Assembly (NCBI GenBank): GCA_020847545.1
Contig: JADLBV010000006.1
Span: 1 to 36,318, forward strand
Direction: 5' to 3'
Origin: Phycisphaerales bacterium
GTDB taxonomy: Bacteria; Planctomycetota; Phycisphaerae; Tepidisphaerales; Tepidisphaeraceae
Length of the DNA stretch: 36,318 bases
Shown: positions 1-36,318 of the stretch, one piece after another
Numbering within the stretch: position 1 is the first letter of the stretch
Layout: each line of letters opens with the position of its first letter
Notes under the pieces: generated by a model
What the model was told of the DNA's origin: nothing
The model's input: the letters and a program-made list of their open reading frames with translations, nothing else
Databases searched by the model: none
Position numbers and translations under genes: made by a program

Positions 1-2
1 GA

Positions 3-110
3 GACGACCACATCATCCAGGAGGCCTTGGCTTGCGCCAACCACCGCGCAACTGCTTTTTACTCAAAGATTTACAGGCGAGACGAAAATCGCCGACGCTA
101 GATTTAGTGC
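3..110 (+). pseudogene. possible C-terminal end of a tyrosine recombinase or other gene cut by the window edge
   Basis: Frame 3 is open from the first bases and ends at a TAG near position 110. The roughly 33 residues contain the pattern A-x-x-x-N-H-R-A-T-A-F-Y followed by YRRDE. This vaguely resembles the end of some tyrosine recombinases, where a T-T-x-x-Y-D-R-R-x-D-E segment carries the catalytic tyrosine. The piece is too short to decide and could equally be the tail of an unrelated gene or no gene at all. Confidence 0.2.
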
Positions 111-120
111 CATTAGGACC

Positions 121-170
121 TGTCCCGATATATCCACTTAAATATATTGGACCCGTCCCGATATATCGGG
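121..170. repeat. short direct repeat and 14-bp palindrome
   Basis: The 13-mer GTCCCGATATATC occurs at 122-134 and again at 155-167. The second copy continues into the perfect palindrome CCCGATATATCGGG (157-170). The AT-rich core lies between the left-edge fragment and the 3' end of ppsR. It may be part of a terminator or a small dispersed repeat; no T-run follows on either strand. Confidence 0.5.
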
Positions 171-229
171 CTGTGTTGCGCCTCTAAATTGAATTCACCT
201 ATTTTCGGATCTGAATGTCACGGCCAAGA

Positions 230-1117
230 TCAAATGTATGGGGGATTTGGCGGTATAAATGGTTTTTCCAGCCGCAGCAGGTTCACGATTCGCGCGGCGG
301 TTTCCTCGATCGCCTGATCGGTGACATCCAGAATCGGCCACCCCCGCGATACAAACAGCTTTTTGCTCCAGGCAACCTCGCGGGAGACGGATTGCGGATC
401 GTTGTAGCTGGTGTTTCCCATCCGCCAGCCGGTTTGGCGGTTGGTGCGGATTTCGGACAGTTGCATCGGATCGATCACCAGTCCCACCACCTTTTCCTTC
501 AACGCCAGCAATTGTGCCGGCGGATCGATGCCCATCGCCAGCGCCACATTGGCCACGCGATAACCCTGCTGCGCCAGATAGATGCTGGTGGGCGTTTTGC
601 TGGTGCGGGACACGCCGGTCAGAACCAGGTCCGCCTTGTGGATCGTCTCCAATCCCAGCCCATCGTCGTGATCCAGTGTGAATTCCAGTGATCGGATACG
701 ATGGTGATATTCGTGGCTGGTGAAATGCAGACGGCCCAGATTGGCGGTTGGCATCACCCCTGAATGGCTTGATAAAAACTCTACAAATCCACCTGTCAAA
801 TCGCATTGAGACAACCCAAGCTGCCGACAATGATTGGCAATGTGCTGTTTGTCCTCGTCCGACACCATCGCATGAAAGATGATCGCCTTGTCATCAACGG
901 CCGATTTCAAGGCTTGATGAATTTGTTCTTTGGTTCGCAAAAATGTCCATGTTCGCAATGTGAATGACGATTCGGGGAACTGCGTCAAAATCGCCGTCAG
1001 CATATGACGGGCGAGGTTGCCTGTGGAATCGGAGAGGATGTAAATGGGTCTCGCGGCCGATAGGGAGGATTTTTTGGCGGCTTTTTTTCGAGTGGTTTTT
1101 CGCCGGGGTTGGCTCAT
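230..1117 (-). CDS. ppsR: pyruvate, water dikinase regulatory protein (PSRP, DUF299 family)
   Basis: A 295-residue protein of the bifunctional kinase/pyrophosphorylase family that switches PEP synthase (or PPDK) off by ADP-dependent phosphorylation of a threonine and back on by phosphate-dependent removal. The family marks are visible: the opening IYILSDSTGN after a basic, lysine-rich N-terminal tail of about 24 residues, and the P-loop GVSRTSKTPTS near residues 166-176. Length fits the family. It is the last gene of a minus-strand run behind a membrane coiled-coil gene, with a 24-bp gap. The PEP synthase itself is not in the window, so whether the target is PPS or PPDK cannot be told from here. 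Confidence 0.93.
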   Translation of the reverse strand: MSQPRRKTTRKKAAKKSSLSAARPIYILSDSTGNLARHMLTAILTQFPESSFTLRTWTFLRTKEQIHQALKSAVDDKAIIFHAMVSDEDKQHIANHCRQLGLSQCDLTGGFVEFLSSHSGVMPTANLGRLHFTSHEYHHRIRSLEFTLDHDDGLGLETIHKADLVLTGVSRTSKTPTSIYLAQQGYRVANVALAMGIDPPAQLLALKEKVVGLVIDPMQLSEIRTNRQTGWRMGNTSYNDPQSVSREVAWSKKLFVSRGWPILDVTDQAIEETAARIVNLLRLEKPFIPPNPPYI

Positions 1118-1141
1118 TGGGTTATGAGATGGATTGGCATC

Positions 1142-2128
1142 TCAAACTCCCGCCGGCTGGGTGGCTTCAACATTGGCGCGCTCGCGCAGCGCGGCCATTT
1201 TTTCACGGACTTCCTGTGCGATTTTGGCGTTGGGGAAATCCCGCATGATCGCATCGCCCACGCGGATGGCTTCGGCCCAGTGATGATCCTGCACCGCGGC
1301 CGAAAATTGCACCCGCATGTTGTCCAGCTTGGCCTTGAAGACGCCACGCACCGATTCCTGCATCGATTCGGCCTCGGCCGGTGACAGGTAGGTGTCCAGC
1401 TTTTTGAGGATGCCGATGCTCCCGTCGATGTCCCGACGATGGACCGATTCGTGCCACTGGTCCAGCAATTGTTTTTTGAATGCCTGTCGGCGCGATTCGA
1501 TCTCCTGCGGCAGTTTTTTTACCATCTGGTCGTTGGGATAACTCTGGGCCAGCTTTTCGGCCTCTTTTTGTGCGGCCGACCATTGTTCGGATCGCATATA
1601 CCCGTCGATGAGCGTCGAGACCTCCGCCACTTCCCGGCGTAATATATCCTGCCGCTTTTGGGCGATCTCATCCCGCAGACGCACCGACTCCTGGCGATAA
1701 CCAAAGACGGTTTCCATCTCGACTGCCAAGGCATTGGCCGCATCCCAATCGCCGGCGGTGATGTCCTCCTCGATCGCCCGTCGAACCGCCTCTCGCTCGC
1801 GCGAACGAAACGCGACCGACTTGGCACGGTCGCTGATGAGTTGTTGTTCGCAAATCTGGTTGAGAATCTCCCCCAGATGTCGCATCTGTTCGCCCAGGCC
1901 AACCAGCAATTCCTGATTGCGCTGCTGGACCGCCGTGCGCCCGTTGGCCAGCACGGATGTGATTGCCCAAGCCGCCAAGGTGAAAATGACACTGAGGCAT
2001 CCGCCCGCCAACAGCGCCCATTGCCCATGTGAATTGGCCAGCCAATACCCCACCACGCACAGTCCAATCGACAACAATAGCAGCACCAGAAATATCCATG
2101 TGCCTTTAGTGGATTTGCGCTGATCCAT
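1142..2128 (-). CDS. membrane-anchored coiled-coil / TPR-like protein of unknown function
   Basis: A 328-residue protein that I do not recognise as a named family. Two hydrophobic segments (about residues 12-30 and 38-60) form an N-terminal membrane hairpin. The remainder is charged, helical and coiled-coil-like, with repeated pairs of helices in the second half (for example HHWAEAIRVGDAIMRDFPNA) that resemble degenerate TPR units. A GAGG ribosome binding site sits 6 bases before the ATG. It is placed between the fmt/def run and ppsR on the same strand and may be co-transcribed. A scaffolding role at the inner membrane is a guess from architecture only. Confidence 0.75.
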   Translation of the reverse strand: MDQRKSTKGTWIFLVLLLLSIGLCVVGYWLANSHGQWALLAGGCLSVIFTLAAWAITSVLANGRTAVQQRNQELLVGLGEQMRHLGEILNQICEQQLISDRAKSVAFRSREREAVRRAIEEDITAGDWDAANALAVEMETVFGYRQESVRLRDEIAQKRQDILRREVAEVSTLIDGYMRSEQWSAAQKEAEKLAQSYPNDQMVKKLPQEIESRRQAFKKQLLDQWHESVHRRDIDGSIGILKKLDTYLSPAEAESMQESVRGVFKAKLDNMRVQFSAAVQDHHWAEAIRVGDAIMRDFPNAKIAQEVREKMAALRERANVEATQPAGV

Positions 2129-2157
2129 GGTGAACCTCGCTGGTAGAACCTATCTCA

Positions 2158-2200
2158 TTTTAGAGCCTGTCCCATCCATAAGTGTAATCCCACACACAAT
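2158..2200. other. possible remnant of an insertion sequence end
   Basis: The 85-bp gap between two minus-strand genes contains a segment reading GAGCCTGTCCC, then ATCCATAAGTGTAATCCCAC. It has the look of terminal inverted repeats of some IS256-type elements (a TGTCCC block followed by a TGTAA block). No second end and no transposase are present, so this is only a resemblance. Confidence 0.15.
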
Positions 2201-2213
2201 TTTCAGAAATGTT

Positions 2214-2369
2214 TTATTTGGAGGCGTCAGCGGCCTGTTTGGCGGCCAAAATCTGCTCCCGACGCCAATCCTGCTGCATTTTCTGGATCAGCCGGGTGCG
2301 CTCCGAGCCCAAAACGGTCAAAAACCCCCAGGCGCAAAGCACGATACCCAGTCCGATGAACCACGTCAT
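2214..2369 (-). CDS. small single-pass membrane protein
   Basis: A 51-residue protein starting MTWFIGLG, with one hydrophobic helix (about residues 3-18) followed by a basic and amphipathic tail rich in Arg, Gln and Lys. The frame stays open further upstream to an ATG at 2465, which would overlap the end of fmt by 47 bases and add an unlikely polar N-terminus, so the internal ATG at 2369 is preferred; neither has a strong ribosome binding site. It lies in the def-fmt run. The topology suggests a small inner-membrane protein with a cytoplasmic tail. Function unknown. Confidence 0.5.
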   Translation of the reverse strand: MTWFIGLGIVLCAWGFLTVLGSERTRLIQKMQQDWRREQILAAKQAADASK

Positions 2370-2418
2370 ATCGATCTGCACATCGACATAAATGCGATTG
2401 GGACATGAACTTATGTGA

Positions 2419-3357
2419 TTATGCGATCGATTCCAGCCTGCCGCCGGCGGGCCAGGGGTGGCCATTGCGATATTCGGCCAACAGCATCCGCCGGCCCCCT
2501 TCAGGTTGGCAACTGAGAATTTCGATCATTCCATCCCCGACGCCAATTCGACCTGAAGGATCGATTTCGCCCGGATGACCTTGCCTGTCAGTAATCGGCT
2601 GTGCGGTTGCCAGTGTCAACCGTCCAATTTCCTTGCCGGTTGCTTCCAGCAGACGCACCCGACATCCCGGCCATGGGTATAAACCCCGAATCTGTCGGCA
2701 AATATCAGCCCCTGGACGGCTGAAATCCAGAATGGTGGATGTTCTGGACAATTTTGGCGCAAGTGTTGCCAAAGACTCATTTTGTGGCAATTCTACGGCT
2801 GATTCATTGGCCAGGCGATGGATTGTTTCCAACATCAATTCCACCCCATCGGCCGACAGCCGGTCGTGCAGTTCGCCGGCCGTTTCGGTTGGGGCGATTG
2901 GCGTTTGCGATTGCCCCAGAATCGCCCCCGCGTCCATACGCTGAGCCATGCGAATGACCGAATTTCCGGTCACGGTATCGCCGCTAAGGATCGACCAGTT
3001 GATCGGGGCCGCGCCGCGGTGTTTGGGCAATAGCGAGGCGTGCAGGTTGATGGCTCCCAGGCGCGGGTGGTGGGTGACGGGTTCGCTCAGCTTTTGCCCA
3101 AACGCGATCACCACCATCAGGTCGGCATTGGGAAGGGTTTCGGCGTTGATATTTTCGGTGCGAACCAGTGGCCAGGAATGATCCAGTGCGGCCTGCGCTA
3201 TCGGCGTGGGGAGCATTTTTCGCCCTCGACCGGCCGGGCGGTCTGGTTGGCTGTAAATTTGCACCAACTCATGTCCTGCGGAGGCTAAGGCTCTCAATGT
3301 CGGCAAACCAAATTCCCCGCTGCCGGCAAAAATCAGTCGTAACGGGATCATTGGCAT
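2419..3357 (-). CDS. fmt: methionyl-tRNA formyltransferase
   Basis: A 312-residue enzyme that formylates Met-tRNA(fMet) with 10-formyl-tetrahydrofolate for translation initiation. Visible features are the Rossmann-type start LRLIFAGSGEFG, the catalytic block with Asn104 and His106 in INLHASLLPKHRG, and Asp142 in RMDAGAIL, which match the N-H-D triad of the family. A C-terminal OB-like domain follows from about residue 205. It lies 9 bases after def on the same strand, the classic def-fmt pair whose products add and later remove the formyl group. Two ATGs are possible (3357 and 3351), and the difference is two residues. Confidence 0.96.
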   Translation of the reverse strand: MPMIPLRLIFAGSGEFGLPTLRALASAGHELVQIYSQPDRPAGRGRKMLPTPIAQAALDHSWPLVRTENINAETLPNADLMVVIAFGQKLSEPVTHHPRLGAINLHASLLPKHRGAAPINWSILSGDTVTGNSVIRMAQRMDAGAILGQSQTPIAPTETAGELHDRLSADGVELMLETIHRLANESAVELPQNESLATLAPKLSRTSTILDFSRPGADICRQIRGLYPWPGCRVRLLEATGKEIGRLTLATAQPITDRQGHPGEIDPSGRIGVGDGMIEILSCQPEGGRRMLLAEYRNGHPWPAGGRLESIA

Positions 3358-3366
3358 GTTGCTCTT

Positions 3367-3918
3367 TTATCTCTTTTTTGTGGGTTTTCGTGGCGATGGA
3401 GTGGGATGCTCGGCGGCGTATTTTTCTTCCAATTCCCGCAGCAACCTTCGATTGGCCAGTTTGGCCACCGGTCCCATTCGGTCGGTGAGGAGCGTGCCAT
3501 TGAGATGGTCGTATTCGTGTTGCCAGATGCGAGCCAGATATCCGCTGGCCGACTGGTCGATGGGGTTGCCTTGCAGGTCATGGGCTTGCATGCGCAGGTG
3601 TTTGCTGCGGATGACGTTGACGCTCAGGCCGGGGATGCTCAGGCATCCTTCCTCTGCCTCCTCATCCCCATCTGCTTCGCTCAGGATGGGATTGACGTAG
3701 ACCCGGTCATCTTCCGGCTGGCCGGTGGCGTTCATGACGAACAGGCGGATGTTTTGCGCCACCTGCGGGGCGGCCAGGCCGACGCCTTTGGCTTGGCGCA
3801 TCAGCTCGAACATGCGTGTGACAAGCTGTCGCAAGTTTTCATTAAAGTCCGAAACCGGCACGCTCGGTTGTTTGAGGCGGGGGTCGGGATAGGTGATGAT
3901 TTTGAGGTTGTCGTACAT
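3367..3918 (-). CDS. def: peptide deformylase
   Basis: A 183-residue metal-dependent hydrolase that removes the formyl group from new proteins. All three family motifs are visible: GVGLAAPQ (45-52), EEGCLSIPG with the metal ligand Cys92, and QHEYDH with ligands His134 and His138 and catalytic Glu135. The usual HEIDHL or HEYDHL spacing is kept. The frame extends 15 codons upstream to an ATG at 3963, but the family starts with a sequence like MYDNLKIITYPDPRL, so 3918 is chosen. It is first gene of the minus-strand def-fmt operon and diverges from the TPR gene at 4084. Confidence 0.95.
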   Translation of the reverse strand: MYDNLKIITYPDPRLKQPSVPVSDFNENLRQLVTRMFELMRQAKGVGLAAPQVAQNIRLFVMNATGQPEDDRVYVNPILSEADGDEEAEEGCLSIPGLSVNVIRSKHLRMQAHDLQGNPIDQSASGYLARIWQHEYDHLNGTLLTDRMGPVAKLANRRLLRELEEKYAAEHPTPSPRKPTKKR

Positions 3919-3950
3919 AAAGTGTTCTGGCGAAACAGTATGCCAATTTG

Positions 3951-3994
3951 TTGACAGCTTCAACCTGTGTCGCGTAATCTGTCGGACCTATAAT
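3951..3994 (+). promoter_or_regulatory. candidate promoter elements for the TPR gene
   Basis: The def/TPR divergent gap holds a perfect TTGACA (3951-3956) with an 18-base spacer to TAATCT (3975-3980), and a perfect TATAAT at 3989-3994 that lacks a good -35 at 17 bases. One or both could start transcription toward 4084. The exact pairing is uncertain. Confidence 0.4.
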
Positions 3995-4083
3995 CACTTA
4001 AAGGCTTGTTGGTCGATGAGAACAGGGGATCGGCCGGCTAGCGATGGGTGGCAGGGCCCGTCTAACGCAAGGAACAGAGCATC

Positions 4084-5511
4084 GTGGCACAGATTCCGCA
4101 AGGTTATCACGACATTCCCGATGAGGACCGCAAGAAAGCCAAGGTTTTTTTCGATCGCGCCAAGACCGTAGCCGACACCGGCAACTACGAGTATGCGATT
4201 GAGATGTACCTTCAGGGCTTGGCGTTGGACCCTGAGGAAGTCAATGCGCATCAGGCGATGCGGGACATTTCGCTCAAGCGTAAAGCCAGCGGCGGCAAGG
4301 CTTTAGGCATGTTTGAGCGGATGAAGCTCAAGCCGGGCAAGGATGACAAACAAAACCTGTTGAATGCCGAAAAGCTGCTGGCGTACGATCCGGGCAACAC
4401 CGAGTATATGTTGTCCCTGATTCAGAGCGCGCACAAGGGTGGGTTTTACGACACGGTGTTGTGGGTTGGGCCGATTTTGCAGAAGGCCAATGCGGATTCG
4501 ACCAAGCCGCCGCCGGATTACAACAAGTTCATTGCGTTGCGTGACATTTACATTGACATCAAGCAATGGAAGCGGGCCACCGAGGCGTGCCAATATGCGG
4601 TGATGCTCCGGCCGGACGACATGGATTTGCACCAGATTATGAAAAATCTGGGCGCGCAGGACACGATGGACGCCGGCAAATATGGGCAATCGGGCAGTTT
4701 CCGAGACAGCGTCCGCAATGTCGATCTGCAGGACAAGCTGATGCAGGAAGACAGGGATGTCCGCAGCAACGATTCGATGCGTCGGTCGGTTTTGGATGCG
4801 GAGAAGGAGTTTCAGGCCGAGCCGGATGAAGCGGGCAAGCTGATGAAGCTGGTGGATGCGCTGGTACGGATTGAGACTCAGGAAGACGATGCCCGTGCGA
4901 TTGAGTTGCTGGAGGGGTTTTATGAGAAAACCAAGCAATTTCGGTTTCGCCATACCATCGGGCGGATTCGGCTGGCGGATTTGGCCCGTCAGGATCGGAA
5001 AATGCGGCAGGAGATTCAGGCATCATCCAACGACGAGACGTTGAAGAAGGAATACCGCGAGTTTTTACGCGGGCGATATGAGCAGGAATTGACGGAATAC
5101 AAGCTGTGGGCCGAAAATTACCCCACGGACATGAGCATTCGTTTTGAGATGGCCCGGCGGCTGTTCATGCTGGAGCGGTATGGGGAGGCGATTCCGGTCT
5201 TTCAGCAGGCCCGGCAGGACCCCAAGCATCGCGTGAATTCCGGTATTTTGCTGGGAAGGGCGTTTTTGGAGGCCGGGTTTGTGGAGGAGGCGGCCGACAC
5301 GCTCAAGGCGTGCATGGATGAATATCCAGTTCGCGGCGACGACAAGGCCAAGGACATGGTGTATTGGTATGCCCGTTCGCTGGAGGAAAAAGGGGATTTG
5401 CAGACCGCGCTGCGCAGTTACAGCCAGGTGGCGCAGTGGGATTTCAACTATCGGGACGTGCAAACCCGCATCAAAAAGCTGCGAAGCGGGGTGCAGGCGA
5501 ACGGGACGTGA
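4084..5511 (+). CDS. cytoplasmic TPR-repeat protein, function unknown
   Basis: A 475-residue soluble protein without signal peptide or membrane segment. It starts at a GTG with the ribosome binding site AAGGAA 9 bases upstream. TPR-like helix pairs appear at both ends: residues 18-60 (A-K-T-V-A-D-T-G-N-Y-E-Y-A-I-type pattern), 120-200 and 330-450. The middle (about 195-320) is a charged helical stretch. I know of similar planctomycete proteins only as conserved TPR proteins of no assigned role. It stands alone between the divergent def promoter region and rpsT. A protein-protein scaffold is the only role the sequence supports. Confidence 0.8.
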   Translation: MAQIPQGYHDIPDEDRKKAKVFFDRAKTVADTGNYEYAIEMYLQGLALDPEEVNAHQAMRDISLKRKASGGKALGMFERMKLKPGKDDKQNLLNAEKLLAYDPGNTEYMLSLIQSAHKGGFYDTVLWVGPILQKANADSTKPPPDYNKFIALRDIYIDIKQWKRATEACQYAVMLRPDDMDLHQIMKNLGAQDTMDAGKYGQSGSFRDSVRNVDLQDKLMQEDRDVRSNDSMRRSVLDAEKEFQAEPDEAGKLMKLVDALVRIETQEDDARAIELLEGFYEKTKQFRFRHTIGRIRLADLARQDRKMRQEIQASSNDETLKKEYREFLRGRYEQELTEYKLWAENYPTDMSIRFEMARRLFMLERYGEAIPVFQQARQDPKHRVNSGILLGRAFLEAGFVEEAADTLKACMDEYPVRGDDKAKDMVYWYARSLEEKGDLQTALRSYSQVAQWDFNYRDVQTRIKKLRSGVQANGT

Positions 5512-5565
5512 GCGGTTGGTCGCCGCTGGACAGGGTTGAAATTATCGCTAGACTACTCCGCCCTT

Positions 5566-5596
5566 GGCAAAAGACCCGTGGATGGGGCTTTTGTCC
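5566..5596 (+). promoter_or_regulatory. hairpin in the gap before rpsT
   Basis: The sequence from GGCAAAAGACCC to GGGGCTTTTGTCC can fold into a stem of about 11 pairs with one mismatch and one bulged base around the loop GTGGAT. It lies 55 bases after the TPR stop and 25 bases before the rpsT start. It may be a terminator for the TPR gene (no clear T-run follows) or an rpsT leader structure; S20 is known to autoregulate its translation in E. coli. Confidence 0.4.
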
Positions 5597-5621
5597 ATGA
5601 AAGGTAATCCAGGAGACGATA

Positions 5622-5909
5622 GTGGCACATTCTTTATCGGCCAAGAAACGCATCCGCCAGAGCCTCAAAAGGCGGGCACGCAACCGTTCCCGCAAGGAAC
5701 TGGTGAAGGATCAGGTCAAGAGCTTCCAGAGCGCCATCGCCGGGGGCGATTGGGCCAAAGCGGAGGCGGAGTTGAGCAAGACCGCGCAGAAGCTGGATCG
5801 GACCGCCGCCAAGGGGACGATTCACAAGAACACCGCCGCCCGTCGGCGCAGCAGGCTGGCCAAGCGATTGAACGCGGCGAAGGCGGCGGCATCGGCCAAG
5901 ACAGCCTGA
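5622..5909 (+). CDS. rpsT: 30S ribosomal protein S20
   Basis: A 95-residue, strongly basic helical protein that binds 16S rRNA early in 30S assembly. It begins MAHSLSAKKRIRQSLKRR and contains the family segment IHKNTAARRRSRLAKR near residues 66-81. The C-terminus is alanine and lysine rich. Translation starts at a GTG preceded by AGGAGA (5611-5616). The non-ATG start is of interest because rpsT in E. coli also uses a weak start (UUG) as part of its feedback control. It lies 126 bases before glyQS. Confidence 0.95.
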   Translation: MAHSLSAKKRIRQSLKRRARNRSRKELVKDQVKSFQSAIAGGDWAKAEAELSKTAQKLDRTAAKGTIHKNTAARRRSRLAKRLNAAKAAASAKTA

Positions 5910-6035
5910 TCAACGCGGCAATACGGCAAGCATCGAACGGCATCGGCATCAGTCGCCTTTCATTCAAACCGGCCCGACGGGCCGGCCGAATGCCGGGCGT
6001 CGATGTGGGATGCCGATCTTTTTTGGAGAGTTCAC

Positions 6036-7379
6036 ATGGCCGACACCACCGTCATGGAGAAGCTGGTTTCGTTGTGCAAGCGCCGGGGGTTCATCTTTCC
6101 GGGTTCGGAAATTTATGGCGGGTTGAACGGCACATGGGATTACGGCCCGCTGGGTGTGGAACTGTTGCGCAACATCAAAAACGCCTGGTGGCACGACAAT
6201 GTGACCAGCCGCGAGGACATCGTTGGGCTGGACAGCGCCATCCTGATGCAGCGTACGGTCTGGCAGGCGAGCGGCCACGAGAACAATTTCACCGACCCGC
6301 TGGTGGACTGCAAAACATGCAAGTCGCGGTTCCGAGCCGACCAGATTCCCGAAAGCCAGTGCCCGCGCAAGCCGTCGAAACATCCGGGGGAATTTGGCGA
6401 ATGTCAGTTGACCGAGGCGCGCAAGTTCAACTTGATGTTTAAGACCTTCGTCGGGCCGATCGAGGAGAATGCCACGCAGGTCTATCTGCGGCCGGAGACG
6501 GCGCAGGGGATATTTGTCAATTTCAAGAACGTGGTGGACTCGACCCGCATCAAGGTTCCGTTTGGGATCGCACAGATCGGCAAGAGCTTCCGAAATGAGA
6601 TCACGCCCAAGCAGTTCATCTTCCGCAGCCGCGAATTTGAGCAGATGGAGATCGAATTTTTCTGCCACCCCGGCAGCAGCGCGGAATGGTATCAGCGCTG
6701 GCGCGATGAGCGGTTCAAGTGGTATCAGGATTTGGGATTGAAAGGTGACAAGCTGCGGCTTCGCGAACACGCCGCCGATGAGCTGTCGCACTATTCGCAG
6801 GGGACCAGCGACGTGGAATATCTGTTTCCATGGGGCTGGGGCGAACTGGAAGGGATCGCGCACCGCGGGGATTATGACCTGAAACAGCACATGCAGTTTT
6901 CGGGCAAGGATTTGACTTATTTCGATGATGAGAAAAAGGAACGGTTCATCCCGCATGTGATCGAGCCATCGGCCGGTGCGACGCGGTCGTTGCTGGCGTT
7001 TTTGTGCGAGGCGTTTGCCGAGGAGACGATCACGGATGAGGAGAGCGGCAAACAGGACACGCGCACGGTGTTGCGGCTGCATCCGCGGCTCGCTCCGGTC
7101 AAGGCGGCGGTCTTCCCGCTGGTGAAAAAGGATGGGATGCCCGAGCGTGCGATGGCGATCTACAAGGACCTGCAAAAGCACTTCGCGGTTTTTTACGATG
7201 AAAAGGGAGCGGTGGGGCGGCGATATCGCAGGCAGGATGAGGCGGGGACGCCGTTTTGCATCACGGTGGATGGACAGACGGCGCAGGATCAGACCGTGAC
7301 GCTGCGGGAGCGCGATTCGATGAAGCAGGAGCGGGTTGGGGTGGACCGGCTGAAGGGATTGCTGCTGGAGCGGATGTAG
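6036..7379 (+). CDS. glyQS: glycyl-tRNA synthetase, dimeric type
   Basis: A 447-residue class II synthetase of the alpha2 type. The N-terminus FPGSEIYGGLNGTWDYGPLG (21-40) is diagnostic, motif 2 reads KSFRNEITPKQFIFRSREFEQ (residues 183 on), and motif 3 is in IEPSAGATRSLLA. Four cysteines (Cys92, Cys95, Cys109, Cys123) sit in the insertion where many family members bind zinc. The C-terminal anticodon-binding domain is present (LAPVKAAVFPL onward). The upstream frame is open to 6003, but the ATG at 6036 has a GGAGAG site 5 bases before it and gives the usual N-terminus. It charges tRNA-Gly and is not linked to another synthetase here. Confidence 0.96.
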   Translation: MADTTVMEKLVSLCKRRGFIFPGSEIYGGLNGTWDYGPLGVELLRNIKNAWWHDNVTSREDIVGLDSAILMQRTVWQASGHENNFTDPLVDCKTCKSRFRADQIPESQCPRKPSKHPGEFGECQLTEARKFNLMFKTFVGPIEENATQVYLRPETAQGIFVNFKNVVDSTRIKVPFGIAQIGKSFRNEITPKQFIFRSREFEQMEIEFFCHPGSSAEWYQRWRDERFKWYQDLGLKGDKLRLREHAADELSHYSQGTSDVEYLFPWGWGELEGIAHRGDYDLKQHMQFSGKDLTYFDDEKKERFIPHVIEPSAGATRSLLAFLCEAFAEETITDEESGKQDTRTVLRLHPRLAPVKAAVFPLVKKDGMPERAMAIYKDLQKHFAVFYDEKGAVGRRYRRQDEAGTPFCITVDGQTAQDQTVTLRERDSMKQERVGVDRLKGLLLERM

Positions 7380-7461
7380 GGCGATCGGCGCATCGCGAGG
7401 TTCGCCGGATCGAACGGGTCGATGATCGAACAGCCACCGCATGGACGCGGGACATACGGCC

Positions 7462-8541
7462 ATGTCAACACAACTGGACATTCTCGCCCTGGAGCCGTTT
7501 TACGGGGGGATTCGACGCTCCATGCTGGAGACGATCATCCGGCACAGCCGACATCGCTGGACGCTGTTGAAGCTGCCGCCGCGACGGATTGAACGGCGGC
7601 TGACGGCGGCGGCGCACTGGTTTGCCGAACAGATTTCACGCAGCACGGCCCGGCGCATCGACCTGCTTTTCACCAGCGAGGCGATGAATCTGGCGGATAT
7701 GTTCAGGCTGACGCCGGAATTGTCGCGAAAGCCCTCGGTGGTCTATTTTCACAGCAACCAACTGCCCGATCCCGCCAGTCGGCGCGACACGCCGCTGGAT
7801 CTGGTGAATCTGAACACGGCCACGGCCGCCGTCGAAATCTGGTTTAATTCATTGTTTCATCTGCGGACTTTTCTGGCCAGGGCATCGGCGCTGGTGGAAA
7901 AGCACACGGAGCTGTCCACGCGCAACCCGATGCCGGAACTGGCGGCCAAGGCGCATCTGATCCATCCGCCGATGGACCTTGCGGCGGTGCATGAGCTGGT
8001 GGAAGGGCGGTCGATTGTCCGGCAGAAACGGACCATTTTCATTGATACCCGCGACGCCGACATCCCCCTGTTGAACGCGGCGTTGGGGACATTACACCGG
8101 CGAAACGAGAAATTTTCGTTGATAACGGTGGGGCCGGCCAATGGATTGTCGGAGCAGTTTCCAAGGCGCGCCGTCAGCGAGATCAACGAGGCCGAGCAGA
8201 TCGAGGCATTGCATGAGGCGGGATTGATTCTCAGCGCGAAAATCGATGCGACGGCCGATCACCATCTGGTGCGGGGTTTGGTGGCGGGGTGCTGGCCGAT
8301 CGTGCCGGACACGGGGGTTTATCCGGAATTGTTGCCCGAATCGATGCACCGGTATTGCCTGTATGATGGGTCGCACGACATTCTGGTGAGCCGGTTGCTG
8401 GACACCTGGCATCTGGAGCGGCCGGGGGGGTATATGGATGACATGCTGCGGGCATTGCAGCGGTATGAGGCGATATCGGCGTGCAAAACCGTGGACCAGC
8501 GTCTGGAAGAGCTGACGGTGGTTCATTCGGTCATTCAATAG
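7462..8541 (+). CDS. DUF3524 glycosyltransferase, tRNA-queuosine alpha-mannosyltransferase-like
   Basis: A 359-residue GT-B-fold glycosyltransferase. The N-terminal domain fits DUF3524: ILALEPFYGGIRRSMLETI, HSRHRWTLLKLPPR, the stretch LLFTSEAMNLADMF, and VVYFHSNQL. In relatives this last motif is usually HENQL, so Glu is replaced by Ser here. The C-terminal half has the acceptor-to-donor linker and a donor domain ending in a GLVAGCWPIVPD segment. Members of the family include QTMAN, which mannosylates queuosine in tRNA-Asp. The start at 7462 is preferred over 7441 because it brings the family N-terminus to the front. It follows glyQS by 82 bases, a plausible translation-linked pair. Substrate is inferred from family only. 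Confidence 0.8.
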   Translation: MSTQLDILALEPFYGGIRRSMLETIIRHSRHRWTLLKLPPRRIERRLTAAAHWFAEQISRSTARRIDLLFTSEAMNLADMFRLTPELSRKPSVVYFHSNQLPDPASRRDTPLDLVNLNTATAAVEIWFNSLFHLRTFLARASALVEKHTELSTRNPMPELAAKAHLIHPPMDLAAVHELVEGRSIVRQKRTIFIDTRDADIPLLNAALGTLHRRNEKFSLITVGPANGLSEQFPRRAVSEINEAEQIEALHEAGLILSAKIDATADHHLVRGLVAGCWPIVPDTGVYPELLPESMHRYCLYDGSHDILVSRLLDTWHLERPGGYMDDMLRALQRYEAISACKTVDQRLEELTVVHSVIQ

Positions 8542-8545
8542 ATTT

Positions 8546-9340
8546 TCATGCAACCGCCTTGTAAATCATCGCCCCGGCCGCGACGGCGGCGGCGATGTAC
8601 AGGACCGCGGCGAATGGTTTTTCCGGCACTCGGCGATTCATCCATGCGCCCATCAGCGTGCCGATGGGGATCAGCGGAACAAACCAGATCGAATCGTGCA
8701 GGGTTTGTCGGCTGATGAAGCCATAGGCGACATAGGTGGGGACTTTGGTGCAGTTGATGATCAGGAAATAGAGGAGCAGCGTTCCCATCATCATTCGTTT
8801 GGGGAGTTTTTCGTGCAATAAATAGACCGTGACGATGGGGCCGGCGGAGTTGTTGATGGTGGAGACGGTTCCGGCGATCACCCCGACCGTGATGGCCGAG
8901 GCCGGGTGGGATGGAAGCGTCGGCAGGTCAAATCCGGTCAGTCGCCACGCATGCATCGCCACCACCGCCAGGCAGATGATGCCGATGATGAGGTTCATCG
9001 CCCGGCCATAACCGGTCGGCGGCATGCCGCGCAGGAGCTTGAGAATGATGGTTCCGGCCACCACGCCGACCAATGCGCCGACAATCAATCGGCGCAGTCG
9101 CGGCCAGTCGTATTCGCCCAGATAATGGAGGTTGCTGAAGATGTCGCAGGCGATCAACAGCGGCAGGATCATGCCGAGCATCTTGTCGGCGCCAACGACC
9201 AGTGCCATGAGTGGGATGGCGAGGATGCCCACGCCGCCGCCGAAGCCGGCCTTGCTGATGCCGACGATCAAGACGGCGAGGCCGACGCAGAGGTAGTAGA
9301 CCCAGGGGGCGAGGTGGGGGGGGATTTGCGGGAGGGGCAT
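8546..9340 (-). CDS. TauE/SafE family membrane transporter
   Basis: A 264-residue polytopic membrane protein with about eight hydrophobic helices. The family features are the first helix followed by GISKAGFGGGVGILAIPLMA, and the repeated half carrying a similar glycine-rich segment (VIAGTVSTINNSAGPIVTVY). Members move sulfite, sulfoacetate or related organosulfur anions, often outward, but many have no known substrate. The gene is convergent with the DUF3524 gene (4-base gap) and lies downstream of dnaA on the same strand. A palindromic repeat separates it from dnaA, so it is probably transcribed separately. Nothing nearby points to sulfur metabolism. Confidence 0.85.
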   Translation of the reverse strand: MPLPQIPPHLAPWVYYLCVGLAVLIVGISKAGFGGGVGILAIPLMALVVGADKMLGMILPLLIACDIFSNLHYLGEYDWPRLRRLIVGALVGVVAGTIILKLLRGMPPTGYGRAMNLIIGIICLAVVAMHAWRLTGFDLPTLPSHPASAITVGVIAGTVSTINNSAGPIVTVYLLHEKLPKRMMMGTLLLYFLIINCTKVPTYVAYGFISRQTLHDSIWFVPLIPIGTLMGAWMNRRVPEKPFAAVLYIAAAVAAGAMIYKAVA

Positions 9341-9404
9341 GGGCGGGGATTATAGCGGGAATGGGGGAGGGGAGAATTGGATGTGAGGGGGTTGCCAAAA
9401 AAAT

Positions 9405-9451
9405 GCGAAGAACCCTCTCCCCAGCCCTCTCCCTGATTACAGGGAGAGGGA
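9405..9451 (-). repeat. palindromic dispersed repeat, copy A
   Basis: The segment has GCGAAGAACCCTCTCCCC followed by CCCTCTCCCTGATTACAGGGAGAGGG, so its right half is a perfect hairpin of 9-10 pairs. It sits a few bases after the dnaA stop, between dnaA and the transporter. Two more copies lie at 18609-18653 (inverted) and 18694-18740. It may serve as the dnaA transcription terminator as well as being a repeat. Confidence 0.85.
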
Positions 9452-9455
9452 GGAG

Positions 9456-10931
9456 TTAATTCAACGCACGGCTGTGTTCTTCGAGGCGTTGGATCAATTC
9501 AGCGGCTTCTTCATCGCGGTCGCCGACGGGGCTGGTCCAGATGAGGCGTTCGTTTTTGTGGACGGCGCGTTCGATGCGTCGGCAGGCGCTGATGACCGTG
9601 GAGTGGTTGCGCTTGCCCATGCGGATGCCGATTTCGGGGAAGGAGAGCTTGGCGGTCTTGCGGACCAGGAACATCGCCACCGAGCGGGCGAGGCTGATGG
9701 TGCGCTGACGACGGCCGGACATCAGGTCCTTGTGTTCCAGCGCGAAATAATTGCAGACAGCCTGCAAAATGTTTTCGGGTTTGATCGGGGCCACAAGCTG
9801 GCGGTCCAGATCGCCCAGCGCCTGTTGGGCCAGTTCGACATCGGCCGGCCGGTCGCTGAGATTGACGTGGGCGTTGATTCGGGTGATGGCCCCTTCGAGT
9901 TCGCGCACGTTTTGCGTCACCCGGCGGGCGACCCAGTTGACGACATCCTCGCAAAGGTTGATGCGATGGCGATGGGCCAGTTCGCGAAGGATGTCGCAGC
10001 GCATCGCGTAATTGGGAGGGTCGATGCGGACGACCATGCCGCTGACGAAGCGGTTGACCAGCGATTCGCCGAATTCCTCGATCAATTTGGGGTGATTGTC
10101 GGAGACCATGACAACCTGTCGGCCCATGGCTTCGATGGCGTTGAAGGTGTGCAGGAATTCCTCCTGCGTCGCCTTTTTGCCGGCCAGAAAATGCACATCG
10201 TCGATCACCAGCAGGTCCAGGTCGCGCATTTTACGGCGGAAACTGTCCAGTCGATTGGCACGCAGGGCGGAAAGAAATTCATTGGTGAACTCCTCGCCGG
10301 TCAGGTACATCCAGTGTTTGGCGGGATGATGTTCGGAAAATTTGCGGCACAGGCCCTGAAGCAGGTGGGTCTTGCCCAAGCCGCAATTGCCGTGGATGAA
10401 GAGCGGGTTGTATTGGACGCCGGGAAATTCGGCCACATAGCAGGCGGCGTTGTAGGCCAGTTGGTTGGAGGCGCCGACGATGAAAGTGTCCAGGTCGTGA
10501 CGCAGGCGGGGTAGATGAACAAATCCGGCATCGCGCCCGCCGCGGGTGGTGGGGGGTGGTGGAAGAATCTGCGCCACACGGGCGACGGCGACGGTTTCGG
10601 CCGTGGCTTTTTCGGTTTTGTCGGATTTGTCGGAAGCGGGGAGTGTGGTGGAGGAGGATTCCACATCAAACAACTGGGGCACCACGTTGAACCGCACCTG
10701 AAGCGAGCAGCCCAGCACTTCGTGGGCGGCTTCCTGGATGGGGCGGGTGAAATGGTTGCCGATCCACTCGCTGATGAAATCGTTGGGGACCGCGATCTCC
10801 AGACCATCCTGCCGAAGGTCCAGTCGGGTGGAATTGTTGAACCAGACGTGAAAGCGTTGTGGTCCGACGCGCTGTGCGATGGCATCCGCAAGTCGTGCCA
10901 ACTGCGTATCGTGGGCGCTGATGCAGCTCAC
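9456..10931 (-). CDS. dnaA: chromosomal replication initiator protein DnaA
   Basis: A 491-residue DnaA with the four-domain layout: domain I at 1-85, a variable linker to about 140, AAA+ domain III with Walker A GNCGLGKTH (181-189), Walker B LLVIDDVHF (240-248) and arginine finger in LVNRF (291-295), and domain IV from about 390. The DnaA signature is altered: the loop usually read RDHTTV is RNHSTV (441-446). Translation starts at GTG with AAGGAG 7 bases upstream. It is followed by a palindromic repeat and preceded by 570 bases without a gene that hold DnaA-box-like sequences. It acts at oriC to open the duplex; no dnaN or gyrB is adjacent. Confidence 0.96.
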   Translation of the reverse strand: MSCISAHDTQLARLADAIAQRVGPQRFHVWFNNSTRLDLRQDGLEIAVPNDFISEWIGNHFTRPIQEAAHEVLGCSLQVRFNVVPQLFDVESSSTTLPASDKSDKTEKATAETVAVARVAQILPPPPTTRGGRDAGFVHLPRLRHDLDTFIVGASNQLAYNAACYVAEFPGVQYNPLFIHGNCGLGKTHLLQGLCRKFSEHHPAKHWMYLTGEEFTNEFLSALRANRLDSFRRKMRDLDLLVIDDVHFLAGKKATQEEFLHTFNAIEAMGRQVVMVSDNHPKLIEEFGESLVNRFVSGMVVRIDPPNYAMRCDILRELAHRHRINLCEDVVNWVARRVTQNVRELEGAITRINAHVNLSDRPADVELAQQALGDLDRQLVAPIKPENILQAVCNYFALEHKDLMSGRRQRTISLARSVAMFLVRKTAKLSFPEIGIRMGKRNHSTVISACRRIERAVHKNERLIWTSPVGDRDEEAAELIQRLEEHSRALN

Positions 10932-11501
10932 GTTTGAACTCCTTCCGGCCCGAAGCCCTAAAACCTCATTCAGCCCCGCGACTTTTTATCGAAGCCGCAC
11001 TGGACTGATCCCGCGCGAATCGATGATGAACACCTCCTGGCGCATCGTCGATCCGCGAACCGTTCCGCCCGCCGTTGGACGACAACTCGTCCAGCCGACG
11101 ACATTTCCCCGGCGGGGGCGGCCTCCTGCCGCGAAAGGCTGTTCATCCGTGAGATCGCATCCTGCGATATGTGTCGTGTGGTCACTGCATCGAGAGACTT
11201 GATCGGGCGGCCTGCCCAGGCCATTTGCCGCGATCAAATTTTTACAGCGACCAACTCATCCCTGACTCGACGGCGGCAAATGTAGTCCGTGCGGTCTGTA
11301 CTGGCAAGGCAAACTTTATGGGATTTTCCGTTCACAATGGCGCAACTCTCGATGGCATCAGAGTTGGCGCGAAAAAAAATTTTTTTCTCCACGTTTTATG
11401 CACATTGTTATCGGTCGTGTGGATGTCCTGTGGACCAATGAATGGGTGCGGTTATCGGACTTTTTTTGTCCCAAAAGCCCAAGATCAATACTGATATGGC
11501 G
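10932..11501. other. 570-bp gene-free region upstream of dnaA, candidate oriC
   Basis: No convincing gene lies here. The part near the GNAT gene holds an AT-rich stretch (A8T7 tract at 11371-11386) followed by TTATGCACA (11396-11404), an exact match to the TTATNCACA DnaA box, and two weaker boxes with two mismatches each, TGTGGATGT (11418-11426) and TGTGGACCA (11429-11437). The motif GTTATCGG is repeated at 11407 and 11450. An AT-rich block beside clustered boxes upstream of dnaA is the usual layout of a bacterial origin. The rest of the region is GC-rich and unremarkable apart from the candidate dnaA promoter. Confidence 0.45.
11279..11307 (-). promoter_or_regulatory. candidate sigma70-type promoter for dnaA
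   Basis: On the minus strand the sequence has TTGCCA (11307-11302), a 17-base spacer and TACATT (11284-11279). The match is five of six at -35 and four of six at -10. It would give dnaA a leader of about 340 bases. Confidence 0.4.
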
Positions 11502-12464
11502 TTAGTGAATTTCCTTGCGCAGGTCGCGCATCAGCGCGAGCTTGGAACAGATGCGTTGCATGCCGTTGCGGTGATAGAGTTTGATGGCCGGCGCGTTGCG
11601 TGAATCAACCGCGAGGGAGAGTCGGCCGACTTTTCGTTGTGAGGTGATTGCCAACGCTTGGCGCATCAACAGATCGGACAATCCCCGGCCACGCGCCTGT
11701 GGGCAAAGGCCAAGATAGACCAGTTCCATGGTGTCGGACTGTGGTGAGGGGCTGAGCAGCAGCACGCCGCGTGAATGGCCGTTTTCCTGAAGCATGAACC
11801 AGAGCGTGGGATCGTGAACGCCGGCGGCCTTGTGGCCGGCGATGATGTCATCGATGTCGCACATCCCGTTGAGCGAGGGGCAATCGAGGCTGTCGCGATA
11901 GCTTTCCAGAATCGAATCGGAAAATTGGCGGTGAATGGAGGATGAATAGGTCTGCCACGAAAAATATTCGGGCAGCGATGGGAGGAGCATCGGACGGCGG
12001 AGGTTCGCCTGCAAATAGATCAACTCGGCCATCGTTTTGAAATGGCAGGATTGGTATAGCGCGGGGATGGCCGGGTCGGCGAGGTCGATCAGAACCTGCG
12101 CCAGATGAATTTTACGCTGGTGGGATGTACAGACGGCATCGATCAATCGAGCGGCGGCGGCGCGGGCGGCTGGCGCGATGTAGGAAGGGGCCAGCATCAA
12201 CATGGATCGACCCGGATTGACCATGGGCAGGATCGCACAGAGGATTTTCCGGTCCGCCACCGCGACCCAGATATCTTGTGGGCCGATTTTGCGTTCAAGG
12301 GCGAATCGGAGGAAATCGACGACTGCCACCTCGTCGGCCGGCTTGCCTCCGCTGCCGAGAATCAGCCGCAATGCCGGATGAAATTCCTCTTTTTCGGCCG
12401 GGCGACAGAGGATCGTATTAGCGACGGGTTCGACTCTTTTGAATAAATTTGACAGTACACTCAC
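11502..12464 (-). CDS. GNAT-fold N-acetyltransferase, tandem-domain type
   Basis: A protein of about 320 residues with two GNAT-like halves. The C-terminal half is clear: MELVYLGLCPQARGRGLSDL carries the Q/R-x-x-G-x-G/A acetyl-CoA loop, followed by a DSRNAPAIKLYHRNGM segment typical of the last strands. The N-terminal half keeps the fold pattern but a degraded CoA loop. The layout recalls mycothiol synthase-type tandem GNATs, but the substrate is unknown. The start is uncertain: GTG at 12464 or TTG at 12500, neither with a strong ribosome site. It is divergent from a secreted protein gene and ends where the candidate origin begins. Confidence 0.8.
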   Translation of the reverse strand: MSVLSNLFKRVEPVANTILCRPAEKEEFHPALRLILGSGGKPADEVAVVDFLRFALERKIGPQDIWVAVADRKILCAILPMVNPGRSMLMLAPSYIAPAARAAAARLIDAVCTSHQRKIHLAQVLIDLADPAIPALYQSCHFKTMAELIYLQANLRRPMLLPSLPEYFSWQTYSSSIHRQFSDSILESYRDSLDCPSLNGMCDIDDIIAGHKAAGVHDPTLWFMLQENGHSRGVLLLSPSPQSDTMELVYLGLCPQARGRGLSDLLMRQALAITSQRKVGRLSLAVDSRNAPAIKLYHRNGMQRICSKLALMRDLRKEIH

Positions 12465-12536
12465 AGGCCGTAAGAATACCTTGTGCCAAGGTTTGCGCAA
12501 AATACAAAAGTTTCAACCCAGCCCGGAGTGACATCC

Positions 12537-13178
12537 ATGAATCGACCGTTGAGCTTACTATTGGCCTTGGGGATGGGCCTGTTGCTGGTCAACGCCGCGC
12601 AGGCAGGCGAATATCCCAAGCCAAGCCCTTATCCCATCTCCTGGGAATTGGGTTTTACCCACAGTCAACCACAGCGAATCGTCGTCAAGGCCCCTGGTGA
12701 GTTGGTTGCAAGTGCCTATTGGTACGTCACTTACACCGTGACCAACAACACCTCGCAAGAGCGGTTGTTTTTGCCGATGTTTGAGATGTTGGGGGATGAT
12801 GGTTCGGTGTCGCGAAGTGATGACAACATCCCGCCGGCCGTCTTTGATGCCATCAAGGCACGGACGAAAAACGAATTGCTCCAGCCTCCCTTGTCGGTCG
12901 GCCCTGAAATTCGCATCGGCGAAGACCAGGCCATCGACAGCGTCGCCATCTGGCGCGAACCCAAGCTGCGGATGGGGCAATTCAGCATCTTCGCCACCGG
13001 CCTCAATGGTGAGTGGGTTTATCTCAAAGACGACAAGGGTGAGCCGGTTAAAGGGACCGATGGCCAGCCGATTATCCTTCGCAAAACCCTCATGCTCACC
13101 TACCTGGTCCGAGGGGATGAAACCTTCGGCGGCCCGGATGCGGTGGTGGAAAAGTCGCAACAATGGATCATGCGGTGA
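12537..13178 (+). CDS. secreted protein of unknown function
   Basis: A 213-residue protein starting MNRPLSLLLALG, with a cleavable signal peptide (cut expected after AAQA near residue 22). The mature part has the features of a beta-sandwich domain: YWYVTYTVTNNTSQERLFLP reads like a conserved strand pair about keeping a balance between interacting strands in immunoglobulin-like folds. No catalytic motif is seen. A GGAG site lies 8 bases before the ATG; the upstream ATG-less extension is rejected for that reason. It ends before a strong terminator. I know similar planctomycete proteins only as conserved hypothetical exported proteins. Confidence 0.75.
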   Translation: MNRPLSLLLALGMGLLLVNAAQAGEYPKPSPYPISWELGFTHSQPQRIVVKAPGELVASAYWYVTYTVTNNTSQERLFLPMFEMLGDDGSVSRSDDNIPPAVFDAIKARTKNELLQPPLSVGPEIRIGEDQAIDSVAIWREPKLRMGQFSIFATGLNGEWVYLKDDKGEPVKGTDGQPIILRKTLMLTYLVRGDETFGGPDAVVEKSQQWIMR

Positions 13179-13237
13179 GGGATTTTTGGTTTTTGATTGC
13201 CGATTTTTGACTGTAAATCGCAAAAAATTCCGTCGGC

Positions 13238-13266
13238 TTGAGTTTTAAGCCCAAATCCCGTACATT
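13238..13266 (+). promoter_or_regulatory. candidate promoter for rpmA-obgE
   Basis: TTGAGT (13238-13243), a 17-base spacer and TACATT (13261-13266) form a plausible promoter. Its start point would fall at about 13273, at the foot of the terminator hairpin described next, so the two overlap. Confidence 0.35.
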
Positions 13267-13271
13267 CCTTA

Positions 13272-13300
13272 CCCCGCCCTGAACCGGGCGGGGGTTTTTT
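13272..13300 (+). terminator. intrinsic terminator before rpmA
   Basis: A perfect 8-bp stem CCCCGCCC / GGGCGGGG around the loop TGAACC is followed by six T residues. It lies 94 bases after the secreted protein gene and 22 bases before the rpmA start. It probably ends transcription of the upstream gene. If the promoter at 13238 is used, it would sit at the very 5' end of the rpmA transcript instead. Confidence 0.85.
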
Positions 13301-13321
13301 CGGTATTCTGACAGGTGAAAT

Positions 13322-13570
13322 ATGGCACATAAGAAAGGTCAAGGCAGCACGCGGAACGGCCGGGACAGCAACCCGCAATATCGGGGCGTCAAGGCGTATG
13401 GCGGGCAGGCGGTGTCGGCGGGTTCGATCATTGTCCGCCAGCGCGGCACCAAATTCATGCCCGGATTCAACGTGGGAATCGGAAGCGATGACACGCTTTT
13501 TGCCCTGCGCGACGGGAAGGTTGAATTTCAGGGTCGCAAAGTGCATGTGCGCGAGCTGGTTGGCGCGTAA
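13322..13570 (+). CDS. rpmA: 50S ribosomal protein L27
   Basis: An 82-residue basic protein beginning [20 protein letters not shown], with the conserved [19 protein letters not shown] segment. The N-terminus is already the mature form whose tail reaches the peptidyl transferase centre, so no Firmicute-type N-terminal cleavage is expected. An AGGTGA site precedes the ATG. Its usual upstream partner rplU (L21) is not next to it; a secreted protein gene and a terminator are there instead. obgE follows as in most bacteria. Confidence 0.96.
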
Positions 13571-13608
13571 GTATTTATTGGCGCGGTGTTTGCGCGGTTC
13601 GTAACCAA

Positions 13609-14679
<1,071 letters not shown>

Positions 14680-14683
14680 GGGC

Positions 14684-16021
14684 TTATAGGATGAACTTGC
14701 TCAAATCCTCATCCTTGACCACATCGGAGAGACGCTGACGAACATAGTCGGCGGTGATGATGATTTTTTTGTCAACCTGGTCGGGGGCGTCGAAGCTGAT
14801 GGTCTCGAAGACCCGTTCCATGATCGTATAGAGCCGGCGGGCACCGATGTTCTGATCGCGGCGGTTGATGTCGTAGGCGATCTGGGCCATCGATTCGATC
14901 GCGCCATCATCAAATCGCACTTTTACCCCTTCAGTGCCCAACAGGGCGATTTGCTGTTTGGTCAGGGCGTTTTGCGGCTCGCGCAGGATGCGGACGAAGT
15001 CGTCGCGGGTTAAGTCCTGCAATTCCACGCGGATTGGGAAACGGCCTTGGAGTTCGGGCATCAGGTCCGAGGGTTTGGAACTGTGAAAAGCGCCGGCGGC
15101 GATGAAGAGGATGTGGTCGGTTTTGACCGGGCCATGCTTGGTGATGACGGTTGATCCTTCAACCAGCGGCAGCAGGTCGCGCTGGACACCCTGACGGGAG
15201 ACATCGGGGCCATTTTTGGATTCGGTTCCGCAGATTTTGTCGATTTCGTCGAGAAAGACGATTCCCATCTGCTCGACCCGGTCGATGGCGGTTCGGCTGA
15301 TCTTGTCGCGGTCGAGCATTTTGTCGGCTTCCTGGGAGAACAACACCTTGCGGGCGTCGCGGACGGGGAGTTTTCGCGTCTCCCGTTTGGTGGGGAGCAT
15401 CTTCTCGAACATGTTCTGGAATTCCACATCCATCTCCATGCCCGCCTGCCCCAGCACGCCGACGACGGTGGAGCGTTCCTCGATGCCGATTTCGACCAAG
15501 CGGTCCTCCAGTTCACCGGCGCGGAGCTGTTCGCGCAGTTTGTCGCGCGTGCGCTGACGTTTGGATTTGGCCTCCTCATCCTCAAAACTGGAGAGGGTGG
15601 TTTCGTTTTTGGGCAACAGGCAATCGAGCAGTCTCTCCTCAACGTGTTCATCGGCCGGGGTTTTGATCGATTCGGTCATTTCGTCGCGAACCATTTGGAT
15701 GGCCGAATCGAGCAGGTCGCGGATCATCGAATCGACATCCCGGCCGTGATACCCCACCTCGGTGAATTTGGTCGCCTCGATTTTGATGAATGGAGCGCCG
15801 GTCAGGCCGGCCAGTCGGCGGGCGATTTCGGTTTTGCCCACGCCGGTGGGGCCGCTCATGATGATGTTTTTGGGGGCGACATCCTGGCGCATCTGTTCGG
15901 GCAACTGTTGTCGCCGCCAGCGGTTGCGAATGGCGATGGCGACGGCCCGTTTGGCGTCCGCCTGGCCGACGATAAAGCGATCCAGTTCCGATACGATCTG
16001 CCGGGGGGTCAACTGTTGCAT
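14684..16021 (-). CDS. hslU: ATP-dependent protease ATPase subunit HslU (ClpY)
   Basis: A 445-residue AAA+ unfoldase. It has Walker A GPTGVGKT (57-64), an I domain of about 110-240, Walker B MGIVFLDEID, and the C-terminal tail EDLSKFIL, which in the family inserts into HslV and activates it. The pore loop, usually GYVG, reads GYHG (90-93). The family forms a hexamer that feeds unfolded protein to the HslV peptidase. No hslV is present in the window; upstream are hpf-like and rnk-like genes on the same strand instead. The preserved tail suggests an HslV exists elsewhere in the genome. Confidence 0.95.
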   Translation of the reverse strand: MQQLTPRQIVSELDRFIVGQADAKRAVAIAIRNRWRRQQLPEQMRQDVAPKNIIMSGPTGVGKTEIARRLAGLTGAPFIKIEATKFTEVGYHGRDVDSMIRDLLDSAIQMVRDEMTESIKTPADEHVEERLLDCLLPKNETTLSSFEDEEAKSKRQRTRDKLREQLRAGELEDRLVEIGIEERSTVVGVLGQAGMEMDVEFQNMFEKMLPTKRETRKLPVRDARKVLFSQEADKMLDRDKISRTAIDRVEQMGIVFLDEIDKICGTESKNGPDVSRQGVQRDLLPLVEGSTVITKHGPVKTDHILFIAAGAFHSSKPSDLMPELQGRFPIRVELQDLTRDDFVRILREPQNALTKQQIALLGTEGVKVRFDDGAIESMAQIAYDINRRDQNIGARRLYTIMERVFETISFDAPDQVDKKIIITADYVRQRLSDVVKDEDLSKFIL

Positions 16022-16038
16022 CGGGGGACATTGTAGGA

Positions 16039-16072
16039 CGCCACGGCGGCCATGACCATGACCGCCGTGGCG
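16039..16072 (-). promoter_or_regulatory. hairpin between the hpf-like gene and hslU
   Basis: CGCCACGGCGG on one side and CCGCCGTGGCG on the other form an uninterrupted 11-bp stem, extended inward by a G-U pair and a few further pairs on the minus-strand transcript. There is no T-run. It may stabilise the upstream mRNA end or reduce readthrough into hslU. Confidence 0.6.
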
Positions 16073-16081
16073 AATTGAAGA

Positions 16082-16426
16082 TCAGGCCGGTGTCTCCCAT
16101 TGGGTGGGTTCACCCATCTCGACCGCCATCACCTCCGGTGCAAGGCGTACCAGCGCCTGTTCAAAGCGAGCGCACGCCAGATCCAGGGCAATGGATGGAT
16201 CGATATTCGTATGTTGGATATCGATCGATCCGCAATGACGCAGGGAGGCGACGATTTTACAGGTGGTTCGAGGCATCTCCCCGTCGCCATTGTGTTCGGT
16301 AAACAACGCGCTGACCCATGCCAACCGGTGGGCATGTCGCTGGGTGGCCAGCCAGAGCCGGGTCTGTGCGCGGGATCGCAAAGCATCGCCGGATGGGGTC
16401 GGCAGGCCGTAGATATCGATACGCAT
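16082..16426 (-). CDS. ribosome hibernation promotion factor (HPF/RaiA)-like protein
   Basis: A 114-residue protein that begins MRIDIYGLPTPSGDALR. It has the pattern of short HPF/RaiA proteins: a first strand, a helix with R-x-R-L-W, a C-K-I-V-A-S-L strand, then I-D-I-Q-H and a helix with ALDLACARFEQALVR. This follows the proteobacterial short form in which the C-R-I-x-V and A-I-D-x-A-A-x-R motifs recur. The family binds 30S subunits in resting cells. The ATG at 16426 has AAGGAG 6 bases upstream. It lies between the rnk-like gene (58-base gap) and hslU (60-base gap), likely in one operon. Assignment rests on motif pattern only. Confidence 0.6.
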   Translation of the reverse strand: MRIDIYGLPTPSGDALRSRAQTRLWLATQRHAHRLAWVSALFTEHNGDGEMPRTTCKIVASLRHCGSIDIQHTNIDPSIALDLACARFEQALVRLAPEVMAVEMGEPTQWETPA

Positions 16427-16484
16427 GTCCAACTCCTTTCTGGTTTTGCGACGTTCCCCCTGTTATTTTCGATCTACTCACGAA

Positions 16485-16901
16485 TCACATATGCCGGTCA
16501 CCCGCGGTTTCGGGCTGATAGCAGATTTCCTCGATTCGCGCGGTATGGGACTGGTCGTCCTCGCTCCACCAGATGAAATCACCCACCTGTGTGCCCAAGG
16601 CTGCCAGGCCAAAGGGAGAGAGTACGGACCATTTGTCCGCAAGCACATCGGCTTCCCAGGGATAGACCAGCGTGCGGATTTCGTCGTGGCCGGTCTTTGG
16701 ATAGCGAATTCGGAATCGGGTGTTCATGGTGATGGTCTGGCTGGGGGTGTCTTCGGAGGAGACCACCTGTGCCCGGCGGAGGCGCTGTTCGAGGATTTCC
16801 ACGGTTGGAACATAAGAGTGCCATGACCCGCGGGCGGCTCGGACATGTTCGCGGAGTCGATCCAGGTCTGTTTGGGTGACGATTAATGGTTGTCCTTGCA
16901 T
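16485..16901 (-). CDS. rnk: Rnk/GreA-GreB C-terminal family protein
   Basis: A 138-residue protein with a short helical N-terminus (PLIVTQTDLDRLREHVRAAR) and a GreA/GreB C-terminal-like domain from about residue 50: VVSSEDTPSQTITMNTRFRI, WSVLSPFGLAALGTQVGDFI. The C-terminal IEEICYQPETAGDRHM matches the Rnk tail pattern well. Rnk-type proteins bind RNA polymerase near the secondary channel and were first described as regulators of nucleoside diphosphate kinase. It begins at an ATG preceded by AAGGAG 5 bases upstream. It heads the run rnk-hpf-hslU and diverges from the antiporter gene. Confidence 0.85.
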   Translation of the reverse strand: MQGQPLIVTQTDLDRLREHVRAARGSWHSYVPTVEILEQRLRRAQVVSSEDTPSQTITMNTRFRIRYPKTGHDEIRTLVYPWEADVLADKWSVLSPFGLAALGTQVGDFIWWSEDDQSHTARIEEICYQPETAGDRHM

Positions 16902-16964
16902 GGAGACTCCTTTCTGTATGAAATTGTAGGCGGGAACCATTCATCTAAAAATGATTAAAAGTCG

Positions 16965-16995
16965 AACCAATGTATTGTTAAAACCAATGGATTGG
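16965..16995. promoter_or_regulatory. repeated AACCAATG motif in the rnk/antiporter divergent gap
   Basis: AACCAATG occurs at 16965-16972 and 16982-16989, 17 bases apart start to start, and the second copy forms part of the inverted repeat CCAAT-GG-ATTGG (16984-16995). The gap is AT-rich and must hold both promoters. A regulator binding site is possible. Confidence 0.35.
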
Positions 16996-17050
16996 GCAAG
17001 ACGGCTGTTTTTTCGTTAGGATGCGGATGCGAATGGCGCCCGGGAGATGA

Positions 17051-18559
17051 ATGACTGAAGCATGGACGTGGTTTTCATTTCTGTCTTTGGCTGAACCGGA
17101 CAGCACCGGGGTGATGTTGCTGGTGCTGGGGGTGCTGGTGGCGATCAGCGCGGTTTTCAGCCGGGTGGTGGATCGGCTGGGCGTGCCGGTGATGCTGCTG
17201 TTTCTGGGGGTGGGGATGCTGGCGGGGGGAGAGGGGATATTGGGGTATCCATTTGAGAATTATGGGCTGGCGGTGCGTTTGGGGAACGTGGCGCTGGTGC
17301 TGATTTTGTTTGATGGTGGATTCAACACCTCGGCGGCGGCGATTCGGCAGGTTTTGTATCCATCGGTGGTGCTGGCGACGGCCGGCGTGGCGGCGACGGC
17401 GGCGCTGGTGGCGGTGTTTGCGCGGTTTCTGGGGCTATCGTGGAGCGAGGCGACATTGTTGGGGGCGGTGGTCTCATCGACCGATGCGGCCGCCGTCTTC
17501 GCGGTCCTGCGAGGAGGGAGTCTGCATCTTCAACCTAAAGTTGGACATACAGTGGAGGTGGAGTCGTGCTTGAATGATCCGATGGCGATTATATTGACGC
17601 TGACGATCATTGAGGCGATCACGAGCCAGAAACTCCCCGGATGGTCGGCGGCGCTGTCGGTGGTGGTGCAACTTGTGGTGGGCGCCGGGGTGGGTGTGAT
17701 CATTGGAGGATTGGCGAGAAAACTGCTGCCCAAGGTCTCGTTGGGGACGGTCGGACTGTATCCGGTGCTGACATTGTCGGTGGCGTTTATTTCATTCGGA
17801 GCGGCGACGCTGGCCTATGGCAGCGGCGTGATGGCGGTCTTCATTACGGGGGTCATTCTGGGCAATTCACCCCTGCCATATAAAAACGGCCTGGCGCGGG
17901 TACATGATGCGATGGCGTGGCTCAGCCAGGTGGGGATGTTTTTGATGATGGGGTTGCTGGTTTTCCCATCGCGGTTGATGCAGGTGGCGGGGATCGGGTT
18001 GGCGGTGGGGTTGTTTTTGGCGTTGGTTGCCCGGCCGTTGTCGGTCATTCCGCTGTTGCTGCCATTTGGGTATTCGATCAAACAGGTTGCGTATATCGGA
18101 TGGGTGGGATTGCGCGGATCGGTGCCGATCATTTTGGGTACATTCCCCGTGCTTGCGGGAGTGCCGGGGGCGGAGCGGGTGTTTGACACCGTCTTTTTCA
18201 TCGTCGTCGTCAGCAGCGTGATACCCGGATCGACGTTGCGCTGGGTCACACGATTGGCCAAATTGAACATCCCCGAACGTCCCGCGCCGCAGACGGCGCT
18301 GGAGATCAAGTCCCCCCATCCGCTGGAAGGGGAGCTGGTTGCGTTTTTGATCAGTCCGGCCGTGGCGGTGTGCGGCGCTTCGTTGCGACAGATCGAACTG
18401 CCATCCAAAGCATCGGGGGTGTTGGTGATTCGAGGCAGTCATGTGCTGGCGGCAAGGGGGGATACGGTGTTGCAGGAGGGGGATCATGCGTATGTTTATT
18501 TCCGATATGAAGACCGGCCTTTTGTCGAATTGTTGTTTGGTCGGCCGCAGAGCGTTTAG
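17051..18559 (+). CDS. nhaP2: potassium/proton antiporter of the NhaP2 (CvrA) type
   Basis: A 502-residue CPA-type antiporter with about 13 membrane helices (residues 15-400). Family marks are FLGVGMLAGGEG, LILFDGGFNT, the acidic transport region VVSSTDAAAVFAVLRG and VESCLNDPMAI, where the D and ND residues are part of the ion site. The C-terminal part (about 425-500, ELVAFLISPAVAVCGASLRQIEL and onward) is a TrkA-C-like regulatory domain in the cytoplasm. A GGGAG site lies just before the ATG. Members exchange K+ or Na+ for H+. It is divergent from rnk and ends before two palindromic repeats. Confidence 0.88.
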   Translation: MTEAWTWFSFLSLAEPDSTGVMLLVLGVLVAISAVFSRVVDRLGVPVMLLFLGVGMLAGGEGILGYPFENYGLAVRLGNVALVLILFDGGFNTSAAAIRQVLYPSVVLATAGVAATAALVAVFARFLGLSWSEATLLGAVVSSTDAAAVFAVLRGGSLHLQPKVGHTVEVESCLNDPMAIILTLTIIEAITSQKLPGWSAALSVVVQLVVGAGVGVIIGGLARKLLPKVSLGTVGLYPVLTLSVAFISFGAATLAYGSGVMAVFITGVILGNSPLPYKNGLARVHDAMAWLSQVGMFLMMGLLVFPSRLMQVAGIGLAVGLFLALVARPLSVIPLLLPFGYSIKQVAYIGWVGLRGSVPIILGTFPVLAGVPGAERVFDTVFFIVVVSSVIPGSTLRWVTRLAKLNIPERPAPQTALEIKSPHPLEGELVAFLISPAVAVCGASLRQIELPSKASGVLVIRGSHVLAARGDTVLQEGDHAYVYFRYEDRPFVELLFGRPQSV

Positions 18560-18608
18560 ATAGGAGGTAGTGGTTCTCGTATATCGGGTTGTTGGATGGT
18601 GTTTTTGC

Positions 18609-18653
18609 TCCCTCTCCCTGTACTCAGGGAGAGGGTTAGGGGAGAGGGTTCTT
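18609..18653 (+). repeat. palindromic dispersed repeat, copy B (inverted)
   Basis: The reverse complement of this segment matches copy A with few differences: AAGAACCCTCTCCCC, a short variable part, then CCCTCTCCCTGAGTACAGGGAGAGGG. With copy C on the other strand it forms a large inverted repeat between the antiporter and permease genes. Confidence 0.85.
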
Positions 18654-18693
18654 ATTTCTCAACACGAAGAACCTTCTCCACTTGAATTTATGA

Positions 18694-18740
18694 GCGAAGA
18701 ACCCTCTCCCCAGCCCTCTCCCTGAGTACAGGGAGAGGGA
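18694..18740 (-). repeat. palindromic dispersed repeat, copy C
   Basis: GCGAAGAACCCTCTCCCC is followed by CCCTCTCCCTGAGTACAGGGAGAGGG, nearly identical to copy A near dnaA. A degenerate partial copy (CGAAGAACCTTCTCC) lies at 18665-18679. Copies B and C face each other across about 40 bases and can pair over some 44 positions. Confidence 0.85.
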
Positions 18741-18763
18741 GTTGGTGATTTGAGGATTCGCTG

Positions 18764-20041
18764 GTGCGCAAGCTGATCGAACTCTATGGCAATCGCCGCA
18801 TGGCGGCGTTGATTGCGCTGGGGTTCGCATCCGGGTTGCCGTTGGCGCTGGTCTTTGCGACGCTTCAGGCGTGGATGACCGATTTGAGTGTTTCGGTGGC
18901 GACCATCGGGGTGGTGGTGGGGTTGGTGAAATTTCCGTATGCGTTCAAATTTGTGTGGTCCCCGTTGATGGATCGGTTTGTGCCGCCGTTTTTGGGTCGT
19001 CGGCGCGGGTGGCTGTTGGTGACGCAGGTGCTTTTGATCGCGGGGATTGCCGCCATGGCGCTGGCGGGAGGGCAGGGGGTATTGCTGCCGTTGGCGATCA
19101 TGGCGGTGGCGGTGGCGTTTTGCAGTGCTTCTCAGGACATCGTGGCCGATGCCTATCGCACGGACCTGCTGGAGGCCGAGGAGCGCGGCGCCGGGGCGGC
19201 GGTGTTTGTGACCGGATATCGCATCGGGTTGACCGTCAGCATGGCCGGCGCGTTGTATGTCGCGGGTCATTATCATGTGCCGTGGCCGACGATTTATCTG
19301 GTGATGTCGGCGTTGATGGGGGTGGGGGTTGTGGCGTCGATTTTCGCGCCTGAACCCAAAGGGTTTGCGGCCGGGCCGGGTACGTTGCGCGAGGCGGTGG
19401 TCGAACCGCTGCGGCAATTCATCTCCCGCAAGGATGGGTGGCTGGTCGCGGCGTTTATCCTGTTGTTCAAGTTGCCCGAAGTGATGGTGGATTTGGAAAA
19501 AATACCATTTTTGATGGCGGCGGGCGTTTCCAAGGAGCAACTGGCGATCATTGTTCAGGGGTTGGGGATGGGGATGACGATTGTCGGCGCAATGGCCGGC
19601 GGATGGGTGGTGGCGCGACTGGGATTGTGGCGGTCGCTGTGGGTGTTTGGCGTGTTGGGGGCGATCAGCAATCTGGGTTTTTGGTATATCGCGGTGGCCG
19701 GGTCGGCGTGGGTGAATCTGGTGGCGGCCGTTTCGGTGGAACATTTTTGCGCGGGCCTGGTGACGGCCGGTTTTGTGGCGTTTTTGATGAGCCAGTGTGA
19801 CCGTCGGTATTCGGCCACTCAATTTGCACTCCTCTCCAGTTTGATGGCGTTGACCAGCGCGATCGGCGGTGGGCCGCTGGGGGCGATGGCGGAGTATGTG
19901 GGGTGGTCATGGTTTTTCGCGATCAGCGTGCTGGCGATTGTGCCGGCGATGGCGATGCTGCCTTGGATTGTCATTCCCGATGAGGCTGTTGCGTCGGAAT
20001 CGATGGGAATTTCGTCGGCCGCCGCGCCGATTGAGTTGTGA
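18764..20041 (+). CDS. AmpG-like MFS permease
   Basis: A 425-residue major facilitator with 12 predicted membrane helices. The N-terminal FASGLPLALVFATLQAWM and the FPYAFKFVWSPLMDRFVPPF segment are typical of AmpG muropeptide permeases, as is the SASQDIVADAYRTDLL stretch after helix 4. Members import GlcNAc-anhydroMurNAc peptides for wall recycling; some carry siderophores or nucleotide sugars instead. The start is a GTG preceded by a weak GAGG site. It is followed after 12 bases by an M24 peptidase, so the two may be co-transcribed, which fits peptide uptake and breakdown by inference only. Confidence 0.8.
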   Translation: MRKLIELYGNRRMAALIALGFASGLPLALVFATLQAWMTDLSVSVATIGVVVGLVKFPYAFKFVWSPLMDRFVPPFLGRRRGWLLVTQVLLIAGIAAMALAGGQGVLLPLAIMAVAVAFCSASQDIVADAYRTDLLEAEERGAGAAVFVTGYRIGLTVSMAGALYVAGHYHVPWPTIYLVMSALMGVGVVASIFAPEPKGFAAGPGTLREAVVEPLRQFISRKDGWLVAAFILLFKLPEVMVDLEKIPFLMAAGVSKEQLAIIVQGLGMGMTIVGAMAGGWVVARLGLWRSLWVFGVLGAISNLGFWYIAVAGSAWVNLVAAVSVEHFCAGLVTAGFVAFLMSQCDRRYSATQFALLSSLMALTSAIGGGPLGAMAEYVGWSWFFAISVLAIVPAMAMLPWIVIPDEAVASESMGISSAAAPIEL

Positions 20042-20053
20042 TATAGTGCGGGC

Positions 20054-21154
20054 ATGTTGAAAATCGAAGATTGTCGGAAACGTCAGCAGCGAATGCTCAA
20101 GGTGATGAATCAAAACCGTCTTGATGCGGCGGTGATGGGGTGGGGTGGCCATGTTTATTATTTTTCGGGGTTGCTGCCGCATTGGATGGTGCAGGGGGCG
20201 TTTGTGCTGCGCGCGGATGGGCGATCGTGCCTAATCGCCAATCGCGGCACGGCCAAAAATTCGGCGGCGGATGAGGTGATCGAATTTGACGCGGCGCTGG
20301 ATTACACCTATCGCCCGGATCAGCCGATGGTGGTGGCGGATCTGGCGATGGATTGGTTGAAGAAATCCTCCTCTCGAAAAATTGGAGTGGATTCTTCGGA
20401 GGTTTCATCGGCGGTGGCGCTGCGCTGCGAAGATCGGCCGACTGATGTGCAGGGTGATTTGTGGCAGTTGCGGCGGTGCAAGGATGCGGATGAGCTGGCA
20501 TTGATGGGCGTTGCGATTCGATGCGCTGAGGCGATGTACGCCCGTGCCCGGCAGATTATCCAGCCGGGCGTGGCGGAATTGACGGTTTATAACCAGTTGC
20601 ACGAGGCGGCGGTATTGGCGGCCGGTGAGCCGATGAGCGCTCAAATGGGCAATGATTTTACAAGTGGAGGAGGAGGTGGCCTGCCGAGGTTCGGCCGGCT
20701 GGCGCAGGCGGGGGAGATTTTCATCCTCGACCTGGGGCCGGCGTATCGGGGGTATTTTTCCGATACATGCCGGGCGATCGCGGTGGATGGACGGGTCACG
20801 GACCTGCAATACAAGGTGTGGGAAGGGGTGATGGGGGCCTTGAAATTGTTTGAATCGATGGCAAAGCCGGGCGTGCGGTGTCGGGAGATCGCGCAGGCGG
20901 TGCAGGAGCATTATCGGCTGGTGTTCGGCACCCGGCTGGAACACCATGTCGGGCATGGTGTCGGGCTTTGGCCGCATGAGTTTCCGCATGTGGATGAGAT
21001 TTGGGACGATGTGCTGTTGGAAGGGGAGACGGTCTGCGTCGAGCCGGGCAAATATGGGCCGGAATTGGGCGGGGGGATGCGGATTGAAAATACATATCTG
21101 ATCACCGCGGATGGGGTGCGAAATCTGGTGAACAGCCCGATGGAGCTGGCGTGA
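20054..21154 (+). CDS. M24 family metallopeptidase (Xaa-Pro aminopeptidase/creatinase fold)
   Basis: A 366-residue protein with a creatinase-type N-terminal domain (to about residue 135) and a pita-bread catalytic domain. The five metal ligands are visible: the two aspartates in ILDLGPAYRGYFSDTCR, His in HHVGHGVGLWPHE, Glu in VEPGKYGP and Glu in RIENTYL. This favours an active aminopeptidase P-like enzyme that cleaves Xaa-Pro bonds, with two divalent metals. The ATG starts 12 bases after the permease stop. No signal peptide is seen, so it is cytoplasmic. Confidence 0.88.
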   Translation: MLKIEDCRKRQQRMLKVMNQNRLDAAVMGWGGHVYYFSGLLPHWMVQGAFVLRADGRSCLIANRGTAKNSAADEVIEFDAALDYTYRPDQPMVVADLAMDWLKKSSSRKIGVDSSEVSSAVALRCEDRPTDVQGDLWQLRRCKDADELALMGVAIRCAEAMYARARQIIQPGVAELTVYNQLHEAAVLAAGEPMSAQMGNDFTSGGGGGLPRFGRLAQAGEIFILDLGPAYRGYFSDTCRAIAVDGRVTDLQYKVWEGVMGALKLFESMAKPGVRCREIAQAVQEHYRLVFGTRLEHHVGHGVGLWPHEFPHVDEIWDDVLLEGETVCVEPGKYGPELGGGMRIENTYLITADGVRNLVNSPMELA

Positions 21155-21247
21155 ATCTTTTTGGGGATTATCGGAAGTTGTCGGGCGGGTTTTGCCGATA
21201 ATTGCGCTACGGCGGGCTATCCGCCGGTTTTGCGCAAAGGGATGATG

Positions 21248-21934
21248 ATGAAATATCGGTTGTTGGTGATGATCGCGGCGACGGCGGGTTTGGTGGGGTG
21301 CGGCGACAACGCGGCCGTCAAGGGGCTGTCGCAGGATGATGCGGACAAGCTCAATGCCCAGCATTCACATTTTGATCAGGATAAGGACCCGCAATTCAAT
21401 GCCAACACCCATTTCGCGGCCGGACAATTGGCCGAAAGCCAGGAGGATTTTCCTCGTGCGATCGCGCAATACAACGAGGCGTTGAAGCTCGATTCAAAGC
21501 ATATTCCATCGTTGTATCGCTTGGCGCTGGTCTATACCCAGCAAAAGGAGTATCCCAAGGCGATTGATGCGTGGGAGCGCTACGTCAAGGCGACGGATGG
21601 ATCGGCCGAGGGTTATAACAACCTGGCATTTTGTCACGAACTGGCCGGCGAGCCGGACAAGGCGGAGACGGCGTACAAGAAGGGGATCGCCAAGGATCCG
21701 AATCATCAGGCGTGCCGGATCAATTACGGCCTGATGCTCGCGCGCCATGGCCGTACGAGCGAGGCGGTCATTCAGCTTCAGGCGGTGTTGTCGCCGGCTC
21801 AGGTGCATTACAACCTTGCATCCGTCTACGAACAGCAGGGGCGCAAGGAACAGGCCAAAATCGAGTATCGCAAGGCGATTGAACTGGACCCCAATTTCGT
21901 GGATGCGCGAACCCGTCTGAGCGCCATCGAATAG
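21248..21934 (+). CDS. TPR-repeat lipoprotein
   Basis: A 228-residue lipoprotein. The N-terminus MKYRLLVMIAATAGLVGC carries a signal II lipobox LVGC with the lipidated Cys at about residue 18. The mature part has four or more TPR units from about residue 55 (for example SQEDFPRAIAQYNEALKLD and KEYPKAIDAWERYVKA). Three ATGs lie in a row at 21242, 21245 and 21248; the last is chosen because AAAGGG at 21235-21240 is then at the right distance. It probably acts as a membrane-bound scaffold. Role unknown. Confidence 0.8.
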   Translation: MKYRLLVMIAATAGLVGCGDNAAVKGLSQDDADKLNAQHSHFDQDKDPQFNANTHFAAGQLAESQEDFPRAIAQYNEALKLDSKHIPSLYRLALVYTQQKEYPKAIDAWERYVKATDGSAEGYNNLAFCHELAGEPDKAETAYKKGIAKDPNHQACRINYGLMLARHGRTSEAVIQLQAVLSPAQVHYNLASVYEQQGRKEQAKIEYRKAIELDPNFVDARTRLSAIE

Positions 21935-21970
21935 GCCCGATTTTTCGGACATGTCATAAAATCTCCCATG

Positions 21971-21994
21971 AACCATCTCGCAAAGGATGGTTTT
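21971..21994 (+). terminator. weak terminator-like hairpin
   Basis: AACCATC (21971-21977) pairs with GATGGTT (21986-21992) around an 8-base loop, followed by a short T-run. It lies 36 bases after the TPR lipoprotein stop. A stem of only 7 pairs makes it a weak candidate. Confidence 0.45.
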
Positions 21995-22032
21995 CTGGCA
22001 TATAACAACCTAGCCAGGCACGGAGGTTTGAC

Positions 22033-22569
22033 TTGAGTACCCCAACAGCGGCAAAACCATCAACAAATCCCTTGTCCAGCGGTTATCAGGTGGCTCGTCC
22101 TCAGGGGCGATGCGCCATCAGCGGCCGGGAGATCGCGCCCGACGAGCGGTTCATGGCCGCTTTGCGTGAGACGGCCGAGGGGTTTGAACGGCTGGATGTT
22201 TCCATGGAGCATTGGGAACAATTGGAGGATAAAGCCAACCTGCTTGGGTTCTGGCAGGCCACCATGCCCCGACCGGAACAGAAAAAGAAGCTCTTTATCG
22301 ACGACGAGGTTTTGTGCGGGTTATTTGAACGGCTGGCGGAGGTGACCGAGCCGGCCAAGCTCAATTTCCGGTTTGTGCTGGGGCTGATCCTGATGCGCAA
22401 ACGGCTGATCCAATATGATGCCACCCACCAGGAGGGGGAACATGAAATCTGGTCGGTTCGGCTCAAGGGGCGGACCGATCCGATGGAGCTGCTGAACCCA
22501 AAACTCAATGAACAACAGGTGATGGATGTCAGCCGGCAATTGTCGGAGATTATGAGCGAGGAGATATGA
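22033..22569 (+). CDS. conserved hypothetical protein, first gene of an envelope-associated cluster
   Basis: A 178-residue soluble protein with no signal or membrane helix. The start is a TTG, supported by GGAGG 6 bases upstream. The first third has GRCAISGREIAPDERFMAALRE, which looks like the start of a small zinc-ribbon-like fold with a single cysteine, so metal binding is doubtful. The second half is helical and charged. I do not recognise the family beyond seeing that such genes occur in planctomycetes. The next gene starts in an ATGA overlap with its stop, so the two are translationally coupled. Confidence 0.65.
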   Translation: MSTPTAAKPSTNPLSSGYQVARPQGRCAISGREIAPDERFMAALRETAEGFERLDVSMEHWEQLEDKANLLGFWQATMPRPEQKKKLFIDDEVLCGLFERLAEVTEPAKLNFRFVLGLILMRKRLIQYDATHQEGEHEIWSVRLKGRTDPMELLNPKLNEQQVMDVSRQLSEIMSEEI

Positions 22570-23495
22570 GCCGGTTGGGGATGAATCTCCAATGGTCGTA
22601 TGGCCTGCGGCTTGCCCTGCGGTGTTGCGTGGGGGTGTTTTTGTTTTTTGCCTATGGTTGTACCCCCAATCGCCCCGCGCCGACCGGCCGGGCCTATTTT
22701 GGTCCCACCGAGCCGATGGAGGCGGTGGTGGGGCGGATCAACGCCAACAATCAGCCGATCCGCACGCTGTTTGCTTTTCATACCTTTGAAGCGACGATTT
22801 ACGATGAAAAAGGAGAGGGGACATTCGTCAACGGACGGGGGACGATCAATTATCGCAAGCCGGGCGAGTTGTTGTTGCAGGGTAAAAAGGAGGTTGGAAA
22901 TGTCTTTGAGATCGGCAGCAACGATGAGCGGTATTGGCTGAGCATCGCGCTGGGGCCGGACACGATGTGGTGGGGACATTACCGCAATCTTGGCAAGCCT
23001 TGCATCACGCAGCCGATTCCCATCCGCCCCGATGCGATGCTGGAGATATTGGGTGTGGGGGACATCGACACCGATTTCACCCGTGAACCGGCGCCGGTGA
23101 TGCGGTTTAACAACGACGCCGATGCGTATATGTTCATCTGGAACGTGCGGGCATCGCATCCCGATCGCTGGATTGCCTATCGGGAAATCTGGTACGATCG
23201 ACAGACGTTGCGGCCAACGCTGGTCTTGTTGTTCGATCCCGATGGCCGGGTGATTTTGCGGGCCTATTTGTCGGATTATCAGCCGGTTAAAATTGAAACA
23301 ATGCCGAAAGATCGATGGCCGATGGTGGCGAGGGTGTATCGGCTCTATTTTCCGGATTCCGGCTCGAAGATGAATTTCACGCTTTCGGATGTGGCGCTGC
23401 AACGCAATGGCAAACCCGATGATCGAACCTTCCGTTTTCCAGACCGGCCCGGTGTCTCCAACATCATCCAGATCGATCAGGGGTGCGGCGATTAA
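22566..23495 (+). CDS. lipoprotein of unknown function, LolA/LolB-like fold possible
   Basis: A 309-residue protein with a signal II peptide whose lipobox reads FAYGC (Cys at about residue 32). The mature part starts with a proline-rich linker, then VGRINANNQPIRTLFAFHTFE and a series of beta-strand-like segments (GRGTINYRKPGELLLQGKKE). This resembles the LolA/LolB or outer membrane lipoprotein sorting fold, an unclosed beta barrel that holds lipids. Translation is coupled to the preceding gene by ATGA. The C-terminal end overlaps the beginning of the RDD gene frame. Function inferred from shape only. Confidence 0.65.
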   Translation: MSRLGMNLQWSYGLRLALRCCVGVFLFFAYGCTPNRPAPTGRAYFGPTEPMEAVVGRINANNQPIRTLFAFHTFEATIYDEKGEGTFVNGRGTINYRKPGELLLQGKKEVGNVFEIGSNDERYWLSIALGPDTMWWGHYRNLGKPCITQPIPIRPDAMLEILGVGDIDTDFTREPAPVMRFNNDADAYMFIWNVRASHPDRWIAYREIWYDRQTLRPTLVLLFDPDGRVILRAYLSDYQPVKIETMPKDRWPMVARVYRLYFPDSGSKMNFTLSDVALQRNGKPDDRTFRFPDRPGVSNIIQIDQGCGD

Positions 23496-25017
23496 AACAT
23501 TTCGACTTCTGATTTTGATTCTGCTGGCAAACCTGTTTTGCCAGGGCATGGCTGATGCCGCCGAACGACGGCTGCTGGCGACCGGCGATGGTGACAACGT
23601 CTGGCTGGCCCGATTGATCGCCGATGAGCAGGGGGAAAACCCCCGAACCGAGATTGATGGGCGATTGGGTGCCAGGTCGTCGTGGCGGTTGGTGACGCAG
23701 ATCGCCGCCCATGCGCATGATTTATCCATTGATGGGGGGGATTTTCTCCTGTTGTTGGAAAATGGGGATTGGATGCTGGGCGGGGGGCTTGGCAGACCTT
23801 TGCCGGCCGACGGGAAGATGATCGCGCTGGCCGGCGGCTCGCGGGGCATCTGGGCGATTGGGCTGGTTCCAGGCGGGATGAAAGCGTTGTCCCGACTTCC
23901 CACCACTACCACCACCACGCAAACCAGCAGGCCGGCCACGATGCCGGCGAGCGCTCCTTCCATTGAGCCGAGCGAACCGGTCTTGTTTTTGCTGGATAAG
24001 AGCACATGGATTGCCCAATCGGCCTTGCCCGAGGAGTTGGCGTTGTCGTTGCAGGATGGACAGCCATCCATGCTGGCCGGCGATCATGGTGTTACGTTGG
24101 CGGTCGTTCGCAAGGATGGACAGATCGCCACTGCCATTTATGCCCAGCGATCGGGGTGGAACCTTGAGCCTTTGATCCAAGCCGAAGGGGGTTTGGCAGA
24201 GGCGACGCTGCTGAATTTCAATGGTCATGTCACACTTTGGGCCACCCCCGTGAAGGGAGTGGGTGGTTTTTATCGCCTGATCGACGGCAAGTGGGGTTCG
24301 CCTGTCCAACTGACCGGTGGCAAAGCGCCGGGCGATATTTCGATCCGGGCGGTGGCGGTGGCATCGGAACGGTTGCGGGTTTATTACGTTCACGAGAAGC
24401 AGTTATTTGAGCAGCAATTTGATGAATCAGGCAAAGCCGCCGGCGAGGCGGCCGTCATTGATCTTCGCCAGCCAGACTTGCGTTCGATGCGGATATTGAA
24501 TCTGGTGATGATGGTCGCGTTGACGCTGGTGGTGATCGGTTCGATGCGCAGGCGGAATGTCGCTCTGCCTGCTGACCTTGAAAGTCGAGCCGCGCGGATC
24601 GCCCCCATGTCGCTGCGATTGAGCGCGGGGTTGGTGGATGCGTTGCCTTATCTGATCGGTGGCGTTCTGGCGGTTGTGGCCAGTGATGATCCGGTCTCCC
24701 GGCCATTTGACCGGGTGATGCTCCCTTATTGGATTGGTTTGATTGTTTACACACTGCATCCGTTGATCACCGAAATGCTTTTTGGCCGGTCGGTGGGTAA
24801 AATGATCTTTGGGCTGCGGGTTGAAGGCATTGATGGAAAGCCTCCCACGCGCGGCGCGCTGGCCATGCGTAATCTGATTCGCATTGTCGAGGTATTGACG
24901 TTGTTTCCGCTGGTGTTGGTCTTCTATTCGCCGCTGCGTCAGCGGCTGGGGGATGTGGTGGCACGAACCCTTGTGACCTGCCCGGCCAATTCATCGAGCA
25001 TCGATACTCAAGCCTGA
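23419..25017 (+). CDS. exported protein with C-terminal RDD membrane domain
   Basis: A protein of about 530 residues. A hydrophobic segment FRLLILILLANLFCQG near the start is a signal or anchor. Residues 60-330 form repeated strand-like blocks (NGDWMLGGGLGRPL, FNGHVTLWATPVKG) that could be a beta-propeller outside the inner membrane. A helix (about 360-382) leads to the RDD domain (LSAGLVDALPYLIGG, LFGRSVGKMIFGLRVEGIDG, LRQRLGDVVARTLV). The start is uncertain: ATGs at 23389, 23407 and 23419 and a GTG at 23452 all lie inside the preceding gene, and none has a good ribosome site. RDD proteins are membrane proteins of unclear role, some linked to ion transport. Confidence 0.7.
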   Translation: MIEPSVFQTGPVSPTSSRSIRGAAIKTFRLLILILLANLFCQGMADAAERRLLATGDGDNVWLARLIADEQGENPRTEIDGRLGARSSWRLVTQIAAHAHDLSIDGGDFLLLLENGDWMLGGGLGRPLPADGKMIALAGGSRGIWAIGLVPGGMKALSRLPTTTTTTQTSRPATMPASAPSIEPSEPVLFLLDKSTWIAQSALPEELALSLQDGQPSMLAGDHGVTLAVVRKDGQIATAIYAQRSGWNLEPLIQAEGGLAEATLLNFNGHVTLWATPVKGVGGFYRLIDGKWGSPVQLTGGKAPGDISIRAVAVASERLRVYYVHEKQLFEQQFDESGKAAGEAAVIDLRQPDLRSMRILNLVMMVALTLVVIGSMRRRNVALPADLESRAARIAPMSLRLSAGLVDALPYLIGGVLAVVASDDPVSRPFDRVMLPYWIGLIVYTLHPLITEMLFGRSVGKMIFGLRVEGIDGKPPTRGALAMRNLIRIVEVLTLFPLVLVFYSPLRQRLGDVVARTLVTCPANSSSIDTQA

Positions 25018-25039
25018 CCAATGGCAGAGGAGCAATAAT

Positions 25040-25846
25040 ATGACAAATTCATCGGATTCACTGGGTCGTCTGTTTGATCTTTCGGGACGGTTGGTACTCA
25101 TGGCGGGTGGGGCGGGACATCTCGGCTTGCCCGCCTGTGAGGCTCTGGCTCGACATGGGGCCAAGATTGTCATCGCGGACAATCGACTAGATGCCGCCGG
25201 GGCGGGCGTTGAATTGCTGCGCGGCAAAGGTTTTCAGGCGGAGGCGGTGGCCATGGATTTGGCCGAGGAGTCTTCTGTTCACGAGGCGGTGGAACAGGTT
25301 CGATCCCGGCATGGCCGGTTGGATGTGGCGATCAACTCCACCGCTTATACCACCGGAAAGTCGTTGGAACAGATGACCGCACAGGAATGGGAGGCGGGAT
25401 TGAGGGTTTGTCTGACCGGTGCATTTGTTTTTTCGCGTGAAGCCGGTCGGGTCATGGTTGAACTGGGGGGTGGCAGCATCATCCAATTCGGCAGCATGTA
25501 TGGCATGGTTTCGCCCGATCCTCGCGCCTACATCCCGCCGATGGGTGTCAACCCGCCCGATTATGGGGCGGCCAAGGCGGGGGTGATGCAATTGGTCCGC
25601 TATCAGGCGGTGATGTGGGGGCCAAAAAAGGTGCGTGTCAACGCGATTGTGCCCGGTCCATTCCCCAATGGCGCCAATTACAAGGGTGAGGAGGCTTTTC
25701 TGGACCGACTTGCGAAAAAAGTCCCCATGGGGCGGGTTGGAAAGTCACATGAGGTCGCAGGCGCGGCCGTATTTCTGGCATCCGATGCCTCCAGCTTTGT
25801 CACCGGAACACAAATTGTCGTCGATGGCGGCTGGACCGCATGGTGA
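25040..25846 (+). CDS. short-chain dehydrogenase/reductase
   Basis: A 268-residue SDR oxidoreductase. The cofactor loop is AGGAGHLG (a TGxxxGxG variant) at about residues 22-29, followed by IVIADN which ends with acid, suggesting NAD(H) preference. The active site has Ser in FGSMYGM and the Y-x-x-x-K in YGAAKAG, spaced by a longer than usual insert containing PRAYIPPMGVNPP. The NNAG motif is changed to INST. A GAGGAG site precedes the ATG. It lies in a run of plus-strand genes after the RDD gene by 22 bases but has no obvious partner. Substrate unknown. Confidence 0.88.
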   Translation: MTNSSDSLGRLFDLSGRLVLMAGGAGHLGLPACEALARHGAKIVIADNRLDAAGAGVELLRGKGFQAEAVAMDLAEESSVHEAVEQVRSRHGRLDVAINSTAYTTGKSLEQMTAQEWEAGLRVCLTGAFVFSREAGRVMVELGGGSIIQFGSMYGMVSPDPRAYIPPMGVNPPDYGAAKAGVMQLVRYQAVMWGPKKVRVNAIVPGPFPNGANYKGEEAFLDRLAKKVPMGRVGKSHEVAGAAVFLASDASSFVTGTQIVVDGGWTAW

Positions 25847-25855
25847 TGAGGCCAT

Positions 25856-25884
25856 TTGACACTTTTGGTCATTGGGCGTATCAA
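25856..25884 (+). promoter_or_regulatory. sigma70-type promoter for the TPR/alphaCTD gene
   Basis: A perfect TTGACA (25856-25861), exactly 17 bases, then TATCAA (25879-25884). It lies 66 bases upstream of the gene start, right after the SDR stop, so the downstream gene has its own promoter. Confidence 0.65.
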
Positions 25885-25949
25885 TATCCCGTTGCTTTGC
25901 CGTAAACGAAGGCGAATAATCCCTGTTTTTTTGCGAAATAAAGATCAAT

Positions 25950-26855
25950 ATGAGTGAGAACACCGTCCATTCCATCAATGAACGTGCCGCCGCCGAGTAT
26001 TTCAAACGCGGCAATGAGGCCGAAACCCAGGGTTCGCACGAGCGTGCCGTTGATTTTTATGAGCGCACGCTGAATGAAAACCCCGATCACGAACAGGCCT
26101 GTTTTCGACTGGCGGTGCTGTATGACCGACAGGCGGACGATGCCAAGGCGATTGAGCTGTACGAGCGGATCTGCACCGGTTCGCCGGTTCCGATCAACGC
26201 CTTGATGAATCTGGCGATTTTGTACGAGGACAACAACCACTACGAAGAGGCGTATCGTTGCCTTGGCGCGGTGTTGCGGTCCGATCCGAATCATGCCCGG
26301 GCGCGGCTGTACATGAAGGATGTGGAGTCGGCGCGGTCGATGTATTTTGATGAGGATTCCGACCACCGCAGCGATCGTCGCAGCGCGGTTCTGGAAGTGC
26401 CGCTGAGCGATTTTGAGCTGTCGGTTCGTTCGCGCAACTGTTTGAAGAAAATGAACTTGCGCACGCTTGGGGATTTGCTCCGCACGACCGAGCAGGAATT
26501 GCTCGGATACAAGAATTTTGGCGAAACCAGCCTCAGTGAGATCAAGGCGTTGTTGGCCAGCAAGGGTTTGAGGTTGGGTCAGGCCGCCGAGAACAAGGAG
26601 GGGGCATCGGGCCAGAGCGCGGCCGAAGTGGATGACACGCCACCGGAAATTCTGAGCAAAAACGTGGCCGATCTGGAACTTTCGGTTCGCAGTCGCAAGG
26701 CGCTGCAGCGGCTGAATATCAACACCATCAGCGACTTGACGGCGCGCACCGAAGATGAGTTGCTGGGGTGCAAGAATTTTGGCCAGACCAGCCTGAATGA
26801 GATCAAGCAACAACTCGGCACGCTTGGGATTTCGCTTCGGAAGCTGGAAGAATAG
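25950..26855 (+). CDS. TPR protein with two RNA polymerase alpha C-terminal domains
   Basis: A 301-residue soluble protein. Residues 12-125 hold three TPR repeats. Two alphaCTD-like domains follow at 152-210 and 239-297, separated by an acidic linker. The first reads FELSVRSRNCLKKMNL and NFGETSLSEIK; compared with E. coli alpha it keeps R265 (Arg160), N268 (Asn163), C269, G296, S299 and E302, but K298 is Thr. The second keeps Arg but has Lys at N268 and Thr at K298. No alpha N-terminal domain is present, so it cannot replace alpha in the core enzyme. It could bind UP-element DNA or activators, or compete with alpha. Such proteins occur in Planctomycetes. Preceded by a good promoter. Confidence 0.9.
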   Translation: MSENTVHSINERAAAEYFKRGNEAETQGSHERAVDFYERTLNENPDHEQACFRLAVLYDRQADDAKAIELYERICTGSPVPINALMNLAILYEDNNHYEEAYRCLGAVLRSDPNHARARLYMKDVESARSMYFDEDSDHRSDRRSAVLEVPLSDFELSVRSRNCLKKMNLRTLGDLLRTTEQELLGYKNFGETSLSEIKALLASKGLRLGQAAENKEGASGQSAAEVDDTPPEILSKNVADLELSVRSRKALQRLNINTISDLTARTEDELLGCKNFGQTSLNEIKQQLGTLGISLRKLEE

Positions 26856-26909
26856 GACAGCCAAGCCGGTCATGGACAGGCCGGCCAAACAAAAGAGGCA
26901 TCGGAGGCC

Positions 26910-28136
26910 ATGGCTCGATTGATTTTGCGAGCACTATTCCCACTGCTGTTGCTGGTTCCACTGGCGTGCAGCCGTGAAAACCCCGCCATCTTGAGCAACG
27001 CCGCCGGCGTGCCGCTGGTGCGGGTGAGGTTGTTGCAATCCCAGGAAAGCGTCACCGTCGCCGCCAGCCAACCGCCCACCGTCCGCACCAGCGCGGACAA
27101 CACCCCCCGGCCGCTGCAATTTCCCAATTCTCCCGTATCGGTCACATTTGGTCCGGGCGGATGGCGCATTGGCTCGCTAACACTCAGCCCGGGCGTGCTG
27201 ACCATTCAGCCGGCGGCCGATGGCTCGGTGGTGGTCAATGGTCAGAGGTATCGCGGCCAGTATCGTTTTGTGCCGGTCACGGCCAATCGTTTTGATGTCA
27301 TCAATGATGTGGATGTTGAAAGCTATCTGATGAGCGTCGTCTCAAAGGAGATGCTGCGGCTGTGGGATGCCGAATCGTACAAGGCCCAGGCTATCGCCGC
27401 CCGCACATACGCCCTGTATGAAGCCAGGACCACGCCCGCCGGCCGGGGATGGGATGTTTACGACGACGAGCGTTCGCAGGTCTACGGGGGTATTGGCGCG
27501 GAAACTGACAAATCGATCAATGCCGTGCAATCCACCCGCGGGATTGTTCTGGCGTATGGGCCGGCCGGCCAGGAACGGATCTTCAAAGCCTATTTTTCAT
27601 CCTGCTGCGGAGGCATCGGCCAATCGGCCTATGACGCTTTTGGCGATCCGTGGTCCGAACCATTGTCCGAGCAAAACCACGGCACATTGTGTTCGGCCTC
27701 GCCCGCCTTTAATTGGGGGCCACTGGCCATCGCCAAGGATGAATTGACCCGCCGAATCCGCTCATGGGGTGAGCGAAAAAACCGTGCGGAAAAGGACATG
27801 GCGCTGCTGACGAGCATCGAGATCCAGGCGAGAAATCGCCTTGGTCGGCCGGTGCGGTTTTTATTGACCGACATTCGGGGCGCCCGCTACAGCCTGTCGG
27901 GCGAAGAGACCCGCACCGCCATCAACAGCAATGCCGGCAATGGGCCGGTGCTTTATTCGAGCTTCTTTCGCACCATCAACGACGCGGCCGCCATTCGGTT
28001 TGTCGACGGTCACGGCCGGGGGCATGGGGTGGGAATGTGCCAATGGTGCGCCCAGGCCATGGCCGAGCGGGGTTACAAGGCAAACCAGATCGTGCTGTGG
28101 TCCTATCCGCGCAGCAAGCTCGTCAAGGCGTATTAA
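26910..28136 (+). CDS. SpoIID/LytB-domain protein, likely peptidoglycan lytic enzyme
   Basis: A 408-residue exported protein. The hydrophobic N-terminus ends in LLVPLAC, a lipobox-like site with Cys20. The SpoIID domain runs from about residue 125: VDVESYLMSVVSKEM carries the presumed catalytic Glu147, followed by AQAIAARTYAL, the FSSCCGG cysteine pair and the C-terminal GHGRGHGVGMCQWCAQAMAERG. In SpoIID these elements form a lytic transglycosylase that cuts glycan strands lacking stem peptides. A GGAGG site precedes the ATG. It follows the alphaCTD protein by 54 bases and is convergent with the kinase gene. Confidence 0.85.
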   Translation: MARLILRALFPLLLLVPLACSRENPAILSNAAGVPLVRVRLLQSQESVTVAASQPPTVRTSADNTPRPLQFPNSPVSVTFGPGGWRIGSLTLSPGVLTIQPAADGSVVVNGQRYRGQYRFVPVTANRFDVINDVDVESYLMSVVSKEMLRLWDAESYKAQAIAARTYALYEARTTPAGRGWDVYDDERSQVYGGIGAETDKSINAVQSTRGIVLAYGPAGQERIFKAYFSSCCGGIGQSAYDAFGDPWSEPLSEQNHGTLCSASPAFNWGPLAIAKDELTRRIRSWGERKNRAEKDMALLTSIEIQARNRLGRPVRFLLTDIRGARYSLSGEETRTAINSNAGNGPVLYSSFFRTINDAAAIRFVDGHGRGHGVGMCQWCAQAMAERGYKANQIVLWSYPRSKLVKAY

Positions 28137-28156
28137 GATTAAAAACAGTGTCGGAA

Positions 28157-29050
28157 TTATTCCGCGGCGGAACGAATCAGGTTGTCCCGGTTCGTGGCGT
28201 GATGGATGGTTTCCAGTCGGCGGATGACTTCGGACATATTTTCCGGCCGTTTGGAGGGGACGGTTCGCACGCAATCCATCACCAGGTTGGAGAGGCTTTC
28301 GGGAACCTTGGGATTGATTGTGCGGGGTGAGGACATCTGCCCATCGACCAGGAAGCTGTTTTCCGTCTTTTTAAGTGTAAAAAGGGTGGGCAATTTCTGG
28401 CCGGTCAATGACCAGTACATGGTGGCGCCGAGGTTGAAAATGTCCGTTCGGACCGTGACCGGCTGGCATTTGACCTGTTCGGGGGCGATGTAGTCGGGTG
28501 TTCCCTGAATGCGTTGTTTGGCCGTGCCGATTTTGCAGGCCTGGCCGAGGTCGATCACTTTGACCTGGCCGGCGTGGTTGATCAGGATATTGTTGGGTTT
28601 GAGGTCGCAATGGACGAATCCGAGTCCATGCAGCGAATCGAGCGCCTGCGCGGTTTGGATGAAGCACGAGACCATCCCCAGCATGTCCGTGGGGAGGTTC
28701 ATGTCCAGCGGCATTCCATCCACCAGTTCCATGACCACGATGGCCTCGGTGATTTTGCGTAAGAGTGTCCGTTCGACCTTGTAATCGAATGACCGGCGCA
28801 GTCCGGAGTGGTTGACCTGTCGACCAACTTCGTATTCGGCCTCCAGTTGCGAGATAAACCGGATGTCCCGGTCGGTTTTGCGCAAAACGTGCTTGATCGC
28901 CAGAATCTGTTTGGTGTTGGGATTGGTGCCGGCATAAATGGTGCTGCCAGCGCCGGTGCCGATGTGCTCTATGATGTCATAGCCAAAGAGCGACCGTGGC
29001 AGGTCCACGCTCGAAGAAACCAATGAAGAACCGTTTGGCCAAAGACTCAT
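28157..29050 (-). CDS. serine/threonine protein kinase, non-RD type
   Basis: A 297-residue cytoplasmic Hanks-type kinase with the domain filling the protein, no membrane helix and no sensor. Visible elements are the G-loop GTGAGS (31-36), Lys53 in the AIK motif, the catalytic HCDLKPNN (147-154) in which Arg of HRD is Cys, the metal motif DLG in place of DFG (167-169), and APEQ (189-192). The HCD form marks a non-RD kinase that does not need activation-loop phosphorylation. The lysine and both aspartates are kept, so it should be active. The ATG at 29050 is preferred over an upstream GTG. It follows atpA on the same strand after 236 bases and converges on the SpoIID gene. Confidence 0.88.
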   Translation of the reverse strand: MSLWPNGSSLVSSSVDLPRSLFGYDIIEHIGTGAGSTIYAGTNPNTKQILAIKHVLRKTDRDIRFISQLEAEYEVGRQVNHSGLRRSFDYKVERTLLRKITEAIVVMELVDGMPLDMNLPTDMLGMVSCFIQTAQALDSLHGLGFVHCDLKPNNILINHAGQVKVIDLGQACKIGTAKQRIQGTPDYIAPEQVKCQPVTVRTDIFNLGATMYWSLTGQKLPTLFTLKKTENSFLVDGQMSSPRTINPKVPESLSNLVMDCVRTVPSKRPENMSEVIRRLETIHHATNRDNLIRSAAE

Positions 29051-29125
29051 ATACACGATGATCCAAAAGAAAAAAGCCGTTGTATGCCGCCCCTCATCGG
29101 CGGCCCGGCGGGAAAGACATTACCC

Positions 29126-29147
29126 TTCCCGTATAATAATACGGAAA
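29126..29147. promoter_or_regulatory. palindrome with TATAAT-like core in the atpA-kinase gap
   Basis: CCGTAT-AATA-ATACGG (29129-29144) is a perfect 6-bp inverted repeat, extending with one mismatch to about 9 pairs. The core reads TATAAT on the plus strand and TATTAT on the minus. It could be a -10 element for the kinase overlapped by an operator. No good -35 is seen. Confidence 0.4.
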
Positions 29148-29286
29148 GTCCACTGATTTATTGAACGGAAGGAAAATTTTGACCCTTTGGCCGCTCGACG
29201 CCTTCAAGTGGGGGAAAATACGACTGATCTGACGCCTACGCCGTTTGGCGCATGTCCGATAACTGCCGCAAATTCAGGTCAATTCG

Positions 29287-30798
29287 TTACTTACGCCAAG
29301 CCCGCTCCTTGAAGTCCGTGAGGGTTTGTTTCAGTTGAGTTTCGATTTCGGCCGTCAGTTCCTTCTTGTCGGCCAAGGCTTTTCGCAGGCCGGCGGCGCT
29401 GGTATCGATGTATTTCAGCAACTCGTTCTGGAACTGCTGGACACGGTTGATGGCGATATCGTCCAGATAACCTTGGGTGCCGGCGTAGATGACGATGACT
29501 TCCAGCTCCATCGGCATGGGTTTGAACTGGGGCTGTTTGAGGAGCTCAACCAGTCGGGCACCGCGGTCCAATTGCTTTTGGGTGGCTTTGTCCAGTTCGG
29601 TACCAAGCTGGGCAAAGGCTTCGAGTTCGCGATAGGTGGCCAAGTCCAAGCGCAGGGAGCCGGCGACCTTTTTCATCGCCTTGCTTTGGGCATTGCCGCC
29701 GACGCGGCTGACGGAGATGCCGACGTTGATGGCCGGGCGCACGCCAGCGAAGAAGAGGTCCGGTTCGAGGTAAATCTGGCCGTCGGTGATGCTGATGACG
29801 TTGGTCGGGATGTAGGCCGAGACTTCACCTTCCTGGGTTTCGATGATCGGCAGGGCGGTGAGCGAACCGCCGCCTTTGTCGGCCGACAGTTTCACGGCAC
29901 GTTCCAGCAGGCGGCTGTGTAGATAGAAGACGTCGCCGGGATATGCCTCGCGGCCGGGCGGGCGGCGGAGCAGCAGCGACAACTGGCGATAGGAGGCCGC
30001 CTGTTTGGAAAGGTCGTCATAGACGCACAGCGTGTGCTGCCCTTTCCACATGAAATACTCGGCCATGGCGCAGCCGGCGTAGGGAGCGATGTATTGCAGC
30101 GGGGCCGGGTCGGCGGCGCCGGCGACGACGACGGTGGTGTATTCCATCGCGCCATGCTGGCGGAGGATTTCGACCACGCCGGCAACCGATGATTCCTTTT
30201 GGCCGACGGCGACGTAGAAGCACTTAACGCCGGTTCCCTTCTGGTTCAGGATCGCATCGAGTGCGATGGTGGTTTTGCCGGTTTTGCGGTCGCCGATGAT
30301 CAATTCGCGCTGGCCGCGGCCGATGGGGATCATCGAGTCGATGGCCTTGATGCCGGTTTGCAGCGGTTCCTTGACCGGTTGGCGGTCGGCGATGCCGGGG
30401 GCGACGATGTCGAGCTTGCGGGTTTCGGTGCTGGCGATGGCCGGGCCGCCGTCCAGCGGCTGGCCGAGGGGGTTGACCACACGGCCGATGACCGCGTCGC
30501 CGACGGGCACTTCGAGCAGTCGGCCGGTGGATTTGACCTGTTCGCCTTCCTTGATGTCAAGGTAGTTGCCGAAGATGACGGCGCCGATGGAGTCTTCCTC
30601 GAGGTTGAAGACCTGGCCCATCGTGCCATTCTCGAATTCGAGCAATTCGCCGGCCATCGCGTTGCGAAGGCCGTAAATGCGGGCGATACCGTCGCCGACT
30701 TCGATGACGGTGCCGACTTCGCTGACTTGCAGCTTCTGCTCGAAATCAGCGATTTCGCGACGAAGCACACTGGTGATTTCCGCTACGTTGATGGCCAT
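29287..30798 (-). CDS. atpA: ATP synthase F1 subunit alpha
   Basis: A 503-residue subunit of the catalytic head. The P-loop reads GDRKTGKT (about 172-179), preceded by [10 protein letters not shown]; the C-terminal signature [14 protein letters not shown] is complete. Length is normal. It is the last gene of the run atpZ-I-B-E-F-H-A. No atpG, atpD or atpC follows; a 236-bp gap and a kinase gene are there instead. The alpha subunit binds nucleotide at the non-catalytic sites; the beta and gamma partners must be encoded elsewhere. Confidence 0.97.
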
Positions 30799-30857
30799 GA
30801 TCCAATCTCTCCGGTTCTGTTTGTTGGTTGTGTTGTGATTCTTTGTTCCGTAATCGA

Positions 30858-31421
30858 TTATTTATTCGGCCGATGGCTTAACAATTGTTGTTTCATCGAC
30901 TGCAACTGTGACCGCACCGAGGCGTCGATCAACTGGTCACCGACCCGCACCACCAGCCCGCCGATGATCGATTCATCCACATATTGATGGACGACCGCCT
31001 CTTTTCGCAATGCCTTGCCGACATGCTGGCGAACCTCTTCCAATTCATTGGCCGGCAGTTTGTGGGCGACGGTGACATCCACCTCGATCTTGCCCAATTG
31101 GTCATTGAGCAGGTCTTCGTAGGCGTCGGCGATTTCGCCAAGCAATTTCAATGATCCGCGGCTGTTGAGCACCCGCAGAAAGTTCCAGACCAGCGGCGAG
31201 ACGTTGCCTGAGAATATCTTTTCCAAAAGGGCCGTGCGTTCGGTTGAACCGATGGCCGGATCGGACAGGATCGTCTTAAATGTCGGGTTGGACTCGACGA
31301 TTTCCTGCAACTGGCCCAATTCCTGAGCCAATGACTCGGCCTGTTGGCGTTCATTGGCCAGATCAAGCAGCGTTTTCGCATACGCCACGGCCGCCGCGGA
31401 AAAATGCTGGGATGCGTTCAT
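30858..31421 (-). CDS. atpH: ATP synthase F1 subunit delta
   Basis: A 187-residue protein with the OSCP/delta pattern: an N-terminal helical bundle (residues 8-110) starting [17 protein letters not shown], and the C-terminal signature [25 protein letters not shown]. It joins the peripheral stalk b subunit to the top of the alpha/beta head. It lies between atpF and atpA with a gap of about 60 bases on either side. Confidence 0.95.
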
Positions 31422-31479
31422 GTGTTCATCGCCAAAGGTCGAAACTCACATTTTCACTGATACTACTGTACACGGTCAT

Positions 31480-32130
31480 TTACTGACGATTCAGTGTCTG
31501 CAACTGTTCCAGGCTGCCGCGGACCAATTCACGCTGGTCGTCGGCGTTGAGATTTCGGCGAAGGATTTTTTCCGCCACACTGGTGGCCAGACCGGCCGCC
31601 TGTTCATAAATCTCGGAGATGGCGTTGTTCTTGGCCGATTCGATGTCGCGATTGGCCCGTTCCTTGATTTCTTCGGCTTCCTGCTGGGCGTGGGTGCGGA
31701 TGGTGGCCGCCACACGCTCGCCGTCGGCGGTCGCCTGATTGATCATCTGACGCACTTTTTCCTGGGCGGCGTTCAATTGCTGGGTGTAATCCCGCAGGGT
31801 GGATTCGGCCTTGGCGCGGGCTTCTTCGGCGTCGGCGATGTCCTTGCGAATGCGCTCTTCCCGCTTTTTCAGTCCGGCCAGGACGTTTTTCCATGCGGTG
31901 GGATAGAGCACCACCAGCAGCACGACGAAGATGATGACCACCCACAGCGCCTGCATGTAGGTTTCGGATGAACTCATGTTGGGCAGCACATCCGGCTTTT
32001 CATGTTCTTCGTGGGCAGCGTTTACGGCCTGATGAACCTCGGCGGCGTGCGGGTCGGCCGCGAGCGCCGGGCGGTACATCGCCGCCATGGCCATCAGAAT
32101 CGCCAACGTTGGAAGCAGTCGCTTGAGCAT
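31480..32130 (-). CDS. atpF: ATP synthase Fo subunit b with an N-terminal signal-like segment
   Basis: A protein of about 216 residues. Unlike E. coli b, which opens with its membrane anchor, this one starts with MLKRLLPTLAILMAMAAMYRPALA, a typical cleavable signal peptide, then about 35 polar residues rich in His and Glu before the true anchor (ALWVVIIFVVLLVVLYP). The remaining 140 residues are the charged coiled coil of the peripheral stalk. The ATG at 32130 has AGAGGA 8-9 bases upstream; ATG 32148 has no site. It lies between atpE and atpH. Confidence 0.88.
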   Translation of the reverse strand: MLKRLLPTLAILMAMAAMYRPALAADPHAAEVHQAVNAAHEEHEKPDVLPNMSSSETYMQALWVVIIFVVLLVVLYPTAWKNVLAGLKKREERIRKDIADAEEARAKAESTLRDYTQQLNAAQEKVRQMINQATADGERVAATIRTHAQQEAEEIKERANRDIESAKNNAISEIYEQAAGLATSVAEKILRRNLNADDQRELVRGSLEQLQTLNRQ

Positions 32131-32216
32131 CTCGTGAATCCTCTTCATAAATAAGGGGCCGTCAAAATTGGCCCAAGGCACGCAGCGGGTTGTTCACCCG
32201 TTGCGTACTGTAGGTT

Positions 32217-32501
32217 TTAGAACGCGCCGATCTTGCCGCCCAACTGAAGGCAGATGACCAGTGCGAAGAAGGTGAAACCTTCGATCAACGCCGCGGCGAT
32301 GATCATGTTCGTGCCGATTCGGCCGCCGGCTTCGGGCTGGCGGGCGATGCCTTCCATCGCCTGGCCGGCCAGGTGGCCGATGCCCTTGGCGCCGCCGATG
32401 ACGGTCAACCCCGCGCCAAGCCCCGCGGCAAGCATGCCCAGGCCTTTGTCGGCGAAAAGAACGGTCTGCGTGGCTTGCGCCAGCATGGACAACATGGACA
32501 T
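32217..32501 (-). CDS. atpE: ATP synthase Fo subunit c
   Basis: A 94-residue two-helix membrane protein forming the rotor ring. Helix 1 has the glycine pattern AAGLGAGLTVIGGAKGIG, the polar loop is the conserved ARQPEA, and helix 2 carries the ion-binding Glu in AALIEGFTFFALV. The residues after this Glu are G-F-T rather than the S/T set of sodium rings, so a proton ring is likely. A strong GGGAGGAG site precedes the ATG, fitting the high copy number of c. Confidence 0.96.
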   Translation of the reverse strand: MSMLSMLAQATQTVLFADKGLGMLAAGLGAGLTVIGGAKGIGHLAGQAMEGIARQPEAGGRIGTNMIIAAALIEGFTFFALVICLQLGGKIGAF

Positions 32502-32648
32502 TTCAGACTCCTCCCGGAACTTTCGTCCGGACTGTGCATCGTACGCCGAACGGCATTCGATGCGGATGAATGGTTTGCCGATCTTGAATTAAAATGCCCC
32601 GGCGTCGGCTGCTCATGGGCGAATTTCGTTTCAAATACCAATTTCCAA

Positions 32649-33767
32649 TCAATGTTCCGGCGCCACCGCGCTGGCAATGAAGAGCGTCACCAGGAAGACA
32701 AAGATATACGCCTGCAAAAACGCCACGAACAATTCCAGCATACGAATCAACAGGCTCAGGATCGTCACCGGCGCTCCGATTCCGATCTGGGCCGCCACGC
32801 CGGCGGTCACAGGGATCAGCAGGATCAACGCCGCCAGCACAATGTGACCCGCGATCATGTTGGCGAAAAGACGAATCATCAATGCGAACGGCTTGATGAC
32901 CGCGCCGATCAACTCAAGGACCAGCAGCAACAGCCAGATCAATACATCCGGCGCCCAAAGTATCTTCGACTGTCCCGGCTGTGGCTTGAATGGATGCGGC
33001 GCGAAGTTCCAGAAATAGAGTGGAATCGACAGCAATGCCGCGGCCGCCGGGTTCATTCCCTTGCCGTGTGCGGCATGGTCATCTGTTTGATGCGTCCCGC
33101 GACCGCCATGGCCCGGATGTTCATCATCGTGATAGTGGTGGGTGGGGTCGCCCAATGCCTTGAATTCCTGCGGCACATCCGCCGGCAGGGCATCGCCGCG
33201 CACATGTTCCAGGTCGTGTGCCGCCTCGTGGGGCGGGTGACCGTTGCTGGTGTGTTCCTCGTGGTGGGCGTGATGACCGTAGGTTCCCTGAATCAATGAC
33301 TTGGCCACCTGCACAATACCGTTGATGTGAATGAAGAAAAACGCACAAACCGCCAGCGCCCCGGTGGTGATTGGCGTGCCGGTCGCCGTCCCGCCGATGT
33401 GTGAAGGTTTGCCGGTGATCAGCGTGATGATCTCATCTATCGGAATCTGCCCCAGCAGGTTGCTGAACAGGATGAAGAAGAATAGCGTCCACAAAAAGGG
33501 CACGAACCGATCCGTGTGTTCCTTGAGCGCCGGCCGAAACACTTCAACCCGCAGAAACTCCAGAATTGATTCAAAAAAGTTGCGGGATCCCCTGGGCGCT
33601 TCGGTATAAGCCCGTCGAAAGAGCGACGGAAAGACCAGTAGCATCAACACCGCTGTCACCAGCGCCATCAGCATCTGGTTGGTCATCGGAAACGGCCCGA
33701 TGTTCCAGTGCAGCGAGTGCGGCAGGACATGTTCCAGAGGGTCCGCGGCGGCGATCAATCTCAGCAT
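32649..33767 (-). CDS. atpB: ATP synthase Fo subunit a with a histidine-rich loop
   Basis: A 372-residue subunit a, about 100 longer than E. coli. The proton path is complete: Arg299 in PFALMIRLFANMIAGH, His308 at the position of E. coli Glu219, Glu345, and Gln352 in LQAYIF. The extra length is an insertion between helices at about residues 160-240, of which 165-234 holds 17 histidines plus many Asp and Glu (33066-33275). The insertion replaces the short loop after helix 3 and would lie on one membrane face. It follows atpI by 10 bases. Confidence 0.93.
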   Translation of the reverse strand: MLRLIAAADPLEHVLPHSLHWNIGPFPMTNQMLMALVTAVLMLLVFPSLFRRAYTEAPRGSRNFFESILEFLRVEVFRPALKEHTDRFVPFLWTLFFFILFSNLLGQIPIDEIITLITGKPSHIGGTATGTPITTGALAVCAFFFIHINGIVQVAKSLIQGTYGHHAHHEEHTSNGHPPHEAAHDLEHVRGDALPADVPQEFKALGDPTHHYHDDEHPGHGGRGTHQTDDHAAHGKGMNPAAAALLSIPLYFWNFAPHPFKPQPGQSKILWAPDVLIWLLLLVLELIGAVIKPFALMIRLFANMIAGHIVLAALILLIPVTAGVAAQIGIGAPVTILSLLIRMLELFVAFLQAYIFVFLVTLFIASAVAPEH

Positions 33768-33777
33768 AGGAAATTCT

Positions 33778-34173
33778 CTACGATTTCACGGCGGGGGGCG
33801 TCATCGGGGCGGCTTTGACCGCTCGAACATACGCGACAACCACCACCATCAGCGTCACCCAGTAAAACAACAGCAACCAATAGATCAACGAACCGCCAAG
33901 CGGAAACCGACCCATGATCGCGACGGCCGCCATGCCGATTCCAACCAGCAGTTGCACCGTTGTGCCCGCCAGCCCGGCCTGCGACATCGTCGCCTGCGAG
34001 CCGTGCTTTGCCAGCAACAGCGGCACCAGCGCCAATTCCCCGCTGACGATGCCGATTCCGGCACTGACCAGCACCGCGCGCACCGGAAAAGTCCACCCGG
34101 CCGCCGCGAACGCCGCCCAGGCGATCAATCCGATCCCCGCCACCACCAGCGGAACCGCCAGCAAGCCACGCAT
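33778..34173 (-). CDS. atpI: ATP synthase subunit I-like membrane protein
   Basis: A 131-residue protein with four hydrophobic helices: LAVPLVVAGIGLIAWAAFAA, VLVSAGIGIVSGELALVPLLL, TVQLLVGIGMAAVAIMG and LIYWLLLFYWVTLMVVVVAY. Size, topology and position directly before atpB fit AtpI, which helps assemble the c ring and may take up Mg2+. Sequence identity to E. coli AtpI cannot be judged by eye. The start follows the atpZ stop by one base, so translation is coupled. Confidence 0.75.
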   Translation of the reverse strand: MRGLLAVPLVVAGIGLIAWAAFAAAGWTFPVRAVLVSAGIGIVSGELALVPLLLAKHGSQATMSQAGLAGTTVQLLVGIGMAAVAIMGRFPLGGSLIYWLLLFYWVTLMVVVVAYVRAVKAAPMTPPAVKS

Positions 34174-34174
34174 C

Positions 34175-34381
34175 TCAATCCTTGTTCATCCGGATCGCTT
34201 CGCGAATCAACAGATACAACCCGGCCGCCAAGCCGATCATGGCCCCGATCACCATTCCCCAGGACCACTGATACCGCTTGTCCAGCCACCAGCCGACCAA
34301 TGAGCCAAGGCCCACGCCGACCGCCACTTCCAGCCCCATGCCCAGATACCGGCCCATGTTAGGCTCGTTGTTATCGGGCAT
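34175..34381 (-). CDS. atpZ: AtpZ/AtpI family small membrane protein
   Basis: A 68-residue protein with two helices: MGLEVAVGVGLGSLVGWWLD and WGMVIGAMIGLAAGLYLLI. The G-x-x-x-G-rich first helix and the W-W-L-D-K-R turn are typical of AtpZ (F0F1-ATPase subunit family, DUF/AtpZ), which works with AtpI in magnesium or calcium transport and c-ring assembly. A start 10 codons upstream (TTG at 34411) is possible, but the ATG at 34381 has AGGT 7 bases before it. It is the first gene of the atp run. Confidence 0.8.
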   Translation of the reverse strand: MPDNNEPNMGRYLGMGLEVAVGVGLGSLVGWWLDKRYQWSWGMVIGAMIGLAAGLYLLIREAIRMNKD

Positions 34382-34405
34382 GGTTGACCTGCCGATCAAA
34401 ACTTC

Positions 34406-34463
34406 GTGCAATTTTGCACAAACTCGGCGCTAAAAACATCCGCCAGGCACTCTACCGGCGGAT
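34406..34463 (-). promoter_or_regulatory. atp operon leader with two inverted repeats
   Basis: The perfect palindrome GTGCAA-TT-TTGCAC (34406-34419) and the 7-bp hairpin ATCCGCC/GGCGGAT (34438-34444 and 34457-34463) lie upstream of atpZ. On the minus strand a TTGACG with 17 bases to TACTGT lies further upstream (about 34507-34480) and could be the operon promoter. All parts are weak individually. Confidence 0.35.
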
Positions 34464-34559
34464 TTAAGGCCATAACAGTAGTCACCGACCCCCTTCCCGT
34501 CAAGTTTGATTCCACCTCGTTTGGATTGCGTTTGATGGGGGGGCGCTTATGCTGTGGAC

Positions 34560-35045
34560 ATGATGGATAAATCATTTGTGAAATGGTGGATGGGGCGGGT
34601 GGAGCCATTTCGGGAGGTGTCTCCCGAAAAGCTGGAGGCCGAGCACGATGCGATGGAACGCCAGCAGGATTTCAATCGAAATTACGCCGATTTTCTCAAT
34701 GGAGCCGTGCTGCCGACGGTGGATGCCATCGTTCAGATGATGCGAAAACAGCGCATCATCCATCGGGTCAGCTCATGGGGGAATCAGCTTGCCTTGCGGG
34801 TTCATCTGGCCTGGCGGTGGGGGGAGCTGGTGATCATGCAGGGGCATGAGGATTGCGTCACTTTTGAGCATCATGTCATCACTGAAGGGGAAAAACGGGG
34901 TGATGATTCATCGGATGATCATTCCCACACCTATGATCTGCGTGATCCGCTGCCGGCGTCGGTGGCCGAGCAGGAGATTCAATTTTTCCTGAGCAGGCTG
35001 GTGCAGGATTTGGTGGAATCCAATGAAACTGAAGTGGAATTTTAG
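34560..35045 (+). CDS. hypothetical protein
   Basis: A protein of about 161 residues that I do not recognise. It has no signal or membrane segment. The N-terminus is MMDKSFVKWWMGRVEPF, then a charged helical part with QDFNRNYADFLNGAVLP, and a C-terminal acidic region (GDDSSDDHSHTYD, ESNETEVEF). A mixed strand pattern in ALRVHLAWRWGELVIMQGH suggests a small alpha/beta fold. It diverges from the atp operon and converges on a GNAT gene with a 30-base gap. The start could also be the next ATG at 34563 or a GTG at 34554; no clear ribosome site. Confidence 0.6.
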   Translation: MMDKSFVKWWMGRVEPFREVSPEKLEAEHDAMERQQDFNRNYADFLNGAVLPTVDAIVQMMRKQRIIHRVSSWGNQLALRVHLAWRWGELVIMQGHEDCVTFEHHVITEGEKRGDDSSDDHSHTYDLRDPLPASVAEQEIQFFLSRLVQDLVESNETEVEF

Positions 35046-35075
35046 CCCCTGGTGATGGTGTCGGGGGTGCTGAAA

Positions 35076-35588
35076 TTAAAATATCGGCCCGCGCAGGTCG
35101 ATTGGGCCGGCGGGCCAGTTGGATTTGATGGCCGGGCGGATCATCGTCCCTTCCAGTGTCTGCGTGATCCACTCCTGTTTTATGGTGTCAAAATATCTCA
35201 AGGGGTTGTGGACGGTCTGATATCCGCTGGAATGATAAATTCGTTCCTTGCCGAAAAGCATCTGAAAATCACTGTTTTTGTCCCATTCGTGAAGCTTGTG
35301 AAGCATCTGATGAACCAACCCCCGGCCACGATGGGTGGGGCGGATGCAAACCTCGGCGATGCCGCCGATTTGCAAGTCGCCTTGCGTGCTGCCGATGGTT
35401 TTGCGGTGCAGGCACACATGGCCGACCAATTGGCCATTTTCGCGGATGAACCAGCGTTGCCGGGGTGGTTCAAGATAGTGGCGATGTTCGCGAAATTGCG
35501 GCGTATCGGGAAAACACAACACCAGCAATTGGCGCAATTCCCGGTCCAAATCCGGTCCAACGGACGAATCCGCGATATTTTCAATCAT
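35076..35588 (-). CDS. GNAT family N-acetyltransferase
   Basis: A 170-residue single-domain acetyltransferase. The acetyl-CoA loop is clear in IAEVCIRPTHRGRGLVHQML (R-x-x-G-R-G), preceded by a strand with LVGHVCLHRKTI. The last part (LFGKERIYHSSGYQTV) resembles the terminal beta-strand pair. It is isolated on the minus strand, and the acceptor is unknown. The ATG at 35588 is preferred over 35597. Confidence 0.8.
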   Translation of the reverse strand: MIENIADSSVGPDLDRELRQLLVLCFPDTPQFREHRHYLEPPRQRWFIRENGQLVGHVCLHRKTIGSTQGDLQIGGIAEVCIRPTHRGRGLVHQMLHKLHEWDKNSDFQMLFGKERIYHSSGYQTVHNPLRYFDTIKQEWITQTLEGTMIRPAIKSNWPAGPIDLRGPIF

Positions 35589-35707
35589 CAAATCCACTGG
35601 CGGAAAAATATAATCGAAAATCCCGAAATCTCCGCGGCGAAAGCAATAATTTTCCGTGATATTTTATCTAAAAGGCGGTTTCATCCCGAATTGGCAAGGG
35701 GCGAAAT

Positions 35708-35735
35708 TTGACATTGCCACACGGTGATTTATACT
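35708..35735 (+). promoter_or_regulatory. strong sigma70-type promoter for tRNA-Thr and tuf
   Basis: TTGACA (35708-35713), a 16-base spacer, and TATACT (35730-35735). All six bases match at -35 and five at -10, and a C/G-rich tract follows as is usual for stable RNA promoters. It lies about 105 bases before the tRNA. Confidence 0.75.
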
Positions 35736-35839
35736 TTCCGCCCTCCTACGGTCCCGGTACGCGCTGCGCTTGAACCGGCCGCGTTTTTGGGCGAGTGGCG
35801 GCGTTGGATCGGCTCCGCTATAACTCGCGGGATGTTGTC

Positions 35840-35911
35840 GCTGGCATAGCTCAGCGGTAGAGCGCCACCTTGGTAAGGTGGAGGTCCTGGGTTCAAGCCC
35901 CAGTGCCAGCT
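35840..35911 (+). tRNA. tRNA-Thr (anticodon GGT)
   Basis: A full cloverleaf is seen: acceptor GCTGGCA (35840-35846) pairs with TGCCAGC (35904-35910), D arm GCTC/GAGC, anticodon stem CCACC/GGTGG with loop TTGGTAA (anticodon GGT), and T arm CTGGG/CCCAG with loop TTCAAGC. The discriminator base is T. CCA is not encoded. A tRNA-Thr(GGU) before tuf is a conserved arrangement, as in the thrT-tufB region of E. coli. Confidence 0.95.
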
Positions 35912-35923
35912 TTGGCGGCACTC

Positions 35924-35994
35924 CGGCATTTGGCATCCGGCACTGATTTTGGACGAACTCATTCGTCCGTATCCGTGCCCGATGCCTAATGTCG
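35924..35994 (+). repeat. 71-base extended hairpin between tRNA-Thr and tuf
   Basis: Arms of 20 bases (35924-35943 and 35975-35994) pair with two mismatches and one G-U pair. Inside is a second perfect 7-bp stem GGACGAA-CTCA-TTCGTCC (35951-35968). The structure starts 13 bases after the tRNA. It could be a processing site, an attenuator or a dispersed palindromic repeat. Confidence 0.75.
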
Positions 35995-36103
35995 GATGCC
36001 GATGTTATTGTCAGATTGGTGGGATGATGACAGCCTCGACAACTGTCCCATCCACGAGGTGAGGCAAAAGGCCTCAGGTTTCGAACATCTGGAGGTTCCA
36101 GGT

Positions 36104-36199
36104 ATGGCAAAGGGTGTATTTGAACGGACTAAACCGCACGTGAACGTCGGCACCATCGGTCACATCGACCATGGCAAGACCACGCTCACCGCAGCGCTC
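36104..36199 (+). pseudogene. tuf: elongation factor Tu, 5' end only
   Basis: An ATG with GGAGG 8 bases upstream starts [20 protein letters not shown], then [12 protein letters not shown]: the exact EF-Tu N-terminus with the P-loop GHIDHGKT. The match ends at codon 32, and the frame closes at 36226 with unrelated residues. The following bases are EF-Tu sequence of the opposite orientation. The intact gene is expected elsewhere or beyond a mis-joined contig end. Confidence 0.9.
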
Positions 36200-36318
36200 A
36201 GCGCCCGCTCGGGGGTCGGAATGTAGCTATCCACCGCGGCCATCAACTCGAGAATGCACGCATACTCCGGGGCATTCGGATCGGTCGAGGTGCTCTCGAG
36301 GACTTTCAAGGCCGAGCC
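36199..36318 (-). pseudogene. tuf: internal tuf segment in inverted orientation
   Basis: Read on the minus strand from the window end, 40 codons give GSALKVLESTSTDPNAPEYA, then [20 protein letters not shown]. This matches EF-Tu around residues 173-205 (E. coli GSALKALEG and ILELAGFLDSYIPEPERA), with a few extra residues in the loop. It meets the forward tuf piece at 36199, beside the palindrome AGCGCT. It is probably a chimeric assembly end. Confidence 0.9.

Follow-up and report, generated by a model that had tools for sequence, protein, structure and literature searches.

The C-terminal domain of the α subunit (αCTD) is familiar as a component of RNA polymerase, and αCTD folds also serve as protein hubs. 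In Escherichia coli NusA, the C-terminal acidic repeats AR1-AR2 are tandem αCTD-like five-helix domains on a non-α protein, and the BREX PglW kinase (NF033442), a large defence-system protein, bears an αCTD-like domain outside rpoA as well. Generic TPR adaptors, for their part, form a peptide groove from three canonical TPRs. The E. coli αCTD holds DNA at its backbone and minor groove through R265 and N268 (PMC11434276), and D259/E261 contact R603 of σ70 (PMC5511352). The protein described here is encoded in a 36,318-nt stretch of DNA from a Phycisphaerales bacterium (hereafter the window), and consists of three TPRs followed by two αCTDs. Like NusA, it ends in tandem αCTD-like domains without being an α subunit, but these domains match αCTD and follow TPRs instead of the NusA S1/KH domains; NusA models were not among the NCBIfam matches listed for it, nor were the NusA N-terminal, S1 and KH domains among its Pfam matches. 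The PglW model weakly matches residues 134-225, but the protein is small, phylum-wide and without a kinase domain. From generic TPR adaptors it differs in the fusion to two αCTDs and in having groove residues conserved across the phylum. Literature searches on αCTD, TPR and Planctomycetes brought up no description of such a protein. The gene and its surroundings are organized as follows:

25950-26855, forward strand: TPR-αCTD-αCTD protein, whole coding sequence (ATG start, 301 aa, Pfam matches)
25989-26294, forward strand: three TPR repeats, residues 14-115 (Pfam, AlphaFold2 model, TPR structure match)
26295-26393, forward strand: long connecting helix, residues 116-148 (AlphaFold2 model, orthologue alignment)
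26373-26558, forward strand: αCTD1 (DNA-level PF03118 match, residue alignment)
26643-26816, forward strand: αCTD2 (DNA-level PF03118 match, residue alignment)
26910-28136, forward strand: SpoIID-domain protein, a separate protein given for context, the downstream neighbour conserved in the class (Pfam)

The existence of this protein at 25950-26855, proposed in a preliminary description made from the sequence, is confirmed, and the domain order TPR-αCTD-αCTD read there is borne out by Pfam, DNA-level matches and AlphaFold2 alike. In hmmscan searches of the whole protein against Pfam, TPR families cover residues ~14-120, several of them above the gathering score (TPR_1, TPR_2, TPR_14, TPR_16 and TPR_19), and RNA_pol_A_CTD (PF03118) is found twice (E=5.2e-43, 145 bits, the cut-off being 23.8). 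The αCTD matches are far better than those to generic helix-hairpin-helix (HhH) models. At the DNA level, αCTD1 and αCTD2 score 75 and 79 bits, respectively, which excludes a chance match, and a chance or mis-called ORF is likewise ruled out by the Pfam scores together with orthologues across the phylum. Only TPR and αCTD families pass the Pfam cut-offs, and Pfam/NCBIfam profile searches agree with the preliminary description in that an α N-terminal domain (αNTD) is absent; NCBIfam rpoA models cover the CTD part only and stay far below cut-off (e.g., 130 versus 227.8 bits). The AlphaFold2 model (pLDDT 91.8, with a pTM of 0.59 that leaves the relative domain placement unfixed) shows TPR helices at residues 2-111, a continuous helix at 116-148 that connects the TPR part to αCTD1 unbroken, αCTD1 at 159-204 and αCTD2 at 246-291, with a disordered spacer at ~219-232 between the two αCTDs. 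Structure comparison matches the modelled TPR part to consensus TPR structures, and the model of a long orthologue of 457 aa has an extra N-terminal helical-repeat region followed by the same TPR-αCTD-αCTD core.

This protein is clearly distinct from the polymerase subunit with which it shares fold and family. The real rpoA of the genome is a separate gene, divided between the ends of two contigs; it has an αCTD of its own, next to a gene that we take from its sequence to be rplQ, and the gene for the TPR-αCTD-αCTD protein sits away from this rpoA-rplQ locus. In a maximum-likelihood domain tree, rpoA, αCTD1 and αCTD2 form three separate branches (support 96/96, 99/96 and 96/89, respectively). 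A broken rpoA fragment is ruled out, as the rpoA CTD adjoins rplQ on another contig and the αCTD1 and αCTD2 clades stand apart from rpoA. Within the tree αCTD1 groups with αCTD2, which fits an origin of both from one old duplication, the deep order being tentative with so few alignment columns. What is retained of the rpoA αCTD (PF03118) comprises R265, G296, S299, E302 and the σ-contact acids, plus N268 in the first domain. What differs is that two αCTD copies are placed on a TPR scaffold without an αNTD, and that both carry A267R, αCTD1 an acid at position 297 and αCTD2 K/R at position 268.

While the preliminary description treated the protein as a local curiosity, it now appears as a nearly universal Planctomycetota protein. 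Any match was obtained in 293 of the 294 Planctomycetota genomes sampled, but rpoA alone gives E values of ~1e-10 to 1e-15 and the threshold was therefore set at E<1e-30, at which protein searches recover a full-length orthologue in 277 genomes. The 17 genomes without one are all drafts, at most 92% complete, and only two of them reach at least 90% (90 and 92%). Among 61 close relatives, 55 contain the core at E<1e-70. A PF03118 search of the 98 genomes at least 95% complete found exactly three αCTDs in 83, one from rpoA and two from the TPR-αCTD-αCTD protein. Four genomes have two αCTDs in total, and in the two of these that were inspected (G088 and G239) the TPR protein retains αCTD1 and has lost αCTD2; where there are more than three, the additional ones that were inspected lie either in small ORFs with a single αCTD or in ORFs of great length. 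Among the matches listed from a scan of genome contigs (at least 80 loci), all are Planctomycetota or records titled only 'bacterium'. Plasmid, phage and IMG/VR viral collections yielded no full-length relatives, by which a mobile or phage gene is ruled out. The protein is nearly universal in the sampled Planctomycetota, normally single copy, and old.

Residue conservation was counted over 54 distinct orthologues and compared with rpoA in 27 matched genomes having all three domains, with αCTD sequences of E. coli and B. subtilis as references for numbering. On this numbering, we take R160, N163, G191, T193, S194 and E197 of αCTD1 as the equivalents of E. coli R265, N268, G296, T298, S299 and E302, its acids D154 and E156 as those of D259 and E261, and R247 and K250 of αCTD2 as those of R265 and N268. 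All five DNA-contact positions assigned to αCTD1 in the preliminary description (R265, N268, G296, S299 and E302) are indeed present, and R160 and N163, whose conservation it had singled out as decisive, are kept in 53 and 51 of the 54 orthologues, respectively. F155 and E197 are invariant (54/54 each), and the σ-contact acids vary only between Asp and Glu (D51 E3 at the D259 equivalent, E49 D5 at that of E261). In αCTD2, R265, G296, S299 and E302 are present, R247 in 54/54, and the reported loss of N268 holds across the phylum, with Lys or Arg in its place (K33 R16 N3 Q1). By contrast, the replacement of Lys298 by Thr pointed out there is no loss, Thr being the normal residue at this position in Planctomycetota rpoA (26/27).

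Mean pairwise identity in the 27 matched genomes is 71.1% for αCTD1, 58.5% for the rpoA αCTD and 53.4% for αCTD2, the excess of αCTD1 over rpoA lying between +0.099 and +0.153 (95% bootstrap over genomes). This higher conservation of αCTD1 than of the polymerase's own domain in the same genomes argues for strong selection on αCTD1 function. Some of the residue conservation in a helix-hairpin-helix-like fold is owed to folding, which tells against the adaptor reading given below. Over the seven DNA-face positions, mean modal frequency is 0.96 for αCTD1, 0.97 for rpoA and 0.86 for αCTD2. Unlike rpoA, αCTD1 has A267R in 27/27 genomes, and its position 297 is always acidic (E23 D4), where rpoA has K/R in 24/27; this acid could weaken or redirect DNA binding. 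Conservation extends beyond the αCTDs to the linker helix (D124 in 53/54, M131 in 49/54 and D134 in 47/54 orthologues) and to TPR residues F52, N87, E93 and D94 (each in at least 53/54), which line the groove according to consensus TPR numbering.

Taken as a whole, the preliminary description is partly supported, and the reading we favour, with a confidence somewhat short of even, is that the TPR-αCTD-αCTD protein would be a core adaptor of the Planctomycetota, for transcription or for DNA, providing RNA polymerase αCTDs in trans. Its more specific form, in which a separate TPR protein delivers extra αCTDs, constrained more tightly than rpoA's own, to RNA polymerase at promoters as a core trans-acting factor, is possible but clearly more doubtful. 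In this mechanism αCTD1 would grip DNA, its probable target being, as for the rpoA αCTD, the A/T-rich minor groove on the upstream side of promoters, and it may touch σ region 4 through the acids equivalent to D259/E261. DNA binding by αCTD1, possibly with a σ4 contact, is the simplest reading because four contact residues are kept and the domain is more conserved than that of rpoA. R603 is conserved in one related σ of the class, the sole σ read there (L217), and the evidence for the possible σ contact lies on the αCTD side. The second domain may provide another DNA contact, looser, more basic (positions 267/268) and dispensable, rather than being purely protein-binding. Of the preliminary proposal that the differing residues mark one DNA-binding and one protein-binding domain, the consistent difference between αCTD1 and αCTD2 stands and the functional split is not supported: with R265 invariant and N268 replaced by Lys or Arg, αCTD2 retains its basic character, and a loss of DNA binding does not follow. 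A conserved peptide of a partner would sit in the TPR groove, and a regulator would in this way be tethered to promoters or RNA polymerase. Should this be true, an entire phylum of unusual cell biology would possess one more general factor for transcription (or DNA binding). Tools for testing the protein exist, as a transposon-essentiality map of Planctopirus limnophila has been reported (PMC10632474).

The gene neighbourhood brings in the alternative that survives best, although we consider it unlikely, namely a protein of repair, recombination or the nucleoid that binds DNA together with RuvAB, its αCTDs serving as plain HhH clamps without contacting RNA polymerase. Among 36 phylum-wide loci with enough flank, the gene lies directly upstream of a co-directional ruvA in 16, mostly 14-120 nt away, and the immediate downstream gene is spoIID in nine others and tgt in two. 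It is often the first gene of a ruvA-ruvB-spoIID-tgt-yajC-secDF cluster, and this full order is found in four loci from distant Planctomycetota families (L046, L072, L073 and L074). RuvA and SpoIID were identified by Pfam, and Tgt, YajC, SecDF, RuvB and MurA are presumptive names given by reading the sequences. RuvA carries HhH domains too (Pfam), and αCTD2, with its K/R at 268, is more basic than the rpoA CTD. However, the ruvA link is not kept in the class of the window, where spoIID is immediately downstream instead in 47 of 71 loci of the Phycisphaerae set, αCTD1 retains σ-contact acids that would be superfluous in a pure DNA clamp, and αCTD models fit both domains far better than generic HhH. 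The neighbours ruvAB, spoIID, tgt and secDF do not point to transcription. In the window itself, the SpoIID gene begins 55 nt after the TPR-αCTD-αCTD gene. The good promoter credited to the gene was not recovered, a consensus scan finding no σ70-consensus promoter upstream where 0.5 are expected by chance. The SpoIID gene is followed directly by a 299-aa ORF in the opposite orientation (28157-29056, reverse strand) that we take to be a Ser/Thr protein kinase ('HCDLKPNNILINHAGQVKVIDLGQA'), and the ORFs at 29287-31421 (reverse strand) presumably encode ATP synthase alpha and delta subunits.

It is also conceivable, if quite unlikely, that the αCTDs engage in protein-protein contacts only, with the rpoA αCTD (NusA AR2-like) or with activators, the TPR part being the effector. 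The known use of αCTD folds as protein hubs and the departure of αCTD1 from the usual rpoA residues at 267 and 297 in every matched genome are in line with such a role, but R265, N268, G296, S299 and E302 vary no more than they do in rpoA, and without DNA contact this is difficult to account for. A decoy, one of the roles suggested in the preliminary description, would keep UP elements, σ or activators away from RNA polymerase and thereby lower rRNA or activated transcription; this is a speculation of low probability. In its favour, αCTD surfaces without an αNTD cannot assemble into the polymerase core, but the near-universal single-copy retention and the conserved TPR groove and linker suggest a tethered partner, which a core adaptor fits better.

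Other free αCTDs occur besides those of the core adaptor candidate. A second kind consists of 113-155-aa frames with one αCTD in families f72 and f81 (L240, L241, L242 and L243), in which the motif GLSVRTTNCLE..GI.TV.DLL...NFGEKTL.EVY keeps the R265 and N268 equivalents. Weaker αCTD matches lie within very long frames of 822-1524 aa (L244, L245, L246 and L247), of which L246 has a start that reads like a protein-kinase region and may be PglW-like.
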